Shown piece after piece: positions 1 to 64,000 of a stretch of 64,000 bases of DNA. The stretch spans positions 1-64,000 of the forward strand of contig JAKLFC010000010.1 in assembly GCA_022711405.1 (NCBI GenBank), written 5' to 3'. The translations under genes and the position numbers were made by a program. Every line of letters starts with the position of its first letter. Position 1 is the first letter of the stretch. The notes below the pieces were generated by a model. It was not told the origin of the DNA, did not search any database, and saw nothing but the letters and a program-made list of their open reading frames with translations. Origin of the DNA: Bacteroidota bacterium. Lineage in GTDB: Bacteria > Bacteroidota > Bacteroidia > Bacteroidales > JAGONC01.

Positions 1-117
1 ATGGCAATGAAGAAGAAGAAAATTATTTTTGCCTTCTTTAAAAATATCCGGAAATTATTTTCTGCCGTTCAGGAAGACTTAACTTTTAATTGGAATCTCG
101 GAAAAGTGAATTGTTAA
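1..117 (+). CDS. Short open frame at left edge, unrecognised
   Basis: A 38-codon frame is open from base 1 and ends in TAA. It could be a tiny gene or the 3' end of a gene that starts outside the window. The predicted peptide is basic at its N-terminus and resembles nothing I know. No promoter or coding context can be judged. Bases 118-260 hold no frame or hairpin I can support. Confidence 0.15.
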   Translation: MAMKKKKIIFAFFKNIRKLFSAVQEDLTFNWNLGKVNC

Positions 118-260
118 GGATTAACTATTATAAGAAAATATCCAAAGCCACTTCACCAATTGTTGGGATGCAGTTTTTCCAGGTGGAGGGTTATATCCTT
201 TCCGCCATTCGTCTTTACATTCTCGGGGAAGTACCGTTCGTTCAGAAGTAGAAATCTGAT

Positions 261-863
261 TCAGAAGGAATAAAATACAAATCCGAAATTAAATCCCAGG
301 TTCGACTGGGCATCAATATCCCCGGATTTGGCTGCCCAGTTGTACCGGGTGTTGAAGGTAAAACCAGCCGCATCGGAGAACCAGTAAATAAATCCAACCT
401 CAGGATAGAGGGCAAAGTGCCACTGGTGGTCTTCAAGGGTGTATAATCCGAAATCGGTCCTCTTGTTGATAATAAACGTCCCGAGACCAGCACCCAGGAA
501 AGCTTCAAAATCTGAGTCAGAGTTAAGGTAATACTTTACCACACCCATTAAAGGGTATACATTTGTATAGCGCCACATTCTGCCGGATAACGTGAGTGTG
601 GATCCGTCAATGTTATAATACGTGTCGTAGTCGTATTCCTTGTAGAAGCCGTTCCAGGAAAATTCGAGACCGAGCGAAACATTGTCGTTCAGCCAGGCTC
701 CGGCTTCAATCCCAAAGCCACGCGGGCTGGTCTTATCAATAAAATCTTTCGTGTTGCCAAGAGGGAGAGCTACATTGTACGTTGTGGTCACATATCCCTG
801 ACCAAGGGTGATGATACCTGAAAAAAGTGCCAGGCTCAGAACAAGATATCTTAAGTTTTTCAT
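261..863 (-). CDS. Outer-membrane beta-barrel protein
   Basis: About 200 residues. The start is taken at the ATG whose product opens MKNLRYLVLSL, because this gives a normal signal peptide (basic N-terminus, hydrophobic run, cleavage near residue 20); upstream codons in the frame give an unlikely hydrophilic leader. The mature part alternates polar and aromatic residues, has several Y/W/F-rich strands and ends in Phe (YSF), the usual signature of a small Bacteroidota barrel inserted by BAM. Function is unknown; such proteins are usually grouped as OmpW/porin-family barrels. It is followed on the same strand by nothing recognisable and lies downstream of a DUF4136 lipoprotein gene, so the two may share a transcript (46 bp gap). 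Confidence 0.7.
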   Translation of the reverse strand: MKNLRYLVLSLALFSGIITLGQGYVTTTYNVALPLGNTKDFIDKTSPRGFGIEAGAWLNDNVSLGLEFSWNGFYKEYDYDTYYNIDGSTLTLSGRMWRYTNVYPLMGVVKYYLNSDSDFEAFLGAGLGTFIINKRTDFGLYTLEDHQWHFALYPEVGFIYWFSDAAGFTFNTRYNWAAKSGDIDAQSNLGFNFGFVFYSF

Positions 864-909
864 AGGAGGTCGATAATATATGTTTCGGTGAAAAAGAATA
901 CTTGCCGGA

Positions 910-1581
910 TTATAAATAGTCAGACTGTTTAAAGACCTGATCGATGCCACGTTTTACCCTTTCATTGATATTGGTCTGGCCACCCTCGGCCAGTCCGTTG
1001 ATGGCTCCGATCCAAACAACGGGTATCTTTTCATTTTCAATGTCCACATTGTTGGGATCCATCATCTGTATCAGCACGGTACCTGTTGTATAACTGTAAA
1101 CAACGGTTCCACCCCAGGGATAATAGGGATAATACCCACCGCCCCAGTAGGGAGGCCAGTAGGGATAGTAGCCCCAGTAATAGTACCAGTAATCATAATA
1201 ATACCCGACATAGGTGGATGAAAAAGCAGTCAGGGTTACATAAACATCAGGGTATCCATCGATTGTGTCATATTTACGTTCATAACCAAGCAGTTCGAAT
1301 TGCTCTGCAACCTCATCAAGGATGAGTTCCTGCATTTGTTTGTCGACCGGCTCGGCGTCTTCGGAATTGTCTGGATCATATACTGGCATGACGGTATCGG
1401 GCATGATGTAGGTGTTTACCTTTGTAAAATCGAAGGTTGCATCATACTTTGTGGCGACAAGATCCATGTCCTCAACGTATTCAGGTCCTCCGGGATAACA
1501 GGACGATAATACAAGGGGTAGGCTGAGGATCCACAGCAATCCCCATTTTCCTGACTTTTTTCTCAGAACCATGGTTTTCAT
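910..1581 (-). CDS. DUF4136-family lipoprotein
   Basis: About 223 residues from the ATG that begins MKTMVLRKK; longer in-frame starts would place the lipobox too far inside. The N-terminus is basic and hydrophobic and ends in L-S-S-C, a signal peptidase II lipobox. DUF4136 features follow: a D-x-x-A-T-x-D-F-T-K segment (the usual 'fF..YkTY' region), then a conserved D-V-Y-V-T-L stretch. The centre is a striking run of Tyr, Trp, Gly and Pro (about residues 125-160), common in this family as a low-complexity insert. The protein probably sits on the periplasmic face of a membrane; its role is unknown. A Bacteroidetes-type promoter lies 52 bp upstream. A second family member, broken, is at 25503. 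Confidence 0.75.
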   Translation of the reverse strand: MKTMVLRKKSGKWGLLWILSLPLVLSSCYPGGPEYVEDMDLVATKYDATFDFTKVNTYIMPDTVMPVYDPDNSEDAEPVDKQMQELILDEVAEQFELLGYERKYDTIDGYPDVYVTLTAFSSTYVGYYYDYWYYYWGYYPYWPPYWGGGYYPYYPWGGTVVYSYTTGTVLIQMMDPNNVDIENEKIPVVWIGAINGLAEGGQTNINERVKRGIDQVFKQSDYL

Positions 1582-1632
1582 ATTTGATAGAAATTTTTTG
1601 TATTTTAAGTAACTTAAGGCATTTAAACCGGG

Positions 1633-1664
1633 CAAAAATACAACATATATCCTATTTATATCAA
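1633..1664 (-). promoter_or_regulatory. Promoter for the DUF4136 lipoprotein gene
   Basis: On the minus strand TTG (1662-1664) and TATTTTTG (1633-1640) are separated by 21 bp, matching the Bacteroidetes -33/-7 consensus. The -7 box is about 50 bp before the ATG at 1581. It is back to back with the promoter of the divergent barrel gene. Confidence 0.55.
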
Positions 1665-1695
1665 TAAAAAGAATTCCATAATTTCCAAATAGTTT

Positions 1696-1703
1696 TACAT
1701 TTG
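1696..1703 (+). promoter_or_regulatory. -7 box for the barrel gene at 1731
   Basis: TACATTTG fits TAnnTTTG and ends 27 bp before the ATG. No good -33 TTG is seen at the right distance. Confidence 0.45.
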
Positions 1704-1730
1704 TGCCATCCAAATAAATAAGTCAAACCT

Positions 1731-2375
1731 ATGAAAAATCTAAGAATAATAACTATCCTGACCTTACTGATCCTGGCTTGCTGCACAGAAATATATGCAC
1801 AGGGAAGACCGGTTCAGCTGTATGCCGTTGCCGGTTACCAGTTTGGCGGCCGTTTGGAATTCTACGAAGGAAATTTCAAGATCGAGGACCACGGGAACTG
1901 GGGACTCGGGCTGGATATTGAAACGCAACCGGGTATGAAGGCTGGATTTTCATACAGCAGGATGAACACCAAAGGTCATTTTGACTCCTATTATCCTGTA
2001 ACTTATCCTGAATCAGATTATGACCTGACCGTCGACTATTTTCAGTTGAACGTTACAAGAGGCGGTAGTAAAGATAATATAGAAGGATATGGACTTTTCT
2101 CCCTGGGTGCCACCTGGTTCAATATGCTGGAGGAAGATGTTGAGGACGGTTGGATGTTCTCCGTGGCTCTGGGTGCGGGCATCAATTATTTCTTCACGGA
2201 TCGCGTAGGCATAAAAGCCCAGGGCAGGCTGCTCATGCCGATGTATTTCGCCGGGATGGGCATGTTTGTCGGCATCGGGACCGGCGGGGCCACAACGGGT
2301 GTCAGCGCCAATGCCTGGGCTCCGATCATACAGGGAGACTTCAGCGGAGGGCTCGTTTTCAAGATCAAAGAATAA
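1731..2375 (+). CDS. Outer-membrane beta-barrel protein
   Basis: 214 residues with a clear signal peptide (hydrophobic run to about residue 22, cleavage after I-Y-A) followed by repeated amphipathic strands separated by Gly-rich turns, for example G-L-G-L-D-I and A-L-G-A-G-I-N-Y-F. This is the pattern of an 8-10 stranded porin-like barrel. The last residues are charged rather than aromatic, which is atypical for BAM substrates, so insertion may use an internal signal. The gene is monocistronic, divergent from the DUF4136 gene and convergent with the decayed SnoaL-like gene. The substrate or role cannot be inferred from sequence. Confidence 0.7.
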   Translation: MKNLRIITILTLLILACCTEIYAQGRPVQLYAVAGYQFGGRLEFYEGNFKIEDHGNWGLGLDIETQPGMKAGFSYSRMNTKGHFDSYYPVTYPESDYDLTVDYFQLNVTRGGSKDNIEGYGLFSLGATWFNMLEEDVEDGWMFSVALGAGINYFFTDRVGIKAQGRLLMPMYFAGMGMFVGIGTGGATTGVSANAWAPIIQGDFSGGLVFKIKE

Positions 2376-2384
2376 GACATCTTC

Positions 2385-2768
2385 TCATTCGGACTGTATC
2401 CATCGATAACCTAATTGCAGGAGTGCATCGGCTTCGTTATAATATGTAATACTCTTTGCGATCTTCCCGTTTTCGATGAGGTAATTTGTATTGGCCCAGA
2501 TGGTGACCGATCCCCTGTCATTTTTGCAGACAATACGCAGTTCGGCCCAGTTTGCCACCCATTCTCCTTTATTATCGCCCTCGGGGATGGTCACTGCAGC
2601 GAATTTTGAGCGAGTCTATTCAATCTTTTCATACAGGTTGGCAAACATACGAATTCCAGTTTTCAACCGCTTCCTCTTTTCTGATGGAATCTCCATAGGA
2701 GGACCCCATACCAGGGTAGTCATCATTAAAAGCCCGGAAAATGCTTTCATTAAATGTTCTGTTTGCAT
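2385..2768 (-). pseudogene. SnoaL/NTF2-like protein, broken by frameshift and amber codon
   Basis: The 3' 69 codons (from 2594) encode a typical SnoaL-like C-terminus with W-V-A-N-W-A-E-L and I-E-N-G-K-I segments. In the same frame TAG at 2616-2618 stands where relatives have Tyr (…Y-E-K-I-E-[Y]-T-R-S-K…). Further upstream the family sequence continues in another frame (F-N-D-D-Y-P-G-M-G, then G-D-S-I-R-K-E-E-A-V-E-N-W), joining the downstream frame by a one-base shift near 2640-2647. No start codon is visible for that upstream frame. With two lesions and a missing N-terminus the gene cannot make the normal protein. Members of this fold are small cone-shaped barrels acting as isomerases, hydrolases or binding proteins. 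Confidence 0.75.
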
Positions 2769-2953
2769 TTTAAATTATTTATTAACTGAAGTTTCCAGTC
2801 GATGTCTGCATCAATGAAAAGGCTGTCCAGATCTTCGTTGCCAACAGAATACGGTGTGATCCCTCTGGCACCCATGGTGGATTTTACAATGACCCCGGTA
2901 GGGATGAACAGTTTGGGCTTGATCTTAAAATGGAATTTGCTATTTATGATGAA
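2750..2953 (-). pseudogene. Possible gene remnant after the sulfatase gene
   Basis: A 67-codon open stretch follows the sulfatase stop codon and overlaps the decayed SnoaL-like gene by a few bases. Its translation looks protein-like (G-I-T-P-Y-S-V-G-N-E-D-L-D-S-L-F) with an internal ATG at 2873-2875, but I do not recognise a family. It may be the tail of a lost gene or a short gene starting at that ATG. Confidence 0.25.
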
Positions 2954-5323
2954 CTATTTTTTCTGCTCAATGGTCACTTTATCTATCTTTCCATTGAATT
3001 TGGATGAGGTTCCATAATCTGCCACCCAGGTGCCATCATCCACTCCTACGTCAGCCAGGTCATCTACTGAGAAAATGCCTGCCTGTATGCGTTCAATTCT
3101 TTTTTCGGATACCTTGTTACCATCAACGGTAATCGTTCCGACACCCCCCTTCGCAGGACCTCCCCCGTCATAGTTGAAATCATACACGATCTGGTATTTG
3201 CCGGGTTTCAGTGGTTGGGAAGCCATCACATCCGTTGACTCCATGCCGAGATAATTGTATGTAAATGCAGGTTTGCCATTTTTCATATACAGGGAGAAAC
3301 CACCAAATCGGCCACCCTGGCATACAATCACGCCGTTTCCGTTGGCTTTCACTTCCACATCTGCCGTTATCGTGTAAGCCATATTTTTCAGGTCAATGAA
3401 AATATCGACGCCCATTCCTTTCATCCCTTCAAAGTAGGAAACGGTAGTCCGGTCTCCCAGGAGCACGGGTCTGCCAGCCAGTACGGCATCTGTTCGTTCC
3501 ACCACCCGGTCATCGATGGGCAGTACATGATATTTTTCAGCCTCTGCCATGAACTGATCCTGCATTGTCTTCAGTTTATCCGGGTGCTGGGCAGCCAGGT
3601 CGTTGGCCAGGCTGAAATCTTCCTGCGTATTATATAATTCCCACGTATCTTCCTGCAGAGATGCTAAAGGCAGACCCCAGGGAAGACGATGTATGGTCCT
3701 TGCATACCAGCCATCCTGGTAAACTCCGCGGTTACCAAACATTTCGAAGTATTGCACCGTATGTTTCTCCGGCGCACCGGCATCATTAAATGTATAGGCG
3801 AGGCTTTTGCCTTCAATGGGATCCTGTTCAATGCCATTCACCATTCCTGGTGCAGGAATCCCGGTGATTTCATAAATGGTAGGTGCAATATCAATCACAT
3901 GGCCAAACTGTGTCCGGATTTCACCTTTTGCTTTAATGCCATCAGGCCAGTGAATGACCATGCCGTTCCTTGTACCTCCAAAATCGGAAGCAACCTGCTT
4001 GGTATAGGAAAAAGGTGCGTCGAGCGCCACTGCCCAGCCGGCTGAAAAGTGCGGATAGGTGCTTGGAGATCCCCATTCATCATAATGTTTCAGCATATCC
4101 GGAACAGTTTCACGTACACCGCTGAAGTACGTCATCTCCTGATACATGCCATTCATCTGTCCTTCTGCGCTTGCACCGTTATCTCCGGCAATAAATATGA
4201 TGATCGTGTTGTCCAGTTCACCCAGATCTTCAATGGCCGCAACGAGTCTTCCGATTTCGTAATCCGTCTGTTCGGCAAATCCGGCATATACTTCCATCTG
4301 GCGGGTGAATAATTTTTTCTCATCAGCAGAGAGTGTTTCCCAGTCTTTGATATCAGCTGGCTTGGGGGCCAGTTGCGTATTCCGGGGAACAATTCCCAGT
4401 TTTTTCTGCCGTTCCAGAGTCTCTTCACGGAGCTTGTCCCAGCCCTGGTCAAATTTTCCTTTATATTTTTCGATCCATTCCGGCGCAACATGATGGGGAG
4501 CATGTGTTGCCCCGGGGGCATAATAGATAAAGAAGGGTTTATCGGGCTGCAGGGCTTGTTGTGCTTCCACCCAATCAATGGCCTGATTGGTCATGTCGGT
4601 TGTGAAGTGATAATTGGGGTCATCGGGTGTTTCAACGAGGGTAACGCCATCATAGATCAGCGGCGCCCACTCATTGGTTTCACCTCCCAGAAAGCCATAA
4701 AATTTCTCAAATCCTGATCGGGTTGGCCAACGATCCTGAGGTCCATTGTTGGAAAGTTCCCATGGCGGAACCTCATGGCACTTTCCAAACTGGGCGGTGT
4801 TGTATCCATTCTGCCTCAGCACTTCAGCCATTGGTGTAATGGTCTGTGGCCGCACGCCGGTATACCCGGGAAACGTAGTTGCTGCTTCGGTAATAACACC
4901 CATATTGTTTGAGTGATGGTTATAACCGGTGAGTAACGCCATACGGGTTGGGGCACTCAGTGCCGTTGTGTGGAAGCGTGTATACCTCAGACCGTAGTTA
5001 GCAAGCCGGTCAAGTGTTGGCATAGGAATGGGCCCTCCAAATGCTTCGGAAACTCCAAATCCCATGTCATCAATCAGTACAACCACTACATTGGGAGCGC
5101 CCGCCGGGGCTTTCACCTCGAAACGCGGAGGCGCAGTTGCATTGCGTACGTCAAGTTCTTTAAATGTTGGACGTACAGGCTCCCTGATTGGAAGCACCGT
5201 ACGGTCAGGTTCACCTCCCGCTGCCGGTGTGGTGGCCACGGGCTCAGTCGCGGGTTTTTGAGTGCAGGAAAGCAGTGCACCTGAAAGATTAGCCAGGATA
5301 AAAACAGATTTCGTGATTTTCAT
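2954..5323 (-). CDS. Serine-type sulfatase lipoprotein
   Basis: 789 residues. The signal peptide ends in an L-L-S-C lipobox (Cys20), so it is probably lipid-anchored. Alkaline-phosphatase-fold sulfatase domain: the metal-binding pair Asp85-Asp86 (V-V-L-I-D-D-M-G), the catalytic signature S-A-P-T-R at 123-127 followed by M-A-L-L-T-G, and G-D-N-G near 390. The formylglycine precursor is Ser rather than the commoner Cys, so maturation should need an anaerobic radical-SAM enzyme (AtsB/anSME); none is encoded here. The last ~150 residues form a beta-rich C-terminal domain. It probably removes sulfate esters from polysaccharides or small aryl sulfates; the substrate cannot be told. It is larger than the ~500-residue classical sulfatases but normal for this Bacteroidota subgroup. 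Confidence 0.85.
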   Translation of the reverse strand: MKITKSVFILANLSGALLSCTQKPATEPVATTPAAGGEPDRTVLPIREPVRPTFKELDVRNATAPPRFEVKAPAGAPNVVVVLIDDMGFGVSEAFGGPIPMPTLDRLANYGLRYTRFHTTALSAPTRMALLTGYNHHSNNMGVITEAATTFPGYTGVRPQTITPMAEVLRQNGYNTAQFGKCHEVPPWELSNNGPQDRWPTRSGFEKFYGFLGGETNEWAPLIYDGVTLVETPDDPNYHFTTDMTNQAIDWVEAQQALQPDKPFFIYYAPGATHAPHHVAPEWIEKYKGKFDQGWDKLREETLERQKKLGIVPRNTQLAPKPADIKDWETLSADEKKLFTRQMEVYAGFAEQTDYEIGRLVAAIEDLGELDNTIIIFIAGDNGASAEGQMNGMYQEMTYFSGVRETVPDMLKHYDEWGSPSTYPHFSAGWAVALDAPFSYTKQVASDFGGTRNGMVIHWPDGIKAKGEIRTQFGHVIDIAPTIYEITGIPAPGMVNGIEQDPIEGKSLAYTFNDAGAPEKHTVQYFEMFGNRGVYQDGWYARTIHRLPWGLPLASLQEDTWELYNTQEDFSLANDLAAQHPDKLKTMQDQFMAEAEKYHVLPIDDRVVERTDAVLAGRPVLLGDRTTVSYFEGMKGMGVDIFIDLKNMAYTITADVEVKANGNGVIVCQGGRFGGFSLYMKNGKPAFTYNYLGMESTDVMASQPLKPGKYQIVYDFNYDGGGPAKGGVGTITVDGNKVSEKRIERIQAGIFSVDDLADVGVDDGTWVADYGTSSKFNGKIDKVTIEQKK

Positions 5324-5397
5324 CGGTTCGAATAATTATGAAAAGTAAAAGTATATCATTTGAAATCTATAGACTATACCTATCATTAAGTATTTTA

Positions 5398-5405
5398 TAA
5401 CTTTG
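5398..5405 (+). promoter_or_regulatory. -7 box for the TonB receptor operon
   Basis: TAACTTTG fits TAnnTTTG and lies 20 bp before the chosen ATG at 5426. This spacing is why the ATG is preferred over the GTG at 5417. Confidence 0.5.
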
Positions 5406-5425
5406 CCGTAAGAGCTGTGTTGTAC

Positions 5426-7681
5426 ATGAGAACCCCGACATCCTTTTTTCTTGTTGTCCTTTTATGCTTTTATTGCACTTTTTCATCCGCCCAGGTGGAA
5501 CAGGACAGCCTGTTCCGTCTGAATGCAGAAGATCTCCGGGAAGACAGCATAAGTAGTAGAACAAAAGTGGTTTCCGCCAGCCGGTCCGAGAAATTGGTCA
5601 GTGAGCTGCCCGTCACTGTTTATGTCATTGACGGTGAAGAAATACGACTCAACGGATATTCAACCCTTGCCGATGTGCTCCGGTCCATTCCCGGGATCAA
5701 GGTATCCCAGCCGGGCAGTGCCATCGAAGGAGAAATGTTCGTTATCAGGGGATTATTCGGGAATTATTATACCAAAATCCTGCTTGACAATATTCCGGTC
5801 CAGCCCACGGTGGTCAGCGGAATGCCGGTGGCGGAACAGCTCCCGGTGCGGCAGGCCGAGCGCATTGAAGTCATCATCGGACCCGCCTCTTCCATTTACG
5901 GAGCGGATGCCATGACCGGGGTGATCAACATTGTGACACGATCATCCGAACGTCCTGTTCATGCAGAAGCAGGGATCAGCCTGGGAAGTCCGCGCTACTA
6001 TTCGCTCAACGCGCTTATCAGCGGTAAGGCGGGAAAGGCAGGGAATACGATGAAATATTCATTTTACGGGAATGCTGCCCGCCAGGGGGATATGAATGTA
6101 AAATATGATCTGCCTGGCCTGTACAATCCGGCGGTCTATGACTCGACGTATCAGTATCTTCAGGAACCGCGTTACCAGGGAGATTCGACCCACCCCGTAC
6201 TGAACGACCTGCCCCAGGAGAGCAACCTGCTCGGGATCAGGGTGGACTACAGGGGAATAAATGCCGGATTTGACATCATGCAGAGGAAGACACATTCCTC
6301 CATCGGCCAGAATACCGCCAAATATTCCTATGCAGATCCATCCGCATTCTGGGGCGAAACCATTTACCGGGCATTTCTGCAATATGTTCATTCGTGGGCA
6401 AAGATCTCTTCCGCCACCCAGCTATCCTACCTGCGTTACCGGCTCGATAACCAGTCGTCCTTTACGATGACATCTGATCAAAGCCTGTCGGGCAAAGCCT
6501 TTAAATATGCAGGCTCCGACGACCTGTCGCTGGACCAGCAGGTGACATGGCAGCCCGTTCCAACGCTGGAACTGACCGGCGGCATCTCTTTCCAGTACTC
6601 GGGTAACCTGCCCAAGACCAATGATCTCGCAGAACCCTTTGATACGAAAGATTACCCTGCCTTTTCACAAAAAAAGATTAGCCACCAGGGACCCCTGGGA
6701 GACTTCGGATTTCATCCCCTTGTATTTTCCAACACCGGCGCCTACCTGCAGGTGTTTTACAAGACCGGAAAACTGACGGCGCTGGTGAGCGATCGTTACG
6801 ATTATCATTCCCTTTACGGTGGAAGCAACAACCCAAGGATCTCTTTTTTATATGCGATCAACGGGAATATGTCGGTGAGGATACTCTACGGCCAGGGTCT
6901 CCGGGCACCATCCACCTGCTATACCTACAATTCTCTTGCTTTTCCAAAGGATAGCGGTTATTATTACCAGATCGTGCCCAATCCGGATCTGAAGCCGGAA
7001 AAGCTGCATACTGCAGAGATCGGATACCGGTTTGCAGCGAACTCCGGTCTGACACTGGACCTGGTAGCCTACTACCAGCAGCTCCGTGACTATATTTCGT
7101 TGTCGCTGGTATTGCTGGACCCCGGTGAGTACCCTGATGCCGTCAATCCTTCAGGCCTTGCCACATCCTATAAGAACGATGAAAATTCGGAATTCCGGCT
7201 GGCCGGACTGCAGGCCGATTTATCGGTACAAAAGATCATTCCCTCTGTTGATCTGTCGTTTGACCTCTCCTTGAGTGCATCCAAAGGGAAAGAGATCCTG
7301 CCAGGCAACCTGGGAACACTGGATGATGTGAGGATGTATCCCCGGTACATGTCACAACTGGACATATCGCTCAAACCTGTCAAACGGATTTACCTGATCA
7401 TTCACAATACATATTGCAGTAAAAGCGCAAAACGGTTCTTCCCCCTCGAGCCTGAGGTCATGGAGCAACTGGGTCTGCCTGTGTATGTGGAGGGTTATTA
7501 TGTACTGGGCGCCACGGTCCGGATCAGCATTACACGTCAGCTGCAGGCTTACCTGGATGCGGATAACCTGCTGGGAGCCGAATATGGCGGTACAGATGCT
7601 TACGGGTACCCCTCCGATCTGATCTATAATCCTCAGTATGGAACGAATGTCAGGTTTGGACTGAATTTTAAGCTGGATTGA
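5426..7681 (+). CDS. TonB-dependent outer-membrane receptor
   Basis: 751 residues. A signal peptide (MRTPTSFFLVVLL…) is followed by an N-terminal plug at about 45-165: T-V-Y-V-I-D-G-E-E-I, then L-A-D-V-L-R-S-I-P-G-I-K-V, I-R-G-L-F-G-N, and the characteristic G-P-A-S-S-I-Y-G-A-D-A-M-T-G-V-I-N-I-V-T plug end. A ~580-residue barrel follows with the late motif L-R-A-P-S and a C-terminus ending in aromatic/hydrophobic strand residues. There is no carboxypeptidase-like N-terminal extension and no SusD partner, so it belongs with the siderophore/cobalamin/small-ligand type rather than SusC. Its stop overlaps the ATG of a TPR adenylate cyclase (TGATG), implying co-translation. Confidence 0.9.
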   Translation: MRTPTSFFLVVLLCFYCTFSSAQVEQDSLFRLNAEDLREDSISSRTKVVSASRSEKLVSELPVTVYVIDGEEIRLNGYSTLADVLRSIPGIKVSQPGSAIEGEMFVIRGLFGNYYTKILLDNIPVQPTVVSGMPVAEQLPVRQAERIEVIIGPASSIYGADAMTGVINIVTRSSERPVHAEAGISLGSPRYYSLNALISGKAGKAGNTMKYSFYGNAARQGDMNVKYDLPGLYNPAVYDSTYQYLQEPRYQGDSTHPVLNDLPQESNLLGIRVDYRGINAGFDIMQRKTHSSIGQNTAKYSYADPSAFWGETIYRAFLQYVHSWAKISSATQLSYLRYRLDNQSSFTMTSDQSLSGKAFKYAGSDDLSLDQQVTWQPVPTLELTGGISFQYSGNLPKTNDLAEPFDTKDYPAFSQKKISHQGPLGDFGFHPLVFSNTGAYLQVFYKTGKLTALVSDRYDYHSLYGGSNNPRISFLYAINGNMSVRILYGQGLRAPSTCYTYNSLAFPKDSGYYYQIVPNPDLKPEKLHTAEIGYRFAANSGLTLDLVAYYQQLRDYISLSLVLLDPGEYPDAVNPSGLATSYKNDENSEFRLAGLQADLSVQKIIPSVDLSFDLSLSASKGKEILPGNLGTLDDVRMYPRYMSQLDISLKPVKRIYLIIHNTYCSKSAKRFFPLEPEVMEQLGLPVYVEGYYVLGATVRISITRQLQAYLDADNLLGAEYGGTDAYGYPSDLIYNPQYGTNVRFGLNFKLD

Positions 7682-10176
7682 TGAACAAACGGGGATCAAT
7701 ACAAAGGATTCTTGTTTCCATGGCCTTCATGGCAATGGGTACAAGTTTCATTCAGGCGCAGGAGTCTGATGTCCCTGTTCCCATCAGCCCGGTCCATCCG
7801 CTGGCAGACACCGCCCGTATACAGCAATGGGTAAAACAGGCAGCCAGTCAGCTTGACGATAAGGTCTACGACAGTGCCGGTTTCTTTGCGACAAAGGCTC
7901 TTGATCTTTCCCGCCAGTCCTTCTACCGGCCGGGGAAGGCATCAGCGCTGTTCATCCTGGGACAAAGCGCTCTGGAACAGGGTCAGTATATTTTATCCAT
8001 CCGGCATTTTTTCGGTGCACTCAACGAATTCGGGATGCTCGGTGATACTTCCGGGATGGCCCTGACCAACGTTCAGATCGGGAAGATCTACAGCAAAGCG
8101 GGGCTGCACACCAAAGCCATTGAGTATTTTCTTGCAGCAGAGCAGCTTGCTATTGCCAATACCACGATTATTAATCCTCAGGAAATACGTTGGGAGAAAG
8201 CCAGCAGTTACTTCTTACTGGGGCAGTATGAAAAGGCTGCCAGTGATTATCAGGGATTACTGGATCTTTTAAAGGATCATCAGGATCCCGGCATGATGGC
8301 AGGGGTGATGAACAGGTTGATCCTTTGTTATCAGTTCACCGGACAGTACGACAGCGCCCTCGCCCTGAACGGTCAGCTGCTGGATTTTTACAGGAACTCG
8401 GGCGACAGGACCCATGAAGTACTGTCCCTGAACAATAAAGGATTCATCCTTCAAAAGATGGGTGAGTATGATGAAGCGCTTCGTTCATTTGAGGGATCCC
8501 TTCTTCTGGAGCAATCCCTTCATCCCGGTCAGCCGGAAAACACGGTCATTCTGCTGAACAAAGCCATTCTCCATCAAAATCTCGGCGACTATCCATCGTC
8601 TGTCAGGACGCTGCTGGATGCCATCCGCATCACTGAAAGAGAAGGGGATGAGGCTGAGACGGCCCTGCTGTATCACATCCTTGCGAACATCTATTTTCTG
8701 GATCAGGATCTCTACAATGCCGGCGTCTGCAACAGCAAAGCACAGGCGCTGGCTCTGAAGAACCAGGATCAGCCATTGCTGTCGGATATTTACCTTCTCG
8801 GATCCAAAATTGACGAGGCCCTTTACAATTTCGAATTTTCCTTTGAGTATTACCGGAAACATCTTGACATCAGGGATTCGCTGGCCAGGGAGGAAGAGAG
8901 AAAGCAGGCGGAGCTGGTTCAGCAGCGCTATATTGTGGAAAGGGCAGAGAGGGAGATCAGCCAGCTGCTCAGCGGACAGGAGATCAGCGATCTGGAGCTG
9001 ATCCAGCTCAGGCTGGAATCGACAACGAGGCAGCAGCAGCTGGAGATCTACCGCAAGAATGACTCGCTGCAGAAGGCGGTCATTCAGAATCAGCGGCTGG
9101 AAAGGGATAAAGCGTTGCAGGAGCTTCTGCTGGCGGAGGAGCGGCTGGCCGCTGAGCGGAAGGACAGGGAGATTGTGGACCTGAGGCAGCGGGAGGAGAT
9201 CCAGTCGCTGGAGCTTCGCCAGAAAGAGCTTGAACAGCAGCAGGATCAGCAGGAGATCGCATTGCTGACCAGGGATAAGGCATTGGGTGACCTCGCCCTC
9301 AGCAAAGCCAGGGCCCGGAATTTATTTATGCTGGGGATTTCAATGCTTGTCCTGGCCGTCCTTTATGCGGTTTACCGCGGGCTGAGGTTCGCCAGGAAAG
9401 CCAACCGTAGGCTGGCCCGTCAGAATGTGGAGATCAACCGGCAGAAAGAGGAAATCAACCGGAACCTGATCATCATCGATGAGGAAAGAAGAAAATCGGA
9501 TGACCTGCTGTTGAACATTCTTCCGGAAGAAACGGCAAACGAGTTAAAGGAGACCGGGCAATCCATTCCAAAGCACTATGAAATGGTCACAATCCTGTTC
9601 ACTGATTTCGTCGGTTTCACCTTCGTTGCCGAACGCATGTCGCCCCAGGAGCTGATCGCAGAGCTGAATCATTGCTTCCTTGAGTTTGACCGGATCATCG
9701 ATCGATACGGAGTGGAAAAGATCAAAACGATTGGCGATTCGTACATGTGCGCGGGAGGTATCCCTGTAGCCAACCGCACCAATCCGGTGGATGTGGTGTC
9801 GGCTGCGCTGGAGATCAGGGATTTTGTGACACGGACAAGGCAGGAGCGCATCAGCGCCGGAAGGGATTACTGGGAGGTGCGCATCGGGGTGAACACGGGC
9901 CCTGTGATGGCCGGTGTGGTGGGGAAGAATAAATTTGCTTACGACATCTGGGGAGATGCTGTCAACACCGCCAGCCGGATGGAATCCAGCGGCAAGTCGG
10001 GGCAGGTGAACATTTCGGGCAACACCTATGAACTCATCAGGGATCAGTTTCATTGCACTTACCGCGGCAAGGTACAGGCAAAGAACAAGGGGGAGGTGGA
10101 TATGTACTTTGTGGAGAGGAGAGAGGGGAGAGGAGAGAGGAGAGAGGAGAACGGAGAGAGGAGAGAGGAGAAATAA
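7681..10176 (+). CDS. TPR-repeat class III adenylate cyclase
   Basis: 831 residues from the ATG overlapping the previous stop codon. Order: signal peptide (~1-27); tetratricopeptide repeats (~35-400) predicted periplasmic; a long Gln/Glu-rich coiled coil (~405-540); one membrane helix (~545-565); a second short coiled coil; and a C-terminal cyclase domain (~635-800). Metal ligands are Asp642 (F-T-D-F-V-G-F) and Asp686 (I-G-D-S-Y). Substrate residues are Lys in E-K-I-K-T-I-G-D and Asp in D-I-W-G-D, which favour ATP over GTP; the transition-state Asn and Arg are present in N-T-A-S-R-M. It should turn a periplasmic or receptor-derived signal into cAMP. The last ~18 residues derive from a purine repeat and are not family sequence. 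Confidence 0.88.
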   Translation: MNKRGSIQRILVSMAFMAMGTSFIQAQESDVPVPISPVHPLADTARIQQWVKQAASQLDDKVYDSAGFFATKALDLSRQSFYRPGKASALFILGQSALEQGQYILSIRHFFGALNEFGMLGDTSGMALTNVQIGKIYSKAGLHTKAIEYFLAAEQLAIANTTIINPQEIRWEKASSYFLLGQYEKAASDYQGLLDLLKDHQDPGMMAGVMNRLILCYQFTGQYDSALALNGQLLDFYRNSGDRTHEVLSLNNKGFILQKMGEYDEALRSFEGSLLLEQSLHPGQPENTVILLNKAILHQNLGDYPSSVRTLLDAIRITEREGDEAETALLYHILANIYFLDQDLYNAGVCNSKAQALALKNQDQPLLSDIYLLGSKIDEALYNFEFSFEYYRKHLDIRDSLAREEERKQAELVQQRYIVERAEREISQLLSGQEISDLELIQLRLESTTRQQQLEIYRKNDSLQKAVIQNQRLERDKALQELLLAEERLAAERKDREIVDLRQREEIQSLELRQKELEQQQDQQEIALLTRDKALGDLALSKARARNLFMLGISMLVLAVLYAVYRGLRFARKANRRLARQNVEINRQKEEINRNLIIIDEERRKSDDLLLNILPEETANELKETGQSIPKHYEMVTILFTDFVGFTFVAERMSPQELIAELNHCFLEFDRIIDRYGVEKIKTIGDSYMCAGGIPVANRTNPVDVVSAALEIRDFVTRTRQERISAGRDYWEVRIGVNTGPVMAGVVGKNKFAYDIWGDAVNTASRMESSGKSGQVNISGNTYELIRDQFHCTYRGKVQAKNKGEVDMYFVERREGRGERREENGERREEK
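10112..10171 (+). repeat. Purine (GAGAGGAGA) repeat forming the 3' end of the cyclase gene
   Basis: About 60 bp made almost wholly of G and A on the plus strand, with short units such as GAGAGGAGA repeated imperfectly. It is read in frame as Glu/Arg/Gly residues up to the TAA at 10174-10176. Slippage here would change the length of the protein tail. Confidence 0.8.
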
Positions 10177-10253
10177 TTTTTTCTCTATCTTTTTTAGCCT
10201 TAGCTGGGTCACAAATTGATATCACTCGGGATTAACGGGAAAAGAACGTTGTC

Positions 10254-10787
10254 ATGGAAGAAGAAATGTTGATCCCTTACGAAAAGATCGATCGTGCCAT
10301 CCTTTTGATCAGGGGTAGGAAAGTCATGCTTGACGCAGATCTGGCCATTATTTATGGTGTGAAAACTTTCAGGTTGAATGAGCAGGTCAAACGAAACAGA
10401 AACAGGTTCCCGGAAGATTTCATGTTTCAACTTACTGATGAAGAAAAGCGAGAGGTCATCGCAAATTGCGATCACCTCGAAAGATTAAAATTTGCTTCAA
10501 CAAATCCATATGCATTTACCGAGCACGGTGCTATTATGCTGGCCAGCGTCTTGAATACGCCTTTGGCCATACAGGCCAGCGTTCTAGTGGTCAGGTCCTT
10601 TGTCAGGCTAAGGGAACTTCTGGTTTCAAACCGCGAACTGGCGGGAAAACTGAAAGACCTGGAAACAAAGGTGGACAAGAATTTCGCCACTGTGTTCAGG
10701 ATCTTCCAGGAATTGATGAAACCGCCTGATGAGAGCAGTCGTCCGAAAATTGGATTCAAGATTGGGGATAAGGAAGCTGGAGAATGA
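10254..10787 (+). CDS. ORF6N-domain protein
   Basis: 177 residues. The N-terminal ~90 residues match the ORF6N (KilA-N-like) domain: R-G-R-K-V-M-L-D-A-D-L-A-x-I-Y-G-V, then L-N-E-Q-V-K-R-N-R-x-R-F-P-E-D-F-M-F-Q-L and Y-A-F-T-E-H-G-A-I-M-L-A-S-V-L. This is a putative DNA-binding domain first seen in phage antirepressors and common as stand-alone chromosomal genes in Bacteroidota. A coiled-coil segment follows (R-E-L-A-G-K-L-K-D-L-E-T-K-V). No phage genes are nearby, so this is probably a resident or degenerate accessory copy. Repeats flank it on both sides (purine tract upstream, palindrome array downstream). Confidence 0.85.
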   Translation: MEEEMLIPYEKIDRAILLIRGRKVMLDADLAIIYGVKTFRLNEQVKRNRNRFPEDFMFQLTDEEKREVIANCDHLERLKFASTNPYAFTEHGAIMLASVLNTPLAIQASVLVVRSFVRLRELLVSNRELAGKLKDLETKVDKNFATVFRIFQELMKPPDESSRPKIGFKIGDKEAGE

Positions 10788-11117
10788 TTGTCGATTATCG
10801 ATATGGCGATTTTCGATGTTTGATGTCGAAATTCGAAAATCGTCCAATCGACAATCGTGCAATCCTTCAGCTGATCCCGGCTTAAGCCGGGATGACGATC
10901 GCAGCATACGATGGGAGAATTCCACCAGGACTTCTGGATGGCTGATCCCGGCTTACGCCGGGAGAATTCCACCAGGACTTCCGGATGGCTGATCCCGGCT
11001 TACGCCGGGATGACGATCGCATTTTCAGGGAGAGACAGGGGGCTGAAAAGTGCATGCACTTTTCAGCCCCCTGTCCTCATTCCCTGCGGCTGAATGTTAT
11101 CCCGACGAAAGTCGGGA
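10788..11117. repeat. Intergenic array of palindromic repeats
   Basis: No gene is seen here. Three copies of a GATCCCGGCTTACGCCGGGA-like hairpin (10873, 10942 and 10991 regions; the first reads CTTAAGCC) are present, two of them followed by GACGATCGCA. Two copies of a GGGAGAATTCCACCAGGACT unit link them. Upstream lies a TCGATTNTCGAT-rich palindromic stretch (10790-10860), and at the right end TCCCGACGAAAGTCGGGA forms one more hairpin (11100-11117). The pattern is that of REP-type elements that have duplicated locally. Confidence 0.8.
11034..11075. terminator. Perfect 42-bp palindrome, possible bidirectional terminator
   Basis: Both arms are exact, starting GACAGGGGGC and meeting at TGCATGCA with no loop. 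It lies between the plus-strand ORF6N gene and the end of the minus-strand T9SS protein gene, so it could end transcripts from both sides. There is no T-run, so ordinary intrinsic termination is not certain. Confidence 0.5.
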
Positions 11118-11128
11118 CCCCTTCTCTG

Positions 11129-11824
11129 TTATCGTATTATGACCATCTTTCTGAATCCTTCTCGAGAACTGGAACTGCCATAATAATAGATTCCTGAGGG
11201 AAGGGATTTTCCCCTGTCATCGGTCCCATCCCAGGTGATCTGAGTTGCATCTGGTTCTAATTCCAGCACACGGACAACTTCTCCGAGCATGTTCAGTATT
11301 TGAAGATACATTGCAGAATGATCACCTGGTGTGCAGGTAATCGTCGTCCTGTCTGAGAACGGATTCGGAAAATTCTGGCGGATGGATGGTATCACTGGAT
11401 CTTCAGCAGTGCCCACCAGATCATAGCAATCGCTAATCCAGGAACCAATCACTTCTGCTGCCCCTGAACCTGTGCTTTGTTCAATAACAAATGAGGTACT
11501 GCCGTCGTACAGTGTATCCATTTCCCAGTGTTCCGTATGGTATACGTCCACTGAATAAGCTCCTGGCAGCAGTGGTCCTGCCGTCACTGAAAGATCAAAA
11601 TAACAATCACAGTGAACCATATCGCCTGTATCGCTCTCGAGCCAGGTCAATTTATAATCATTCACTGCGACCACCATCTGATAGGAAGCACTGCAATTTC
11701 TGTGTGCTGAAATATGCCACAGGGTGACCGTGTCGTTACTGACGACGGCAAAGATGGAGTCTTCCTGCGATTTTCCAGTCAGATTCAATGTGAGAAGGAT
11801 CATTAATCCTACTATCGTTTTCAT
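11129..11824 (-). CDS. Secreted protein with T9SS type A sorting domain
   Basis: 231 residues. A signal peptide of about 19 residues is followed by a ~120-residue domain of unknown family containing four Cys (H-C-D-C-Y among them). The C-terminal ~80 residues are a Por/T9SS type A sorting domain: N-F-P-N-P-F-S, Y-L-Q-I-L-N-M-L-G-E-V-V, G-T-D-D-R-G-K-S-L-P-S-G-I-Y-Y-Y, ending K-M-V-I-I-R. It should be exported by Sec, moved across the outer membrane by T9SS and anchored to A-LPS or released after removal of the tail. It heads the 3' end of a run of four secreted-protein genes on this strand. Confidence 0.85.
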   Translation of the reverse strand: MKTIVGLMILLTLNLTGKSQEDSIFAVVSNDTVTLWHISAHRNCSASYQMVVAVNDYKLTWLESDTGDMVHCDCYFDLSVTAGPLLPGAYSVDVYHTEHWEMDTLYDGSTSFVIEQSTGSGAAEVIGSWISDCYDLVGTAEDPVIPSIRQNFPNPFSDRTTITCTPGDHSAMYLQILNMLGEVVRVLELEPDATQITWDGTDDRGKSLPSGIYYYGSSSSREGFRKMVIIR

Positions 11825-11896
11825 AGTTGGATCATTTGATTTATTTGTTCTTTCCGGAATTCTATAATCAGTACTTGCCTTTTTAAACTTCCCTGC

Positions 11897-14890
11897 CTAT
11901 TTACTGATCAATACTTTCTGAATCCCGACCTGATCATCTGTAGTCAGATGAATGACATACAATCCGTTGGATAGGCCTCTTAGATTCAGAACATAATGGT
12001 TCGATCCTTTCTCAGCATTGTACTCCCTGGAAATGACAACCTGCCCGTTTGCACTGATCAGCTTCAGACTGGCTTTGGTGGATGTTGCCGAAGTAAGGTC
12101 GATATTCAGAAGATCTCTTGCCGGATTAGGGTAAACAATCATTACTACTGCTTCTTCAGAAATTGCATCTTCCGCATCCATTGATTTTTTGTTAGAGGAT
12201 GAGATCGCTGCCTTCAAGGTGTAGCAAACGAGGGGATCATAGGCTCCGTCAGCTCCGTAAACTTTCACGTAATAGGTGCCGACACTATTGGTATTATAGA
12301 TGATCGTTTCATCTAACATTCCGGGATTCCGTGAGATGCCTACCTGGGTTCCGTCTGATTTGTATAACGCGACATCGTAGTTGGCCGGCAGGTTAGTAAG
12401 AGTGATCTTGATCTTTTTCTTGCTGCCGGTGTTGTTAAATTTAAACCAATCCAAATCGGTTGAAGTACCGATCCTGGCTGTGACATCCGTGTTGACAGTT
12501 ATGGAAGCAGCTGTCACCATCGTTTCGTTCGGCTCATAATTGTCCGGACAGCCACTTCCCTGGGTGACGGTGATATAGTCAGGAATCGTCAGTGTGCCTG
12601 ATCCTCCCCCATTGGTGACAACCAGGGTAACATCAAACGATCCTGCAGTATTGTAAATAATTACAGGATTTTGTAAGGTACTGGTGGCCGGAGTGCCCCC
12701 TTCGAAGGTCCACAGCCAGGATGTCGGATTGTTTGAGGACAAGTCTGTAAACTGAACGCTTTCCCCGGTACTGATTTCGGTTGGGGTTCCTGTAAAATTT
12801 GCCACTGGTGGTGGAGGTGCTATAATGTCTAATGTGTAATCTTCCACCTCGCCATAGTTAAAGTTTTCACAAGAGGAAGGAATAGCATTGTACTTCAAAG
12901 AAACCCGCATCCTCGTCTCACCGCTGATCCCCGCAGGAATGTTTATATTTCCTGACACAGGAGCTTTAATGCGATTGGCTGCAAATACCTGTTCGCCCGA
13001 ATCTGTAAAATCACCATCCATGTTGTAATCAATCCATACACGGCACCATTCCCTTCTGGAACTGCCTGAAAACCCTGGCGTAATACCCAATCCATATGAC
13101 ATTCCACTTTCAACGGTGATCGGATTTCCGGTGAAATCGCCATAACCAATATCATCGCCGGAATTATTTGTGTAACTGCCAAGGATGAATTGCTGGATCC
13201 ATTCCGTGTTCGTGTTGCATCCGGATGAGGTGCAGTAAAATGAATTTAACAATGAGCAATCAAGGGCAAAGGCCAGAACTTCATCGATACCAGCCCTGGT
13301 GCCCGCAATCGTTGGATGAACTTCATAATCCGGAATAATGCCAACCCGCTGAGTGGGCGTATAATCAGGATAATAGGTTCCTAATCCCGTGAAATTGGTG
13401 TAGATTTTTCCGGTCAGGTATACCCTTGAGTTGTTGCCATCAGCGGCTGCAGTTGTACTGCCGATTTTAATGCTGCCAGGAAATTGCCCGAGGCCCATGC
13501 AGGTATATTCCGCCTGGCTCAGTGTTCTTTCATCAAAAAGCAGGATTACCTTGCCGCTGTATGGGCTGGCAGTACCCGTGCCTATTGTAATCGGATACCA
13601 GAATAACCTTCCCGGGTAGGTGATGTCGGGGGTTGTGAAGTTGGCAATGTGGATCGGGGCCGGGAAAAGATAGTTCACCAGCGTCCATAAAGTACCCTGC
13701 GGATAGTTCCTGATATCGAAAATAATGGCGTCTTTTGTGCCGAGATCAGCATACATGTCAGCGATCTGTGTTGTTTCAAGCCGGCCCATGTCAACAATTC
13801 CAAAAGTGCAATTATTAATGAGTGTGTCTTTCCAGATCGGGCTGTTATTCACGTTAAGTGCACTTAAATTTGTACTATTCCTGTTAAGTGTTGCAGAATG
13901 AGTGCCTGAAGTATTTTCAACTGTAATTTCAAAATCCCCCGAATTTCCCAAAAGAATAATATCATTCAGGTTTTTATCAATGCCAGATTCATTTGATCCA
14001 TGCGCATATTTTCTCAAATTGGCACGCAATTCATAGATATTTGAACCATCAATGGCTTTGATTATGTCACCAACGGCCACAGCAGTTATTTCAGGCAGAA
14101 CTTTTATGATCACCATTTCATTTTCTATGAATCTTGCAAGAAAGGGTGGAGAAGCGATTCCCTGCCAGCTATTGAATGTGGGACTATGATAGAATCCATG
14201 CCCGTCATTAATCCTTGTTGTGAATTCCCTGAACGCCAGATTAAAGGAAAGAGCATCTTCTGCTTCTACAACCTGTGGGATGAACTCAACCAGTGTTGTA
14301 TCCCAGTTCTGGTCCATTATCTTTTTGTATGGGAAGAAGTAATGGACCTGGTTCCAATAGCGAAACATGGCCAGGATGCGTTTTACTTCCGAAGGGTAAT
14401 CCGATTCTGAATAAAACATGGAATCATAATCAAAAAGAGGATTTCCATTGGAAAACACCTCATCAACATAAACATTGCTTTGCGGACGGAACTTGGTTTT
14501 TATATCGTTAAGCACTGCCCTTACAGAAGAAGAAAGGAAGGGATCCTGGAGCCAGCCCAGGTCATTGTTGTTATTCAGGCTATCAGGAACTACTGGCAAA
14601 GGAACAGTACTGGTGCCCATAGGCCCGGCATTGTTGAGCATAACTAACAGAGAATCATTAAATGCCGCATCCGTAGGGGCATTTTTTGCACCACTGGCTG
14701 CTTTCAGAAGTTCGTTGTCCCAGTTCACCAGCCCGGCAGCAATCCTGGTGTGGTAATACTTTGCATGGCCCCATGTTTTGCACAAATAAAACAAGCGCTG
14801 ATTATACACGCTGTCAGAAATTTCTTGCGGAGAAACCTGGTTGGCTACTGCAATAAGAAGTAGCATCAAAATAAAAATCTTTGTTTTCAT
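11897..14890 (-). CDS. Secreted S41-family peptidase with GEVED, PKD, PPC and T9SS domains
   Basis: 997 residues in this order: signal peptide (1-21); S41/tail-specific protease module (~130-545) with the catalytic Ser458 in [14 protein letters not shown] domain (~600-690, [16 protein letters not shown] and Y-G-E-V-E-D-Y); PKD domain (~695-775, [18 protein letters not shown]); pre-peptidase C-terminal domain (~785-895, N-Y-E-P-N-E-T…D-L-D-W-F-K-F); and a T9SS type A tail (~920-997, V-Y-P-N-P-A-R-D…G-L-Y-V-I-H-L). It is probably a cell-surface serine peptidase whose beta-sandwich domains hold it near substrate or the surface. The S41 module lacks an evident PDZ, but a PDZ-like stretch ([10 protein letters not shown]) is seen near 280. 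Confidence 0.85.
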
Positions 14891-15033
14891 GATAAGATGT
14901 GTTAAAAGCTTTGCAGATGAATGATTTACCGGGTTACATGGAATTCATTTTCATACTATTCCATTGTAAATGTAAGGAGGGCTGATTGTTTTTACCGGGG
15001 GATTGAGTGAGTGGTGCGGTTGGGTGAGTGAAT

Positions 15034-15063
15034 GGTTGACGGTTGACGGTTGGCGGTTGGCGG
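15034..15063 (+). repeat. Short tandem heptamer repeat
   Basis: Four tandem 7-bp units (GGTTGAC twice, GGTTGGC twice) plus GG, in the 241-bp gap between the S41 peptidase and FISUMP genes. Related bases recur just after (GATTGACGGTAGGCGGTT, about 15091-15108). No gene is seen in the gap. Confidence 0.75.
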
Positions 15064-15131
15064 CCTGTCCCGGGGAATGAAATGACGAGGGATTGACGGT
15101 AGGCGGTTATGCTAATCAGTAAAGAATTTTT

Positions 15132-16457
15132 CTAATAATCCTTTAAGCAACGAGCACTGAAACTGTCGGACCTTAAGTTATATCCCCGGCTTATTTCTAT
15201 GGAGTTGCTATCCAAAAAGCGGGCCCAGGCAAAGACAAATGTGGGCGTCGATGTCCACCAGTAGCCCCTGCTTCCAGCGAAAAAGAAACCACTGCTGTAA
15301 AGTACTCCAGCTGGCAATCCTGAAAAAGAATACAGGTCAATGCCATTTCCTTCATTGTTCCAGCCAGTAGTGGTTTTCAGGTTTACACCGGCATCATAAC
15401 CACGCATCTCTAAATAAAGGTCCCATTCCGGGTCTCCTATGCCATACTTTGTGTCCACTGCACCTTCTAATACTTTCCATTCTTCATCCGTCGTGAGATG
15501 CCAGCCCGGCGGGCAAATACCCTGTGCGCCCTGTACTGTGGTGTATTGCATCATTTCGTTCCACACATAAAGTCCACCATATTTGGTGCAACTGTCAGGC
15601 TGGTTGTTATAACAGTACTTTTCCATTATGCCGTTATCAGTCATATCCTGGTTATCCTGCAACATGGTCCCCACATTTAGGTTCTCCTTCAGCCAGCACT
15701 GGCTGAAGACCTGGATGGTGTTATAGACCTGTCCTTGGTATGTCACTGTGGACGTTCCCGGGCAGGGAATGTTGGTAGCGAACTGGAAGGTATAGTTTTC
15801 ACTGGTTTCGGGGACACACAGGATGCCGGATTGGAGGCCAGTGGCGTACCCAATACAGAGCAGTGAATCGCCCGGGCTGAAGGAGAAGGTTTGAATATCT
15901 TCTGTTGCTTTATACTGTGGAAAAGAAAGCTCACTGCCCACGTATTCGAGGGAACATACACAGGTTGAATTTGAGGAGGCTTGAAGGATTTTAATGCAGC
16001 TGGTCTGCCTCCTCCATTGAGCGGTGAAAAAATAAAGATTTGTATTGCCGGGAATAAACCGGAAGGAATGTATCCCGTCATCTAACGGCCTTTCAGCTTT
16101 AAGGATTAACCGCCCTAACTGATCTGTAACGATCAGGCTCACATTGTCCTTTTCTGGAATGAATAGTGAAATGATGGTTTGCTCAGCCACCGGATTGGGA
16201 TAGTTCTGGAATACCCGGAATGAATTTTCTCCAATGGAAATACCGGGAATTCCAACATAATTAATGGACAGCACCGTATCAGGCCAGTATAATAACGTAT
16301 CGCCCCCCTGTGTGCGGTTTATCACCCTGATGCTGTCCAGCTGGACATAAGCTGCACTGTCGATGGCGGTGAAATTCAATTCAAAAGCAGGACTCTGTGA
16401 AAATAATCCTGATGAAACGATTGCAAAAAATGCAATAAGAATTAGTTTCTTTGACAT
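15132..16457 (-). CDS. Secreted FISUMP-domain protein with internal sorting-like domain
   Basis: 441 residues. A signal peptide (~20 residues) is followed by a short N-terminal segment, then a module resembling a T9SS tail but located internally (~75-160: F-Q-N-Y-P-N-P-V-A, L-I-V-T-D-Q-L-G-R-L-I-L-K-A), then a linker, and a C-terminal FISUMP domain (~235-441: Q-C-W-L-K-E-N-L-N-V-G, Y-G-G-L-Y-V-W-N-E-M-M, C-P-P-G-W-H-L-T-T-D-E-E-W, ending F-S-A-R-C-L-K). FISUMP domains are surface or secreted modules of unknown activity, with paired Cys and a C-type-lectin-like look. With the sorting module away from the C-terminus it may not be a T9SS client; it could be an adhesive surface protein. Confidence 0.8.
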   Translation of the reverse strand: MSKKLILIAFFAIVSSGLFSQSPAFELNFTAIDSAAYVQLDSIRVINRTQGGDTLLYWPDTVLSINYVGIPGISIGENSFRVFQNYPNPVAEQTIISLFIPEKDNVSLIVTDQLGRLILKAERPLDDGIHSFRFIPGNTNLYFFTAQWRRQTSCIKILQASSNSTCVCSLEYVGSELSFPQYKATEDIQTFSFSPGDSLLCIGYATGLQSGILCVPETSENYTFQFATNIPCPGTSTVTYQGQVYNTIQVFSQCWLKENLNVGTMLQDNQDMTDNGIMEKYCYNNQPDSCTKYGGLYVWNEMMQYTTVQGAQGICPPGWHLTTDEEWKVLEGAVDTKYGIGDPEWDLYLEMRGYDAGVNLKTTTGWNNEGNGIDLYSFSGLPAGVLYSSGFFFAGSRGYWWTSTPTFVFAWARFLDSNSIEISRGYNLRSDSFSARCLKDY

Positions 16458-16469
16458 GGCAAGTGGTCT

Positions 16470-17909
16470 TTATTTTTTGATGATGATCTTATGGGATTGA
16501 ATTTGATGATCGTACTCAATTTCTAAGAAATAGATCCCATCCTGAACACCGGTCAGATCAATCTGGAAGGATTGGTTTTCTGGTAAATTTACATTGGCTC
16601 TTTCATAAATGGTCTGTCCGCAGGTGTTTACGATACGAATGACAAGATCCTCAGTATTGCTATTAATGAGTCTTAAACTGAAGATGCCATTGGATGGATT
16701 AGGGAACACTGCCTGCATGGTTTCGACGGCTGGAATGCCTGTAAACACTCCGCCAGTTGGATTCCTTTTGTAATAAATTTCATAATTGTCATCCCGGTAA
16801 TCAGCCCAAATGACATGCAAAACGGTACCAGAAACCGCTATTTGGGGGTGCTCCGATGAGGATGAATAATCATTCAGCCATGTGTTTTTTATCCAGGTTT
16901 CTCCTCCATCAGTTGAATGATCGTAATAAATTTCATTATATTCATTGGACCCCCACTGCCATTCCTGCCACACCACATGCAGGACTGAATCGGAGAGGGC
17001 GAGGTTTGGAAACCTGGACTCCATATCATAATCGGTTATCCATATATCTTCGCCCCAGCTTTCCCCACCATCAATGGACCCTTTAAAATAGATACCAAAT
17101 GTTCCGTCTCGGGTATCTTCCCAGACTATATTAACGGAATTTCCTGACACTGCAATTGATGGAACTGCTGCATAAGAAGTGAAAGAATCATAGGTCAGTT
17201 GGATTTCAGGTCCCCAGGTTGTGCCATTATCAGATGATTTTCTGTAGAAGATCTGAAATGTACCTTCACTTGCATCATTCCAGGCAATGTGCACCTCTGA
17301 ACCTGAAATGGCTAGTGTAGCATTATAAGCATAGGTCTGATCAGGAGTTAACCACTTATCTTCACTCCAGTGTAATCCCCCATCGGTCGAATTCATATAA
17401 TGGATCCCATAGATATCCTGGAGAGCATCATAAATGTGCCATGCAACATGGACATTATACCCGTCGGAAGCAATCCTTGGGTGGCGGGAACTTTGAAAAC
17501 CACCCGTCAACCTGGTTTGTTCGGCCCAACTGTGGCCTCCATTTATCGATCGCGTGAAAAAAATATCTCTGGTGCCTTCAACTGTCTCATCCCAGACAAC
17601 ATATACCATGGATCCTGTCACTGATATAGAAGGATTCTTTGAGAACTCTCCGGCATAAGTTAACCGGGTATCCGGTTCCCAATTTACCCCGTTATCCGTT
17701 GAACGTTTGTAAAAAATCTCCCAGCTATCCTCAATCTTTTCATACCATACTACATGGACTGTATCACCATTGGTTACAATGCCATGGCCTGGCGACCAAC
17801 AGAGAAAGGATGTATCAGGGGTTTCAGTGAGCCTGACGTCGTCTTCCCACTGTGCCTGTGCCATAAAAGAAGGGATCAGGGCGATAATAACTAAGAAAAG
17901 CGTTTTCAT
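16470..17909 (-). CDS. Secreted Asp-box beta-propeller (sialidase-like) with T9SS domain
   Basis: 479 residues. The signal peptide runs to about 19 (M-A-Q-A-Q). Six Asp-box/BNR motifs occur at regular ~50-60 residue spacing: S-T-D-N-G-V-N-W, S-I-N-G-G-H-S-W, S-T-D-G-G-L-H-W, S-S-D-N-G-T-T-W, S-I-D-G-G-E-S-W and S-T-D-G-G-E-T-W, each after a V-x-V-x-W strand. This is a six-bladed propeller as in sialidases. The sialidase Arg triad and R-I-P motif are not evident, so binding or another hydrolase role is as likely as sialidase activity. A T9SS tail (~400-479, V-F-P-N-P-S-N-G…) ends K-I-I-I-K-K. The FISUMP gene begins 12 bp downstream, so the two are probably co-transcribed. Confidence 0.82.
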   Translation of the reverse strand: MKTLFLVIIALIPSFMAQAQWEDDVRLTETPDTSFLCWSPGHGIVTNGDTVHVVWYEKIEDSWEIFYKRSTDNGVNWEPDTRLTYAGEFSKNPSISVTGSMVYVVWDETVEGTRDIFFTRSINGGHSWAEQTRLTGGFQSSRHPRIASDGYNVHVAWHIYDALQDIYGIHYMNSTDGGLHWSEDKWLTPDQTYAYNATLAISGSEVHIAWNDASEGTFQIFYRKSSDNGTTWGPEIQLTYDSFTSYAAVPSIAVSGNSVNIVWEDTRDGTFGIYFKGSIDGGESWGEDIWITDYDMESRFPNLALSDSVLHVVWQEWQWGSNEYNEIYYDHSTDGGETWIKNTWLNDYSSSSEHPQIAVSGTVLHVIWADYRDDNYEIYYKRNPTGGVFTGIPAVETMQAVFPNPSNGIFSLRLINSNTEDLVIRIVNTCGQTIYERANVNLPENQSFQIDLTGVQDGIYFLEIEYDHQIQSHKIIIKK

Positions 17910-18003
17910 TTTTTATATATCTTCTATTGTTCTGTTGTGTATAGATTTGAAATTTTATCTACCTCCTCAAAAAGCCATTTATCTGGCTTCCAGCAGCCAG
18001 CAC

Positions 18004-20982
18004 CTATGTCTCCTTTTCATAGCTCACAGGTAACACAATAGTCACTCGTGTTCCCGGATTCGGACTGCCGGGAAATGCGTCGGAGACCTCCAGGGAGGTT
18101 TTTACTCTGTATTTTTTTCCCAGGATCTCGATCCGTTTCCGGGTCATTTCCATGCTCATGTGAAGATGGGTTCTCTTTCCCTGCCCAAAAGCCTTTGACT
18201 GGGCCACTCCCACACCGTTGTCCTCCACGATGATCTTTATGGTGTTTTCCGTGACCAGAGAAATGGATACCGTGATCAGTCCTCCTGATTCCAGCGGAGA
18301 AATGCCATGCAGGATGCAATTCTCCACAAAGGGCTGCGTGATCATCGAGGGGATCATGATCACATCTTCATCCAGATTTTCGTCAATAATGAATTTATAT
18401 TCAAACCTGTTATCCATACGGAAGCGTTCCAGCTCAAGGTAATTCTTCAGCCGCTCGATTTCTGCATCCAGGCTGATCATAGCGCTGTGGATGCTTTGCA
18501 TGTTCTGCCGTATCAGGCGCGCAAACTGTGAAAGATAAAGGCCCGCTTCCCCGGGTTTGTTCTGAAGCAGAAAGTTCTGAATGGATCCCAGTGTGTTGAA
18601 GAGGAAATGCGGATTCATCATGGATTGCAAGGCTTTCTGCTCCAGGGTGACCAGCTGATGCTCCATCTCCCTTTTCTTCAGCTGACGGTTTTTAACGGCT
18701 AAAACCGTCAGGGATATCAGACCTGCCACGAAAAGGGACAATAAAACATAAAACAGCGGGAGCTGCCAGAAAGTGGCCTGGATATTAATAGTGAATTCAA
18801 CAGGATCACTCCAGGGGGAATTTGATTTGCCCGCCTTCAGCAGAAAACGGTAGCGCCCTGCCGGGAGATTTGCGTAGGCAATACCCTTTATGGTGCCCGT
18901 ATTCCATTCGTTATCAAAGCCTTCCAGCATATATGAAAACAATACCGGGTTGCGGGAATAATCAATGCTGCCGAATTCAAAGCTGATCTTGTTTTTCCCT
19001 CTGAGGGTCAGTAATCCGGCATAGGGATCAGTTTTGCTGTCGTTTGCGCTGATAGCCGCGAAATAAGGAACAGGAACCGATGATTGGATCTTATTGATCA
19101 GATCCACAGGGATGATGGTCAGTCCGTCTGCTGAACCAATATACAACGAGTCATTACAGGCCAGGATATCCCGGATATCCGAGAAATTGATATCCATAAG
19201 GCGTAAGGGTATGCTCCTGTTATCCTTGATATTCAGGGGATCTTCAATTTGATAAATATTTCTGTAAGTGGCAAGATACAATACAGGCGAATGATAAGTG
19301 AACCGGTTTACCGGCGTATTCAGGGCCTGATCAAAGGAAGAGGTCAGGTTGAAGGTCAGATGCTGATTCATATTTACAAGATACAGGCTGTCGTACATGC
19401 TCAGGAAGAGATCAGCGTCAGAATCCAGGATCCCATGTTCCGTTGTTATGGCATACGAAAGCGTTGTGAAATCATAGCAGGGGACCTTTTCCTTATTTTG
19501 TATGATAGAATCCTTATGATAATATCCCCTTATGACCAGTTCATCCCTGGCATCATAGAAGACGTGGGTAGTGGCATCGCTCACAGGTACCTTGTTGATT
19601 TCCCTGAAATGCTTGTCGACTGAATAAGTGACGATCTGGAACTTATACTGATTAAAAAGTGTAACCTCGTCTTTCTGTTTATTGACCGTGTACGTGGCCA
19701 GAGCTCCTTTGAAAACAGGTATCACCTCTGAAGATCTCAAGGTTTTGGTGACCGGATCTGCTGTGACATCCTTCAGGACATAATAATCGGAACCGTCGCT
19801 GTTGATCATTAACATATTGTTTTTCAGTCCATCTATACGTCTGAACAGGCAATTCAAATAACCGACGTCCTTGTTGTATAATTCTCCGTTTTCATACAGA
19901 AAGATCCGGTTGCCGCTGATCCCGAATACACGGCCCCCAGGATCAGCAGATAATGCATACACCCCCTCTCCGGGGAAATACGAGTTGTCAAGATGTTTGG
20001 TTAACAGTACCTCAGGAGAAATCTTATAGGCTCCGTCCTGGGAAGTAGCCCAGATATTTCCTTCGTGATCTTTGCAGATCCATTCAGATTTTTTTATATC
20101 CAGATGATAGATGATCTTTTTGTTTCTCAGACAGTATATACCTTTCTGGGCAGAGTTTAACCATACATCTCCGTTGTCATCTTCAAGAATGTTACTGCTT
20201 TTATCAAGCGAAGCTTCGGTGAAAAAGGTCGTATCCACAGGCACGCCATTGAGATATTTAGTTAACAGGGTAGATCCTGACTCAGGGTAGGCGATCATAT
20301 CATACATGAGAGTGTCATTTACCGGATCGATATTGTGATACCTGTCAAAGCGGATTATTTGTACAGGGCGCTCAGAAAGTTCTTTCATTTTATATATCCC
20401 GGTGTATGTCCAGATCAGATAATCACCCGAAGGGATCCTGGTCAGGTACTGGATATTCATACCATCATCGGTTATAGAATCAGATTCAAGGGGTAAGCTG
20501 GGGAGTTCATATATTTTTACATGGTTATTCTTGTCCAGCATCTTGATGTAGCGGGCATGATAGGCATAAAAATAAAGGTTACCCTGCCGGTCCTGAATAA
20601 AATTCCAGGTGCCCCTGAGTGAATCGAGGAACGGCTCATCACTCCGGTTATGGATCTTATTCTGATAAAAATAATTCAGCTGTGATCCGCTGCAGAAGAA
20701 CCAGACCCGGTTGTATGAGTCTGTTTTGATGTAGGGAACAAAATTCCTGATCAATCCCTCCCGGCTGGTGAATGCCTTGAATCCCGATCCATCGTACCTT
20801 ACCAGGCCTCCCCTTGTGGAAAACCAGATAAACTTTTCATCGTCCTGGAGGATGCACTGAATGGCATTTGATGGTAATCCCTCGTTGACCGTATAAAGGT
20901 GTACAAAAGGATTCTGAGCCTGTGAGAAAATGCAGGGGAGAAGAGTGACAGACAATAATATCAGCTCTTTTCTGAAGATCAT
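18004..20982 (-). CDS. Two-component propeller sensor histidine kinase (LytS/His_kinase type)
   Basis: 992 residues. A signal peptide (~22) is followed by periplasmic regulator-propeller repeats (~30-620; early repeat G-L-P-S-N-A-I-Q…F-I-W-F-S-T-R-G-G-L-V-R-Y-D-G), a Y_Y_Y-type domain (~655-735, L-E-G-F-D-N-E-W-N), one membrane helix (~740-762), a coiled coil, the His_kinase domain with phospho-acceptor His792 (M-M-N-P-H-F-L-F-N), and a HATPase domain with the N-box V-E-N-C-I-L-H-G and G-box D-N-G-V-G-V. Unlike the hybrid kinases of glycan loci it carries no receiver or AraC domain; it hands the phosphate to the LytTR regulator encoded just upstream, whose stop codon overlaps this start by 4 bp. 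Confidence 0.9.
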   Translation of the reverse strand: MIFRKELILLSVTLLPCIFSQAQNPFVHLYTVNEGLPSNAIQCILQDDEKFIWFSTRGGLVRYDGSGFKAFTSREGLIRNFVPYIKTDSYNRVWFFCSGSQLNYFYQNKIHNRSDEPFLDSLRGTWNFIQDRQGNLYFYAYHARYIKMLDKNNHVKIYELPSLPLESDSITDDGMNIQYLTRIPSGDYLIWTYTGIYKMKELSERPVQIIRFDRYHNIDPVNDTLMYDMIAYPESGSTLLTKYLNGVPVDTTFFTEASLDKSSNILEDDNGDVWLNSAQKGIYCLRNKKIIYHLDIKKSEWICKDHEGNIWATSQDGAYKISPEVLLTKHLDNSYFPGEGVYALSADPGGRVFGISGNRIFLYENGELYNKDVGYLNCLFRRIDGLKNNMLMINSDGSDYYVLKDVTADPVTKTLRSSEVIPVFKGALATYTVNKQKDEVTLFNQYKFQIVTYSVDKHFREINKVPVSDATTHVFYDARDELVIRGYYHKDSIIQNKEKVPCYDFTTLSYAITTEHGILDSDADLFLSMYDSLYLVNMNQHLTFNLTSSFDQALNTPVNRFTYHSPVLYLATYRNIYQIEDPLNIKDNRSIPLRLMDINFSDIRDILACNDSLYIGSADGLTIIPVDLINKIQSSVPVPYFAAISANDSKTDPYAGLLTLRGKNKISFEFGSIDYSRNPVLFSYMLEGFDNEWNTGTIKGIAYANLPAGRYRFLLKAGKSNSPWSDPVEFTINIQATFWQLPLFYVLLSLFVAGLISLTVLAVKNRQLKKREMEHQLVTLEQKALQSMMNPHFLFNTLGSIQNFLLQNKPGEAGLYLSQFARLIRQNMQSIHSAMISLDAEIERLKNYLELERFRMDNRFEYKFIIDENLDEDVIMIPSMITQPFVENCILHGISPLESGGLITVSISLVTENTIKIIVEDNGVGVAQSKAFGQGKRTHLHMSMEMTRKRIEILGKKYRVKTSLEVSDAFPGSPNPGTRVTIVLPVSYEKET

Positions 20983-21773
20983 GTCAGCGATCTTGAAAAA
21001 TGATTGACCGCCTCCCTGAACTCATTCACTTTCCGCCGTGAGATACTCAACCTCGTCCCATCCGTAAGTTCCGCAAAATTCCCTTCATAGCTCGAATAGG
21101 CCTTGAGGAAATTAAGATTGATGATTGTTGATTTATGAATTCTGAAGAAGGCTGGCTGCTCCAGGATCTTCTCAAACTCCCCCAGCGACCTCGTGGCCAC
21201 GATCTTGTCGAGCCCCGACAGGTGCAGGATCGTGTAGTTGCTGTCGGCCTCCAGGTACATCAGGTCCGCCACCCTCACGATCCGGAATCCAAACTGCTCG
21301 GCGATGGTGATCTTCCCGATGTGCTGCTTTTCGGAATGAATCTGGTCGTGCAGGTTTTCCAGGGATTCGTTGTAAACGGAACGCACATCGGCCTTCATCC
21401 TGCGCATCTCAAGGTACTGGATGGCCTTGCCCACCGCATCCTGCAGCTCAAAGGGATTGACCGGCTTGAGCAGGTAATCGATGGCGTTGGCCTTCAGCGC
21501 CCGCAGGGCATATTCCTGGTAGGCGGTGACAAAGATGATCCCGTATTTTTCTTTCTCGATGGAGCGCAGAAAAGCAAATCCGTCCTCCTTCGGCATGGAA
21601 ATATCCAGAAAGATGAAATCCACTTCATGGATCTTCAGCAATTCGCGTCCCTCTGCCGCCGAGGCAGCAGAACCACAGAGATGGATCTCAGGACAGTACT
21701 GACCGAGCATCAGCCCAAGCGCTTCACGAATGTTCTTCTCATCATCAATGAGAATGGCGTTGTAGGTTTTCAT
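20979..21773 (-). CDS. LytTR-family response regulator
   Basis: 264 residues from the ATG giving M-K-T-Y-N-A-I-L; a start five codons earlier is less like the family. Receiver domain (1-120): acidic pair Asp10-Asp11, phospho-acceptor Asp57 (F-L-D-I-S-M-P), Thr in V-T-A-Y, and Lys in L-L-K-P-V. A linker helix is followed by a LytTR DNA-binding domain (~155-260): Y-L-E-A-D-S-N-Y-T, F-F-R-I-H-K-S-T-I-I-N-L, and L-S-I-S-R-R-K. It is the partner of the propeller kinase (ATGA overlap). Target genes are unknown; such pairs in Bacteroidota often control surface or transport functions nearby. Confidence 0.92.
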   Translation of the reverse strand: MKTYNAILIDDEKNIREALGLMLGQYCPEIHLCGSAASAAEGRELLKIHEVDFIFLDISMPKEDGFAFLRSIEKEKYGIIFVTAYQEYALRALKANAIDYLLKPVNPFELQDAVGKAIQYLEMRRMKADVRSVYNESLENLHDQIHSEKQHIGKITIAEQFGFRIVRVADLMYLEADSNYTILHLSGLDKIVATRSLGEFEKILEQPAFFRIHKSTIINLNFLKAYSSYEGNFAELTDGTRLSISRRKVNEFREAVNHFSRSLT

Positions 21774-21922
21774 GAAACGAAAATACAATCCGAAAGATAG
21801 TGAATTTTCGGGGAATGTGTGTAGGGTAGGGGCGGTTTATTGAATGGAAGGAATCCAGGAAGGAACGGCGGAAAGATAGCCGATCGCCGATAGCCGCTTG
21901 CCGATCATGCGATTTTCTTCCC

Positions 21923-21930
21923 TATATTTG
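21923..21930 (+). promoter_or_regulatory. -7 box for the K+ channel gene
   Basis: TATATTTG fits TAnnTTTG and ends 25 bp before the ATG at 21956. A TAGCCGATCGCCGATAGCC-like small repeat lies just upstream (about 21875-21905). Confidence 0.5.
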
Positions 21931-21955
21931 AAAGGACATTAACCTCCACTTTCCC

Positions 21956-22615
21956 ATGAGTAGCATTGACCGTTTATTACAAAACAGGAGATACTGGATC
22001 CTGTTCTTTTCGCTCCTGGCACTGATCGTCCTGCCAGCTTTTATGAACACCATTGTATACACGAATGTCCTGTTCAGGATCACTTTTTCACTGGTCTTCT
22101 TCACCAGTGTCAGTGCCGTGATGACAGGGAGAAGGCTGATTCTTTTTGGATTCTCCCTGGCCCTTGTCGCAGCCTTAATGCAATGGCTGAGTGATTTTTT
22201 CAGGGACGAAACTCATCTGTTCATCACAATAAGCATCCTTTATCTTGCCTTTTATGTTTATATCATTCACCGGCTTTTTCTGGTCATCATTAAAAGTCAA
22301 AAGGTCAACCTCGATGTGATCGTGATCTCGGTGAGCATCTATTTGATTGCAGGGATCATTTTCGCCGTCATCTGCAGCACCCTGGATAAGATCTACACGG
22401 GAGCCTACACCGAAATGGCCGTGACAGGACCACATATCTATGAATTTGTTTATTATAGTTTTATCACGATGGCAACCGTCGGTTATGGCGATATCGTCCC
22501 CAAAATCCCTGAAACAAGAGCACTGGCCGTTCTGATTGGGATCACCGGACAATTATATATGACCGTTATTGTGGCCATTTTAGTCGGTAAGTTTTTGCAG
22601 CAGTCTTCGGAATAG
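21956..22615 (+). CDS. Two-TM-pore potassium channel protein
   Basis: 219 residues with about six hydrophobic segments. The final pair brackets a pore loop with the K+ selectivity filter T-V-G-Y-G-D at 174-179, preceded by the pore helix (F-V-Y-Y-S-F-I-T-M-A). The preceding four helices are not an evident voltage sensor (no regular Arg series). There is no C-terminal RCK/TrkA-N domain; the protein ends about 10 residues after the last helix, so ligand gating by a cytoplasmic ring is unlikely. Assembly as a tetramer in the inner membrane is expected. It stands alone with its own promoter, divergent from the LytTR regulator. Confidence 0.85.
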   Translation: MSSIDRLLQNRRYWILFFSLLALIVLPAFMNTIVYTNVLFRITFSLVFFTSVSAVMTGRRLILFGFSLALVAALMQWLSDFFRDETHLFITISILYLAFYVYIIHRLFLVIIKSQKVNLDVIVISVSIYLIAGIIFAVICSTLDKIYTGAYTEMAVTGPHIYEFVYYSFITMATVGYGDIVPKIPETRALAVLIGITGQLYMTVIVAILVGKFLQQSSE

Positions 22616-22621
22616 AAAAAA

Positions 22622-22775
22622 GGAGGCTGAATCAAAAGTACTTAACCACCAAGGAACTCAAAGGTTTTCTTAAAGGTACACAAAGTATTATCATTGATTA
22701 TCAATTACTTGGTGTTCCTTTGTGAAGCACTTTGTGAACTTTGTGTTTAAAAAAACAACTTTTGATACACCCTCC
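22622..22775. repeat. Interrupted inverted repeat before glnS
   Basis: GGAGGCTGAATCAAAAGT (22622-22639) is nearly complementary to ACTTTTGATACACCCTCC (22758-22775); the interior holds shorter complementary pieces (CAAAGG…CCTTTG, CACAAAGT…ACTTTGTG). Runs of A on the left and T on the right flank the stem. This is a hairpin-type dispersed repeat. It follows the K+ channel stop codon and its right arm overlaps the glnS promoter. Confidence 0.7.
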
Positions 22776-22791
22776 TTTTTTCCTATTTTTG
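22761..22791 (+). promoter_or_regulatory. glnS promoter
   Basis: TTTG (22761-22764), 19 bp, then TATTTTTG (22784-22791): a full match to the Bacteroidetes consensus, ending 19 bp before the glnS ATG. The -33 element lies inside the right arm of the repeat just described. Confidence 0.65.
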
Positions 22792-22810
22792 CACCTTAAA
22801 TTTTCCGACC

Positions 22811-24508
22811 ATGGATACCAGCACTAGTGCCGAGCCGGCCCGTTCCCTGAACTTCATTGAGCAGATCATCGAAAAGGACCTGTTTGAAGGGAAAAATGAA
22901 AAACGGGTACACACTCGTTTCCCTCCTGAACCCAATGGCTACCTTCATATTGGCCATGCCAAGTCGATCTGCCTGAATTTTGGCCTGGCGAAGAAATATA
23001 ACGGAAAGTGCAACCTGCGCTTCGACGACACGAATCCCACCAAGGAAGAAGAAGAATATGTGAACTCGATCATGGAGGATGTGCGGTGGCTGGGATTCGA
23101 CTGGGAAGACCGTCTTTTCTATGCTTCCGATTATTTTGAGCAGCTCTATGAGTGGGCCGAGAAGATGATCATGGAAGGGAAAGCGTATGTGGATGATCAG
23201 TCGGCAGAGGAGGTGAGCGAACAGAGGGGAACGGTGACGACGCCGGGGAAACACAGTCCTTTCCGTGACCGGACGGTGGAGGAGAATCTTGATCTGTTCA
23301 GGCGGATGCGTGCCGGTGAATTTCCGGACGGGACAAGGGTGCTGCGGGCAAAGATCGACATGGCGCATCCGAACATGCTGCTGCGCGACCCGCTGATGTA
23401 CCGCATCCTTCACGCCACCCACCACCGTACCGGCGATCAATGGTGCATCTACCCCATGTACGACTATGCCCACGGGCAATCGGATTACCTGGAGGGGATC
23501 ACGCATTCGATCTGCACGCTCGAGTTCGAGGTGCACCGTCCGCTCTACGACTGGTTCCTGGATGAGATCATCACCACCAAGTACCGGCCCCAGCAGATCG
23601 AATTTGCACGGCTGAACCTGAGCTACACGATCATGAGCAAACGAAAGCTGCTCGAGCTGGTGGAAGGCGGATACGTGAGGGGATGGGACGACCCCAGGAT
23701 GCCGACCATCTGCGGCCTGCGGCGCCGGGGTTATACACCGGAATCCATCCGCTATTTCGCCGATAAGATCGGGGTGGCCAAACGGGATAATACGATTGAC
23801 GTATCCCTTCTGGAACACAGCATCCGCGAGGATCTGAACAAAAAGGCACCACGCGTCATGGCGGTCCTCAATCCCTTGCGGGTGGTGCTCACCAATTACC
23901 CTGAGGACAAAACAGAAGATGTTGAACTGGTCAACAATCCGGAAGATGAAAACGCCGGCACCAGGAAAGTGCCTTTTTCCCGTGTTCTTTACATCGAACA
24001 GGACGACTTCATGGAAACGCCTCCGCCCAAATATTTCCGTCTGTCACCGGGCAGTGAGGTGCGGTTAAAAGGAGCGTATATTATCAAATGCGAAAAGGCC
24101 ATAAAAGATCCTGCAACCGGGAAGATCACTGAAATCCATTGCACATACGATCCGGAGACCCGCAGCGGTGGCGAACAGAGCAACCGCAAGGTGAAAAGCA
24201 CCATCCACTGGCTCCCCGAGCCATACGCCATACCGGCCGAGATCCGACTGTACGACCGCCTGTTCCTCGACGAAGACCCATCGAACCATAAAGAAAGGGA
24301 CTATAAGGAATTCCTGAATCCTGAGTCGCTGAGTACCATCAACGGATTTGTCGAGCCGTCGCTGCAGACCGCACAATCCCTTGATAAATTCCAGTTCATC
24401 AGGCTGGGATACTTTTGCGTGGATCCCGATTCTAAGCCAACACAGCTTGTTTTTAATCGTACCGTTACGTTGAAAGATTCCTGGGTCAAGCTATCCTCTA
24501 AAGAATAA
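22811..24508 (+). CDS. glnS: Glutaminyl-tRNA synthetase
   Basis: 565 residues, the usual length for bacterial GlnRS. It charges tRNA-Gln with glutamine in the cytoplasm. Class I signatures: H-I-G-H at 46-49 within [13 protein letters not shown] (the GlnRS form, as opposed to the P-S-P-T-G of GluRS) and M-S-K-R at 275-278. The anticodon-binding beta-barrel domains occupy about 345-560 ([21 protein letters not shown]). Presence of a true GlnRS means the organism need not rely on the Glu-tRNA-Gln amidotransferase route. A tRNA-Gln(CUG) gene lies 0.85 kb downstream. Its stop codon is followed at once by one of two 145-bp inverted repeats. Confidence 0.97.
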
Positions 24509-24653
24509 CCAACATTCGAACATACGAAGTTGAAGTAGAACTGAAAGGCGAAGTAGAATTGCGATTAAAAGGAAGAACTCTGAATTCATCCTTCTGATCG
24601 TAATTCGCCTTCTACTTAACCTTCTACTTCGCCTTCGTATGTTCGAATGTTGG
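24509..24653 (+). repeat. 145-bp palindromic repeat, left copy
   Basis: Starts on the base after the glnS stop codon. Its own ends are complementary (CCAACATTCGAACATACGAA at the left, the reverse complement at the right), as are inner GAAGTAGAA/TTCTACTTC blocks, so it can fold into one long hairpin. It matches the right copy (25145-25289) in reverse orientation over its whole length at roughly nine bases in ten. Confidence 0.85.
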
Positions 24654-24683
24654 ATATTCGATTGCAGTTCGTATGTTGGATAT

Positions 24684-25076
24684 TTATTGCAGATTACTCT
24701 CTTTTGCCCGAAGGTTTTTTTCCGCTGTCTGGATGCTTTTCACAAAAATGGCTATCAGTTCACTGTTCTCAGCCACCAGAGCAAGTATTACATCGTTATT
24801 ATCCAGGTCTCTATTATGGACAAGGATTCTCAGGGAAACATGACATTCCCTGAGTTCTTTCAGGACAATTTTAATTTTATGAATGAAATCTTTTGATGAT
24901 TCTGCACTCTGTGCTTCAGCGTAATTTAGAGCTGTTGATGTGGAAGATCTGCTGAGCTGATTCGCCAGTTGTGAATGAAAATACGTATTCGGAAAAGTTC
25001 TTAGAACATCCTGAATGTGAACGACGAAATCAATAAGTCGGTTTTCGATCTGGTAAGAGGTAGATTTTGGTGTCAT
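24684..25076 (-). CDS. Four-helix-bundle protein (S23/IVP family)
   Basis: 130 residues of the four-helix-bundle family named after proteins encoded in 23S rRNA intervening sequences. Features: L-I-D-F-V-V-H-I-Q-D near the N-terminus, Q-L-x-R-S-S-T-S-T-A-L-N-Y-A-E-A-Q (the conserved S-S-x-S-x-x-x-N-Y-x-E-A segment), and F-I-H-K-I-K-I-V-L-K-E-L-R-E (K-E-x-x-E/R). Related proteins form pentameric barrels that bind nucleic acid; the Avd protein of diversity-generating retroelements is one. There is no 23S rRNA or reverse transcriptase here. The gene is enclosed by two 145-bp inverted repeats, which recalls the stem-enclosed ORF of rRNA intervening sequences and suggests the whole 24509-25289 unit moved as one. 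Confidence 0.85.
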   Translation of the reverse strand: MTPKSTSYQIENRLIDFVVHIQDVLRTFPNTYFHSQLANQLSRSSTSTALNYAEAQSAESSKDFIHKIKIVLKELRECHVSLRILVHNRDLDNNDVILALVAENSELIAIFVKSIQTAEKNLRAKESNLQ

Positions 25077-25144
25077 CGTCTTTTTTTATGTTAATCCCGA
25101 AACTATCCTAAATGTGACCCTAATTGCACAACTTTTTTTAGCTC

Positions 25145-25289
25145 AGAACATACGAACATACAAAGGCGAAGTAGAAGGTTAAGTAGAAGGCGATTTACTA
25201 TCAGAAGGAAGAACGCTGAGTTTTGCCTTCTAATCGCAACTCTACTTCGCCTTTCAGTTCTACTTCAACTTCGTATGTTCGTATGTTGG
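25145..25289 (-). repeat. 145-bp palindromic repeat, right copy
   Basis: Inverted counterpart of 24509-24653 with the same length. Both copies are followed on the plus strand by ATATT. Differences are scattered substitutions, so the pair is not a fresh duplication. Confidence 0.85.
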
Positions 25290-25334
25290 ATATTAAAAAA
25301 ACCAACTCCCAGTATGAATTTTCATAAAATTAGA

Positions 25335-25342
25335 TATCTTTG
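25335..25342 (+). promoter_or_regulatory. -7 box for tRNA-Gln
   Basis: TATCTTTG fits TAnnTTTG and ends 13 bp before the mature tRNA 5' end. Confidence 0.5.
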
Positions 25343-25355
25343 TGCCTTGTTTCCT

Positions 25356-25428
25356 TGCCCGATGGTGTAATTGGCAACACGTCTGACTCTGGATCAGAAA
25401 AGTCTAGGTTCGAGCCCTAGTCGGGCAA
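25356..25428 (+). tRNA. tRNA-Gln (anticodon CUG)
   Basis: 73 nt cloverleaf: acceptor stem TGCCCGA/TCGGGCA with the U1-A72 pair typical of tRNA-Gln, D stem GTGT/ACAC, anticodon stem TCTGA/TCAGA with loop CTCTGGA (anticodon CTG, reading CAG), T stem CTAGG/CCTAG with loop TTCGAGC, discriminator A. CCA is not encoded. The DUF4136 gene that follows begins 75 bp downstream. Confidence 0.95.
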
Positions 25429-25502
25429 CTCATGCAGGGATCACCCATTTCGCGGGTAAGCTCGTTTATTCATACCATATTGTTAACCAAACTTTAATAG
25501 CC

Positions 25503-26027
25503 ATGAAAAAGTATGTGCTCTTTCCTTTATTGATTGCCCTGATGGGCTGTGTCACGGTGAGGGTGAACTATGATTATGACAGCCAGGCTGATTTTGGAAA
25601 ATACAAGACGTATGCTTTCAGCGACAACACAATGAAGATGGCCATTGATCAGCTCAACCGCGACCGGCTCATCCAGGCCACGGAAAAAGAACTGGCGGCG
25701 AAAGGATTTACCAAATCCGATAATGCGGATGTTATTGTCGATCTTCATCTGAAGGCTGAGCAGATCCAGACTGCAACGGCCACTTCCACTGGTTACGGTC
25801 CCTGGGGATGGCGTTACGGCGGAGGCTTTTCCACCACCCAGATCAATTACGATAAGTATACTGAAGGTACGCTGTTCATAACCCTGGTGGACAAGGCGAC
25901 CGAAAAGATCATCTAGCAGGGCACCGGGACAAGGACCATCGAAGAGAATGCCACCCCGGAGGAACGGGAAGAGAACATCAATTACGCGGTACAGCATATT
26001 ATGATGAACTATCCGCCCAAAAAGTAG
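25503..26027 (+). pseudogene. DUF4136 lipoprotein interrupted by an in-frame TAG
   Basis: Starts at the ATG of M-K-K-Y-V-L-F-P-L-L with a lipobox ending L-M-G-C. The DUF4136 pattern is clear: Y-D-Y-D-S-Q-A-D-F-G-K-Y-K-T-Y-A-F, A-D-V-I-V-D-L-H-L-K, and G-T-L-F-I-T-L-V-D-K-A-T-E-K-I-I. Then TAG (25914-25916) occurs where the family has Trp, and the same frame runs on for 36 more codons of matching sequence (Q-G-T-G-T-R-T-I-E-E-N…Y-A-V-Q-H-I-M-M-N-Y-P-P) to a second TAG at 26025-26027. One TGG to TAG change explains it. Termination at 25916 would leave a 137-residue protein missing the last quarter of the domain. It could be a recent loss, a suppressed codon or a sequencing error. Confidence 0.75.
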
Positions 26028-26037
26028 CGGAGCTACT

Positions 26038-26166
26038 TAAAATTCCAAATACCAGGCACCAAATTCCAAACAAATTCCAGGTTCCAAATCACAAAACCAA
26101 AGACCGGTACTTGTGATTTGTTTACTGGATTTTGTTTGGAATTTGTATGTTGGAATTTGGGATTAT
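26038..26166. repeat. Dispersed AATTCCAAAT hairpin repeat, copy 1
   Basis: AAATTCCAAATACCAGGCAC…CAAATTCCAAAC on the left and TTTGTTTGGAATTTG…GGAATTTGGGA on the right pair into a long A/T-rich hairpin. Related copies are at 36597 and 42247. It fills most of the gap between the broken DUF4136 gene and the defence island and probably ends the upstream transcript. Confidence 0.75.
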
Positions 26167-26232
26167 GACCCTTTCCGGAATATTATTCCGTATAAAGACA
26201 CCCTGCATATTTATTGTTTAACTCATTGTGAC

Positions 26233-26240
26233 TAACTTTG
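26233..26240 (+). promoter_or_regulatory. -7 box for the type IIG RM gene
   Basis: TAACTTTG fits TAnnTTTG, with a TTG at 26214-26216 (16 bp spacing). The ATG at 26272 is 31 bp downstream; the in-frame TTG at 26248 is only 7 bp from the box and so is unlikely to be the start. Confidence 0.5.
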
Positions 26241-26271
26241 AAGATTATTGGTCACAAATGAACAGGATGAA

Positions 26272-29121
26272 ATGAGCGATCTGAAGGAAGCTGCGCGTGA
26301 AAAAATTGCCCGTTTGGTCGAGCGTTTCCTTGAGCACATCGACGAATACAAACAGGGTGCGTACAAAGAATACCAGGCCAGAATCGATTACATCGACCCT
26401 TTCTTCAAGGCACTGGGCTGGGATATGGACAACGAACAGGGACTGGCGGAAGCGTACCGGGAGGTGATCCATGAAGACAGGCTCAAAGTGGGCAGATCAA
26501 CCACGGCACCGGATTATTGTTTTACGGTGTATGGCCAGCGTAAATTCTTCGTGGATGCCAAAAAGCCTTCGGTGGATGTGAAGGCTGATGTCTCACCAGC
26601 CTATCAGGTGAGGCGTTACGGCTGGAGCGCCAGGTTGCACATTGCCATCGTTACCGACTTTGAGGAGTTCTCGGTGTATGAGTGCTCATCCAAACCCAAA
26701 CCAACCGATAAGGCATCCGTTTCAAGGATCGCATATTTTACATTTGACCAGTACCTGAAGGAATTTGATTTTTTCTGGGACATCTTTTCAAAAGAAGGTG
26801 TGCTGAAGGGTCGGTTTGATAAGTTCGTTCAGAGCGACACCAAAAAGAAAGGCACCGCCACGGTCGATGAGGAATTCCTGAAATCCATCGAGGAATGGAG
26901 GACGTATATGGCAACGACCATTGCCCTCCGGAATAAAACGCTGAACGAGGATGAGATCAATTATGCTGTTCAGAAGCTCATTGACCGCATTATCTTTTTA
27001 AGGATTTGTGAAGACCGGGGAGTGGAGCCTTATGGGGAACTGCAAAGAGCTGCTGAAAAGGGAGAGGTGTATCAGAACCTTTGTCAACTGTTTCGTACCG
27101 CCGATGAGAAGTACGATTCCAGCCTGTTCAATTTCAGGGAAGACAGGATCACTCCCGGACTGATCATTGACAACAAGGTGCTGAAGATCATCGTTAAAGA
27201 CCTTTACTACCCGAAATGCGAGTTTGAATTTTCTGTGATGCCGGCTGATATTCTCGGTAGCGTATACGAACGGTTTCTGGGTAAGACGATCCGGCTGACG
27301 CCGGCGCATTATGCCAAAATTGAGGATAAACCGGAGGTGCGCAAAGCCGGAGGGGTTTATTACACGCCCAAATACATTGTGGATTACATTGTGGAGAACA
27401 CAGTGGGTAAACTGGTTGAGAACAAGACTCCGGGAGAAGCAGCCCAGCTAAAGATCTGCGATCCGGCCTGCGGTTCCGGTTCCTTTCTCATCGGAGCCTA
27501 TCAATTCCTGCTCGACTGGCATCTTAAATACTACCTTGCCCATCCACCGGCAAAGAAAAAGGATAGTCCGTTGACGCCAGATGGGCGTCTTACCACAGCC
27601 GAAAAGAAGCGAATCCTGCTGAATAACATCTATGGTGTGGATATCGATTCCCAGGCGGTGGAGGTGACGCGGCTGAACCTGTTGCTGAAGGCGATGGAGG
27701 GCGAGACGCAGGCGTCGATCAGCCAGCAGCTGAGCATGTTTCACGAGCGTGTGCTGCCTAACCTGGACAAGAACATCAAATGCGGCAATTCCCTGATAGG
27801 TACTGACTTTTACGACAATCAAATGGAGCTTTTTCCGGAACAGCTAAAGAAGATTAATGCCTTTGACTGGGAAACAGGATTTCCGGAGGTATTTAATAAG
27901 AAGACAGGCATGCCCGCTGAAGCTTCAGCGAAGGCGGGATTTGATGCGGTGATCGGGAATCCGCCGTATGGTGCGTCTCTTTCTGAATCGGAAGATGTTT
28001 ATTTACGAAAGAAATACCATGTCGCAAAGTATCAGTTGGATACTTATACATTATTTGTAGAACTTGCCTCAATTCTTACAAGTTCAGTTGGTGTCGTGGG
28101 TTTTATTATTCCATCAGCATGGATTGCATCTGTTTATGATATTGAACTTCGCAAATTTTTATATCATAATGTTAGACTTGAAAACATTGTAATTACCCCA
28201 AAGCAGACCTTTAAAGACGCAACTGTTGAAACACTAATTCTTATTTATTCGAAACTGGCTGGATTTTATGAAAAATTCAAAGTTGAGAGATGGGATAAAG
28301 ATGACATCTCTTATTTTGTCAATTTATATGAGGTTGATAATATGAATTTTTCATTCCCTATTTATACAAATCCAAGTATTTCACAGATAATCCACAAGAT
28401 TCGGTCTGTTAAAACAGCATTAGATGATTTTGCTGAAGTTGTCTGGGGTGTAAAGGTTTACGAAAAAGGTAAAGGGATCCCACCGCAAAAAGGCAATGAA
28501 AATAAAATAAAAGTATTTCACAGCCAAACTAAAACATCTCAAACTCATAGACCTCTAATTGGCGGCAAAGAGATTTTTAGATATGGTCTTAAATGGCATG
28601 GAACATTTTTAAATTACGGAAAATGGCTTGCTGCACCCAGAAGCCCAGATTGGTTTGATGGGAAAAGAATTGTGGTACGAGAAGTGACTACAAACGGTGT
28701 AATTCAAGCAACCATTATTTATTCTGATTTTGTGTTTTCAAATTCTGTTGATGGTATTCGATTAAAAGATAATAAGATAGAGTTAGAATATTTGCTTGGA
28801 ATAATTAATTCCAAACTTATCTCCTTTTATCATCTTCATACCTCACCAAATGCTTTTAAAGGGACTTTTCCAAAAGTCCTATTAAAAGATTTAAGAGAGC
28901 TTCCTCTTCCATCACCGCCTAAAGCAGTTCATGATCAAACTACTCATTTCGTTAAGAAGATACTTTCTTTACAAGAGGAATTTTCAAAGACCAATCTCGA
29001 TATCTATCACCAGCAAATCAAACGCACAATAGATCACACCGACAAGCAAATCGACCAGCTGGTGTACGAGTTGTATGGGTTGACGGAGGAGGAGATAAAG
29101 ATAGTGGAAAAAGGAGGTTAA
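26272..29121 (+). CDS. Type IIG restriction-modification enzyme (Eco57I/TaqI-C type)
   Basis: 949 residues combining nuclease, N6-adenine methyltransferase and target recognition in one chain. N-terminal PD-D/ExK-type nuclease: P-D at 80-81 and D-A-K at 95-97. A helical linker (~190-330) leads to the methyltransferase domain with motif I D-P-A-C-G-S-G-S-F (from Asp397), Y-G-V-D-I-D near 460 and motif IV N-P-P-Y-G at 563-567. The C-terminal part (~740-910) resembles the TaqI C-terminal specificity domain (G-I-I-N-S-K-L-I-S-F-Y-H). Base composition changes sharply soon after motif IV: codons are GC-balanced before about 28000, strongly AT-rich to about 28980, then balanced again, so the recognition region looks exchanged. 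An 11-residue palindrome-derived insert precedes motif IV. The next gene starts 3 bp after the stop. Confidence 0.9.
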   Translation: MSDLKEAAREKIARLVERFLEHIDEYKQGAYKEYQARIDYIDPFFKALGWDMDNEQGLAEAYREVIHEDRLKVGRSTTAPDYCFTVYGQRKFFVDAKKPSVDVKADVSPAYQVRRYGWSARLHIAIVTDFEEFSVYECSSKPKPTDKASVSRIAYFTFDQYLKEFDFFWDIFSKEGVLKGRFDKFVQSDTKKKGTATVDEEFLKSIEEWRTYMATTIALRNKTLNEDEINYAVQKLIDRIIFLRICEDRGVEPYGELQRAAEKGEVYQNLCQLFRTADEKYDSSLFNFREDRITPGLIIDNKVLKIIVKDLYYPKCEFEFSVMPADILGSVYERFLGKTIRLTPAHYAKIEDKPEVRKAGGVYYTPKYIVDYIVENTVGKLVENKTPGEAAQLKICDPACGSGSFLIGAYQFLLDWHLKYYLAHPPAKKKDSPLTPDGRLTTAEKKRILLNNIYGVDIDSQAVEVTRLNLLLKAMEGETQASISQQLSMFHERVLPNLDKNIKCGNSLIGTDFYDNQMELFPEQLKKINAFDWETGFPEVFNKKTGMPAEASAKAGFDAVIGNPPYGASLSESEDVYLRKKYHVAKYQLDTYTLFVELASILTSSVGVVGFIIPSAWIASVYDIELRKFLYHNVRLENIVITPKQTFKDATVETLILIYSKLAGFYEKFKVERWDKDDISYFVNLYEVDNMNFSFPIYTNPSISQIIHKIRSVKTALDDFAEVVWGVKVYEKGKGIPPQKGNENKIKVFHSQTKTSQTHRPLIGGKEIFRYGLKWHGTFLNYGKWLAAPRSPDWFDGKRIVVREVTTNGVIQATIIYSDFVFSNSVDGIRLKDNKIELEYLLGIINSKLISFYHLHTSPNAFKGTFPKVLLKDLRELPLPSPPKAVHDQTTHFVKKILSLQEEFSKTNLDIYHQQIKRTIDHTDKQIDQLVYELYGLTEEEIKIVEKGG
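27911..27938. repeat. In-frame palindromic element inside the RM gene
   Basis: CGCTGAAGCTTCAGCG (27915-27930) is a perfect 16-bp palindrome, extended by CCCGC on the left and GCGGG at 27934-27938. It is read as M-P-A-E-A-S-A-K-A-G just before F-D-A-V-I-G-N-P-P-Y, a place where methyltransferase relatives do not need extra residues. It is similar in style to repeat palindromic elements that insert in frame into genes. Confidence 0.65.
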
Positions 29122-29124
29122 TTT

Positions 29125-30888
29125 TTGCCTTTTATTCATCAAATAATTCACCCTGATAACCTGATTCAAGAGAAGGTGAACTTCTTTGCAGACTATTTTC
29201 ATTTTGTTACAGAAAACATCGGTGTTTATGATAATCTGGAAATCGAAAACTATTTATCCCTCTTTGAAAAAATAACATATCAAATTGAGAGCAATTTGGA
29301 ACATTGCCCCAAATATTTAGATCGTTATTTTTCTCATCCATTATTGAAGAAGGATAATAAGGATCTAATCAAATATCAACAATTCAGAAATTTTCAAAAT
29401 CTGATTAAGGGATATGAACAAGCAGGAACCATACACAAGAAAAGTAAATGGATCGAAGAAAATGCTCAGTTTAAAAGAACACTGAAAGCCTTAAAACGAG
29501 AGCTCAATCAAAACATGTTTAGTTCTGCACTTAAAGAAGTAATAAGAATGATAAATGATGATCATGAGCTTAGGGAATACTGTGAAGATATTAAATTTTA
29601 CACACTCATTTTAGTCAGTGAGTTTCTACTTAATAATAGAACTAAAAAGGATGTGGGTAAGGTATTTCAAAGAATAATGTCCGAAGAAACACACAAATTT
29701 CCTTTTCCACAATCGTTAATAGAAATATATAAAGGACAGGACTTGGATGAAGCTAAAAAAAGATATATTCAGGAAAGAACATTTGACCAGCAGTTCGAAG
29801 GTATTTTCAACATTCTGAAAGAAAAAGGTACAAGACATTATTTCTTATTTCGGATTGTAGACATAAATGCAAAATCTGATTTCAGCTTTAAATATAACAG
29901 AGTCACTTTTTATCATCCGGAACATATAAAGCTCAGGGAAATTAAAAAAGTCGTTGAAAAAGGAATAATTAAAGACTTTTTTAATTTCATGCCAATGCTA
30001 ATTGCTTCTGTTAAAATTGATTATTACAGCTCTGAATTAGCAGCACAGGAGGCTGTTGACATCATTAATAAGGAATTGAAATTTTTAAATAGTGTCTGCA
30101 AATCAAATGCTCATATTGAAAAATACCACTATTTATGGACATCTGATTTTAAAAGTATTGGATTTCATTTCGATGTATCTGAAAAGAACCACACTATTGG
30201 TGAAGACGATATTAAAATGCTGAAAAAAAATCCTTTCAAAATCTTAAAAAATATTAATAAAGAGTGTAGGAGTCAAATAATAAAATATGAATACTTGTAT
30301 ATACAAGCTTTATCAAGCTTTAGTTTGCATGATTACTGGCATTATTTGGAAGTACTTATCCCAACTAACGAAAAAAGTGAAAAGCAACTAATAGATATAG
30401 TATCAACCATACTTATTCTTTCCGACGAAATTAATGATAAGTCCCGGTTAAAGAATTATCTTATCAATGCTATTCTCCCATTCAACTCATCTTCTGATTC
30501 CCTTGGCATAACAAGTAAGCGACATAAGGAATATGTAAATCAATTAATAAATCAACGAGGTATTGATTTGAATGAAATCGAAAAGGAAATTACTAATCCA
30601 TTTTTATGTAGTTTGTTTAAATTACTTTCTAATCCTTATGGTAAAAGAAAGCTAAGAGAAAAAAAAGAATATTATTCCAGAGTTCTATGGGAACTACAAG
30701 CACAAAGAAATGCTATTATTCATTCTGGTTATGGGAATAAAAAGGCAATGATTTTATTAAGGGGTACTTTACCAAATTTGATCAGTAGATTTAGAAGGAC
30801 CTTATTTGATGCAATGGAGAACAATGAGGAAAATACGTTTAAAGAGTTGATAGACAATTTAAAAAAAAAGTCTGAAGACCTGTTATGA
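29125..30888 (+). CDS. Unrecognised protein with C-terminal HEPN-type motif
   Basis: 587 residues, Lys/Ile/Asn-rich, with no signal peptide or membrane helix. I do not recognise the first ~390 residues, which look mostly helical with a possible alpha/beta stretch at 220-330. The C-terminal ~190 residues fit a HEPN domain of the ApeA-like kind: a first helix with H-D-Y-W-H-Y-L-E-V-L-I and then R-N-A-I-I-H at 528-533, the R-N-x-x-x-H catalytic motif of HEPN ribonucleases. The start is TTG, preceded at 7 bp by AGGAGG, an unusually good Shine-Dalgarno for this phylum. It lies 3 bp after the type IIG gene, so the two are surely one operon. By analogy it may be an RNase effector that backs up restriction. 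An IS4 element sits 12 bp downstream. Confidence 0.75.
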   Translation: MPFIHQIIHPDNLIQEKVNFFADYFHFVTENIGVYDNLEIENYLSLFEKITYQIESNLEHCPKYLDRYFSHPLLKKDNKDLIKYQQFRNFQNLIKGYEQAGTIHKKSKWIEENAQFKRTLKALKRELNQNMFSSALKEVIRMINDDHELREYCEDIKFYTLILVSEFLLNNRTKKDVGKVFQRIMSEETHKFPFPQSLIEIYKGQDLDEAKKRYIQERTFDQQFEGIFNILKEKGTRHYFLFRIVDINAKSDFSFKYNRVTFYHPEHIKLREIKKVVEKGIIKDFFNFMPMLIASVKIDYYSSELAAQEAVDIINKELKFLNSVCKSNAHIEKYHYLWTSDFKSIGFHFDVSEKNHTIGEDDIKMLKKNPFKILKNINKECRSQIIKYEYLYIQALSSFSLHDYWHYLEVLIPTNEKSEKQLIDIVSTILILSDEINDKSRLKNYLINAILPFNSSSDSLGITSKRHKEYVNQLINQRGIDLNEIEKEITNPFLCSLFKLLSNPYGKRKLREKKEYYSRVLWELQAQRNAIIHSGYGNKKAMILLRGTLPNLISRFRRTLFDAMENNEENTFKELIDNLKKKSEDLL

Positions 30889-30900
30889 TATAAGAGAGTT

Positions 30901-32137
30901 CTTAGTACACGACAAAATTCCGTAATATTCTGAATATCAATAATATATGTTAATAACGTGGTGATAACTTTTCGGTATAAAATGATATAAAGCCCTGATA
31001 TTCAGTACCTTAGACAAAATACCGTCAAGTATGAATCCAAGGTACACGAACCCCAGGGCTGAGAGTAAAAAAAGCATTTTATTCGAAACATTGACACAAA
31101 TTTTTGGGGACAAAATGATTTTGGCCCGCAGTAAGTTCTTTGGCTTATTTATGTGTGCTCTTTACAAGGTTCAAACCGTCTGTTTCGAGAAACTGGCAAC
31201 CGGTTTTGACTGCCCGGCTAAAGTGGATTCTTCCCTGCGCATGATCCAGCGGTTCATGGCCGAATATATACTGGACACACGGCTAATTGCCCGGTTTATC
31301 TTCGCCTTGTTACCGCACAAGCCACCGTATCGTCTGACCATGGACCAAACCAACTGGAAATTCGGATCAACCGATATCAATATCCTGGTACTGGCCATAG
31401 TTTATCAAGGGGTGGCCTTTCCGGTACTGTATAAGATGATGCCCAAGAGAGGCAACTCTTCCACCCGGGAGCGAATCGCACTCCTGGAAGAGTTCATCGG
31501 ACTGTTTGGTGCTGACAGCATTGAATGCCTTTTGGCTGACCGGGAGTTTGTTGGCCAACACTGGCTGTCCTTCCTCAACCACCGACATATCCCCTACCAT
31601 ATCCGAATCCGGGAAAACTTCTGGGTTGTTATTCCACGAAATGGACATCATGTAAAAGCATCCTGGCTGTTTAACCACTTAAAGATCAATCAGTATGAAT
31701 TTTACCTGGGGATCGTCTATGTCAATGGTCAACTTTGTTACCTGTCCGCCTCAAAAATCAAAAACAAGCAGGGGGCTCTGGAACTCCAGATCATTGTCTC
31801 GTTTAACAAACCCGATGAATCACAGTCATTATACAAAGAACGATGGCAGACTGAATCTGCATTTAAAGCACTGAAAACAAGTGGTTTTAACATTGAAGGC
31901 ACCCACTTGACCGGTTTGGACCGTATCAATAAACTCCTGGCACTGGTTCTTTTTGCTTTTACCTGGGCGTATCTGGCAGGAATCTTTCTGGACTTGCTCG
32001 TCCCAATCAAAATCAAAAAGCATGGAAGAAAGGCAAAAAGCTTATTCAAATGCGGATTAACCTATCTTGCGAGTGTCCTGTTTTCCAACGATATAGATAA
32101 GTTTAAAGATGTTTGTAAATTTTTGTCATGTACTTAG
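30901..32137 (+). mobile_element. IS4-family insertion sequence
   Basis: About 1.24 kb bounded by imperfect inverted repeats: CTTAGTACACGACAAAATT at 30901-30919 and the complement of CTAAGTACATGACAAAAATT at 32118-32137. One transposase gene fills it, and its TAG stop is the outermost part of the right repeat. I see no convincing direct target repeat. It separates the type IIG/HEPN operon from the AAA/subtilase pair. Confidence 0.8.
31031..32137 (+). CDS. IS4-family DDE transposase
   Basis: 368 residues, intact. Catalytic residues: Asp105 (T-M-D-Q-T-N-W), Asp170 (L-L-A-D-R-E-F) and Glu275 in Y-K-E-R-W-Q-T-E-S-A-F-K-A-L-K, an exact Y-(2)-R-(3)-E-(6)-K signature of the IS4 family. The beta-strand insertion between the second Asp and the Glu, typical of IS4, is present at about 190-255. 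As frame and catalytic residues are intact the element may still move. Its GC content is close to that of the core chromosome and higher than its neighbours in the island, consistent with later arrival. Confidence 0.92.
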   Translation: MNPRYTNPRAESKKSILFETLTQIFGDKMILARSKFFGLFMCALYKVQTVCFEKLATGFDCPAKVDSSLRMIQRFMAEYILDTRLIARFIFALLPHKPPYRLTMDQTNWKFGSTDINILVLAIVYQGVAFPVLYKMMPKRGNSSTRERIALLEEFIGLFGADSIECLLADREFVGQHWLSFLNHRHIPYHIRIRENFWVVIPRNGHHVKASWLFNHLKINQYEFYLGIVYVNGQLCYLSASKIKNKQGALELQIIVSFNKPDESQSLYKERWQTESAFKALKTSGFNIEGTHLTGLDRINKLLALVLFAFTWAYLAGIFLDLLVPIKIKKHGRKAKSLFKCGLTYLASVLFSNDIDKFKDVCKFLSCT

Positions 32138-32205
32138 CTTACAGCTATTAAATGCCTCATGTTCATAATATATTTTAATTAATCATCACAAGGGAAATTT
32201 GTCAC

Positions 32206-32213
32206 TAATTTTG
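32206..32213 (+). promoter_or_regulatory. -7 box for the AAA ATPase/subtilase operon
   Basis: TAATTTTG fits TAnnTTTG and ends 19 bp before the ATG at 32233. The pair therefore does not depend on transcription through the IS element. Confidence 0.5.
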
Positions 32214-32232
32214 TACTTTAGAAATAAAAAAA

Positions 32233-33210
32233 ATGGCTGCAGCGGATCAAATAAAAAGCTTGGTAAAATCCTTTGGTGAAGGTGACGAAGAGCGATTTTT
32301 TACAACGGCCATGCAGATCGCTGCTTCGGAGGCACGTAATGGACATACTATTTTTGCTCAGGAACTCAAATCCTTAATAGAAAAAGCAAAAAAGAACCGC
32401 TCACTTGCTTTTCTTGATCGCAACAAGACCATCCCGATTTTACAACCATCTCGTGAGTTACATGAATTAATAGAAGTGTTTCAGCCAAAGATCAAGCTGA
32501 ATGATATGATTCTCACACCTGAGGTTAAGGAAGCCCTGATAAAATTAGTGAATGAACAACGTCATTGGGAGATTCTTCGTCAATATAACTTAATGCCTCG
32601 AAGAAAACTTTTACTTCAAGGACCTCCGGGATGCGGTAAAACTATGACAGCGCAGGCTCTTGCAGGAGAGTTAGGAGTCCCCGTCTTCATAGTACGTTTA
32701 GATGGATTAATCTCAAAATTTATGGGAGAGTCAATTTCTAAGCTACGATTAATTTTTGACGCGATGCCCAATCACAGGGGTATTTATTTATTCGATGAAT
32801 TTGATTCTATCGGCTCACATAGAAATCAGGGACAAGACGTTGGTGAAATTAAACGAGTCTTAAACAGCTTCTTAATTAACATTGAAAAAGATCTAAGCAA
32901 TAGCGTTATTATTGCTGCAACAAATATGCCGGAATCTTTAGACAAAGCTCTCTTTAGAAGATTTGACGACATTATTACCTTCCCTCTGCCAAATGAAAAT
33001 GAAATAATAGATACGATCAAAAAGAACCTTGCCGGATTTAAATTTTCTCAACGAATCAATTACCCTGAGCTTGCCATAGAAGCGGAAGGCCTAAATTATT
33101 CCGATATTGTTAGAGCTTGTGAAGATACTATCAAGGAAATGATTCTTAAAAGGTTGATAAACCTTGAAAAATCAGATATGATTTCAGCATTAAAAAAACG
33201 TAAATCATAA
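32233..33210 (+). CDS. AAA ATPase, IetA-like
   Basis: 325 residues. A short helical N-terminus (~1-95) precedes a single AAA module of the FtsH/Cdc48 type: Walker A G-P-P-G-C-G-K-T at 130-137, Walker B L-F-D-E-F-D with Asp188-Glu189, sensor A-A-T-N, and an arginine-finger region R-R-F-D. Its stop codon directly abuts the ATG of a subtilisin-like protease, so the two are translated together. This two-gene order is that of IetAS, first described as a plasmid-stabilising toxin-antitoxin-like pair on pTiC58 and later included among anti-phage systems. The ATPase is expected to control or feed substrates to the protease. Confidence 0.85.
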   Translation: MAAADQIKSLVKSFGEGDEERFFTTAMQIAASEARNGHTIFAQELKSLIEKAKKNRSLAFLDRNKTIPILQPSRELHELIEVFQPKIKLNDMILTPEVKEALIKLVNEQRHWEILRQYNLMPRRKLLLQGPPGCGKTMTAQALAGELGVPVFIVRLDGLISKFMGESISKLRLIFDAMPNHRGIYLFDEFDSIGSHRNQGQDVGEIKRVLNSFLINIEKDLSNSVIIAATNMPESLDKALFRRFDDIITFPLPNENEIIDTIKKNLAGFKFSQRINYPELAIEAEGLNYSDIVRACEDTIKEMILKRLINLEKSDMISALKKRKS

Positions 33211-35748
33211 ATGCCCAGCCATTTTAACAAACCCCACATTGATAAAATTGAAGATTATGCCATAGGTCATCGCTATATTGATCGCAAAAGGAAAATTGAG
33301 TTTCCGATTCGATCACGTAATCGAGATGCGCATGGACGAAGGATTTTAAGGCAACTTGAAGCAATCCGTCAACAATTTGAAATCGAAGAAGATAGCGAAA
33401 TTCCTGAAAATATTGTCAAGGATGATGCCATTTATGTATCATTTGTTTCCGATTGGGACTATCCATTAAAATTTGAGCAACTGAACCAAAATACAGATGT
33501 GCCTAAATATCAAATCATAAACATTAAACAGGAACAAAATCCTGAAAATGAAAATCAATTTCGATATAAAGTTCTTGTAATGCTCACCAAAGGCGGGATA
33601 AGCCATTTTATAAAAAAAGCAGAGGAATATTTAACAGAGAATATAAAAGATAGGGAAGGTAATCTTACAGATAAGCCTAAATCATATCAATTGATATCAA
33701 ACATTCAAAACATTCAAATAGCAGCACTTCAGGCATTTTGGTCAGATGAATCGGAAATAAATTTTCCTGATTATGACGTAGTTACTTGGTGGGAAGCATG
33801 GTTTAGAAAAACAAATGAAGGTACAGCGAAGATTAATGCTGTAGAGAATAATCTTACCAGCCGAGGAGCTGTGTTAGGAGAGTTACAATTAGAGTTTCCA
33901 GAGCATTATGTAAGGTTGGTCAGAGGTACAGCATCTCAACTATCGCAGTCGTTAATGTTATTGGATAATCTCGCAGAATTACGTAAACCACAGGTTTTAT
34001 CTGATGTTATTTCATTAGATAATGTAACTTATAACGAAAGGGATCGTTGGCTAAGGGAATTGCTAAGTCATATCGAACATCGAATCAGTGATAATTCGGT
34101 TCTGATTTGTTTACTTGATAGCGGTGTTAACAATCAACACCCATTGATTAATCCATCACTTCCTGATAATAGATTGTACTCGTTGAATCCTGATTGGGGT
34201 AAATTTGATGGTGAACGAGGCGGTGGGCATGGAACTGGAATGGCCGGTTTGACTCTTTATGGTGACTTGACTGAAGTAATCTTATATCCTGCAAATATTC
34301 AGATTAGATATGGCCTTGAATCTTTTAAAATTTATAACCCTAATTCAGCCAATAACCCCAAACTTTATGGTGCCATATACGAATTAGCTTGTAGTAAGCC
34401 AATTGTAGATCGACCAGAAAATATTCGAGTCTTTTGCTTGTCAGTGACAAATAAAGATTTTGTTTTTCATGGCAGGCCATCATCAAGTTCAGCTTCAATA
34501 GATAAAATCGCTTTTGGGAATACGTTGAATCCACCTGATCCGCAATTGATTTTAGTAAGTGGTGGAAACGTTATAATAGAAAGAGCAGAGGAATACCCAT
34601 TGAATAACTTCTATGAATCAATCCAAGATCCAGCTCAGGCTTATAACGCTTTGACTGTAGGAAGTTATACAAGAAAAATTAATGTTAATCAAGAACAATG
34701 GCCTGGATGGAGGCCATTAGCTAATTGTGGCGCATTCGCCCCATCCAATTCAACTTCGGGAACCTGGGAGACAAAATGGCCTAACAAACCTGATATTGTA
34801 ATGGAAGGTGGCAATCTTGGGTACAATGGAAACGACGTCAGTTATTTAGATAGTTTGCAATTGTTAACAACCCATAAGAATTCACAATTAAATATTTTCC
34901 AAACATTTGGACAAACGAGTGCGGCGGTCGCATTAGCATCAAAAATGGCTGCTGAACTGAGAACCGAATATCCAAATTATTGGCCTGAGACCATTCGAGC
35001 TTTGATTGTAAATTCTGCAGTATGGACTGAAGAAATGTTAACAGGTAAAAATCTTGACTTGGAAGCTGACAGACGATCAATATTGCGTTCGGTTGGATAT
35101 GGAGTTCCAAATTTAGAAAAAGCACGCTATAGTGCTAATAATTGTTTGACAATGTTAGCTCAAAGAACAATCCAACCTTTCAGGGTAGAAGATTCAAAGG
35201 TAAAGTATAATGAGTACCATCTGTATGAGCTTCCTTGGCCAGTTGATGTATTAAGGGATGGAATTGGAGATAATGACGTCACCATCAAAGTAACTTTATC
35301 CTATTTTATTGAACCAAATCCAGGTAATCGTCAATATGCAACAAACTTTCGCTATCATTCTCATGGGCTTGATTTCAAGTTGATTAAACCTACTGAAACA
35401 ATAGAGATGTTTAGGAGAAGAGTATCTGCAGCTTCTTTGGAATCTGAGGAAACCGATGATGATACTATCGATACATCAGCTGAGGACTGGACGTTAAGAG
35501 AAAGAATTAGGAGTAAAGGTTCTATAAAAAAAGATTTTCTAACAACCTCTGGCATAAGTTTAGCAAATAGAAATGTCCTTGCAGTTTATCCTAAAAACGG
35601 GTGGTATCGAACAAGGAAAATACTTGGGAAGGTCGAATCATTAGTCAGGTATAGCTTAATTATTTCTTTAGAAACACCTGAGGTCGAAATTGATCTTTAC
35701 ACGCCGGTTTTAACTGCTATTCAGACGAGTATTCCTATTAATACCTAA
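33211..35748 (+). CDS. Subtilisin-like (S8) protease, IetS-like
   Basis: 845 residues, cytoplasmic (no signal peptide), starting on the base after the AAA gene's stop codon. An N-terminal region of ~290 residues of unknown fold precedes the S8 catalytic domain: Asp303 (L-L-D-S-G-V-N), His340 (G-G-G-H-G-T-G-M-A), oxyanion Asn453 (S-G-G-N) and Ser570 (G-Q-T-S-A-A-V-A). About 220 further residues follow. In IetAS the protease is the toxic partner restrained by the ATPase. Both genes are AT-rich relative to the core chromosome. Relatives are far larger than secreted subtilisins, matching this length. Confidence 0.87.
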   Translation: MPSHFNKPHIDKIEDYAIGHRYIDRKRKIEFPIRSRNRDAHGRRILRQLEAIRQQFEIEEDSEIPENIVKDDAIYVSFVSDWDYPLKFEQLNQNTDVPKYQIINIKQEQNPENENQFRYKVLVMLTKGGISHFIKKAEEYLTENIKDREGNLTDKPKSYQLISNIQNIQIAALQAFWSDESEINFPDYDVVTWWEAWFRKTNEGTAKINAVENNLTSRGAVLGELQLEFPEHYVRLVRGTASQLSQSLMLLDNLAELRKPQVLSDVISLDNVTYNERDRWLRELLSHIEHRISDNSVLICLLDSGVNNQHPLINPSLPDNRLYSLNPDWGKFDGERGGGHGTGMAGLTLYGDLTEVILYPANIQIRYGLESFKIYNPNSANNPKLYGAIYELACSKPIVDRPENIRVFCLSVTNKDFVFHGRPSSSSASIDKIAFGNTLNPPDPQLILVSGGNVIIERAEEYPLNNFYESIQDPAQAYNALTVGSYTRKINVNQEQWPGWRPLANCGAFAPSNSTSGTWETKWPNKPDIVMEGGNLGYNGNDVSYLDSLQLLTTHKNSQLNIFQTFGQTSAAVALASKMAAELRTEYPNYWPETIRALIVNSAVWTEEMLTGKNLDLEADRRSILRSVGYGVPNLEKARYSANNCLTMLAQRTIQPFRVEDSKVKYNEYHLYELPWPVDVLRDGIGDNDVTIKVTLSYFIEPNPGNRQYATNFRYHSHGLDFKLIKPTETIEMFRRRVSAASLESEETDDDTIDTSAEDWTLRERIRSKGSIKKDFLTTSGISLANRNVLAVYPKNGWYRTRKILGKVESLVRYSLIISLETPEVEIDLYTPVLTAIQTSIPINT

Positions 35749-36305
35749 GGTTTCAGAATAAGAGATTAGGCCACTGCAATCTTGGAATTAGTTAGGTACT
35801 CCCCATTCTTTAGACCACCAAATGCCTTTTCTTAATTGAATTTAATGTTACTTTTTGTTGTGTTAATGCTGTTAATATGTAAGCCTTCGGTGTGATGCAT
35901 ATTGATCCGTAAGCAAAAAAGACTTTAATTCCAGCACGATATTATTTCAGATTTCCAGGGAGATTAGACCATCACAGATTATTTCGAACAAATGTAAATT
36001 TCAATTGAAAAGTATACCAGTATTTCAGTTAAAGAGCATATCACTTTTCAAAAGTAAAAATAACAATGATATACAGCTAGAAAGGGCATACATCCAAATC
36101 TTTAATGAGCCAAAATCAAAAATTCAAAGCGATTGATCTGGACAATATTGAGGTTCTTTACCTTGGATACAAAGTCCTTTTTGGATAGATCTTAAAAAGA
36201 GTGAACGTTAAATTGGAATTATTTCGAAGCCATTAAATCTGATTACTTGAAGAAGGTTATATTTTAAAAAAACTATCAAAAGCGGTAATTAATTTTATTA
36301 TTGTG
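35749..36305. other. AT-rich gap at the right edge of the defence island
   Basis: About 560 bp without a convincing gene. A 26-codon frame begins at an ATG near 36105 and ends in TAG near 36188, with protein-like content but no recognised family; it may be a remnant. There is no integrase, att-like repeat or tRNA end to mark an integration border. Confidence 0.4.
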
Positions 36306-36313
36306 TATATTTG
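36306..36313 (+). promoter_or_regulatory. -7 box for a small transcript
   Basis: TATATTTG fits TAnnTTTG; the next ~110 bp end in a strong terminator, so a short transcript is predicted. Confidence 0.45.
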
Positions 36314-36319
36314 CATCAC

Positions 36320-36422
36320 TTTTTAGACATAAAGATGGTTGCAGATCTAACTGCAAGAATTAAAATATACTTAAAAGATATAAAAAGAGCCGTCCGGATT
36401 TGTTGACGGCTCTTATTTTTTT
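36320..36422 (+). ncRNA. Predicted small RNA with optional 23-residue ORF
   Basis: Bounded by a TAnnTTTG box and an intrinsic terminator; the 5' end is only estimated. It contains a small TTGCAG/CTGCAA stem. It also holds a frame ATG (36335) to TGA (36406) for a basic peptide beginning M-V-A-D-L-T-A-R-I-K and ending R-A-V-R-I-C; the stop lies inside the terminator stem. It could be a regulatory RNA, a small-peptide mRNA or both. I do not recognise it as a known Rfam family. Confidence 0.4.
36385..36422 (+). terminator. Intrinsic terminator of the small transcript
   Basis: Stem AAGAGCCGTC (36385-36394) pairs exactly with GACGGCTCTT (36405-36414) around a 10-nt loop and is followed by ATTTTTTT. 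Confidence 0.8.
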
Positions 36423-36596
36423 ATTTACAGTTACAGATAAGGAATTTCATGGCACAGCATCCATTTATTTCCGAACTATTTAATCCTGCTATTAATCTGT
36501 AATGTGATGCCTTTTGACTTCTCACTCTAAAGAGCGGACCAAGTCAGACTTTGTTGTGAATCGTTCCTGTCCTGGTATGGAATTTTGACCCTACAA

Positions 36597-36653
36597 TTTT
36601 CTGAAATTTGGATCCTGGAATTTGTTTGGAATTTGTATGTTGGGATTTGGGAT
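36597..36653. repeat. Dispersed AATTCCAAAT repeat, copy 2 (half)
   Basis: CTGGAATTTGTTTGGAATTTGTATGTTGGGATTTGGGATTT-type sequence, split here for length, matches the right arm of the copy at 26038. It ends flush with the gltX stop codon on the minus strand. Confidence 0.7.
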
Positions 36654-38186
36654 TTAAGATCCGGAAAGCGCTTCAACACCGGTAATAATCCTCCTGACGG
36701 TTTCAGCTTTCCCGATGGTCTCCATAATCTCCGTCAGGTGCGGCCCGATGCCGGCACCGACCAGGCACAGCCGTAATGCATTCATCACCTGCCCCGTGCC
36801 GTAGCCTTTCTGCTCGATCCAATCTTTCAGCCTTGCTTCAAGGGCTGACGACGTAAATGGTTCAAGGTCTTTCAGCAGGGTTGCAGCCTCTGTCATAATC
36901 GCAGGCGTTTCTTGCTTCCAGCGTTTCCTGACCACCTCCTGATCGTAGCTTTCCGGGGCTTTGAAAAAGAACCACGACTGATCCCACATATCTTTAACGA
37001 AATCAACTCGTTCCCTGACCATTTCCACTACTTTGCGGATCCGGGAGTCATCAGCCCGAACGCCTTTTTCTGCCAGCACAGGGCGGAACTGATTCACCAG
37101 TTCTTCCACGGGCCTCTGCTGCAGGTACTGCCGGTTGTACCATTTCGCTTTTTCGGGATCGAAACGGGATCCGGATTTGCCAACCCGTTCAATGGAAAAA
37201 GCTTCAATGAGCTCATCCATTGAAAACAGCTCCTGCTCTGTCCCCGGATTCCACCCCAGGAACGCCAGCATGTTCACAAAGGCTTCGGGGAAATAACCGG
37301 ATTCGCGGTAGCCGGATGATACCTCTCCCGTGAACGGGTCTTTCCACTGCAACGGGAAAACGGGAAATCCGAGCCTGTCGCCGTCACGTTTTGATAACTT
37401 GCCTTTGCCGTCAGGTTTCAGCAGCAAGGGCAGATGGGCAAATTCCGGTTCTTTCCATCCGAACGCCCTGTACAGCAGCGCATGCAGGGGCAGCGAAGGC
37501 AACCACTCCTCACCGCGGATCACATGGGTGACCTTCATCAGGTGATCATCCACCACGTTGGCCAGGTGGTACGTGGGCATGCCGTCGGACTTGAACAGGA
37601 CCTTGTCGTCGAGGGTGGATGAATGTACGATGACCCAGTCACGGATCAGGTCATATACGCGCACCTCCTGGCCGGAAGGGATCATAAAGCGAATGACATA
37701 AGGCTGGCCGTCATTCACTCTCTGCCTGACCTCCGTTGCCGGAAGCGTCAGTGAATTGGTCATCGACATACGGGAAAGGTAACCATAACTGGTATTGATG
37801 GCTTTTTCGCTTTCCAGCCGCCTGCGCATCTGCTCCAGTTCCTCCGGTGTATCGAAGGCCAGGTAAGCTTTCCCTGAGGCGACAAGCTGCTCGGCATAGT
37901 CACGGTATATGGCCTGCCGGTCGGATTGCCGGTAAGGGGCATACGGCCCGCCTTCACGGATCCCTTCATCGAAGTGCAGCCCGATCCAGTGCAATGACTC
38001 GATGATGTAATCTTCTGCACCGGGCACAAACCGCCCCTGGTCCGTATCCTCAATGCGAAGAATGAACCTGCCCTGATGTTTCCTGGCAAACAGGTAATTG
38101 TACAATGCAGTCCGAACACCCCCAATATGTAACGGTCCGGTCGGACTTGGCGCAAACCGTACCCGTATCTCTCTGGTACCTTCCAT
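36654..38186 (-). CDS. gltX: Glutamyl-tRNA synthetase
   Basis: 510 residues from the ATG giving M-E-G-T-R-E-I-R-V-R-F; an ATG eight codons earlier also exists but is closer to the promoter than usual. It attaches glutamate to tRNA-Glu. HIGH-type motif P-S-P-T-G-P-L-H-I-G-G near residue 13-23, the GluRS form; K-L-S-K-R-D-G-D is the KMSKS equivalent. The C-terminal half is the all-helical anticodon-binding domain of bacterial GluRS. Having both gltX and glnS means each tRNA can be charged directly. Divergent from the M49 peptidase gene. Confidence 0.96.
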   Translation of the reverse strand: MEGTREIRVRFAPSPTGPLHIGGVRTALYNYLFARKHQGRFILRIEDTDQGRFVPGAEDYIIESLHWIGLHFDEGIREGGPYAPYRQSDRQAIYRDYAEQLVASGKAYLAFDTPEELEQMRRRLESEKAINTSYGYLSRMSMTNSLTLPATEVRQRVNDGQPYVIRFMIPSGQEVRVYDLIRDWVIVHSSTLDDKVLFKSDGMPTYHLANVVDDHLMKVTHVIRGEEWLPSLPLHALLYRAFGWKEPEFAHLPLLLKPDGKGKLSKRDGDRLGFPVFPLQWKDPFTGEVSSGYRESGYFPEAFVNMLAFLGWNPGTEQELFSMDELIEAFSIERVGKSGSRFDPEKAKWYNRQYLQQRPVEELVNQFRPVLAEKGVRADDSRIRKVVEMVRERVDFVKDMWDQSWFFFKAPESYDQEVVRKRWKQETPAIMTEAATLLKDLEPFTSSALEARLKDWIEQKGYGTGQVMNALRLCLVGAGIGPHLTEIMETIGKAETVRRIITGVEALSGS

Positions 38187-38207
38187 AAATTCATTGAAAT
38201 TGAGGGA

Positions 38208-38215
38208 CAAAGATA
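38208..38215 (-). promoter_or_regulatory. gltX -7 box
   Basis: TATCTTTG on the minus strand, 21 bp before the ATG at 38186. Confidence 0.5.
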
Positions 38216-38225
38216 CGTATCCTGC

Positions 38226-38255
38226 TTTGAATTATGGGAAGATTGACTAATTTTG
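38226..38255 (+). promoter_or_regulatory. Promoter for the M49-like peptidase gene
   Basis: TTTG (38226-38229), 18 bp, TAATTTTG (38248-38255), 40 bp before the ATG at 38296. Confidence 0.6.
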
Positions 38256-38295
38256 CCCGTTTACAACCTTCATATCCTACAAAATCATAGTTATT

Positions 38296-39993
38296 ATGAA
38301 AAGACTCATTTTTGCAGGTACATCCATGGTAATTTTGTTCCTTGCAGCCTGCACAACAAAACCTGTTATGACAGAAGACCAGAAGGAAAAAAGTCATCCC
38401 GGTATCCTTCCGCAGCTTGAAACCTATCAACCCTCTTCACAGGCCCGGGTAGATGCACGCCTGGCCATCTATGCCCCCGTTGACCTGAAAGCGGATATCA
38501 GTCACCTGAGTGATAAGGAAAAACAGATCCTCCCATTGCTGTTCGACGTGGCTCAGATCATGGACGAACTTTACTGGCAGCAAACCCTGGGAAACAGGGA
38601 AGCTTTTCTGGGTAAGATTCCGGATCAAAACACGCGTACATTTGCAGAGATCAATTATGGTCCCTGGGACCGCCTCGACGACAACCGCTCCTTCATTGAG
38701 GGAGTCGGTGAAAAACCGGCAGGCGCCAACTTTTACCCGCTGGATATGACCAAGGAAGAGTTTGAGGCATTCAATGATTCCACAAAGACCAGTCTGTATA
38801 CCCTGATCCGCAGGAATGAGGACGGGACGCTCCGCAGTGTCTGGTATCATGAAGCCTATGCGGAGAAGATCACTCAGGCTGCTGACCTTCTTGAACGTGC
38901 CGCCGCCCTTGCCGAGGATGAAGGTCTGAGAAATTACCTCAGCCACCGTGCAAAGGCGCTGCTGACCGACGACTATCAGCAGAGTGATTTCAGGTGGCTG
39001 GAGATGAAAAACTCCAACATTGATTTTGTAGTTGGCCCGATCGAAAATTATGAGGACGGATTGTTCGGATACAAGGCAGCCTATGAATCGTTCATCCTGA
39101 TCCGGGATAACGAGTGGAGCCAGCGGCTGGCCAGGTATGCTGCCATGCTGCCCGGCCTGCAGAAAGGATTGCCGGTAGAAGATGCATACAAACAGGATAC
39201 CCCCGGAACCGATGCCGACCTGAATGCCTATGATGTCATTTTCTACGCGGGCGACTGTAATTCCGGCAGCAAGACCATCGCCATCAACCTGCCCAACGAT
39301 GAGCAGGTACAGCTTCAGGCAGGCAGCCGCAAGCTGCAACTGAAAAATGCCATGCGCGCCAAATTCGACAAGATCCTGGTTCCGATTGCACAGATGATCA
39401 TTGACCCGGAACAGCAGAAATACGTGACCTTCGATGCCTTTTTCAGCAATACGATGTTCCATGAAGTGGCCCACGGTCTTGGGATCAAGAATACCATCAA
39501 CGGGAAGGGAACGGTCAGAAGCGCCCTGAAAGAACAGTATTCGGCACTGGAAGAGGGGAAGGCGGATATCATGGGCCTGTACCTGGTGACCAAATTATAC
39601 GAGATGGGAGAGATCACGGAAGATGCACTGAAGGAAAATTACATCACCTTCTTTGCAGGCATTTTCAGGTCTTCACGTTTTGGGGCGGCCAGCGCGCACG
39701 GAAAGGCCAACATGATGCGCTTCAATTATTTTGAGGAAAAAGGTGTGTTCACAAGAAGCGATCAGGGATACTATACGGTGGATTTTGAAAAGATGAAGGC
39801 AGCCATGATCTCTTCCGTCCAGGACATCATGCATGTGCAGGGCGATGGCAACTACGACCTTGCCAGGCAATGGATCGCAGAAAAGGGAGTGATCATGCCC
39901 GGGCTGCAGGCAGATCTCGACCGGCTGAACGGCTCCAGCATCCCTGTTGATATCGTGTTCAACCAGGGGAAGGCGGTTGCGGGGCTTGAGTAA
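38296..39993 (+). CDS. M49-like zinc peptidase lipoprotein (dipeptidyl-peptidase III family)
   Basis: 565 residues. The lipobox L-A-A-C at about residue 19 marks a lipoprotein. The zinc site is H-E-V-A-H at 389-393 with the downstream acidic pair Glu419-Glu420 in E-E-G-K-A-D, the arrangement of M49 enzymes (HExxxH/EExxAE in classical DPP III; here the shortened HExxH form seen in Bacteroidota relatives). The family removes dipeptides from the N-terminus of oligopeptides. It lies just upstream of an S46 dipeptidyl-peptidase, so the two probably degrade imported peptides together in the periplasm. Confidence 0.85.
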   Translation: MKRLIFAGTSMVILFLAACTTKPVMTEDQKEKSHPGILPQLETYQPSSQARVDARLAIYAPVDLKADISHLSDKEKQILPLLFDVAQIMDELYWQQTLGNREAFLGKIPDQNTRTFAEINYGPWDRLDDNRSFIEGVGEKPAGANFYPLDMTKEEFEAFNDSTKTSLYTLIRRNEDGTLRSVWYHEAYAEKITQAADLLERAAALAEDEGLRNYLSHRAKALLTDDYQQSDFRWLEMKNSNIDFVVGPIENYEDGLFGYKAAYESFILIRDNEWSQRLARYAAMLPGLQKGLPVEDAYKQDTPGTDADLNAYDVIFYAGDCNSGSKTIAINLPNDEQVQLQAGSRKLQLKNAMRAKFDKILVPIAQMIIDPEQQKYVTFDAFFSNTMFHEVAHGLGIKNTINGKGTVRSALKEQYSALEEGKADIMGLYLVTKLYEMGEITEDALKENYITFFAGIFRSSRFGAASAHGKANMMRFNYFEEKGVFTRSDQGYYTVDFEKMKAAMISSVQDIMHVQGDGNYDLARQWIAEKGVIMPGLQADLDRLNGSSIPVDIVFNQGKAVAGLE

Positions 39994-40030
39994 TTGATTG
40001 CACCTCCCCCTGCCCCCTCCCCATTCGGGT

Positions 40031-40075
40031 AGGGGTGACAATTTGACAATTTGACAGTTTAACAATTTAATAATG
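40031..40075. repeat. CAATTTGA repeat between the two peptidase genes
   Basis: GACAATTTGACAATTTGACA followed by GTTTAACAATTTAATAATG: short imperfect tandem units. A reverse-complement relative lies at about 63574-63605. Confidence 0.65.
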
Positions 40076-40083
40076 TTTATTTT

Positions 40084-42240
40084 ATGAAAAAATTCATTTT
40101 TGTTTTCTTGATGATCCTTGCAGTTGGTAGAAGTATGATTGCCGGTGTTCCACCGGATGAAGGAATGTGGCTGCCCATCTTTGTCGAACGGCTGAACTAC
40201 GCCGATATGCAGAACCTGGGGCTGAAACTTACTGCGGAGGAGATCTACAGCATCAATCATTCCAGTATGAAGGATGCGATCGTGAACCTGGGAGGCTTCT
40301 GCACCGCTGAGGTGGTATCGCCGGAAGGCTTGCTGCTGACCAACCATCACTGCGGTTATGATGCGATCCAATCGCACAGTTCCATCGACCACGATTATCT
40401 CACCGATGGCTTCTGGGCTATGACGCGGGAAGAAGAACTGCCCAATGAGGGCCTGACAGCTACTTTCTTCGTCCGCATGGAGGATGTGACCGCCAAAGTA
40501 CTGGCAGGGGTCAACGATGAAATGACGGAAGATGACCGCCGGAAAGCCATTGATGAGGCAAGCCAGAAACTGGAGGAAGAAGCTGGCGAGGACGGGAAAT
40601 ACGATGTGGAGGTCACCGAGTTTTTTGAGGGGAACGAGTATTACCTCTTCGTTTACCTGACCTACCTGGATGTGCGCCTGGTGGGTGCACCGCCATCTTC
40701 GATAGGAAAATTCGGAGGGGATACCGATAACTGGATGTGGCCCAGGCATACGGGCGACTTCAGCATGTTCCGTGTCTATACGGGTCCCGATGGCAATCCG
40801 GCACCCTTTGCCAAAGAAAACATCCCTTATAAGGCACCCTATCATTTACCCGTATCCATCAAGGGCTATAAGGAAAATGACTTTGCCATGATCTGGGGTT
40901 ATCCCGGACAGACTGACCGCTACCGGACGTCCTACGGGATACAACTGACCCTGGAAGATCAGAATCCGGCGATCATCCATATCGGCAATGTCATCCTGCC
41001 CCTGATGAAAGAACAGATGGATGCCAGCAAGACCGTCAATATACAGTATGCATCCAAGTATGCCAACATTGCCAATTTCTGGAAAAACAAGATCGGTGAA
41101 TCCCGTGGATTGAAACGCCTGAGGGTCATGGATGAGAAAAAGGCACTGGAAGACCAGTTCGGGCAATGGGTGAATGCAGATCCATCCAGGACGGAGAAAT
41201 ACGGAAAGGTGATCAGTGATTTCAAAGAAGGCTATGGATACCTGAAGGAAAAACAGATCCAGAAAACGGTCTGGTATTTCCAGATGCCCCTGTTCGTGTC
41301 ATCAGCCATGATCTTTCCCATACAGAATATGGGGCTGGAAGGACTCCTATCCCGTAAAGATCTTGCCCAGCAGGAGCTGGATCCTTATTATGCACGTTCT
41401 GAAGAGCATTTCAGGGATTATGATGCCGCCACCGAACAAAGGATCTATGCGGCCGCACTGAAACTGATCTATGACAATGTTCCCTCCGACCTGATGCCCG
41501 GGATTTTCGCCAGCCTCATCACACCCAAATACAATAATGATTTTGATGCCTTTGCCAGGGATGCCTTCGCCACTTCCCTGTTTGCGACAAAAGCCAGTTA
41601 TGAGGCTTTTCTGGCCAAACCGAACCAGAAGAAGTTCCAGAAGGACCTGATGTACCAGGTAACTTCATCCATTTACCAGGGTTTTATGATACTGAACGGA
41701 TTATCCGGCGAGGTGGGATCGAAGATCGACCAGGCCAAACGGCTTTATATTGCCGGATTGCGTGAAATGTCACCCGGCAAGGTGTTCTACCCCGACGCCA
41801 ACAGCACCATGCGGCTGACCTATGGACAGGTGCTGGATTATTTTCCTGCCGATGCGGTGCATTACGATTATTTTACCACACTGGACGGCGTGATGGAAAA
41901 GGAGGATCCGTCCAATGAGGAGTTCATTGTGCCAGACAAGCTCAAAGAACTGTACAGTAAAAAGGATTTTGGCATTTATGGTGAGAAGGGTGAGATGTAC
42001 GTGTGCTTCCTGACCAATACCGACATCACAGGTGGTAATTCGGGAAGCCCGGTCATTAACGGTGACGGAGAACTGATCGGGATTGCCTTCGACGGCAACT
42101 GGGAAGCCATGAGTGGCGATATTGCATTTGAGCCCGCCCTGCAGCGCACCATCAGTGTGGATATCCGCTACGTGCTGTTCATCATCGACAAATATGCCGG
42201 AGCAAAGCACCTTGTACGTGAAATGACACTGAAGGGCTGA
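40084..42240 (+). CDS. S46 family dipeptidyl-peptidase, DPP7-type
   Basis: 718 residues, matching DPP7/DPP11. Signal peptide ~20 residues. The chymotrypsin-like core holds His89 in T-N-H-H-C-G-Y and Ser653 in G-G-N-S-G-S-P; the catalytic Asp should lie near 225 (D-T-D-N-W-M-W-P-R-H). In this family the residue 18 positions after the Ser sets the S1 pocket: Gly in DPP7 (hydrophobic P1), Arg in DPP11 (Asp/Glu P1). Here it is Gly671 (A-F-D-G-N-W-E), so DPP7-like specificity is predicted. It works in the periplasm to release dipeptides for amino-acid fermentation. An M49-like gene precedes it at 90 bp. Confidence 0.93.
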   Translation: MKKFIFVFLMILAVGRSMIAGVPPDEGMWLPIFVERLNYADMQNLGLKLTAEEIYSINHSSMKDAIVNLGGFCTAEVVSPEGLLLTNHHCGYDAIQSHSSIDHDYLTDGFWAMTREEELPNEGLTATFFVRMEDVTAKVLAGVNDEMTEDDRRKAIDEASQKLEEEAGEDGKYDVEVTEFFEGNEYYLFVYLTYLDVRLVGAPPSSIGKFGGDTDNWMWPRHTGDFSMFRVYTGPDGNPAPFAKENIPYKAPYHLPVSIKGYKENDFAMIWGYPGQTDRYRTSYGIQLTLEDQNPAIIHIGNVILPLMKEQMDASKTVNIQYASKYANIANFWKNKIGESRGLKRLRVMDEKKALEDQFGQWVNADPSRTEKYGKVISDFKEGYGYLKEKQIQKTVWYFQMPLFVSSAMIFPIQNMGLEGLLSRKDLAQQELDPYYARSEEHFRDYDAATEQRIYAAALKLIYDNVPSDLMPGIFASLITPKYNNDFDAFARDAFATSLFATKASYEAFLAKPNQKKFQKDLMYQVTSSIYQGFMILNGLSGEVGSKIDQAKRLYIAGLREMSPGKVFYPDANSTMRLTYGQVLDYFPADAVHYDYFTTLDGVMEKEDPSNEEFIVPDKLKELYSKKDFGIYGEKGEMYVCFLTNTDITGGNSGSPVINGDGELIGIAFDGNWEAMSGDIAFEPALQRTISVDIRYVLFIIDKYAGAKHLVREMTLKG

Positions 42241-42246
42241 AACAGA

Positions 42247-42377
42247 TAAAATTCCAAATCCCAACATCCAAATTCCAAACAAATCTCAAGATTCAAATTC
42301 CAACGCATTGTCAAGGCTTTGGACCCTGGGATTTGGAATTTGTTTGGAATTTGGTGCCTGGGATTTGGGATTTGCGA
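42247..42377. repeat. Dispersed AATTCCAAAT hairpin repeat, copy 3
   Basis: AAAATTCCAAATCCCAACAT…ATTCCAAACAAAT on the left and GGATTTGGAATTTGTTTGG…GGGATTTGGGATTTG on the right. It fills the whole gap between two convergent genes and can form a stem in either transcript, so it is a likely bidirectional terminator. Confidence 0.78.
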
Positions 42378-42380
42378 GGT

Positions 42381-43481
42381 TTATTCCGAGAATATATTTT
42401 CCAGTCTGACCCGAAGCTCTTCTCCGCGAAGATTTCTGGCAATGATGACCTGTCCGGGATCCAGCAGGATGTTAGCGGGGATGGCATTGATGCCATAAAT
42501 CTTACCGGCAGCATTGTCCCAGAATTTAAGGTCAGAAACATGGTTCCAGGTCAGGGTGTCCTCGCCGATCGCCCGAAGCCAGTCTTCCCTGTTCCGGTCG
42601 AGAGAGACTCCCAGAATCTCAAATCCCAGTGCATTGAAATCCCTGTAACAGGCCACCAGATTTGGATTTTCAAGCCTGCAGGGCTGGCACCAGGAGGCCC
42701 AGAAATCGACCAGCAGATATTTGCCCCTGAAGGAAGACAGCGATACCGGATTACCGGCAGAATCCGCCATGGTAAAATCCATGGCAGGCTGCCCGATCGC
42801 TACTTTTCTCAGTATGGTCACTCTCTCTTTCAGATCCTTTACGTATTGTGAAGAATCGAGGGCAGGCGACAGTGAGGCTGTTATTTTTTCAAGGTCCTCC
42901 AGCTCAAACATATAGGAATTTGACCTTGCAAGATAGGCAGCCACATAAGAGGCCGGATGCTCACTGATAAACTGCATCATATCCTGCTTGTCTTTTTGGT
43001 CAAGAAGTTTGTATTTCTCTTCTATGGCCTTCATCTGTTCGGCATTCCCTGAGGAGTCTGCCAGCCGGTACTGCTCCGAAAGGTCCTCGTACTGCTGGTA
43101 GAGGGCTTCTTTCGCAGCCATGTAGGCAGTGTATTCATCATGGCTAACCGATCCTGAGATACGGATCTGGTCAAGGCTGTCGGTGGATCCTGTCATCGTG
43201 ATGGAAGCATTTTCCATGAAAACTGGCACGCTGCCCGACACTCCCCTGAACCGGAGATACATCATGGCAGGAACATCAACCTGGCCGGTCATTTCGAACG
43301 TTCCCCCTGCAGCCATCACCGAATCCACGGTGATCCATGCCCCGCCTTTCCGGATCTGCAAAAGTACCCTATCTGACGGAAGTCCGCTGATGGTTCCCCT
43401 GAGGGTGTACCCATCCGGAGCCGGAGCATTGCAGGCTGAAATAAGAAGAAGCACAAGTGATCCAAATAGCAGATTTTTCAT
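42381..43481 (-). CDS. TlpA-like thiol-disulfide oxidoreductase lipoprotein (DUF4369)
   Basis: 366 residues. Lipobox L-I-S-A-C near residue 17. The N-terminal ~95 residues are a DUF4369 beta-rich domain (Y-T-L-R-G-T-I-S-G-L); a charged helical linker follows (~115-225); the C-terminal thioredoxin fold (~230-366) has the W-C-Q-P-C active site and the cis-Pro stretch A-I-P-A-N-I-L. It probably reduces or isomerises disulfides of exported proteins, as part of periplasmic redox upkeep. Convergent with the S46 peptidase gene, divergent from the symporter gene. Confidence 0.9.
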   Translation of the reverse strand: MKNLLFGSLVLLLISACNAPAPDGYTLRGTISGLPSDRVLLQIRKGGAWITVDSVMAAGGTFEMTGQVDVPAMMYLRFRGVSGSVPVFMENASITMTGSTDSLDQIRISGSVSHDEYTAYMAAKEALYQQYEDLSEQYRLADSSGNAEQMKAIEEKYKLLDQKDKQDMMQFISEHPASYVAAYLARSNSYMFELEDLEKITASLSPALDSSQYVKDLKERVTILRKVAIGQPAMDFTMADSAGNPVSLSSFRGKYLLVDFWASWCQPCRLENPNLVACYRDFNALGFEILGVSLDRNREDWLRAIGEDTLTWNHVSDLKFWDNAAGKIYGINAIPANILLDPGQVIIARNLRGEELRVRLENIFSE

Positions 43482-43509
43482 ATGTCAATAAGTAAAGTTA
43501 AATGTTGTG

Positions 43510-43517
43510 CAAAAGTA
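43510..43517 (-). promoter_or_regulatory. -7 box for the TlpA-like gene
   Basis: TACTTTTG on the minus strand, 28 bp before the ATG at 43481. Confidence 0.45.
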
Positions 43518-43579
43518 TAGGAATAATTTCAGAGAAATTACCTTAATTAGCGAAAAATAATCAGGGGAGGGCATTCATC

Positions 43580-45382
43580 ATGTTTTTATCGGGCATTGAC
43601 TGGATGATTATCGGGATCTATTTCCTGATCAGTATTTCTATCGGCATTTACATGTCGAAACGGGCAGGCAGAAGCACCAGCGATTTTTTCCTGACGGGCA
43701 GGAACCTTCCCTGGTACATTGCAGGCACGAGCATGGTGGCCACCACCTTTGCCGCCGATACTCCGCTGGCTGTCACCGAGCTGGTGGCGCAGAACGGTAT
43801 TGCCGGTAACTGGCTCTGGTGGAACATGCTGCTGGGCGGGATGCTGACGGTGTTCTTTTTTGCCCGGCTTTGGAGGCGGGCAGGGATCCTGACGGACTGT
43901 GAATTTGTATCCATCCGGTATTCAGGAAGGATTGCGGATTTTTTACGAGGATTCAGGGCAGTATATATCGGGATTTTTATGAATATGATCGTCATCGCAT
44001 GGGTCAACCTGGCCATGGTAAAGATCCTGCAGGTCATGTTTCCTGATTTGCTGTTCTTTGGGATCAGAGAGGTTTCGGTGCTTGGGATCACCCTGTCATC
44101 CCATCTGCTGGCGGTGGGGTGTATCATGCTTTTTGTGGGGGTTTACTCTTCCATCTCCGGTTTGTGGGGTGTTTCGTTTACCGATTCGTTCCAGTTTGTG
44201 ATGGCGATGTCGGGATGCATTGTACTGGCGGTTTATGCCATTAAGGCTCCCCAGATTGGCGGTATAGAAGGGTTGAAGGAACAGTTGCCCGACTGGGTGT
44301 TCAGGTTCACCCCGGCGCTGGAGCGGCATCCGGAGGGTGGAATAACGGCCGGCGGGGCTCTGAAGATGGGCGCCGTGGCGTTCATCGCCTACCTTGGGGT
44401 TCAGTGGTGGGCCAGCTGGTATCCGGGTGCAGAGCCGGGTGGAGGAGGGTATGTGGCGCAGCGCATGATGTCGGCAAGGAACGAGAAGCATTCCCTGATG
44501 GCTACGCTGTGGTTCCAGATCGCCCATTTTGCACTGCGCCCCTGGCCATGGATCATCGTCGGTCTTGTAGCCCTGGTGCTTTATCCGGATGAGGCCGACA
44601 AGGGTGCCACGTACGTCATGGTGATCAGGGACCTGCTGCCTGCAGGGCTTCAGGGACTACTCATGGCTGCCTTCCTGGCTGCTTACATGTCAACACTGGC
44701 TTCCCAGACGGTTTGGGGAACCTCTTATATCGTCAACGACCTGTTCCGTCCCTACATAAAACCAGGCGCAACAGAGAAATATTACGTCAGGGTATCGCGC
44801 ATCACCACGTTCGTGCTGATCCTGCTGTCACTGCTGATCACTACACAGTTCACACAGATCAGCGATGCATGGCGGTTCATCCTGGCCTGCAGCGGTGGCA
44901 TCGGCCTGGTGCTGATCCTGCGGTGGTTCTGGTGGCGCATCAATGCCTGGTCGGAGATCGCCGCCATGCTGGCACCCTATGCCATCTACCCCTTCCTTAA
45001 AGCCAGGGGGGTGGATTACGAGCTTTCCCTTATGATCATTGTCCTTTGGTCGACCATCGTCTGGGTGGCGGTAACCTTCCTGACGCGGCCAACCTCCTCC
45101 GGGCAGCTGAAAGCATTTTACCGCCGTGTTCATCCCGGCGGGGCAGGATGGCGAAAGGTCGCCCGTGAATTGCCGGATGTGAAAAGTGATTCGGGATTCA
45201 CAAAATTGTTCTTAAACTGGTTCGCAGGATGCGGCCTGGTCCTTTTCATCCTTTTCGGGATCGGTCAGCTCATCTTCAGGGCTTATCTCTCAGCCTCTCT
45301 TTATGCCGTCGGGGCATTCCTCTGCGGCCTGCTCATCTACCGGAACATGAAAACGATGGGATGGGAGAAAGTGGTGAAATGA
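43580..45382 (+). CDS. Sodium:solute symporter (SSS family)
   Basis: 600 residues with about 13 predicted membrane helices. SSS features: N-terminal W-M-I-I-G-I-Y-F, then F-F-L-T-G-R-N-L-P-W-Y-I-A-G-T-S-M-V-A-T-T-F-A-A-D-T-P (Na+ site region, split reading) and A-F-L-A-A-Y-M-S-T-L-A-S-Q (second conserved Ser/Thr helix). It uses the Na+ gradient to import a small solute; the substrate cannot be assigned from sequence, and close Bacteroidota relatives are annotated only as Na+:solute symporters. It runs convergent to mreD with a 6-bp gap. Confidence 0.9.
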   Translation: MFLSGIDWMIIGIYFLISISIGIYMSKRAGRSTSDFFLTGRNLPWYIAGTSMVATTFAADTPLAVTELVAQNGIAGNWLWWNMLLGGMLTVFFFARLWRRAGILTDCEFVSIRYSGRIADFLRGFRAVYIGIFMNMIVIAWVNLAMVKILQVMFPDLLFFGIREVSVLGITLSSHLLAVGCIMLFVGVYSSISGLWGVSFTDSFQFVMAMSGCIVLAVYAIKAPQIGGIEGLKEQLPDWVFRFTPALERHPEGGITAGGALKMGAVAFIAYLGVQWWASWYPGAEPGGGGYVAQRMMSARNEKHSLMATLWFQIAHFALRPWPWIIVGLVALVLYPDEADKGATYVMVIRDLLPAGLQGLLMAAFLAAYMSTLASQTVWGTSYIVNDLFRPYIKPGATEKYYVRVSRITTFVLILLSLLITTQFTQISDAWRFILACSGGIGLVLILRWFWWRINAWSEIAAMLAPYAIYPFLKARGVDYELSLMIIVLWSTIVWVAVTFLTRPTSSGQLKAFYRRVHPGGAGWRKVARELPDVKSDSGFTKLFLNWFAGCGLVLFILFGIGQLIFRAYLSASLYAVGAFLCGLLIYRNMKTMGWEKVVK

Positions 45383-45388
45383 GGTGGA

Positions 45389-45889
45389 TCACCTTCTTTT
45401 CATAAAGAGGAACTGGCTGAGCAGCACAAGAAGCGTCGTAAAGACCGTGTTGATCAGGATACGGTACAGCGTCGCGGGAAAATCGTGGAATCCGAAGGCC
45501 TCCAGCATGAACAGGAGAAAATGGTGGAGAAAGACCAGTATCAGCGTATAGGAAAGGAACCACCTGAATCCAAATCCGCTGATGCCCGGCGGCATAGCCG
45601 GATCATATTCCCGGCCGGGCGACAGGAGCTGTAGCACCGTCGGCCTTAGAAATGCCATAAAAACTGATGCAGCGGCATTCATACCCAGTGAATGGGAGAA
45701 AAGATCGACAAAAAAACCGATCGCAAAGGCAGATGTCAGCAGGAGCCACCTGGGAGTGTTAAAAGGAAGCAAAAGGATGAAAAGGACGTAGAGATAGGGA
45801 TCCAGGTATCCCCTGAAATTGATGTTGTTCAGAATGAAAATCTGAAGCACAACCAACACAATGAACCGTATGACATTCCTGACCATCAT
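45389..45889 (-). CDS. mreD: Rod shape-determining protein MreD
   Basis: 166 residues, about five membrane helices. Small, poorly conserved inner-membrane partner of MreC in the elongasome. Assigned by size, hydrophobicity (L-Y-V-L-F-I-L-L-L-P-F-N-T-P-R-W, the P-x-x-x-P/W region typical of Bacteroidota MreD) and position: its ATG overlaps the mreC stop by 4 bp. In most Bacteroidota a PBP2 gene and rodA follow; here the next gene is a convergent symporter, so these must be elsewhere. Confidence 0.88.
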   Translation of the reverse strand: MMVRNVIRFIVLVVLQIFILNNINFRGYLDPYLYVLFILLLPFNTPRWLLLTSAFAIGFFVDLFSHSLGMNAAASVFMAFLRPTVLQLLSPGREYDPAMPPGISGFGFRWFLSYTLILVFLHHFLLFMLEAFGFHDFPATLYRILINTVFTTLLVLLSQFLFMKRR

Positions 45890-46725
45890 TGTACCTGTTC
45901 CATTCCTGTTGAAACCCGGAGTCTTTCCATTTCTTCAAAATGAAAATTCCTGACGATATATACCTGGCTGAGGCTGTTATAATCCACTGAAAAATCAAGT
46001 GACAGCGTATAGAAATTATCACCCTCGTCCATATCGATATGACGCACCGTACCAATCATGATCCCTTCCGGGAATATCTGCGACATACCGCTGGTGATCA
46101 CGGTGTCACCTATGGCCACCACCGCATGGGTCGGCACATCGGCCAGTGTGCCGTGCCGGTAGTTCAGCCCGTCCCACAGCACGGTGCCCAGCTGGTTTGA
46201 GGTTTTCAGCTTGGCGCTGATCTTCGATTGACTATGCAGAACGGGCAGGACGGTACAGAAATTCCGTGACACTTCCTTGACGATCCCAACGATCCCGTCG
46301 GGAGCGATGACGGCCATGTCTTTCCGGATACCCTGCAGGATGCCCTGGTTCAGCATGATAAAGTTATTGCTTCGGTTCACGGTATTGCCTACCACCCTGG
46401 CGGGAATGTACTGATAGACCTGCCCGTAGGTGGTGTCCCTGACTGTCATTTCCCGTATTTCACCAACCGTCAGCGAATCGCTGAGGGCCGAGCGCAGGAT
46501 CGCATTTTCCTCTGTCAGCTTCTGGTTTACCCTTCTGAGTCCGAAATAATCCCTGATGGAATGGAACGTGCGGTTGATCGATCCGGTAAACTGGTTGGTG
46601 GAATTGACGATGGCTGTGCGCTGGTAATTAGAGTGATTGGAAATCATGATAACCGATATGATTTCCAGCATCAGGAAAAGAATGACAAAATGATGACGTA
46701 TGAGGAATGTCAGCAGGTTTCGCAT
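45886..46725 (-). CDS. mreC: Rod shape-determining protein MreC
   Basis: 279 residues. A short cytoplasmic N-terminus and one membrane helix (~11-30) precede a periplasmic coiled coil (~65-90, L-T-E-E-N-A-I-L-R) and the two-lobed beta domain (V-I-A-P-D-G-I-V-G-I-V, D-T-V-I-T-S-G-M-S-Q-I-F-P-E-G-I-M-I-G). It scaffolds PBP2 and links it to MreB. Lies 8 bp downstream of mreB and overlaps mreD. Confidence 0.94.
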   Translation of the reverse strand: MRNLLTFLIRHHFVILFLMLEIISVIMISNHSNYQRTAIVNSTNQFTGSINRTFHSIRDYFGLRRVNQKLTEENAILRSALSDSLTVGEIREMTVRDTTYGQVYQYIPARVVGNTVNRSNNFIMLNQGILQGIRKDMAVIAPDGIVGIVKEVSRNFCTVLPVLHSQSKISAKLKTSNQLGTVLWDGLNYRHGTLADVPTHAVVAIGDTVITSGMSQIFPEGIMIGTVRHIDMDEGDNFYTLSLDFSVDYNSLSQVYIVRNFHFEEMERLRVSTGMEQVQ

Positions 46726-46733
46726 GCAAGGAA

Positions 46734-47756
46734 CTACTTGATGAGGAACGGGAACTTGTTAAAGTTCTTCAGGGCGATACCGGTTCCTCTGGCCACGGCC
46801 CGGAGCGGGTCGTCGGCAACATGGACCGGAAGTTTGGTCTTTTGCTGAATGCGTTTATCCAGTCCTCTGAGCAAGGATCCGCCACCAGCCAGGTAGATGC
46901 CTGTCCGGTAGATATCGGCCGACAGTTCAGGAGGTGTCATTTCAAGGCCGTTCAGGACAGCTGCCTCGATCTTGGAGATAGATTTGTCGAGAGCATGTGC
47001 AATTTCGGAATAGTTGACCGTGATCTCCTTGGGGATGCCGGAGAGCATGTCACGTCCGTGAACGGCAAAGTCATCGGGTGGGTTATCGATTTCCGTCATG
47101 GCAGCTCCCACTTCGATCTTGATGCGTTCGGCGGTGCGCTCACCGATGTTGATATTATGCTGTTTCCGCATGTATTCTTCGATGTCGGCATTCATGTCGT
47201 CACCGGCAATGCGGATGGATTTGTTGTTCACGATGCCTCCCAGTGCGATGACGGCGATTTCGGTGGTTCCTCCCCCGATGTCGATGACCATGTTCCCTGT
47301 GGGCTCCAGCACGTCGATCCCGATTCCGATAGCGGCTGCCATGGGCTCGTGGATCAGCCTGACCTCCTTGGCGCCGGCCTGCTCGGCAGAGTCTTTCACC
47401 GCCCTTTCTTCCACTTCGGTGATCCCCGAAGGAATACAGATGACCATTTTAAGAGCAGGGGGGAAGAGCGAATTTTTAAAGCCGATCATCTTGATCAGCT
47501 CTCGGATCATGTATTCTGCCACCTGGAAGTCAGCGATCACACCGTCGCGGAGCGGACGGATCGTCCTGATATTCTCATGGGTCTTGCCGTGCATCATCAT
47601 AGCCTTCTTACCCACAGCAAGGATCTTGTTCGTGCTTCTTTCCAGTGCGACGATGGAAGGTTCATCTACCACCACCTTGTCATTGTAAATGATGATCGTA
47701 TTGGCCGTACCCAGGTCGATCGCAATCTCTTTTGTTAAAAATGATAAAAGTCCCAT
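46734..47756 (-). CDS. mreB: Rod shape-determining actin MreB
   Basis: 340 residues, full length. Actin-fold phosphate loops: D-L-G-T-A-N-T near residue 15, I-D-I-G-G-G-T-T-E near 165, and L-A-G-G-G-S-L near 290. It forms filaments under the inner membrane that guide cell-wall synthesis during elongation, so the organism is probably rod-shaped. It sits 17 bp after purH in the purH-mreBCD order common in Bacteroidota. Confidence 0.97.
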   Translation of the reverse strand: MGLLSFLTKEIAIDLGTANTIIIYNDKVVVDEPSIVALERSTNKILAVGKKAMMMHGKTHENIRTIRPLRDGVIADFQVAEYMIRELIKMIGFKNSLFPPALKMVICIPSGITEVEERAVKDSAEQAGAKEVRLIHEPMAAAIGIGIDVLEPTGNMVIDIGGGTTEIAVIALGGIVNNKSIRIAGDDMNADIEEYMRKQHNINIGERTAERIKIEVGAAMTEIDNPPDDFAVHGRDMLSGIPKEITVNYSEIAHALDKSISKIEAAVLNGLEMTPPELSADIYRTGIYLAGGGSLLRGLDKRIQQKTKLPVHVADDPLRAVARGTGIALKNFNKFPFLIK

Positions 47757-47773
47757 AAGAAAGCCCCGTTATT

Positions 47774-49297
47774 TTAATGTTTGAAATGTCGTATTCCCGT
47801 GAACACCATTGAAAGTTCATGTGCATTGCAGTAATCCACTGAATCCTGATCCCTGACCGATCCGCCGGGCTGCACGATGGCCGTGATACCCGCCTTGTGG
47901 GCTATTTCGACAGAGTCGGCAAACGGGAAGAACGCGTCCGACGCCATCACAGCTCCATGAAGGTCAAAGCCGAAGGCGATGGCCTTGGCGATGGCTTGTT
48001 TCAAAGCATCCACACGTGATGTCTGTCCAACACCGCTGCCCAGTAACTGTTTGTTTTTTGCCAGTACGATTGCATTCGATCGGGAATGTTTGACGATCTT
48101 ATTGGCAAATACCAGATCCTCCAGCTCCTGCCCGGTAGGTAAGGTGCGGGTGACTGGTTTTAAATCCGTTACCGTTTCTGTCTTCAGATCTTTCGATTGC
48201 TCGATGACCCCGTTCAATGCGGACCGGAAAGTCCGATCAGGCAGAACGACCTGCTTTTGCCGCAAAAGTATTCTATTTTTCTTTGCCTGCAGCACTTCCA
48301 GTGCTTCTTTTTCAATATCCGGCGCCAGGAGGATCTCGAAGAAAAGTGCATTGATTTCCTGTGCGCAGGCAAGGTCCACCGGCCTGTTGGTGACCAGTAC
48401 GCCGCCAAAGGCTGAAACCGGATCGGCAGCCAGCGCGTCTTTCCAGGCCTCCGCGAGCTGTGAACGGCTGGCCAGGCCGCAGGCATTGTTGTGCTTGATG
48501 ATGGCAAAAGTGGGCTCCTCAAATTCTCCGATAAGGTTCACGGCAGTATCCAGATCACCTAAATTGTTGTAAGAGATCACTTTTCCATGCAACTGCGAGA
48601 AAACGTCATCCGGATTGCCGTAAAAATAACCATCCTGGTGCGGATTCTCTCCATAACGGAGCGTATGTGCCTGAAGGATGCTTTTCTTGAAAGATCCTCG
48701 CTCTTCCTTCAGGAACCAGCTGTAGATCATTGAGTCGTAATGGGAGCTTATATTGAATGCTTCCCTGGCCAGCCATTTCCGGTCGGAAAGCGACAGGCAG
48801 CCATTGCCACTGACATACTTTTCAAGGAACGGATCATACAGGTCAACGGAAGAAACCACCACAACGTCATGGTAATTCTTGGCGGCGGCCCGTATCAGGG
48901 CAATACCTCCAATGTCGATCTTCTCAATGATCTCCTCCTCATTCCGGGTCGTACGGACCGTCTCTTCAAAGGGATACAGGTCGACCACCACCAGGTCAAA
49001 GGCGGGTATCTGGTAAAAATCCATCTGCATGCGGTCCTCATGCTGATCCATTCTCCCCAGGATGCCACCGAACACCTTGGGGTGAAGCGTTTTGACCCTT
49101 CCTCCAAGAATGCTGGGATAAGAAGTGAGCGATTCAACAGTCTGAGCCCTGATGCCGAGTTTGTGAATGAACTCATACGTTCCCCCCGTGGAATAGATCT
49201 CCACACCGTTCCCGTCAAGTGCCCGCACGATCTTTTCCAGTTTATCCTTTGAATAAACGGATATAAGGGCTGTTTTTATCTTTTTGATGTCTTCCAT
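47774..49297 (-). CDS. purH: Bifunctional AICAR transformylase/IMP cyclohydrolase
   Basis: 507 residues. N-terminal MGS-like IMP cyclohydrolase domain (~1-195; K-T-A-L-I-S-V-Y-S-K, S-T-G-G-T, G-G-R-V-K-T-L-H-P-K) and C-terminal AICAR transformylase (K-H-N-N-A-C-G-L-A near 270, G-Q-T-S-R-V-D near 435, F-F-P-F-A-D). It performs the last two steps of purine synthesis to IMP. The downstream mreB is 17 bp away, so purine synthesis and cell-shape genes share a transcript. Confidence 0.97.
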   Translation of the reverse strand: MEDIKKIKTALISVYSKDKLEKIVRALDGNGVEIYSTGGTYEFIHKLGIRAQTVESLTSYPSILGGRVKTLHPKVFGGILGRMDQHEDRMQMDFYQIPAFDLVVVDLYPFEETVRTTRNEEEIIEKIDIGGIALIRAAAKNYHDVVVVSSVDLYDPFLEKYVSGNGCLSLSDRKWLAREAFNISSHYDSMIYSWFLKEERGSFKKSILQAHTLRYGENPHQDGYFYGNPDDVFSQLHGKVISYNNLGDLDTAVNLIGEFEEPTFAIIKHNNACGLASRSQLAEAWKDALAADPVSAFGGVLVTNRPVDLACAQEINALFFEILLAPDIEKEALEVLQAKKNRILLRQKQVVLPDRTFRSALNGVIEQSKDLKTETVTDLKPVTRTLPTGQELEDLVFANKIVKHSRSNAIVLAKNKQLLGSGVGQTSRVDALKQAIAKAIAFGFDLHGAVMASDAFFPFADSVEIAHKAGITAIVQPGGSVRDQDSVDYCNAHELSMVFTGIRHFKH

Positions 49298-49468
49298 GAA
49301 GTGATGAAAAAAGAAAGATCGGCCACCGGAAATCCCGCCCGGAGCAATTCCCAGTCACCTGATTCTGAAAAAGTTTGCAATGTTATTAAAAATCAGGGCA
49401 TAAAACAATGAAATTCCCGTTAAAATTTCATTTTAATTGTACCTTTACGCGGCAATTCCGAAATCCAG

Positions 49469-50710
49469 ATGTTTTTTATCAAACTGCTGATCGAAAGTTT
49501 TTCGTTCGCACTCAATGCGATCACGACGAACAAGGTGAGGACGGTTCTTTCGCTGTCGGGCATCACCATTGGCATTTTTTCGATCATTTCTGTCTTTACC
49601 GTATTCGATTCCATGGAGATGGCCATTAAGAGCAACCTGTCATCTCTTGGCAACAATATTTTGTTCGTCACCAAATGGCCGCTGATCGGAGATGCGAACC
49701 TCCCCTGGTGGAAATACTGGAACCGTCCCGAACCTGCCATCAGTGAACTCAGGGAGATACAACGGAGAACTCAGGGAGCAGAAGCCTCTGCGATCGATTT
49801 TGCCCTTGGAAGGACCATCAAATACCAGGGCAATTATGTGGAGAATGCTACCGTCCATGCCGTTTCACAGGATTATGACAAGGTCATTTCGTTTGATATT
49901 GCCGATGGCAGGTATTTCAGTCCTATCGAATCAGCCGGCGGAAAACCGGTCACCGTCATCGGTAGCGAGATCGCTGAAAATCTCTTTGAAAGCCTTGATC
50001 CGGTCGGCAAGGAGATCAAGGTACTGGGCAGCAAGGTGCAGGTGATCGGAGTGATCAAGAAAGAAGGGAAGGATAACTTTGGGAACAGCCATGACACCCA
50101 GATCCTGCTACCGATCAATTTTGCAAGGAATTATGTGAATCTCAATGAAATAGGTATGACCATCATGGTCAAGGCAAAGCCGAATGTATCGGTTGAGGAA
50201 ATGAAGGATGAGCTGACCGGTGTGATGCGTTCCATTCGCAAATTAAAGCCTGCTGCAGAGGATAACTTCGAGATCGGCGAGATCAGCATGCTGACCTCCT
50301 TCATCGACAAGATCTTTGGTGTCATCAGCATTGTAGGTTGGATCATCGGGGGATTTGCCCTGCTGGTAGGAGGTTTCGGCATCGCCAATATCATGTTCGT
50401 TTCGGTCAAGGAACGGACCCGCCAGATCGGCATCCAGAAAGCGCTGGGAGCAAAAAATTACTTCATCCTTCTGCAGTTCATCTTCGAATCGGTGTTCCTA
50501 TCCCTGTTCGGGGGTGTTGTGGGACTCTTTCTGGTATTCATCGGTACCCTGATCGCGGAAAAACCCATCGGGATGCAGTTGTACCTGACCTCCGGCAATA
50601 TTTTGATCGCACTGCTAGTGTCGGGAGGTATCGGGCTGATATTCGGATTTATACCCGCCTTCAACGCGGCCCGCCTCAATCCCGTCAATGCCATGCGGTC
50701 GACGTTCTAG
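49469..50710 (+). CDS. MacB/FtsX-type ABC transporter permease
   Basis: 413 residues: one N-terminal membrane helix (L-S-L-S-G-I-T-I-G-I-F-S-I-I-S-V), a ~230-residue periplasmic MacB-core domain (~50-275), and three C-terminal helices with the FtsX motif (F-G-I-A-N-I-M…V-K-E-R-T-R-Q-I-G-I-Q-K-A-L-G-A-K) and the closing P-A-x-x-A-A-R-L-N-P-V-N-A-M-R. These permeases are mechanotransmitters working with a separate ATPase, which is not next to it here. The cargo is unknown. Its stop codon overlaps that of the convergent glycosyltransferase gene. Confidence 0.9.
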   Translation: MFFIKLLIESFSFALNAITTNKVRTVLSLSGITIGIFSIISVFTVFDSMEMAIKSNLSSLGNNILFVTKWPLIGDANLPWWKYWNRPEPAISELREIQRRTQGAEASAIDFALGRTIKYQGNYVENATVHAVSQDYDKVISFDIADGRYFSPIESAGGKPVTVIGSEIAENLFESLDPVGKEIKVLGSKVQVIGVIKKEGKDNFGNSHDTQILLPINFARNYVNLNEIGMTIMVKAKPNVSVEEMKDELTGVMRSIRKLKPAAEDNFEIGEISMLTSFIDKIFGVISIVGWIIGGFALLVGGFGIANIMFVSVKERTRQIGIQKALGAKNYFILLQFIFESVFLSLFGGVVGLFLVFIGTLIAEKPIGMQLYLTSGNILIALLVSGGIGLIFGFIPAFNAARLNPVNAMRSTF

Positions 50711-52143
50711 CGTTCCTGAACCCTCAGATCATAAACGCGCAGATCCTTATCGTCAAAGACAATCCTGTAGGGTAATTCTGTAATGCTGCCGGTGATCCTG
50801 TTCTTGTTCAGAAATAAGTACCTGCATCCCCTGGCGATCGCATCCTCAAGGGCCGTTCCGCTCAAAAGGTCTTCATTCTGACACGTCCAGCCCCTGCGGT
50901 GGGTGAAATAGATATCCACCGGGCTGATGCCGCCATTGATCACGATCAGGTCATCCCTCTGGCTCACCTGATCTGCTTTTGCCTCCAGATCCAGTAAGTA
51001 ACGGTTTTCGGGTTTTATCCTGAAATCGTGCTGCTGATTGATGATCCCTTCCGCCATCAGGATGAACATCAATCCGAGTCGTACCCACCGGATGCGGATA
51101 CGGCTGACCAGATAACCGGCGGCCATGGCCATGACCGGCACGTAGGGTATGATGTAATAATTGTGATGAGGGAAATTATATCCGGCCTTGATGATGAATA
51201 TAATGAAAACCGCAGTCAGCAGCAGAAATGGCAGGGTAATCCTTTTCTCTTTTTTCAGAAACGCCAGGGCGATCCCCGCCAGGAAAACGGCAAATCCGGT
51301 AAAGGAATACAGTGCCGAGAAATAGAAGTTCTTGGCCGTATCCGGCAGATGTCCGAAGATCTCATGCCATCCCTGCCGGAAAGAGTTCCCCATGTAGAAA
51401 TGCCAGAATCCGTACTCCCGTACCAGGCAGGGAACCCAGTAAAAGTACCAGACGGCAACCGGAACTGCCGCCAGCGCACCTACGGCCAGCAGTCTCCACT
51501 TTCGTTGCGTGGGATAGCTCCTGTCAAGAAGAGGGAAGGCCAGTACCGGCACCATGCAAAGAGAAGGAAGCTTTGACAGCACCCCCAGGCTGAGCAGGAT
51601 TCCCGACATTAGCAGCCAAGGCCATCTTCCCTTCTCCAGGTAGTGCACACCAGCCCATAATCCCGCCAGCACCAGCGCCATGCTGAAGGTATCGGGCATG
51701 ATCTTCCGGGCATAATTGAACCATATAGAGCTCAGCAGAATCAGGGTGGCGTAGAAGGCGGTCTTTTCTTCAAGGAATTTGCGTAACAGCAGGTAAAAGA
51801 AATACAGACCGATGGACGTGACCGCCAGGTTGATCAGGCGGCCGTACCAGTGGTCGAAACCTGCCAGCAGGGATACCAGGTAGATCAGGTAATTGAGCAG
51901 CGGGAACTCCATGCCGGTGATCCCGGTCTTTTCACCGGCAAAGTCAACACGTGGTAAAAAGATATCGGGGCTGGTTTCATAGAAATTGCGTGCGACCATG
52001 TTCACCGTCACCTGCCTCCACGCATGGCCTACCTCCGCGGGCGGCAAGGTGATACCGTACATCCTCATAAGGAAAAAAACGATGATCCAGAAACGGATAT
52101 CGGACGTCCATGCGAGAAAGATATGTTTAATGGAGGAGGTCAT
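50707..52143 (-). CDS. GT39-like (ArnT/PMT-type) membrane glycosyltransferase
   Basis: 478 residues, about ten membrane helices. The first periplasmic loop carries the catalytic-type acidic residues (R-V-D-F-A-G-E-K-T near 65, after the D/E motif usual for GT-C folds); a conserved helix D-T-F-S-M-A-L-V-L-A-G-L-W follows. The C-terminal ~100 residues are a soluble domain. Such enzymes move a sugar from a polyprenyl-phosphate donor to lipid A, protein or glycan on the periplasmic side. The acceptor cannot be told. Stop codons of this gene and the ABC permease overlap (50707-50710). Confidence 0.8.
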   Translation of the reverse strand: MTSSIKHIFLAWTSDIRFWIIVFFLMRMYGITLPPAEVGHAWRQVTVNMVARNFYETSPDIFLPRVDFAGEKTGITGMEFPLLNYLIYLVSLLAGFDHWYGRLINLAVTSIGLYFFYLLLRKFLEEKTAFYATLILLSSIWFNYARKIMPDTFSMALVLAGLWAGVHYLEKGRWPWLLMSGILLSLGVLSKLPSLCMVPVLAFPLLDRSYPTQRKWRLLAVGALAAVPVAVWYFYWVPCLVREYGFWHFYMGNSFRQGWHEIFGHLPDTAKNFYFSALYSFTGFAVFLAGIALAFLKKEKRITLPFLLLTAVFIIFIIKAGYNFPHHNYYIIPYVPVMAMAAGYLVSRIRIRWVRLGLMFILMAEGIINQQHDFRIKPENRYLLDLEAKADQVSQRDDLIVINGGISPVDIYFTHRRGWTCQNEDLLSGTALEDAIARGCRYLFLNKNRITGSITELPYRIVFDDKDLRVYDLRVQER

Positions 52144-52324
52144 TTGGTTTTCAAACGTACCGGAAAGTTAAAAAAAATCCGGACAACAGGGTAACAAATT
52201 CCTTCGAAACGTATTAAATAAAAAGCCTGTCCTGATGATGTCATTCAGATAGGTATGTTTTTATTAAAATTATTTCTTAATAAGTTGATAAAATTGAGCT
52301 AATTTTACATGGGGAAAGCCTTCC

Positions 52325-54085
52325 ATGAAAAAACGCTGGGTTCTTAATAAAGCTGCTGATTTTGAGGTTGTTAACAATCTTGCCCAGGCATTGAATGTCG
52401 ACCATAGCATTGCCATGCTGCTGGTTCAGCGGGGTATTTATACGTACGAAGACGCCCGTGAGTTCTTTCGCCCCGAATTGAGCAGGCTGCATGATCCTTA
52501 CCTGATGAAGGACATGGACAGGGCCGTGGAAAGGATCGGTCAGGCATTGCAAAAGGGAGAGAAGATACTGATATACGGTGATTATGACGTGGATGGCACG
52601 ACAGCGGTGGCACTGGTTTACACTTTTCTCAGACAGTTTTCAGACAAGATCGATTATTACATTCCTGACCGTTATTCGGAAGGCTACGGTATATCCACAC
52701 GGGGCATCGACTATGCTGCGGATGAAGGTTTCAGTCTGGTGATTGCCCTTGATTGCGGCATTAAGGCTACCGACAAGATCATGTATGCCAGGGAAAAGGA
52801 CATTGATTTCATCATTGGGGATCATCACCGTCCGGATGACACGTTGCCGCCAGCCGTAGCAGTACTCGATCCAAAGCGGGATGATTGCCCATACCCGTAT
52901 AAGGAACTGTCGGGTTGCGGTGTTGCCTTTAAGCTGGTTCAGGCCTATTGCCTTCGCCACGGATTGCCGTTCAATCAGCTGGAGAAATACCTTGACCTGG
53001 TGGTGGTCAGCATTGCAGCGGATATTGTTCCCATCACGGGAGAGAACCGGATACTGGCCTATTATGGTCTGAAGCTGATCAATTCAGATCCGCGTCCTGC
53101 TTTCGAAGCCATCCTGAAACATTGCAATGTCACCCGTAAGGTGGTGGATGAGGATAATCCATCCAATTTCATTTTTACCAAAGAGCTTTCCATCAGTGAC
53201 CTTGTGTTCCTCATCGGCCCCCGCATCAATGCAGCTGGCAGGATTGAAAGCGGTCGCAACTCGGTCGACCTCCTGGTCTCGGATGACGAAATGAAAGCCA
53301 GCCAGCTGGCCGGGCAGATCAACGAATTCAACACAGAGCGGAGAAATCTTGACCTGCAGGCCACCCAGCATGCCCTCGAGATCATCGCTGCGGATGACAT
53401 GCTGAAAAATAAAAAGACCACCGTGGTCTATAATCCTGAATGGCACCAGGGAGTGGTGGGCATCGTCGCCTCGCGGCTCACCGACACCTACTACCGCCCC
53501 ACCATCGTGCTGACCAAAGCCAATGGACTGATCACCGGTTCGGCACGTTCTATCAAAGACTTTGACATCTATGACGCCGTCGACGCCTGCAGCGATCTGC
53601 TGGAGCATTTCGGCGGCCATAAATATGCCGCCGGGTTATCACTGAAGCCCGAAAACCTGAACGCTTTCATCGATAAATTCGAAGACTACGTCAGCACCCA
53701 TATCACGGAAGAAATGCTAATGCCTGAAATCGAGATCGACCTTAAGATCAATCTCAACGATATCCACCCGAAGTTCTACAGGATCCTGAGCCAGTTCGCC
53801 CCTTTTGGACCGGGCAACATGAAACCGGTGTTTCTGACCAACGGACTCGCCGATACCGGCTATGCACGGATCGTAGGTAAGAACCATATCAAAATGACCG
53901 TTGCACATCCCGAGATCCGAAGCTTCTTTTACCCGGCCATCGCTTTTCAGCAGGGGGATTTCCTGCCGGTCATCGAAAAAGGAGTCCCCTTCGATATCTG
54001 CTACCACATTGAGGAAAACGACTGGAACGGAAACGTGTCGCTTCAGCTGAACATCAAGGATATCCGCATCAACGGTCAGCGATGA
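52325..54085 (+). CDS. recJ: Single-stranded-DNA-specific exonuclease RecJ
   Basis: 586 residues, normal length. DHH-family motifs: I-Y-G-D-Y-D-V-D-G-T-T-A (motif I), D-C-G-I-K (II), I-I-G-D-H-H (III, the DHH), and V-V-S-I-A-A-D-I-V-P (IV); the DHHA1 domain has F-G-G-H-K-Y-A-A-G, and the OB-fold lies near 460-586. It degrades 5' ssDNA in recombination and mismatch repair. It sits alone; the next gene is convergent. Confidence 0.96.
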   Translation: MKKRWVLNKAADFEVVNNLAQALNVDHSIAMLLVQRGIYTYEDAREFFRPELSRLHDPYLMKDMDRAVERIGQALQKGEKILIYGDYDVDGTTAVALVYTFLRQFSDKIDYYIPDRYSEGYGISTRGIDYAADEGFSLVIALDCGIKATDKIMYAREKDIDFIIGDHHRPDDTLPPAVAVLDPKRDDCPYPYKELSGCGVAFKLVQAYCLRHGLPFNQLEKYLDLVVVSIAADIVPITGENRILAYYGLKLINSDPRPAFEAILKHCNVTRKVVDEDNPSNFIFTKELSISDLVFLIGPRINAAGRIESGRNSVDLLVSDDEMKASQLAGQINEFNTERRNLDLQATQHALEIIAADDMLKNKKTTVVYNPEWHQGVVGIVASRLTDTYYRPTIVLTKANGLITGSARSIKDFDIYDAVDACSDLLEHFGGHKYAAGLSLKPENLNAFIDKFEDYVSTHITEEMLMPEIEIDLKINLNDIHPKFYRILSQFAPFGPGNMKPVFLTNGLADTGYARIVGKNHIKMTVAHPEIRSFFYPAIAFQQGDFLPVIEKGVPFDICYHIEENDWNGNVSLQLNIKDIRINGQR

Positions 54086-54090
54086 CGGGA

Positions 54091-54627
54091 TCAGGAAGCC
54101 ATTTTCCTTACCCTGAACGAAGTTCCCACCAGCATGACTCCCACAATGAGGGAAAGGATCCCAATGATGATCGTCATAAAAATGGTGGCCGGCACAGGAT
54201 TGAAAACCATGAAGAGACCGGCAATGATGGCCAGAATTCCAATATACAACCCCATGGAACCCTTACGGTTCTCCTTGCCGGCCGAGAAATAAACGTACAA
54301 CTGGTAGATCCCCACCAGGAGGGCCCAGAGGCCGATCAGAAAGGTCACTACTTTCAGAGCCAGGTTAGGTGTCACCATGATAAAAAGGCCAAGGGCAATA
54401 TCAATGACGGCAAAGGTCATCAGTCCCACCCATCCTTTATTGTCCTTCTTATTCAGCAGCGACAATCCCAGAATGATCAGACCCCCGAGAAGAATGATCA
54501 GTCCGAGAAGGAATATCATTTTCTGAGGTGTTTCCCTGGGATAGAAGGTCAGCATGCCTCCGAAAAGGACGAACAATAATCCCTTGATAAAAAGGAACCA
54601 CCAGCTTTTTGATAATTGTGCTTTCAT
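54091..54627 (-). CDS. DUF308/HdeD-family membrane protein
   Basis: 178 residues with six evenly spaced hydrophobic helices, each about 20 residues, in the paired Gly-rich pattern of DUF308 (L-L-G-L-I-I-L-L-G-G-L-I-I-L-G, L-I-G-L-W-A-L-L-V-G-I-Y-Q-L). HdeD of E. coli is associated with acid resistance, but most members have no tested role. Lies 36 bp downstream of a LysE-family gene and may share its transcript. Ends 5 bp from the convergent recJ stop. Confidence 0.82.
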   Translation of the reverse strand: MKAQLSKSWWFLFIKGLLFVLFGGMLTFYPRETPQKMIFLLGLIILLGGLIILGLSLLNKKDNKGWVGLMTFAVIDIALGLFIMVTPNLALKVVTFLIGLWALLVGIYQLYVYFSAGKENRKGSMGLYIGILAIIAGLFMVFNPVPATIFMTIIIGILSLIVGVMLVGTSFRVRKMAS

Positions 54628-54663
54628 TTTCAGTTTGTTATGTTAGACAGATCCGTTGTCTTA

Positions 54664-55308
54664 TCAGAGCCATTCAAGGGATACCCGAACGATCAGGATC
54701 ACTCCGAATGCCACCAGTGCGATCCCCACAAAACGGTTGATCCAGAGCAGTATCCTGGGCCTGAGGTAATTGCTGATCTTGTTCCCGATGAAGCTTTTCA
54801 GCACATCCAGGGCAAAGATCGTCACCAGGGTTCCTGAAAAAAATACGACCGTGTATACCGGCAGTTTCTCCTCCTGGGCCCTGGATGCCACCCAACTCAT
54901 GGCAGTGAACCAGAAAAGGAGAATGAAGGGATTCAGGAAATTCAAAAAGAATCCCTTTAAAAGGTAGGTCAGCGGCCCGGGCTTTTTGGCCGGGGTCTTA
55001 TACTTCGGGCTGCGTCGCAGCAGGATATCGGGCTTGCGGCTGAAGGTCCACATTCCGAAAGCGATGAGGATGATCCCGCCGATCATTCCGATGTAGAGCT
55101 TGCTCTCCGGATTATTGACGATGATGCTGGTACCAAGGTAGCAAACCGTGATCAGGGCTGTATCGCTCAGAATCACCCCCAGTGAGGTGACGAAGGCCAT
55201 GTTGAATCCGCGCTGCAGGCTCGTCTGAACGATGGTGATGAATGCCGGACCCGCGGTGATGGAAACCACCAGCCCCAGTATGATCCCCTGTATGAAAAGA
55301 CTGAACAT
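54664..55308 (-). CDS. LysE/RhtB-family exporter
   Basis: 214 residues, six membrane helices. The N-terminal signature G-P-A-F-I-T-I-V-Q-T-S-L-Q-R-G and N-P-F-I-L-L-F-W correspond to the LysE P-G-P and N-P-K-x-x-x-F motifs. Members export amino acids or similar small molecules from the cytoplasm. The substrate here is unknown. The GH3-like gene ends 11 bp upstream, suggesting a shared operon and perhaps export of the conjugate it makes. Confidence 0.85.
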   Translation of the reverse strand: MFSLFIQGIILGLVVSITAGPAFITIVQTSLQRGFNMAFVTSLGVILSDTALITVCYLGTSIIVNNPESKLYIGMIGGIILIAFGMWTFSRKPDILLRRSPKYKTPAKKPGPLTYLLKGFFLNFLNPFILLFWFTAMSWVASRAQEEKLPVYTVVFFSGTLVTIFALDVLKSFIGNKISNYLRPRILLWINRFVGIALVAFGVILIVRVSLEWL

Positions 55309-55319
55309 GGCCCGTCAAG

Positions 55320-56852
55320 TTATTTTTTTAAACCTTTCAGATAGTCTTCCCATTTTTGTAAAGGCTCATTGCGAAGGACACGGGGGAATTTGTTCTGCGA
55401 TCCTTCCCTGCCGCAAATTCTCATCCAGTCGTAGAAAACACGGGACGGGTAGACCTCGGCGATAACGTCTCGTATGGCGGCAACACGTTCCACCCGGTAA
55501 TCATCATTGAGTATTTTCAGGTAACCGTCAATTTTGCTGGCGGCAATGGCAGGATCAATAGGATGATCGGTCCCCAGGTACCATTTGTGCGCGAACATGG
55601 ATCCGGATTGTATGGGGGCGACAGTGAACTCACGCACTTCGATCCTGCATTCATCTTCCAGCATCTTGATGGCCCGGTTCATGTTTTCCTGCGAGAGGTG
55701 TTCCCCGCAGATATTCAGGTAATGTTTGGTGCGGCCGGTGATCACGATCTCGCACAGCGGGGCGGAGGTGAATTTGATGGTGTCACCGATCAGATAACGC
55801 CAGGCTCCTGCACATGAACTGATCAAAAGAGCATACTCCTGATCCTCCTTCACCTGACCGATCGTCAGCACCTCCGGATGTGCCCTCAGGTTGCCCTGCT
55901 CATCAATGTTCTTATCGTTGAACGGGACAAATTCGTAGAACAGGCCGTTATCAATGACCATCTGCATGGAGTGACCGGGCAGCGACTGATAGGCAATGAA
56001 TCCCTCACTGGCGAGGTATGTTTCCATATAAGTGAGAGGCCTGGCCAGCAATTTCTCAAACCCGTTCTTATAGGGTTCAAACGAAACACCACCATGCACG
56101 AAGATGGAAAGGTTTGGCCAGATGTCGTGGATCGTCTTCAGCTGATACTGAGAAATGATCTTTTCCATCAGGATCTGCAGCCATGCCGGAACACCCACGA
56201 TGACACCGATATCCCAGCTGGGGGCATTTTTGACGATTTCCTCCAGTTTGGTTGACCAGTCCTTTTCTTTGGCGATCCGTTTGCCGGGCTTGTAAAAATG
56301 CTGGAACCAGAAGGGAATCCCGCTGGCCGTGATCCCCGAAAGATCACCTTCATAATACGTTCCGTTGTAATGCAGGTGCGTGCTGCCGCCCAGCATCAGG
56401 GCTCCTTTATCGTAGAATTCCGTTGGGAAATCATAATGAACCAGCGACAGAAGCTGACGAACACTGGTCTTTCGGATCGCCCGCACCATATCGTTGGTGA
56501 CAGGAATATATTTGCTTGAGGCTTCCGAAGTCCCTGAGCTTAAGGCAAAATATTTCACCCTCCCCGGCCAGGTCACATACGCTTCCCCGTTCAGGGATCT
56601 GTACCACCAGCTCTTGAAAATGGCGTTATAATCGTGAAGAGGTACTTTTGCCTGGAACTCCCTGACCGTATCCTCTGAACGCAGGATGCCATTGAAATCA
56701 TAATGTTCGCCAAAATAGGTAAACTCCGATCTTTTCAGCAACTTCCGAAGAACACGTTTTTGAACGTCATGGCTATCCAGATGCCTGTGCTCGCGGGGTA
56801 ACCTGCTCCGGAGCGCTATCGTCTTTTTAAGGATGGATCCGAGGATAGGCAT
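55320..56852 (-). CDS. GH3-family acyl-adenylate amide synthetase
   Basis: 510 residues from the ATG of M-P-I-L-G-S-I-L-K-K; a start 14 codons earlier overlaps the promoter. The protein follows the GH3 plan: a helical N-terminus, Y-F-A-L-S-S-G-T-S-E-A-S-S-K-Y-I-P (ATP/AMP motif 1), the middle Y-L-A-S-E-G-F-I (motif 2), and Y-x-I-G-D-T-I-K-F (motif 3). Plant GH3 enzymes adenylate auxin or jasmonate and join it to an amino acid; bacterial members are widespread in Bacteroidota but their substrates are not established. It may make an acyl-amino-acid conjugate that the adjacent LysE-type protein exports. Confidence 0.87.
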   Translation of the reverse strand: MPILGSILKKTIALRSRLPREHRHLDSHDVQKRVLRKLLKRSEFTYFGEHYDFNGILRSEDTVREFQAKVPLHDYNAIFKSWWYRSLNGEAYVTWPGRVKYFALSSGTSEASSKYIPVTNDMVRAIRKTSVRQLLSLVHYDFPTEFYDKGALMLGGSTHLHYNGTYYEGDLSGITASGIPFWFQHFYKPGKRIAKEKDWSTKLEEIVKNAPSWDIGVIVGVPAWLQILMEKIISQYQLKTIHDIWPNLSIFVHGGVSFEPYKNGFEKLLARPLTYMETYLASEGFIAYQSLPGHSMQMVIDNGLFYEFVPFNDKNIDEQGNLRAHPEVLTIGQVKEDQEYALLISSCAGAWRYLIGDTIKFTSAPLCEIVITGRTKHYLNICGEHLSQENMNRAIKMLEDECRIEVREFTVAPIQSGSMFAHKWYLGTDHPIDPAIAASKIDGYLKILNDDYRVERVAAIRDVIAEVYPSRVFYDWMRICGREGSQNKFPRVLRNEPLQKWEDYLKGLKK

Positions 56853-56891
56853 GGGGTCGGTTTTAAAAGTGAGTAAAAATACAAAAAAAAT

Positions 56892-56899
56892 CAAAATTA
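56892..56899 (-). promoter_or_regulatory. -7 box for the GH3-LysE group
   Basis: TAATTTTG on the minus strand, 39 bp before the ATG at 56852. This placement supports the later start. Confidence 0.5.
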
Positions 56900-56944
56900 T
56901 GACCGAATCAGCCGGAATGTGTATTTTTATAGAAAATATGCAAC

Positions 56945-58018
56945 ATGGCTGAATGGATTAAAATCATCCTGTGGATCCTCCTGATCCCGGTGGGGCTTGT
57001 CATTCTTTATCTGGCAGGCGTTATCGCCTGGGGGATGATCACCCTGTATTCCCCACCCGCGGTTGAGCCAATGGCAGTCCCCAGGCCCTGCTCCGATGAC
57101 CGTCCGGGGCAGGACACCCTTACCCTGGTGACGTGGAACATCGGCTATAGCGGATTGGGTAAGGAAATGGATTTTTTCTACGAGGGCGGTGAAAAAGTCA
57201 GACCCGGCCGGGATCTCTATGATCGCTATATCAAAGGCATCGCGGATTGGATCCGCCATCACGGTCAGGCCGATCTTTTTCTTTTCCAGGAAGTGGATCA
57301 GAAAGCAAAACGAAGCTACAGGGACGACCAGGTCAATCGTATCCGCGACCTCCTTCCCGGGCACCATGTACTGTTTGCTCCCAACTACAGGGTCCGGTTC
57401 GTTCCCCTGCCCTTTTTTCACCCCATGGGATCTGTCAGCAGCGGTCTGGTGATGGCCGGCAGGATCTGTCCGGACTCAGCCCGCCGGTATGCTTTCCCGC
57501 CGGATGAATCCTGGCCCACGCGTCTTTTTATGTTGCAGAGATGCTTCCTGCTGACGGAAATGACTGTGAACGGCAAAAAGCTGACAGTGATCAATACCCA
57601 CAATTCAGCGTATGACGAGACAGGAGAGGCAAAGTCGGTCCAGCTGGAAATGCTTCGCACGCAAGCACTGGAAGCTTACAGGAACGGTGGCTTTGTCATT
57701 GCAGGGGGCGACTGGAACCAGAATCCACCTGGTTACCTACAAACGGGCATCACCAGCGGTGATAAGGTGAAGACGCTGCAGCCACTGATCTCCGACAGCC
57801 TGATGCCGGAGGGGTGGAAGTGGATCTATGACCCGACCCAGCCCACCAACCGCGACGTCAATCAATCCTATGTCAGGGGTGAGACCCTCTCTACCATCAT
57901 CGATTATTTCCTGGTATCACCTAATGTGGAAGTGCTGGAGGTGAAAACCATACCCGTCGCCTTCGAATTCACCGATCATCAGCCTGTATTCATGAAAGTC
58001 AGGCTGACGGGACCATGA
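56945..58018 (+). CDS. Endonuclease/exonuclease/phosphatase-family protein, membrane-anchored
   Basis: 357 residues. One N-terminal hydrophobic segment (~5-30) is an uncleaved anchor or signal. The EEP fold: T-W-N-I-G-Y-S-G near 60, Q-E-V-D near 118, N-T-H-N-S-A-Y near 220, G-G-D-W-N-Q-N-P near 260, and the closing F-T-D-H-Q-P-V near 345 (catalytic Asp-His). This extracytoplasmic group could be nuclease, phosphodiesterase or sphingomyelinase-like; the substrate is not inferable. The stop is adjacent to the stop of the convergent hemW gene (58018/58019). Confidence 0.88.
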   Translation: MAEWIKIILWILLIPVGLVILYLAGVIAWGMITLYSPPAVEPMAVPRPCSDDRPGQDTLTLVTWNIGYSGLGKEMDFFYEGGEKVRPGRDLYDRYIKGIADWIRHHGQADLFLFQEVDQKAKRSYRDDQVNRIRDLLPGHHVLFAPNYRVRFVPLPFFHPMGSVSSGLVMAGRICPDSARRYAFPPDESWPTRLFMLQRCFLLTEMTVNGKKLTVINTHNSAYDETGEAKSVQLEMLRTQALEAYRNGGFVIAGGDWNQNPPGYLQTGITSGDKVKTLQPLISDSLMPEGWKWIYDPTQPTNRDVNQSYVRGETLSTIIDYFLVSPNVEVLEVKTIPVAFEFTDHQPVFMKVRLTGP

Positions 58019-59152
58019 TCACTCACTGACCATAAATAGCTCCGAAGTGATCCTGTCGGCAAACAGCATACCGCTTCGGGTCAGCCTCAGGATGTTCCCC
58101 TGCAGCGTCAGGAGTCCCGATTCGATCCAATGGCCGGCAAACCGGAGCAGATGGCTGCGGTACTCCGGCCCGAACTGTTCCAGGACAGTATCCGCGTTGC
58201 ATCCCCACATCGTACGAAGTGTTGTCATTACGTACTCATTGTAATGCTGAACAGGATGAAGTGTCTCCAGTTCAAAAAAAGGCTGATCCTGCGACAACTG
58301 ATCCATCCAGGAAACCAGATCCGGCGTGTTCCACTGCCTTGTATGCCCGTTATAGGAATGGGCCGACGGCCCCAGGCCCAGGTAAGGCTCATTGGTCCAG
58401 TAACTGACATTGTGCCTCGCATACCTGTCATCCCTGCAAAAATTGGAGATCTCATAGTGGGTATAGCTGTATGTATCCATCAGGTCGCATAGGATGTGAA
58501 AATGTTCCACCATCCTCTCTTCATCCGGAACCTGGATTTTTCCCTTTTGGATGAGATGCTCCAGCGCGGTGGAGGGTTCCACCGTCAGGGCATATGCCGA
58601 GATGTGCGGAATGCCGTTGGATAATACCCTTTGCAGATTGTCAGACCAGCGTTCAGCAGTCTGGGTGGGAATACCGTAGATGAGATCGATGCTGAGGTTG
58701 TCAAATCCTTTCCTCCGTGCAAGATCGATGCATGACAGGGCCTGATCGGACGAATGAATACGGTTAAGATAACGGAGGTCCTCGCTGAAAAAAGATTGGA
58801 TCCCGATGCTCAAACGGTTCACCGGCAGATGCCGGAGGCTGTCCAGATAGTTTTCGGTCAGGTCGTCGGGATTGGCCTCCAGCGTGATTTCAGCGTCCCG
58901 GGCAATCCGGAAGCTGGAGAAAAGGGTGTCAAATATCCCGGCCAGGTCATCCATTGATAACAGGGAGGGGGTCCCGCCTCCGATATAAATGGTCTGTACG
59001 GGTTCCTGAGGCAGGTATGCCTTTCTCACAACGATCTCCTTCAGCAATGCATCCTTGAAATCCTTCCGGTACCGGAGGAGGGTCGTGGAATAGAAATTAC
59101 AATAATGGCACTTTCTTCTGCAGAAAGGTATGTGTATATAGATGCCGGGCAT
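58019..59152 (-). CDS. hemW: Heme chaperone HemW (radical SAM)
   Basis: 377 residues. The radical-SAM CxxxCxxC is Cys11, Cys15 and Cys18 (with a further Phe20, the usual C-x-x-C-x-F context), followed by I-Y-I-G-G-G-T-P-S (SAM-binding GGE-like) and N-R-L-S-I-G-I-Q-S-F. It lacks the extra N-terminal segment of true oxygen-independent coproporphyrinogen III oxidase HemN and matches the shorter HemW, which inserts heme into acceptor proteins. The start ATG overlaps the stop of the sensor kinase upstream (TAATG), so they are translated together. Confidence 0.9.
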   Translation of the reverse strand: MPGIYIHIPFCRRKCHYCNFYSTTLLRYRKDFKDALLKEIVVRKAYLPQEPVQTIYIGGGTPSLLSMDDLAGIFDTLFSSFRIARDAEITLEANPDDLTENYLDSLRHLPVNRLSIGIQSFFSEDLRYLNRIHSSDQALSCIDLARRKGFDNLSIDLIYGIPTQTAERWSDNLQRVLSNGIPHISAYALTVEPSTALEHLIQKGKIQVPDEERMVEHFHILCDLMDTYSYTHYEISNFCRDDRYARHNVSYWTNEPYLGLGPSAHSYNGHTRQWNTPDLVSWMDQLSQDQPFFELETLHPVQHYNEYVMTTLRTMWGCNADTVLEQFGPEYRSHLLRFAGHWIESGLLTLQGNILRLTRSGMLFADRITSELFMVSE

Positions 59153-60654
59153 TATTTATTCAAAACGATCCGGAAGGTCGTACCCTGGTCAATGACCGAT
59201 GATCTGACAAAGATCTTTCCCCTGTGGTAATTCTTGATGATCCGTTTGGATAACGTCAATCCCAGTCCCCATCCGCGTTTTTTGCTCGTATAACCCGGCG
59301 AGAAGATCGTTTTTTGGTGCGATCTTGGAATTCCCTTCCCGGTATCCGACACATCCACAAACACCCTTCTGGAGTCCTCACTGATGCTGACACTGATGGT
59401 TCCTATTCCTCCCATGGCGTCAATGGCATTTTTACAGAGGTTCTCGATGACCCATCCGAAAAGGTGGGCATTCAGCGGAACGATGATCTCGTGATCGCGG
59501 GGTATGTTGATGGTATACTGGATCTTTTTGGATGTCCGGTTCTTAATATACTCCACTGCGTCATAGACGGCCTCCACCAGGTTTTCGGGCGACAGCCTGG
59601 GAGGGGAGCCGATCTTGGAGAACCGTTCGGTAATGTTCTCAAGCCGGGTGACATCCTTTTCGATTTCCTGTACGATCTTATTGTCGAGCTGCTTCAGCTT
59701 GAGCAGTTCAATCCAGGCGATCATGGATGAGATAGGCGTGCCCAGCTGGTGAGCAGTTTCTTTTGACATTCCGACCCATACCTGATTTTGCTCGGAACGT
59801 CGTGCCGTGCTGAACAGGAAATAGGCCAGCAGCAGGAACAGGCCGATCACACCGAACTGAATGAAAGGGTAATAGCGCAGCTGCGTCAGCAGGTAGGAGT
59901 CCTTCCAGAAAATATACCATGTACCCTGCTCGACCAGGTCGAGCCGGATTGGTTCATTCTGGTCAGCCATTTCATGGAGTAGCCGGCTCACATATCCCGG
60001 ATCATTGATCTTCAGGGAATCAATGTTTCCAAATTCCAGCACCCTGGTCCGGCTGCTGTCGGTGATGATCACAGGTACGGATGCAGAGTTCAGGACCACC
60101 TCCGAGATGAAGGAACGCACCATGTCTTCCAGATAGGTGCGTAATTCGGTGTAGGTCTTTGAGTCCTTATAGTAAAGATAGCTTACATTGCCATATGTGC
60201 TTACCTTCACGGGTTCATAGATGGAAAATTCATCCCTGAGGGTGCCTTCCAGATAAGGTACGTCTGCAATCTCAAAATCGACATTCTTGACGCCGATGAT
60301 CTTTCCCCTGCTGTCGGTCTGGATGACGGGTATGGTCGTATTGCCGGCGATGATGTCGGAATAGAAGGTCAGTTCCTCTGAATTTTCGGCATAGATCAGT
60401 CGTTTGGTGGCCTCTGCCAGCAGTTCGACCCGTTTTCGTTCTTCTTGTTTTAGGGATTCAAAAAAGTCTTCCGTGTAGTCCACCAGGCTGACCCTTCGCT
60501 GGATGGCATTTGCCCAGATCTGGATGTTCCTTTTTTCTTCGCTGGAGATCTTTCTTACCGTGATATTGGAATACCAGAGCGATGCAGCCACGATCAGGAC
60601 CGCCAGCAAAAAGAGACTGAACTTCCATCGTTTTTTCCGAGTATAGATATTCAA
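59152..60654 (-). CDS. Membrane sensor histidine kinase
   Basis: 500 residues. TM1 at ~11-30, a ~230-residue periplasmic sensor with no recognised domain, TM2 at ~264-283, then the H-box with His302 (K-E-T-A-H-Q-L-G-T-P), and a HATPase domain: N-box E-N-L-C-K-N-A-I-D-A-M, G1 D-T-G-K-G-I-P, G2 G-W-G-L-G-L. There is no HAMP domain of normal length between TM2 and the H-box. The partner regulator is not adjacent. It is co-transcribed with hemW, but a functional link to heme is only a guess. Confidence 0.9.
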   Translation of the reverse strand: MNIYTRKKRWKFSLFLLAVLIVAASLWYSNITVRKISSEEKRNIQIWANAIQRRVSLVDYTEDFFESLKQEERKRVELLAEATKRLIYAENSEELTFYSDIIAGNTTIPVIQTDSRGKIIGVKNVDFEIADVPYLEGTLRDEFSIYEPVKVSTYGNVSYLYYKDSKTYTELRTYLEDMVRSFISEVVLNSASVPVIITDSSRTRVLEFGNIDSLKINDPGYVSRLLHEMADQNEPIRLDLVEQGTWYIFWKDSYLLTQLRYYPFIQFGVIGLFLLLAYFLFSTARRSEQNQVWVGMSKETAHQLGTPISSMIAWIELLKLKQLDNKIVQEIEKDVTRLENITERFSKIGSPPRLSPENLVEAVYDAVEYIKNRTSKKIQYTINIPRDHEIIVPLNAHLFGWVIENLCKNAIDAMGGIGTISVSISEDSRRVFVDVSDTGKGIPRSHQKTIFSPGYTSKKRGWGLGLTLSKRIIKNYHRGKIFVRSSVIDQGTTFRIVLNK

Positions 60655-60690
60655 ATCCCGGGGAGATTAAAATATGGTCACAAACTTTTG

Positions 60691-60707
60691 TACTTTTGGC
60701 AAAAATA
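60691..60707. promoter_or_regulatory. Overlapping divergent -7 boxes, corA and sensor kinase
   Basis: TACTTTTG (60691-60698, plus strand) and TATTTTTG (60700-60707, minus strand) are separated by one base, forming an inverted pair. RNA polymerase cannot occupy both at once, so the two genes may be transcribed in competition. Confidence 0.5.
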
Positions 60708-60754
60708 ACGTAAATCAGGTATTTAACTGTTGTATCTCACGTTTTATTGTACAT

Positions 60755-61837
60755 ATGATGGCAGAAAAACGATCCAGAAGCGCTGTTGGGGTCTACAGGT
60801 CACAAGCCGGCCTCCCGCCGGGAACACTCACGTATGATAATCCTTCCGGTTTTCCGGATACCAGCATTCACCTGACCAGGTATAATGAAACGGATTTTGA
60901 TTTCATTCCACCCGACAAATCAGAGGAATCGTATGTGCATTTGAGGGAGGATCACGTAAACTGGATCAGCATCATCGGTTACAGCAATACGAAACTGATC
61001 GGAAAGATAGGGGATCAGTTCCGGCTTCACCTGCTTACCCTTGAAGATATACTAAATACAGATCACCTGCCCAAGATCGAAACCATTGATGACCGTTTGT
61101 TCCTTACGCTGAAAATGTTCACGGTCAGGCAGTCTGATCACCGCATTGAAGATGAGCATGTCAGCTTCATCCTGGGAAAAGGCTACCTGCTTTCATTTCA
61201 GGAAAAGGAAGGGGATGACTTTCAGGTGATCAGGGACCGCATCAGGGCAGGGGTCGGAAAGACCAGGATGAAAGGCAGCGATTACCTGCTGTATTTGCTC
61301 ATTGACCGGATCGTGGATAACTATTATCTTGCCCTGGATGCCTTCGAAGAAGTTATGGATAACCTGGAAGAAGAGCTGGTCCACAATCCGAAGCCGGATA
61401 TGGCAGAGCAGATCCTTCAGCATAAAAAACAACTTACGCATCTGCGCAAATTCATCGTACCTCTCAGGGACGAGTTCGGGAGGTTGCTCAAGGATGAGAG
61501 TTCTCTGGTTACAAAGTCCGCTCTCACCTATTACCGTGATGTGTATGACCATCTGATCCATCTGACCAATACCCTCGAAAGTTATCGCGAGAACATGAAC
61601 GGATTGATGGAGTTACACGTTTCCAACAATGCGGAACGGATCAACAGTGTGATGAAGACGCTTACGATGATCGCCACTATTTTCATTCCTCTCACTTTTC
61701 TGGCCGGGGTATGGGGAATGAATTTTCACTATATGCCTGAACTTGATCAACCCTGGGCTTACCCGGCAGCGCTGGGTCTCCTGTTCACTGTGGGCATATC
61801 GATGTATATATATATGAAAAGAAAGAGATGGCTGTGA
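60755..61837 (+). CDS. corA: CorA-family magnesium/cobalt transporter
   Basis: 360 residues from the ATG at 60755 (a second ATG follows at once); upstream codons in the frame are not family-like. A long cytoplasmic N-terminal funnel (~1-295) with the willow-helix region (E-E-V-M-D-N-L-E-E-E-L), two C-terminal membrane helices, and the CorA pore signature Y/F-G-M-N, here W-G-M-N-F-H-Y-M-P-E-L, followed by a short K/R-rich tail. It carries Mg2+ and perhaps Co2+ or Ni2+ as a pentamer in the inner membrane. Confidence 0.93.
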   Translation: MMAEKRSRSAVGVYRSQAGLPPGTLTYDNPSGFPDTSIHLTRYNETDFDFIPPDKSEESYVHLREDHVNWISIIGYSNTKLIGKIGDQFRLHLLTLEDILNTDHLPKIETIDDRLFLTLKMFTVRQSDHRIEDEHVSFILGKGYLLSFQEKEGDDFQVIRDRIRAGVGKTRMKGSDYLLYLLIDRIVDNYYLALDAFEEVMDNLEEELVHNPKPDMAEQILQHKKQLTHLRKFIVPLRDEFGRLLKDESSLVTKSALTYYRDVYDHLIHLTNTLESYRENMNGLMELHVSNNAERINSVMKTLTMIATIFIPLTFLAGVWGMNFHYMPELDQPWAYPAALGLLFTVGISMYIYMKRKRWL

Positions 61838-61859
61838 ACAAGCCGGTGCCTGGATTGTT

Positions 61860-61867
61860 TATTTTTG
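61860..61867 (+). promoter_or_regulatory. -7 box for menA
   Basis: TATTTTTG, 63 bp before the ATG at 61931. The next gene overlaps menA, so this box would serve both. Confidence 0.45.
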
Positions 61868-61930
61868 CAAAATAAGCCGCCACTCAGATTCAACAATATC
61901 AGGGTGAGGAAAATATAAACCAGTATTTTA

Positions 61931-62890
61931 ATGGAACAACCTGTTAAATTATCTTTTTTCAAGAAATGGCTGATCAGTGCCAGGCCTTTTTCGTTTCCTG
62001 CATCTACCATGCCTGTTGTCTTCGGCTCGGTGGGTGCAGCTGCTTATGGCGGTTATACGTTCAAGCCCGGAATGTTTATCCTGTCGTTCCTGGGGATGGT
62101 CGTCCTGCATTCGGGTGCCAATATCCTGAGCGATATCAATGATTACAGGAAAGGACTCGACAAGGTTCCCACACCGGCCAGCGGAGGCGTGGTAAGAGGG
62201 ATCATATCCATCAGGGAAGCCTGGATCTCATCTGCGATCCTGCTGGCTACAGGTGCATTGATCGGATTTTACCTGGTGTGGAAAAGCGGTCCCCTGTTAC
62301 TGGCCATCGGAGGGCTGGGACTGCTGGTAGGAGTGTTCTATACCCGCGGCGGGAAAATTGCGCTGAAATACCATGCACTGGGCGACCTGGCCGTTTTCCT
62401 GAATTTCGGCATTCTGGGGTCTCTGGGCTCGTGGTACGTTCAGTCGGGTTCCTTCTCATGGATCCCTGTCATCTGGGCAGTACCTATGGCCATGCATGTG
62501 ATCGCCATCCTCCACGCCAACAACTGGCGCGATATCGTCTCTGACAGGAAAGGCGAAATTTCCACAGTGGCTTCGATGCTGGGGGATAGGGGATCATTAA
62601 GGTATTATGCCTTTATGATCTTCGGACCCTTTGCCATCGTGCTGGGTTTGATCTTTCTACCCATGATCCTGCCTGGAAACCTGCCTGCCATGCCCCTGCC
62701 CTTTCTCCTGACCCTTCTCGCCCTGCCCCTTGCCATACAGCTATGGCATAAAGCCATTCGTCGTAAAGAACCCATTGATCCATTGGACTTCATTGCGCTG
62801 GACGGTGCCACTGCAAAGCTTAATCTGCTGTTCGGGGCTTTGTGCACCATTTCGCTTCTTGTCAATGTGGCGATCCTTTCCTTCCTATGA
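61931..62890 (+). CDS. menA: 1,4-dihydroxy-2-naphthoate polyprenyltransferase
   Basis: 319 residues, eight to nine membrane helices. UbiA-family Asp-rich motifs: N-I-L-S-D-I-N-D-Y-R-K-G (first) and N-N-W-R-D-I-V-S-D-R-K-G-E (second), which bind the Mg2+-prenyl diphosphate. The second motif and A-R-P-F-S-F-P-A-S-T near residue 17 fit MenA, which joins a polyprenyl chain to the naphthoate ring in menaquinone synthesis, the quinone of this phylum. Other UbiA members are possible. It overlaps a CPBP protease gene by 4 bp. Confidence 0.85.
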   Translation: MEQPVKLSFFKKWLISARPFSFPASTMPVVFGSVGAAAYGGYTFKPGMFILSFLGMVVLHSGANILSDINDYRKGLDKVPTPASGGVVRGIISIREAWISSAILLATGALIGFYLVWKSGPLLLAIGGLGLLVGVFYTRGGKIALKYHALGDLAVFLNFGILGSLGSWYVQSGSFSWIPVIWAVPMAMHVIAILHANNWRDIVSDRKGEISTVASMLGDRGSLRYYAFMIFGPFAIVLGLIFLPMILPGNLPAMPLPFLLTLLALPLAIQLWHKAIRRKEPIDPLDFIALDGATAKLNLLFGALCTISLLVNVAILSFL

Positions 62891-63540
62891 GAGGTACGGA
62901 TCTTCCCGAGAAAAAACTGGTTTGGCTCATGATCCTCCTGGGATCAGCCATGTTCGTTCCCATGTTTGTCATTCAACACCTGGGCGGGTTTGATTTCTGG
63001 TGGTGGATGAGTACCAGCCTGCTGGTACTTGTATCGCTGAGCCTCCTGACCGATAGGAACTATTTGTCTTTACTTGGTGCCGACCTGTCGGAAAATCTCT
63101 TCAGGAAGATCATGATCGCACTGGCATCGGTCATTCTATTATATTTTGTTTTTTATTTCGGCAACTGGATTTCCCGGCAGTGGTTCTCATTTGCCGGAGG
63201 CCAGATCACGGGCATCTACCATTTCAAAGGAGAAGCCTCTTCCTGGCGGATCATTCTCCTGATGGCGCTGGTGATCGGTCCCGGGGAAGAACTGTTCTGG
63301 CGGGGGTTTGTTCAGCGGCACCTCTCCGGGCGGTACGGCCGGCTTACTGGATTCTTCATGGCGGCAGCCGTCTACGCTGCGGTGCACATCGCCACAGGTA
63401 ATTTCATGCTGGTCATGGCAGCGCTGATCTGTGGCCTGTTCTGGGGCTGGTTATATCTCAGGTACCGCTCCATGCTCATCAACGTGCTTTCACACACACT
63501 CTGGGATATCGCTGTGTTCGTCGTGTTTCCTTTCTCCTGA
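62887..63540 (+). CDS. CPBP-family intramembrane protease (Abi)
   Basis: 217 residues from the ATG that overlaps the menA stop (ATGA); an upstream ATG would run back into menA. About seven membrane helices. CPBP motifs: E-E-x-x-x-R as G-E-E-L-F-W-R-G-F, V-Y-A-A-V-H (F/Y-x-x-x-H region) and the final S-H-T-L-W-D. This family includes Rce1-type CAAX proteases and bacteriocin-immunity proteins; the substrate is unknown. Coupling to menA does not by itself indicate a quinone-related role. Confidence 0.87.
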   Translation: MRGTDLPEKKLVWLMILLGSAMFVPMFVIQHLGGFDFWWWMSTSLLVLVSLSLLTDRNYLSLLGADLSENLFRKIMIALASVILLYFVFYFGNWISRQWFSFAGGQITGIYHFKGEASSWRIILLMALVIGPGEELFWRGFVQRHLSGRYGRLTGFFMAAAVYAAVHIATGNFMLVMAALICGLFWGWLYLRYRSMLINVLSHTLWDIAVFVVFPFS

Positions 63541-63573
63541 TAGAAGTCATGCAGTACTTCGTAGGAGACCATT

Positions 63574-63690
63574 ATCAAATTGTTAAATTGTTAAATTGTT
63601 TGACTGTTGATCCCTCGTCACTATGTTCCTCGGGACATGCTGCTGATCCTTCGGGCTTCGCCCTCAGGACATGCTGCCCATTGCCAACTA
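63574..63690. repeat. Repeat-rich gap before the threonine aldolase gene
   Basis: AAATTGTTAAATTGTTAAAT units (63576-63600) are the reverse of the CAATTTGA repeat at 40031. They are followed by two copies of a CCTCRGGACATGCTGC unit (about 63632-63647 and 63662-63678) around a GATCCTTCGGGCTTCGCC hairpin. No gene is seen here. Confidence 0.65.
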
Positions 63691-63708
63691 ATATATTCCC
63701 TACCTTTG
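63681..63708 (+). promoter_or_regulatory. Promoter for the threonine aldolase gene
   Basis: TTG (63681-63683), 17 bp, TACCTTTG (63701-63708), then 16 bp to the ATG at 63725. Confidence 0.55.
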
Positions 63709-63724
63709 TCCAAAAATTTACTCA

Positions 63725-64000
63725 ATGAAGAATCCCATTGATTTACGCAGTGACACGGTCACCCGACCTACACCCGGAATGCTGGAAGCCATGATGAATG
63801 CAGAGGTCGGGGATGATGTTTTCGGTGATGATCCGACCGTGATCGCACTCGAAGAAAAAGCAGCGGCGATGTTCGGAAAAGAAGCTGCGGTTTTTTGTCC
63901 ATCCGGTACCATGACAAACCAGATAGCCGTCAGGGTACACACGCATCCTGGTGACGAGGTGATCTGCGACGCCCTCTCACATGTCTATCATTATGAGGGG
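63725..64000 (+). CDS. ltaE: Low-specificity L-threonine aldolase, 5' part
   Basis: The first 92 codons of a PLP-dependent aldolase that runs past the window. Family sequence is clear: [11 protein letters not shown] near the start, [14 protein letters not shown], and [10 protein letters not shown] (PLP phosphate contacts). It splits L-threonine (and allo-threonine) to glycine and acetaldehyde. The catalytic lysine is beyond the edge. Confidence 0.92.

Follow-up and report, generated by a model that had tools for sequence, protein, structure and literature searches.

Results

An IVP gene between two inverted hairpin repeats separates glnS from tRNA-Gln

The window, that is, the whole 64,000-nt stretch of Bacteroidota DNA that we analysed, contains a small gene enclosed by two palindromic repeats, and this unit is located between glnS and tRNA-Gln, not inside an rRNA gene (Table 1). 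The enclosed gene encodes a 23S-rRNA intervening-sequence protein (IVP, or S23), the name used here for members of PF05635 and TIGR02436. In the repeat search, positions 24504–24651 paired with 25147–25294, giving two arms of 148 nt that are 91% complementary, are spaced 495 nt apart and are able to base-pair with the ORF between them, a gene-in-stem layout. Each repeat is also a palindrome in itself, as 24503–24580 matches 24582–24659 at 79% on the left and 25133–25214 matches 25220–25301 at 72% on the right. Folded as single-stranded DNA, the left hairpin reached −44.2 kcal/mol (z −14.3) and the right hairpin −37.8 kcal/mol (z −8.4), and no shuffled sequence equalled either of them. The repeat search and the folding against shuffles thus confirmed the first-pass annotation in its central observation, a gene between two inverted, self-folding repeats. 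Gene and repeats lie where it had placed them, while its limits of 24509–25289 and its repeat length of 145 bp were slightly tight, the repeats measuring 148–155 nt and the entire unit spanning about 24503–25301. The left repeat had been thought to begin on the base after the glnS stop codon, but the palindrome starts at about 24503 and overlaps that codon, the glnS ORF ending at 24508. At the other side of the unit, the right hairpin ends about 60 nt ahead of tRNA-Gln.

Table 1 Features of the IVP unit and its neighbours in the window
Feature	Position	Strand	Remark
glnS	22811–24508	+	left neighbour of the insertion (context)
Left palindromic hairpin repeat	24503–24659 (extent also given as 24504–24658)	.	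overlaps the glnS stop codon
18-nt extra fragment of hairpin end	24667–24684	+	reaches into the IVP stop codon
IVP/S23-family four-helix-bundle gene (PF05635, TIGR02436)	24684–25076	-	130 aa
Right palindromic hairpin repeat	25147–25294	.	inverted copy of the left repeat (91%); 70 nt upstream of the IVP start codon
tRNA-Gln (CTG)	25356–25429	+	right neighbour of the insertion (context)

The hairpin ends consist of GAATATCCAACATACGAACATACG and its complement, and the outer 24 nt or so of the left repeat hold 8-nt repeats of the AACATACG kind. This 8-nt periodicity is short and found at the ends of the window arms only, the remainder being unique palindrome. When the right hairpin (25147–25294) was compared with L086 4483–4630, the ends were alike in the genome of the window (G000) and in the same-genus genome G001, and the interior was apparently inverted, as if it had been flipped.

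Structures of S23/IVP proteins have been solved since 2006, and to our knowledge these proteins have no known function. The window IVP scores above the curated cut-offs of both families (PF05635, E 9e-14, 52 bits against a cut-off of 33.8; TIGR02436, E 6e-21, 74.8 bits against a cut-off of 24), and its AlphaFold2 monomer model (pLDDT 94.9) consists of four helices. Foldseek gave 2RLD and 2GSC as the best matches of this model and also returned the DGR protein Avd (4DWL, 8UB7). The gene is under purifying selection, with a dN/dS of 0.19 against the ortholog in G001. Inside the window unit no recognisable transposase, recombinase, nuclease or reverse transcriptase was found, nor a Y1 HuH transposase gene, the sole gene being the one that matches the IVP families. 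2GSC is an IVP of X. campestris and comprises five four-helix bundles according to its title as cited in PMC10053308. By analogy with the solved relatives 2GSC and Avd, the window IVP would be pentameric and would bind nucleic acid.

The hairpin is dispersed in the genome and its sites are variably occupied

Genome-wide counts given here derive from searches and samples. In its own genome the left hairpin occurs 16 times at full length; 2 of these copies flank the IVP gene and 14 are solo, and a few partial copies exist besides. The number is comparable in the same-genus genome G001, few copies occur in another genome of the genus, a genome of the same family has diverged copies, and none was found in 16 other genomes of the order. 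The arms of the other IVPs of the window's genome are dispersed as well.

The glnS-IVP unit is an insertion. With hairpins on both sides it is kept in G001 (92% at the amino-acid level) and in G004 (about 75%, with shorter hairpins), so that gene plus hairpins separate glnS from tRNA-Gln in three related genomes. All three carry the flanking repeats, where the first-pass annotation had allowed for a gene conserved at this locus without them. Its proposed search for empty sites was also productive, as the gap from glnS to tRNA-Gln in the outgroups G009 and G028 is empty and measures only about 110–130 bp, compared with 847 bp in the window. There is no IVP at the glnS locus of G003, a member of the same family, and a match to glnS was not found in G002.

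Further sites differ between close relatives. The solo hairpin at C26:21468 of the window's genome is missing in both same-genus relatives, G001 and G002, and shows one imperfect candidate for a target-site duplication of 9–10 nt; none was clear at the other sites compared. Another solo hairpin, at C12:246589, has as its counterpart in G001 a hairpin of only 26 nt whose ends are similar. The C14 site is occupied by an IVP in the window's genome, by a different IVP in G001 and in G002 by a solo hairpin of the same sequence only, as recombination between flanking repeats would leave. Reciprocal presence and absence was observed against G004 at etfB/etfA and at a second site, with differing IVPs after one stop codon.

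Some other arrangements were seen in the same genomes. Three near-identical hairpins lie in direct order around small genes, one of them PIN-like by eye, in G001 (C91; L088 4015–5818), and the hairpin repeat may thus bear other cargo or mediate rearrangement. The window has a second palindrome family of about 124 nt (AAATTCCAAATCCC...), present as two gene-less copies at 26041–26164 and 42249–42373. It also has gene-less arrays of period 7 or 8 at 10114–10171, 15034–15063, 21875–21903, 40036–40074 and 63571–63608, and two of these, beginning at 40036 and 63571, are similar to the AATTGTTA arms that flank the IVP at C12:163377.

IVP genes of many phyla lie between inverted repeats

The first-pass annotation had proposed a search for further repeat-gene-repeat units, and these were found both genome-wide and across phyla. 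Within the same order, 54 of 66 IVP loci (82%) are flanked by the two arms of an inverted repeat that scores at least 14, compared with 1 of 29 loci of ParE toxins, which are of similar gene size, and with 2% of mismatched controls that combine the left flank of one IVP locus with the right flank of another, even from the same genome. When only the best IVP per genome was counted, 23 of 30 genomes had it enclosed. At the stricter score of 16, loci of named genomes from many phyla were enclosed in 47 of 80 cases (59%), against 0.7% of mismatched flanks, and outside Bacteroidota the count was 30 of 42 named loci. The enclosed loci include Planctomycetota, Clostridia, Acidobacteria, Nitrospirae, Atribacterota, Proteobacteria and Patescibacteria. 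An enclosing repeat was not detectable at about 18% of the IVP loci in the order and at roughly one in three loci of the cross-phylum set.

A self-folding hairpin on each flank was considered as a general rule and rejected as a minority form, a strong palindrome being present in only 15–19% of IVP flanks; what is general is the inverted array. Judged by 23S motifs, not one of 157 IVP loci is close to 23S rRNA, and judged by Rfam none of 20 is near rRNA, so that no rRNA-resident IVP was found for comparison.

Several loci stand apart. IVP genes without an enclosing repeat occur at L056, L058, L133, L130 and L022, of which L056 and L133 are orthologous and perhaps a domesticated lineage. Two Acido-Lenti-1 RNAs lie close to an IVP in a KSB1 genome (L200, 2486–2531 and 3059–3104). 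In the phage records queried, no IVP was found.

The enclosing arms are mostly arrays of 7- or 8-nt repeats

Among the 91 arms of at least 20 nt, the period was 7 in 43 and 8 in 18, while 30 were without a clear period and none had another clear period. A broader scan found an array at 126 of 152 loci, compared with 1 of 304 shuffled flanks, and periods 7 (101), 8 (57) and 14 (29) made up 187 of the 208 arrays. The sequence of the repeat unit is different at each locus, and the period class is equal on both sides at 70 of 82 loci. Along the protein tree the period changes 16 times, against 27.2 ± 1.9 times after shuffling, a link that became weaker when similar proteins were removed (11 against 13.8 ± 1.2). 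The repeat period is thus co-inherited with the protein lineage, which hints at an action of the protein on the hairpins. Arms tend to lie near stop codons, within 15 nt for 30 of 48 adjacent 3' ends compared with 13 of 48 adjacent 5' ends, and the 5' arm is C-poor on the coding strand.

IVPs of cyanobacterial plasmids are located within operons and have arrays such as (GGGAACA)n and (TAGGGAG)n on either side. One site in related Nostoc plasmids exists in three versions, empty, with gene and arms, and with arms only, and at this site the plasmid of Nostoc sp. ATCC 53789 has the arms of the neighbouring IVP unit but not its gene (L371, about 1923–2184). The cas6/cas4 gap of type I-D CRISPR systems holds unrelated IVPs with different arms in Anabaena sp. 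90 and Pseudanabaena galeata (L276, L376), and the Dolichospermum cas6/cas4 locus, with flanks 99% identical, has no IVP and another repeat filling the gap.

Gene-less arrays accompany IVP genes

Gene-less arrays were counted in samples of 40 contigs per group from the same order, in stretches without an IVP gene and with no phylogenetic correction. Arrays with a period of 7, 8 or 14 nt numbered 26 in about 0.63 Mb of IVP-positive genomes and 2 in about 0.65 Mb of IVP-negative genomes, and were thus about 13 times commoner in the former, while arrays of other periods in the same samples numbered 27 and 22, respectively (Fisher p 0.0007). The repeats might, according to the first-pass annotation, have been widespread with no link to S23-type genes, and these counts show them linked. 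An inverted partner within 300 bp was present for only 4 of the 26 gene-less arrays. Most solo arrays are therefore incomplete as elements, and their interpretation as complete hairpin elements was rejected.

Interpretation and alternative explanations

We give roughly even chances to the interpretation of the unit as a compact mobile (selfish) element whose IVP acts on the enclosing inverted repeats, these repeats being the ends of the element. This reading is based on the observed enclosure, its recurrence across phyla, the 7- and 8-nt periodicity, the gain and loss at individual sites, the co-occurrence of gene-less arrays with IVP genes and the co-inheritance of the period. A pentameric IVP ring would recognise the repeats, either in DNA form or as single strands, and would promote their copying into new intergenic sites beside stop codons. 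Copies that include the IVP gene would arise in cis and those that lack it in trans, and an enzyme of the host or of a third party would do the cutting or copying. Solo hairpins and arrays would then be non-autonomous copies or the scars of recombination between flanking repeats, comparable to solo LTRs and to REPIN/RAYT. The main weakness of this reading is that no catalytic partner and no consistent target duplication was found, and the difference in arm sequence between loci, unlike the fixed ends of transposons, also speaks against it, as do the IVP loci that lack an enclosing repeat, the scarcity of inverted partners among gene-less arrays and the weaker link between period and protein tree once similar proteins are removed.

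An alternative that we regard as rather unlikely operates at the RNA level, as an element similar to an intervening sequence. The arms would pair in the transcript with the IVP ORF in the loop, RNase III would cut the stem and the IVP would bind it; insertion into transcribed regions would do little harm because of the cutting, and the 23S rRNA elements would be the same element in a conserved RNA. Such a view is consistent with the gene-inside-stem layout shared with rRNA intervening sequences, with the long stem formed by the window unit as RNA (z −17), with elements inside the operons nrdB/nrdA, cas6/cas4 and etfB/etfA, and with the IVPs known from 16S and 23S insertions of CPR, which occur with and without ORFs (PMC11270868). 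The arm mismatches on the coding strand, however, comprise 125 G·U against 159 A·C and 312 others, and there is no sign of selection for RNA pairing. Because the mismatches are without wobble bias, the RNA-stem reading is less favoured, and the base-paired RNA stem that the first-pass annotation had taken from the rRNA elements gains no support; the distance of all 157 loci from 23S rRNA argues in the same direction. In a variant of this alternative, TRAP-like autoregulation, the IVP pentamer would sit on its own leader, at some five repeats that each bear (U/C)AG. The arrays have a median of 5–5.6 copies and TAG or CAG is present in about 67% of the 7-nt units compared with about 26% of shuffled units, both of which would suit the variant, but the spread in copy number is wide, with a 10–90% range of 4–12.

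Less probable still, and in our view improbable, is that the IVP is a passenger, its genes merely inserting or surviving best in arrays and hairpins that slippage or an unrelated transposase makes. Slippage has been proposed for heptanucleotide repeats, as cited in PMC4679880 and PMC4692102; moreover, gene-less arrays are more numerous than genes, and some solo arrays of the window match no resident IVP unit. On the other hand, arrays of 7, 8 and 14 nt are nearly missing from the IVP-negative genomes of the order, in which other periods are equally common, and the array period tracks the IVP tree and is common to both arms. Both arms also carry the same unit in inverted orientation, an arrangement that would not result if the gene had inserted into a single array already in place.

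A reading in which one hairpin is the bidirectional terminator that follows glnS, the other is an unrelated repeat of the intergenic region and the gene lies between them by coincidence in a repeat-rich genome would fit a left hairpin between two converging genes and solo copies at gene ends, but this is a most improbable explanation, already disfavoured by an enrichment of enclosure far above the mismatched-flank controls and by the co-occurrence of arrays and IVP genes, and also at odds with the conserved gene-hairpin layout in G001 and G004 and with a right hairpin upstream of the IVP start instead of at a gene end.

Returning to the mobile element, the first-pass annotation had proposed a free-standing, mobile form of the S23 element. 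The free-standing and mobile character is supported, as units recur genome-wide and across phyla, empty sites exist and the repeats track the IVP, while descent from a 23S rRNA element is conjectural. A broader proposal, which we put forward tentatively and hold a little less probable than the mobile element itself, is that IVP/S23 genes with inverted 7/8-nt arrays form an unrecognised, phylum-spanning class of mobile elements. Its non-enzymatic pentameric ring would measure repeats of fixed length and free sequence and drive their spread; the heptamers of Nostoc, Xanthomonas and others, hitherto attributed to slippage, would be copies that lack the gene, and rRNA, with its S23 insertions, would be one landing site among others.

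Comparison with known systems

The 23S rRNA intervening sequences (S23) share with the IVP units the protein family, the inverted-repeat stem around the gene and a sporadic, apparently horizontal spread. They are sited in rRNA, whereas the units described here lie between protein genes (in the window, glnS/tRNA-Gln) and have arms of 7-/8-nt arrays or dispersed hairpins with no wobble signature. REP/REPIN sequences with their RAYT are alike in having one enclosed gene and many gene-less palindromes in the genome, mostly extragenic, and the window family likewise consists of dispersed extragenic palindromes that match the flanking repeat (16 full copies, 14 solo). However, RAYT is a Y1 HuH transposase and the IVP a four-helix bundle, and the REPIN repeat is a fixed motif, whereas IVP repeats differ per locus and are defined by their period. 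MITEs and insertion sequences are also short, dispersed inverted-repeat units with empty sites, but the IVP unit has no transposase inside, no fixed terminal repeat and no consistent target duplication. Avd of the DGR systems shares its fold with the IVP and is a nucleic-acid-binding helper; beside the window unit, with the neighbouring ORFs read by eye, no template or variable repeat and no reverse transcriptase was noticed.

Heptanucleotide tandem repeats (STRR) are a decades-old puzzle of bacterial genomics. Like IVP arms, they are intergenic tandem arrays of a 7-nt unit that lie a short way behind stop codons, often in inverted pairs, and cyanobacterial IVP genes are enclosed by such 7-nt arrays, while the window arms are 8-periodic at their ends only. 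According to PMC4692102, PMC4679880 and PMC2670836, they occur in cyanobacteria, in Xanthomonas (GGGAATC) and in Beggiatoaceae (TAACTGA). PMC4692102 describes the heptamers of Nostoc and Xanthomonas campestris as dispersed and reports no link to mobile elements; those of Xanthomonas often form inverted pairs and follow the 5' gene at a mean distance of 28 nt. For their spread in Beggiatoaceae and cyanobacteria "no mechanism is evident" according to PMC4679880, and the function of STRR is called unknown in PMC2670836. In the open literature searched we found no paper joining heptamer repeats with IVP genes; an earlier report in subscription journals is possible. The IVP protein and the heptamer repeats appear to be parts of one system, in which repeats surround the gene and are rare where it is absent. 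This suggests that the IVP gene and its repeats represent small mobile elements of a class so far overlooked, from which bacterial heptamer repeats originate, and the link provides the protein with a candidate substrate, its own flanking repeat, and the repeats with a candidate cause.

Follow-up and report, generated by a model that had tools for sequence, protein, structure and literature searches.

HEPN proteins encoded in one operon with restriction-modification (RM) genes have been known since 2013, when at least 16 clades were described and a multi-pronged defense was proposed for such operons (Anantharaman et al. 2013, PMC3710099). ApeA, in which a large N-terminal part—a domain of about 300 residues described in that paper as mostly β strands—precedes a C-terminal HEPN domain, occurs within RM operons of epsilonproteobacteria (PMC3710099). 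The anticodon nucleases PrrC and RloC also carry their HEPN domain at the C terminus, behind an N-terminal ABC ATPase, and PrrC adjoins a restriction system, the type Ic hsdMSR. In the DUF499 "BREX-related" systems, an N6 methylase and a HEPN RNase share one defense locus, and the HEPN has been proposed to be a suicide backup effector (PMC12839542). The locus analyzed here introduces a rare and unnamed family whose members are large HEPN proteins; two of them are paired with single-gene restriction enzymes that differ from each other. The preliminary description of this DNA knew of no described pair of a type IIG enzyme and a large HEPN protein. This stands uncontradicted in the literature we searched, where we found no description of such a pair ("IIG" is absent from the main text of PMC3710099), although operons that combine HEPN and RM genes are, as a class, documented in that same paper.

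The pair lies in a 64,000-nucleotide stretch of DNA, hereafter the window (Table 1). The ORF of its first gene is open from a TTG at 26248 (26248..29121, 957 aa), with the ATG at 26272 in-frame. The encoded protein unites in a single polypeptide the three parts that define a type IIG enzyme: an N-terminal nuclease-like region with the motif PD...DAKK, an N6 methyltransferase with DPACGSGSF and NPPYG (all motifs read by eye in the translation), and a TaqI_C-type specificity domain. It is matched by the PADLOC model REase_MTase_IIG (PDLC03604, E=1.3e-189) and, in Pfam, by Eco57I (2.3e-35), TaqI_C (1.9e-18) and also N6_Mtase. As already reported in the preliminary description, a 587-residue gene (ORF 29125..30888) follows on the same strand after a spacer of 3 bases (TTT). 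Its TTG start agrees with the aligned N termini of its relatives in a 14-row alignment and lies 7 nt downstream of AAAGGAGG.

Table 1. Features of the gene pair and its surroundings (positions in the window)
Feature	Position	Strand	Details
Type IIG restriction-modification gene	26272..29121	+	949 aa from ATG 26272
AAAGGAGG, Shine-Dalgarno-like	29110..29117	+	within last codons of type IIG gene
HEPN-domain protein gene, unnamed family, 587 aa	29125..30888	+	ORF, start TTG
C-terminal HEPN domain, residues 372-587	30238..30885	+	AF2 pLDDT 90.3; best rows HepT, Csm6, Csm6'
R528-N-A-I-I-H533, predicted RNase catalytic motif	30706..30723	+	R, N, H invariant in 14/14
IS4-family transposase, neighbor outside the pair	31031..32137	+	NCBIfam transpos_IS4_2 3.9e-64
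IetAS-like pair, second defense module of the island	32233..35748	+	PADLOC IetA 1.5e-73, IetS 2.4e-36

The second protein, for which no family had been recognized initially, indeed has no credible match in Pfam, NCBIfam, PADLOC, PHROGs or, by sequence, the PDB. NCBIfam, PADLOC and PHROGs yield nothing up to E=1, and Pfam only two chance-level matches under the cut-off (IL34, 0.02; NEW1_HB, 0.031), while no Pfam HEPN family matches either the window protein or any of the four members of its family that were scanned (up to E=1). Sequence searches of the PDB give nothing up to E=1 with the window protein or family alignment A1, and five unrelated matches (E 0.38 to 6.1) with family alignment A7. 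The protein nevertheless has relatives, 19-40% identical to it, which we aligned with it as 14 full-length members (alignment A6, omitting a C-terminal fragment from genome G946 and the contig-edge partial L027; L021 and L024 duplicate L018 and L004, respectively). In five of the ten genomes matched, the match was both weak and partial (E 1.9e-4 to 0.0076), and these five are not counted as homologues. A pattern scan of genome contigs and viral contigs with the single HEPN protein as query found no close relatives, and no relative was found in plasmids and phages (tblastn, E 0.1) or in viral contigs searched with family alignment A4. Across the 14 members only M1, K17, R528, N529 and H533 are invariant, and R-N-x3-H, which conforms to the R-x4-6-H motif of the HEPN superfamily, is the sole invariant cluster. 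The RNAIIH motif is above chance because its R528, N529 and H533 are kept in all 14 members.

The predicted structure agrees with this assignment. The AlphaFold2 (AF2) model of residues 372-587 is of high quality (pLDDT 90.3, pTM 0.82) and consists of helices only, as is characteristic of the superfamily. Among 520 PDB chains re-aligned with VIA-align, the top three are HepT of the MntA-HepT toxin-antitoxin pair (6m6u; Z 7.0, rmsd 2.6, 97 residues aligned), Csm6 (Z 5.7) and Csm6' (Z 5.6), although for a helical bundle a Z of 7 counts as modest, and values below 13 can reflect an arrangement common among such bundles. The C-terminal domain of Csm6 is a HEPN domain. Foldseek with the C-terminal model returned no HEPN structure and no PDB match with E <2, and a BFVD structure search nothing under E=1.1. 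A first AF2 model, built from four sequences, was poor (mean pLDDT 57.2, the C-terminal part mostly <50), and a PDB search with it gave no match (best E 0.46). In that model residues 1-235 are predicted to form helices and residues 236-348 a mixed α/β region, and the N-terminal part, modeled with moderate confidence, has no match. Together, the invariance of the motif (14/14) and the predicted structure, with HEPN RNases as the best re-aligned chains, support the HEPN signature at R528-H533 proposed in the preliminary description.

Its further suggestion that the domain is ApeA-like finds no support. No Pfam HEPN family matches, and the model, at moderate confidence, makes residues 1-235 helical, whereas the N-terminal domain of ApeA is described as mostly β (PMC3710099); membership of ApeA is not supported, although both proteins share a large N-terminal part and a C-terminal HEPN domain. 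The described HEPN-RM operons have in common with the window that a HEPN gene is joined to RM genes (PMC3710099), but here the HEPN protein escapes the Pfam HEPN models and is partnered by a type IIG enzyme made as one polypeptide. This partner also differs from the type Ic system of PrrC, and the window HEPN protein has no AAA or ABC match in Pfam that would correspond to the ATPase of PrrC and RloC. In the DUF499 systems the HEPN is fused to an ATPase and the helicase is separate (PMC12839542), in contrast to the free-standing HEPN protein beside the type IIG enzyme. HepT, the best structural match, is a 130-residue chain with a nucleotidyltransferase partner, and no nucleotidyltransferase antitoxin lies beside the window HEPN gene, whose adjacent genes are the type IIG gene and the IS4 transposase.

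Searching for homologues next to type IIG genes revealed a second pair (locus L022), but also that the link is not obligatory: a type IIG gene lies directly upstream in 2 of the 14 full-length members, the window and L022, and the other 12 are without a type IIG neighbor in the flanks inspected (the L025 contig spans only 4,190 bases), which leads us to reject an obligatory two-gene system. When a pattern representing the conserved type IIG end was applied to both pairs, to the loci of the 12 other members and to L040, only the window and L022 matched. The genes of the L022 pair overlap by 4 bp. Its type IIG protein shows 33% identity to that of the window across 437 columns (residues 529-947 of the window protein) and 27% across 153, and it differs by Pfam in having DUF7149/DUF7814 in front. 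The pairing probably arose twice, separately. The HEPN genes of the window and L022 were grouped in 0% of 200 bootstrap trees; the family tree is weak, with good support for 1 of its 11 inner branches, and the well-supported branches alone are compatible with a single origin. Homologues unconnected to RM or defense genes would have spoken against the preliminary description, but in nine of the 14 member loci a neighbor is named as defense-type by Pfam or PADLOC, and the named neighbors include GmrSD, SLFN_AlbA_2, AAA_21, SIR2_2, Card1, a TOTE primase and integrases. No defense neighbor was recognized by eye at L005, L018 and L038 (only those of L018 were also scanned with profiles), the three scanned neighbors at L006 have no Pfam match above the cut-off, and 7 of the 20 member neighbors scanned have no match.

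On balance, we lean slightly towards the explanation that the HEPN protein is a self-contained effector of the abortive-infection type, carried behind type IIG genes without needing them for its control. The large N-terminal part (~370 residues) would sense some sign of infection, and the C-terminal HEPN domain, acting as a dimer, would cut RNA via R528 and H533 and thereby stop the cell. The HEPN gene is predicted to be transcribed together with the type IIG gene, and its translation is probably coupled to that of this upstream gene; this would give the locus two layers, DNA restriction first and RNA cleavage second. The module would have come to lie behind type IIG genes probably on two occasions, at a position that other, unrelated genes occupy in related loci. 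That the domain is HEPN-like but no RNase, serving for example RNA binding or dimerization only, is very improbable: motif-less HEPN domains are in some cases thought to be noncatalytic (PMC3710099), but the invariance of R, N and H in 14/14 divergent members is the pattern expected of a catalytic site.

The main rival, which we consider unlikely, is a guard pair like PrrC-EcoprrI, in which the type IIG enzyme would bind the HEPN RNase and keep it silent until a phage anti-restriction protein or unmodified DNA engaged the enzyme and the RNase was set free. The junctions of both pairs are tight and apparently coupled (a 3-bp gap with a Shine-Dalgarno-like stretch, and a 4-bp overlap), the pairings are two and probably separate, and the PrrC precedent has been proposed to extend to RM-linked HEPN proteins (PMC3710099). 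The preliminary description had likewise suggested that the RNase may act when restriction is blocked or that the RM half may guard it; of its interpretation the HEPN identity is supported, but this model is not favored, because 12 of the 14 full-length members have no adjacent type IIG gene in the flanks inspected. Moreover, the C-terminal halves of the partner enzymes are only 33% identical and their front parts differ by Pfam, so that any conserved surface for binding the RNase would need to lie in the shared part. Still less probable is a chance meeting of two island defense genes that abut without a functional or mobility link. The island is rich in defense genes, with an IetAS-like pair behind IS4; only 2 of the 14 members have a type IIG neighbor; co-directional genes often abut (77 of 332 gene pairs across the loci fetched); and behind type IIG genes the larger genes alone show no significant excess. 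However, the two abutting cases belong to separate branches, and the same gene families turn up behind more than one type IIG gene, which argues against chance.

Behind other type IIG genes of Bacteroidia, the same place is taken by TIR, GmrSD-DUF4268, DUF559, DUF4238 and unknown genes, and such varied, unrelated occupants suggest a swap slot. We tentatively propose, as a reading still rather doubtful, that the 3' end of Bacteroidia type IIG genes is a slot in which a restriction enzyme that recognizes DNA is backed by exchangeable second-line effectors (HEPN RNase, TIR, GmrSD nuclease, DUF559 nuclease, DUF4238 and several families without a name), with the window HEPN family as one interchangeable part. 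A small conserved protein often comes next. Recombination would act where the last codons of the type IIG gene are conserved, and its footprints would be the additional, decayed copies of this 3' end that lie beyond the inserted genes at L095 and L121. The small partner ends in a β-clamp-like QLSLF motif. We recounted by script what lies behind 34 type IIG genes on Bacteroidia chromosomes. An abutting ORF (co-directional, at least 70 aa, within 15 bp) followed 22 of them, compared with 77 of 332 other gene pairs (Fisher 1.4e-6), and 20 of the 34 (p 4.4e-5) once two core genes judged by eye (sucD-like and mutase-like) were dropped; the ORF caller was crude, the rows are not independent because one genome contributes several type IIG genes, and the thresholds were chosen after the first loci had been inspected. 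This sample omits G593:C37 (contig end), the pseudogene L117, the degenerate match L115 and the window's own gene, and includes the stop-broken G593:C56; L133 is the same as L132. Seven of the 22 abutting ORFs are small (76-153 aa), mostly the small partner, and the larger genes alone are not significantly enriched (13/34 vs 77/332, p 0.06). We therefore grade the slot reading lower, since the excess without the small partner is not significant. On 17 viral contigs there was no enrichment behind type IIG genes (4/17 vs 38/111 within 15 bp, 8/17 vs 44/111 within 40 bp). No second copy (≤3 mismatches) of a 24-base segment close to the end of its type IIG gene occurs in the window. The type IIG end (153 aa) as a single query found no match in plasmids or viral contigs, and the whole protein as query matched 46 plasmid records. 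If the slot reading is true, the gene behind a type IIG gene would be a systematic place to look for new anti-phage effectors, as defense islands and RM operons already are.

As for the island around the pair, a 49-nt repeat occurs on both sides of 26.1-36.6 kb. We rejected it as an island end and regard it as a dispersed repeat because a third copy lies at 42250. The IetAS-like pair downstream of the transposase consists of an AAA ATPase (32233-33210) followed directly by an S8 protease (33211-35748).

The 587-aa protein encoded behind the type IIG gene is a member of an unnamed family within a known kind of arrangement. As the preliminary description had it, the HEPN ORF begins three bases after the type IIG ORF; both are on the same strand. 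The window belongs to a 139 kb contig of a 3.6 Mb genome. Its start codon is backed by the aligned N-termini of relatives, and AAAGGAGG lies within the last type IIG codons, 7 nt upstream. The first ORF encodes a type IIG enzyme (PADLOC 1.3e-189; Pfam Eco57I, N6_Mtase and TaqI_C), whose translation shows PD...DAKK, DPACGSGSF and NPPYG. GC content falls from ~0.5 to ~0.3 inside this gene near 28000, is 0.42 at its very end and drops again within the HEPN gene, a profile suggesting that the type IIG specificity part and the HEPN gene are perhaps of foreign origin.

Features in the window and in loci from other genomes or contigs (L-numbers)
Feature	Position	Strand	Remark
Type IIG ORF	26248-29121	+	in-frame ATG at 26272
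HEPN ORF	29125-30888	+	TTG start
IetAS-like pair	32233-35748		AAA ATPase and S8 protease
Dispersed repeat, ~34-49 nt	26116-26164, 36606-36654, 42250-42283
23S rRNA intervening-sequence family gene	24684-25076	-	Pfam 9.3e-14
tRNA-Gln	25356-25429
Small partner	L087:4895-5284, L090:3635-4027, L091:5880-6290, L092:5210-5614, L104:3227-3610, L100:4223-4603, L103:3661-4044, L120:1633-2019
Decayed second type IIG 3' end	L095:2069-2134		past a small ORF
Decayed second type IIG 3' end	L121:~4181-4237		past a REP-type transposase-like ORF (by eye)
Genes behind a type IIG gene	L102:1118-6588		GmrSD-DUF4268, then ORFs of 478, 239 and 269 aa
R-x4-6-H protein directly behind type IIG	L088:5080-5886		RNRCNDH
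R-x4-6-H protein directly behind type IIG	L090:3000-3638		RSKLVH

The HEPN protein has no match up to E=1 in NCBIfam, PADLOC or PHROGs and only two in Pfam, both below cut-off (0.02 and 0.031); a PDB sequence search returned none, and one further search gave five unrelated matches (E 0.38 or worse). Across the alignment of all 14 full-length members, in which relatives share 19-40% identity with the protein of the window, no residue is invariant except M1, K17, R528, N529 and H533. Modelled alone from these 14 rows, the C-terminal domain consists of helices only (pLDDT 90.3, pTM 0.82). A Foldseek search with this model gave nothing significant; upon re-alignment of 520 Foldseek chains, HepT (6m6u) ranked first (Z 7.0, rmsd 2.6, 97 residues), followed by Csm6 (6tug; Z 5.7, rmsd 4.2) and Csm6' (8pe3; Z 5.6, rmsd 4.8), with receptors and a designed bundle barely behind (Z 5.3 to 5.1). 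The domain very likely has a HEPN fold, and we infer RNase activity.

Whole-genome searches for relatives, all confined to the window's phylum, found only the protein itself among 198 relatives, and members in 4/395 genomes of the phylum, itself included. A profile (A1) matched 10/395 genomes of the class, five of which were accepted, itself included; counts in four orders were 3/330, 1/36, 2/218 and 2/87 genomes, each including an already known centre. A pattern scan of contigs from any phylum (genome_contigs) gave seven loci, two previously known. These searches yield sixteen distinct loci, 14 of them full length, all from Bacteroidota except L025, a 4,190-base contig assigned to an alphaproteobacterial MAG, a placement that may reflect binning. 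At the search settings used, plasmids, phages and viral contigs yielded no member.

A type IIG gene lies directly 5' of the HEPN gene in two of the 14 full-length members, the window's and L022 (from Bacteroidetes MAG NC_groundwater_320); in L022 the type IIG gene encodes 1227 aa and has a 4-bp overlap with the HEPN gene. In the other 12, none stands beside the HEPN gene in the flanks inspected, and a search with a type IIG end pattern matched 0/12 loci. The HEPN proteins of the two pairs share 27% identity and fall in different branches, joined in 0% of 200 bootstrap trees; their type IIG enzymes align at 33% identity in a stretch of 437 columns (window residues 529-947) and at 27% in another of 153, that of L022 bearing DUF7149 and DUF7814 at its front. 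Because both the HEPN branches and the type IIG partners differ, the pairing is likelier to have arisen twice, separately; 1/11 inner branches of the tree is well supported, and the well-supported branches alone are compatible with one origin.

Most likely, the HEPN protein would act as an abortive effector with its own trigger, carried behind a first-line restriction enzyme. The main rival is a PrrC-like relation in which the type IIG enzyme guards it, for which PMC3710099 offers a precedent and with which the tight junctions agree, but many family members occur without a type IIG gene. Of the interpretation proposed in the preliminary description, the HEPN fold is upheld as very likely, and the guarding role is kept only as this rival to the own-trigger effector. 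HEPN genes in RM operons were reported in 2013 in at least 16 clades, with ApeA in epsilonproteobacterial ones (PMC3710099); the term IIG is absent from its main text. Set against those operons, the arrangement in the window is of a known kind, its HEPN family being unnamed. HEPN backup effectors are described for BREX and BREX-related loci in PMC12839542. In the literature searched, which includes few subscription papers, texts mentioning both type IIG and HEPN gave no description of such a pair, and a wider search found nothing closer than HEPN-RM operons or BREX HEPN effectors; this absence is weak evidence.

A defence-type neighbour is named by Pfam or PADLOC in 9/14 HEPN loci: type IIG and IetAS-like genes in the window (PADLOC), type IIG in L022, GmrSD in L007 and L039, SLFN_AlbA_2 in L019 and L039, AAA_21 in L020 and L037, SIR2_2 in L023, Card1 in L037, and a TOTE primase-helicase in L026. 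There is also a Bro-N gene in L025, and integrases in L007 and L037. Among the 20 selected neighbours scanned, 7 had no match; three from L006 gave none above cut-off, and no defence neighbour was recognised by eye in L005, L018 or L038 (one L018 gene was also scanned). The window's IetAS-like pair, with strong PADLOC matches and NCBIfam scores under cut-off, is in the same island, preceded by an IS4 transposase; two copies of a dispersed repeat border this island and a third lies outside. The 23S rRNA intervening-sequence family gene stands just before tRNA-Gln.

Relatives of the window's type IIG gene were found at 28 places in 13/119 genomes of the class and 10 in 8/87, with further samples of 4 places in 2/6 and 7 in 3/7 genomes, and the gene behind each was read. 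These genes vary from locus to locus: TIR (L086), GmrSD with DUF4268 (L098, L102; 69% identical), DUF559 (assigned by Pfam in L100 and by resemblance to the L100 gene in L103 and L120, gaps 122 and 63 bp), DUF4238 (L101), a weakly matched BanI-like gene (L099) and genes without Pfam match (L085, L087, L088, L090, L094, L096, L097). The loci from viral contigs include OLD-like (L131, gap 33) and GIY-YIG (L130, gap 35) genes. Families recurring near different type IIG genes are the window's HEPN family (twice), DUF559 (three times), GmrSD-DUF4268 (twice), a 381-aa family (L099, L136; further down in L102) and a 147-149-aa family (L132; one gene further in L095). The 478/239 pair of L102 resembles MotA/MotB or Zorya by eye only. 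Likewise, the R-x4-6-H proteins of L088 and L090, without Pfam match, are HEPN-like by eye only.

A co-directional ORF follows within <=15 bp in 22/34 type IIG genes versus 77/332 other pairs (p 1.4e-6), or in 20/34 once two neighbours judged by eye to be core genes are set aside (p 4.4e-5). Seven of the abutting ORFs are small, mostly the small partner described below; when only the 13 larger genes outside the core are counted, p is 0.06, and a viral-contig sample of 17 type IIG loci shows no enrichment. In this sample a close partner gene is therefore well supported, mainly through the small partner; an effector slot directly 3' of type IIG genes is only suggested. This possible pattern would extend beyond the window's pair to type IIG genes more widely. 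In two loci (L095, L121), a decayed second type IIG 3' end lies past another gene.

The small partner, a protein of ~125-150 aa, occurs behind many Bacteroidia type IIG genes, with another gene intervening in L087, L090, L100, L103 and L120, and in L088 if its divergent 125-aa protein belongs to the family. Its C terminus is Q[LMT][SNT]LF in 9/10 distinct copies found by regex, the exception being the L088 protein, perhaps not a family member; the same end is present in two further copies and absent from that of L116. This end resembles the beta-clamp-binding pentapeptide.
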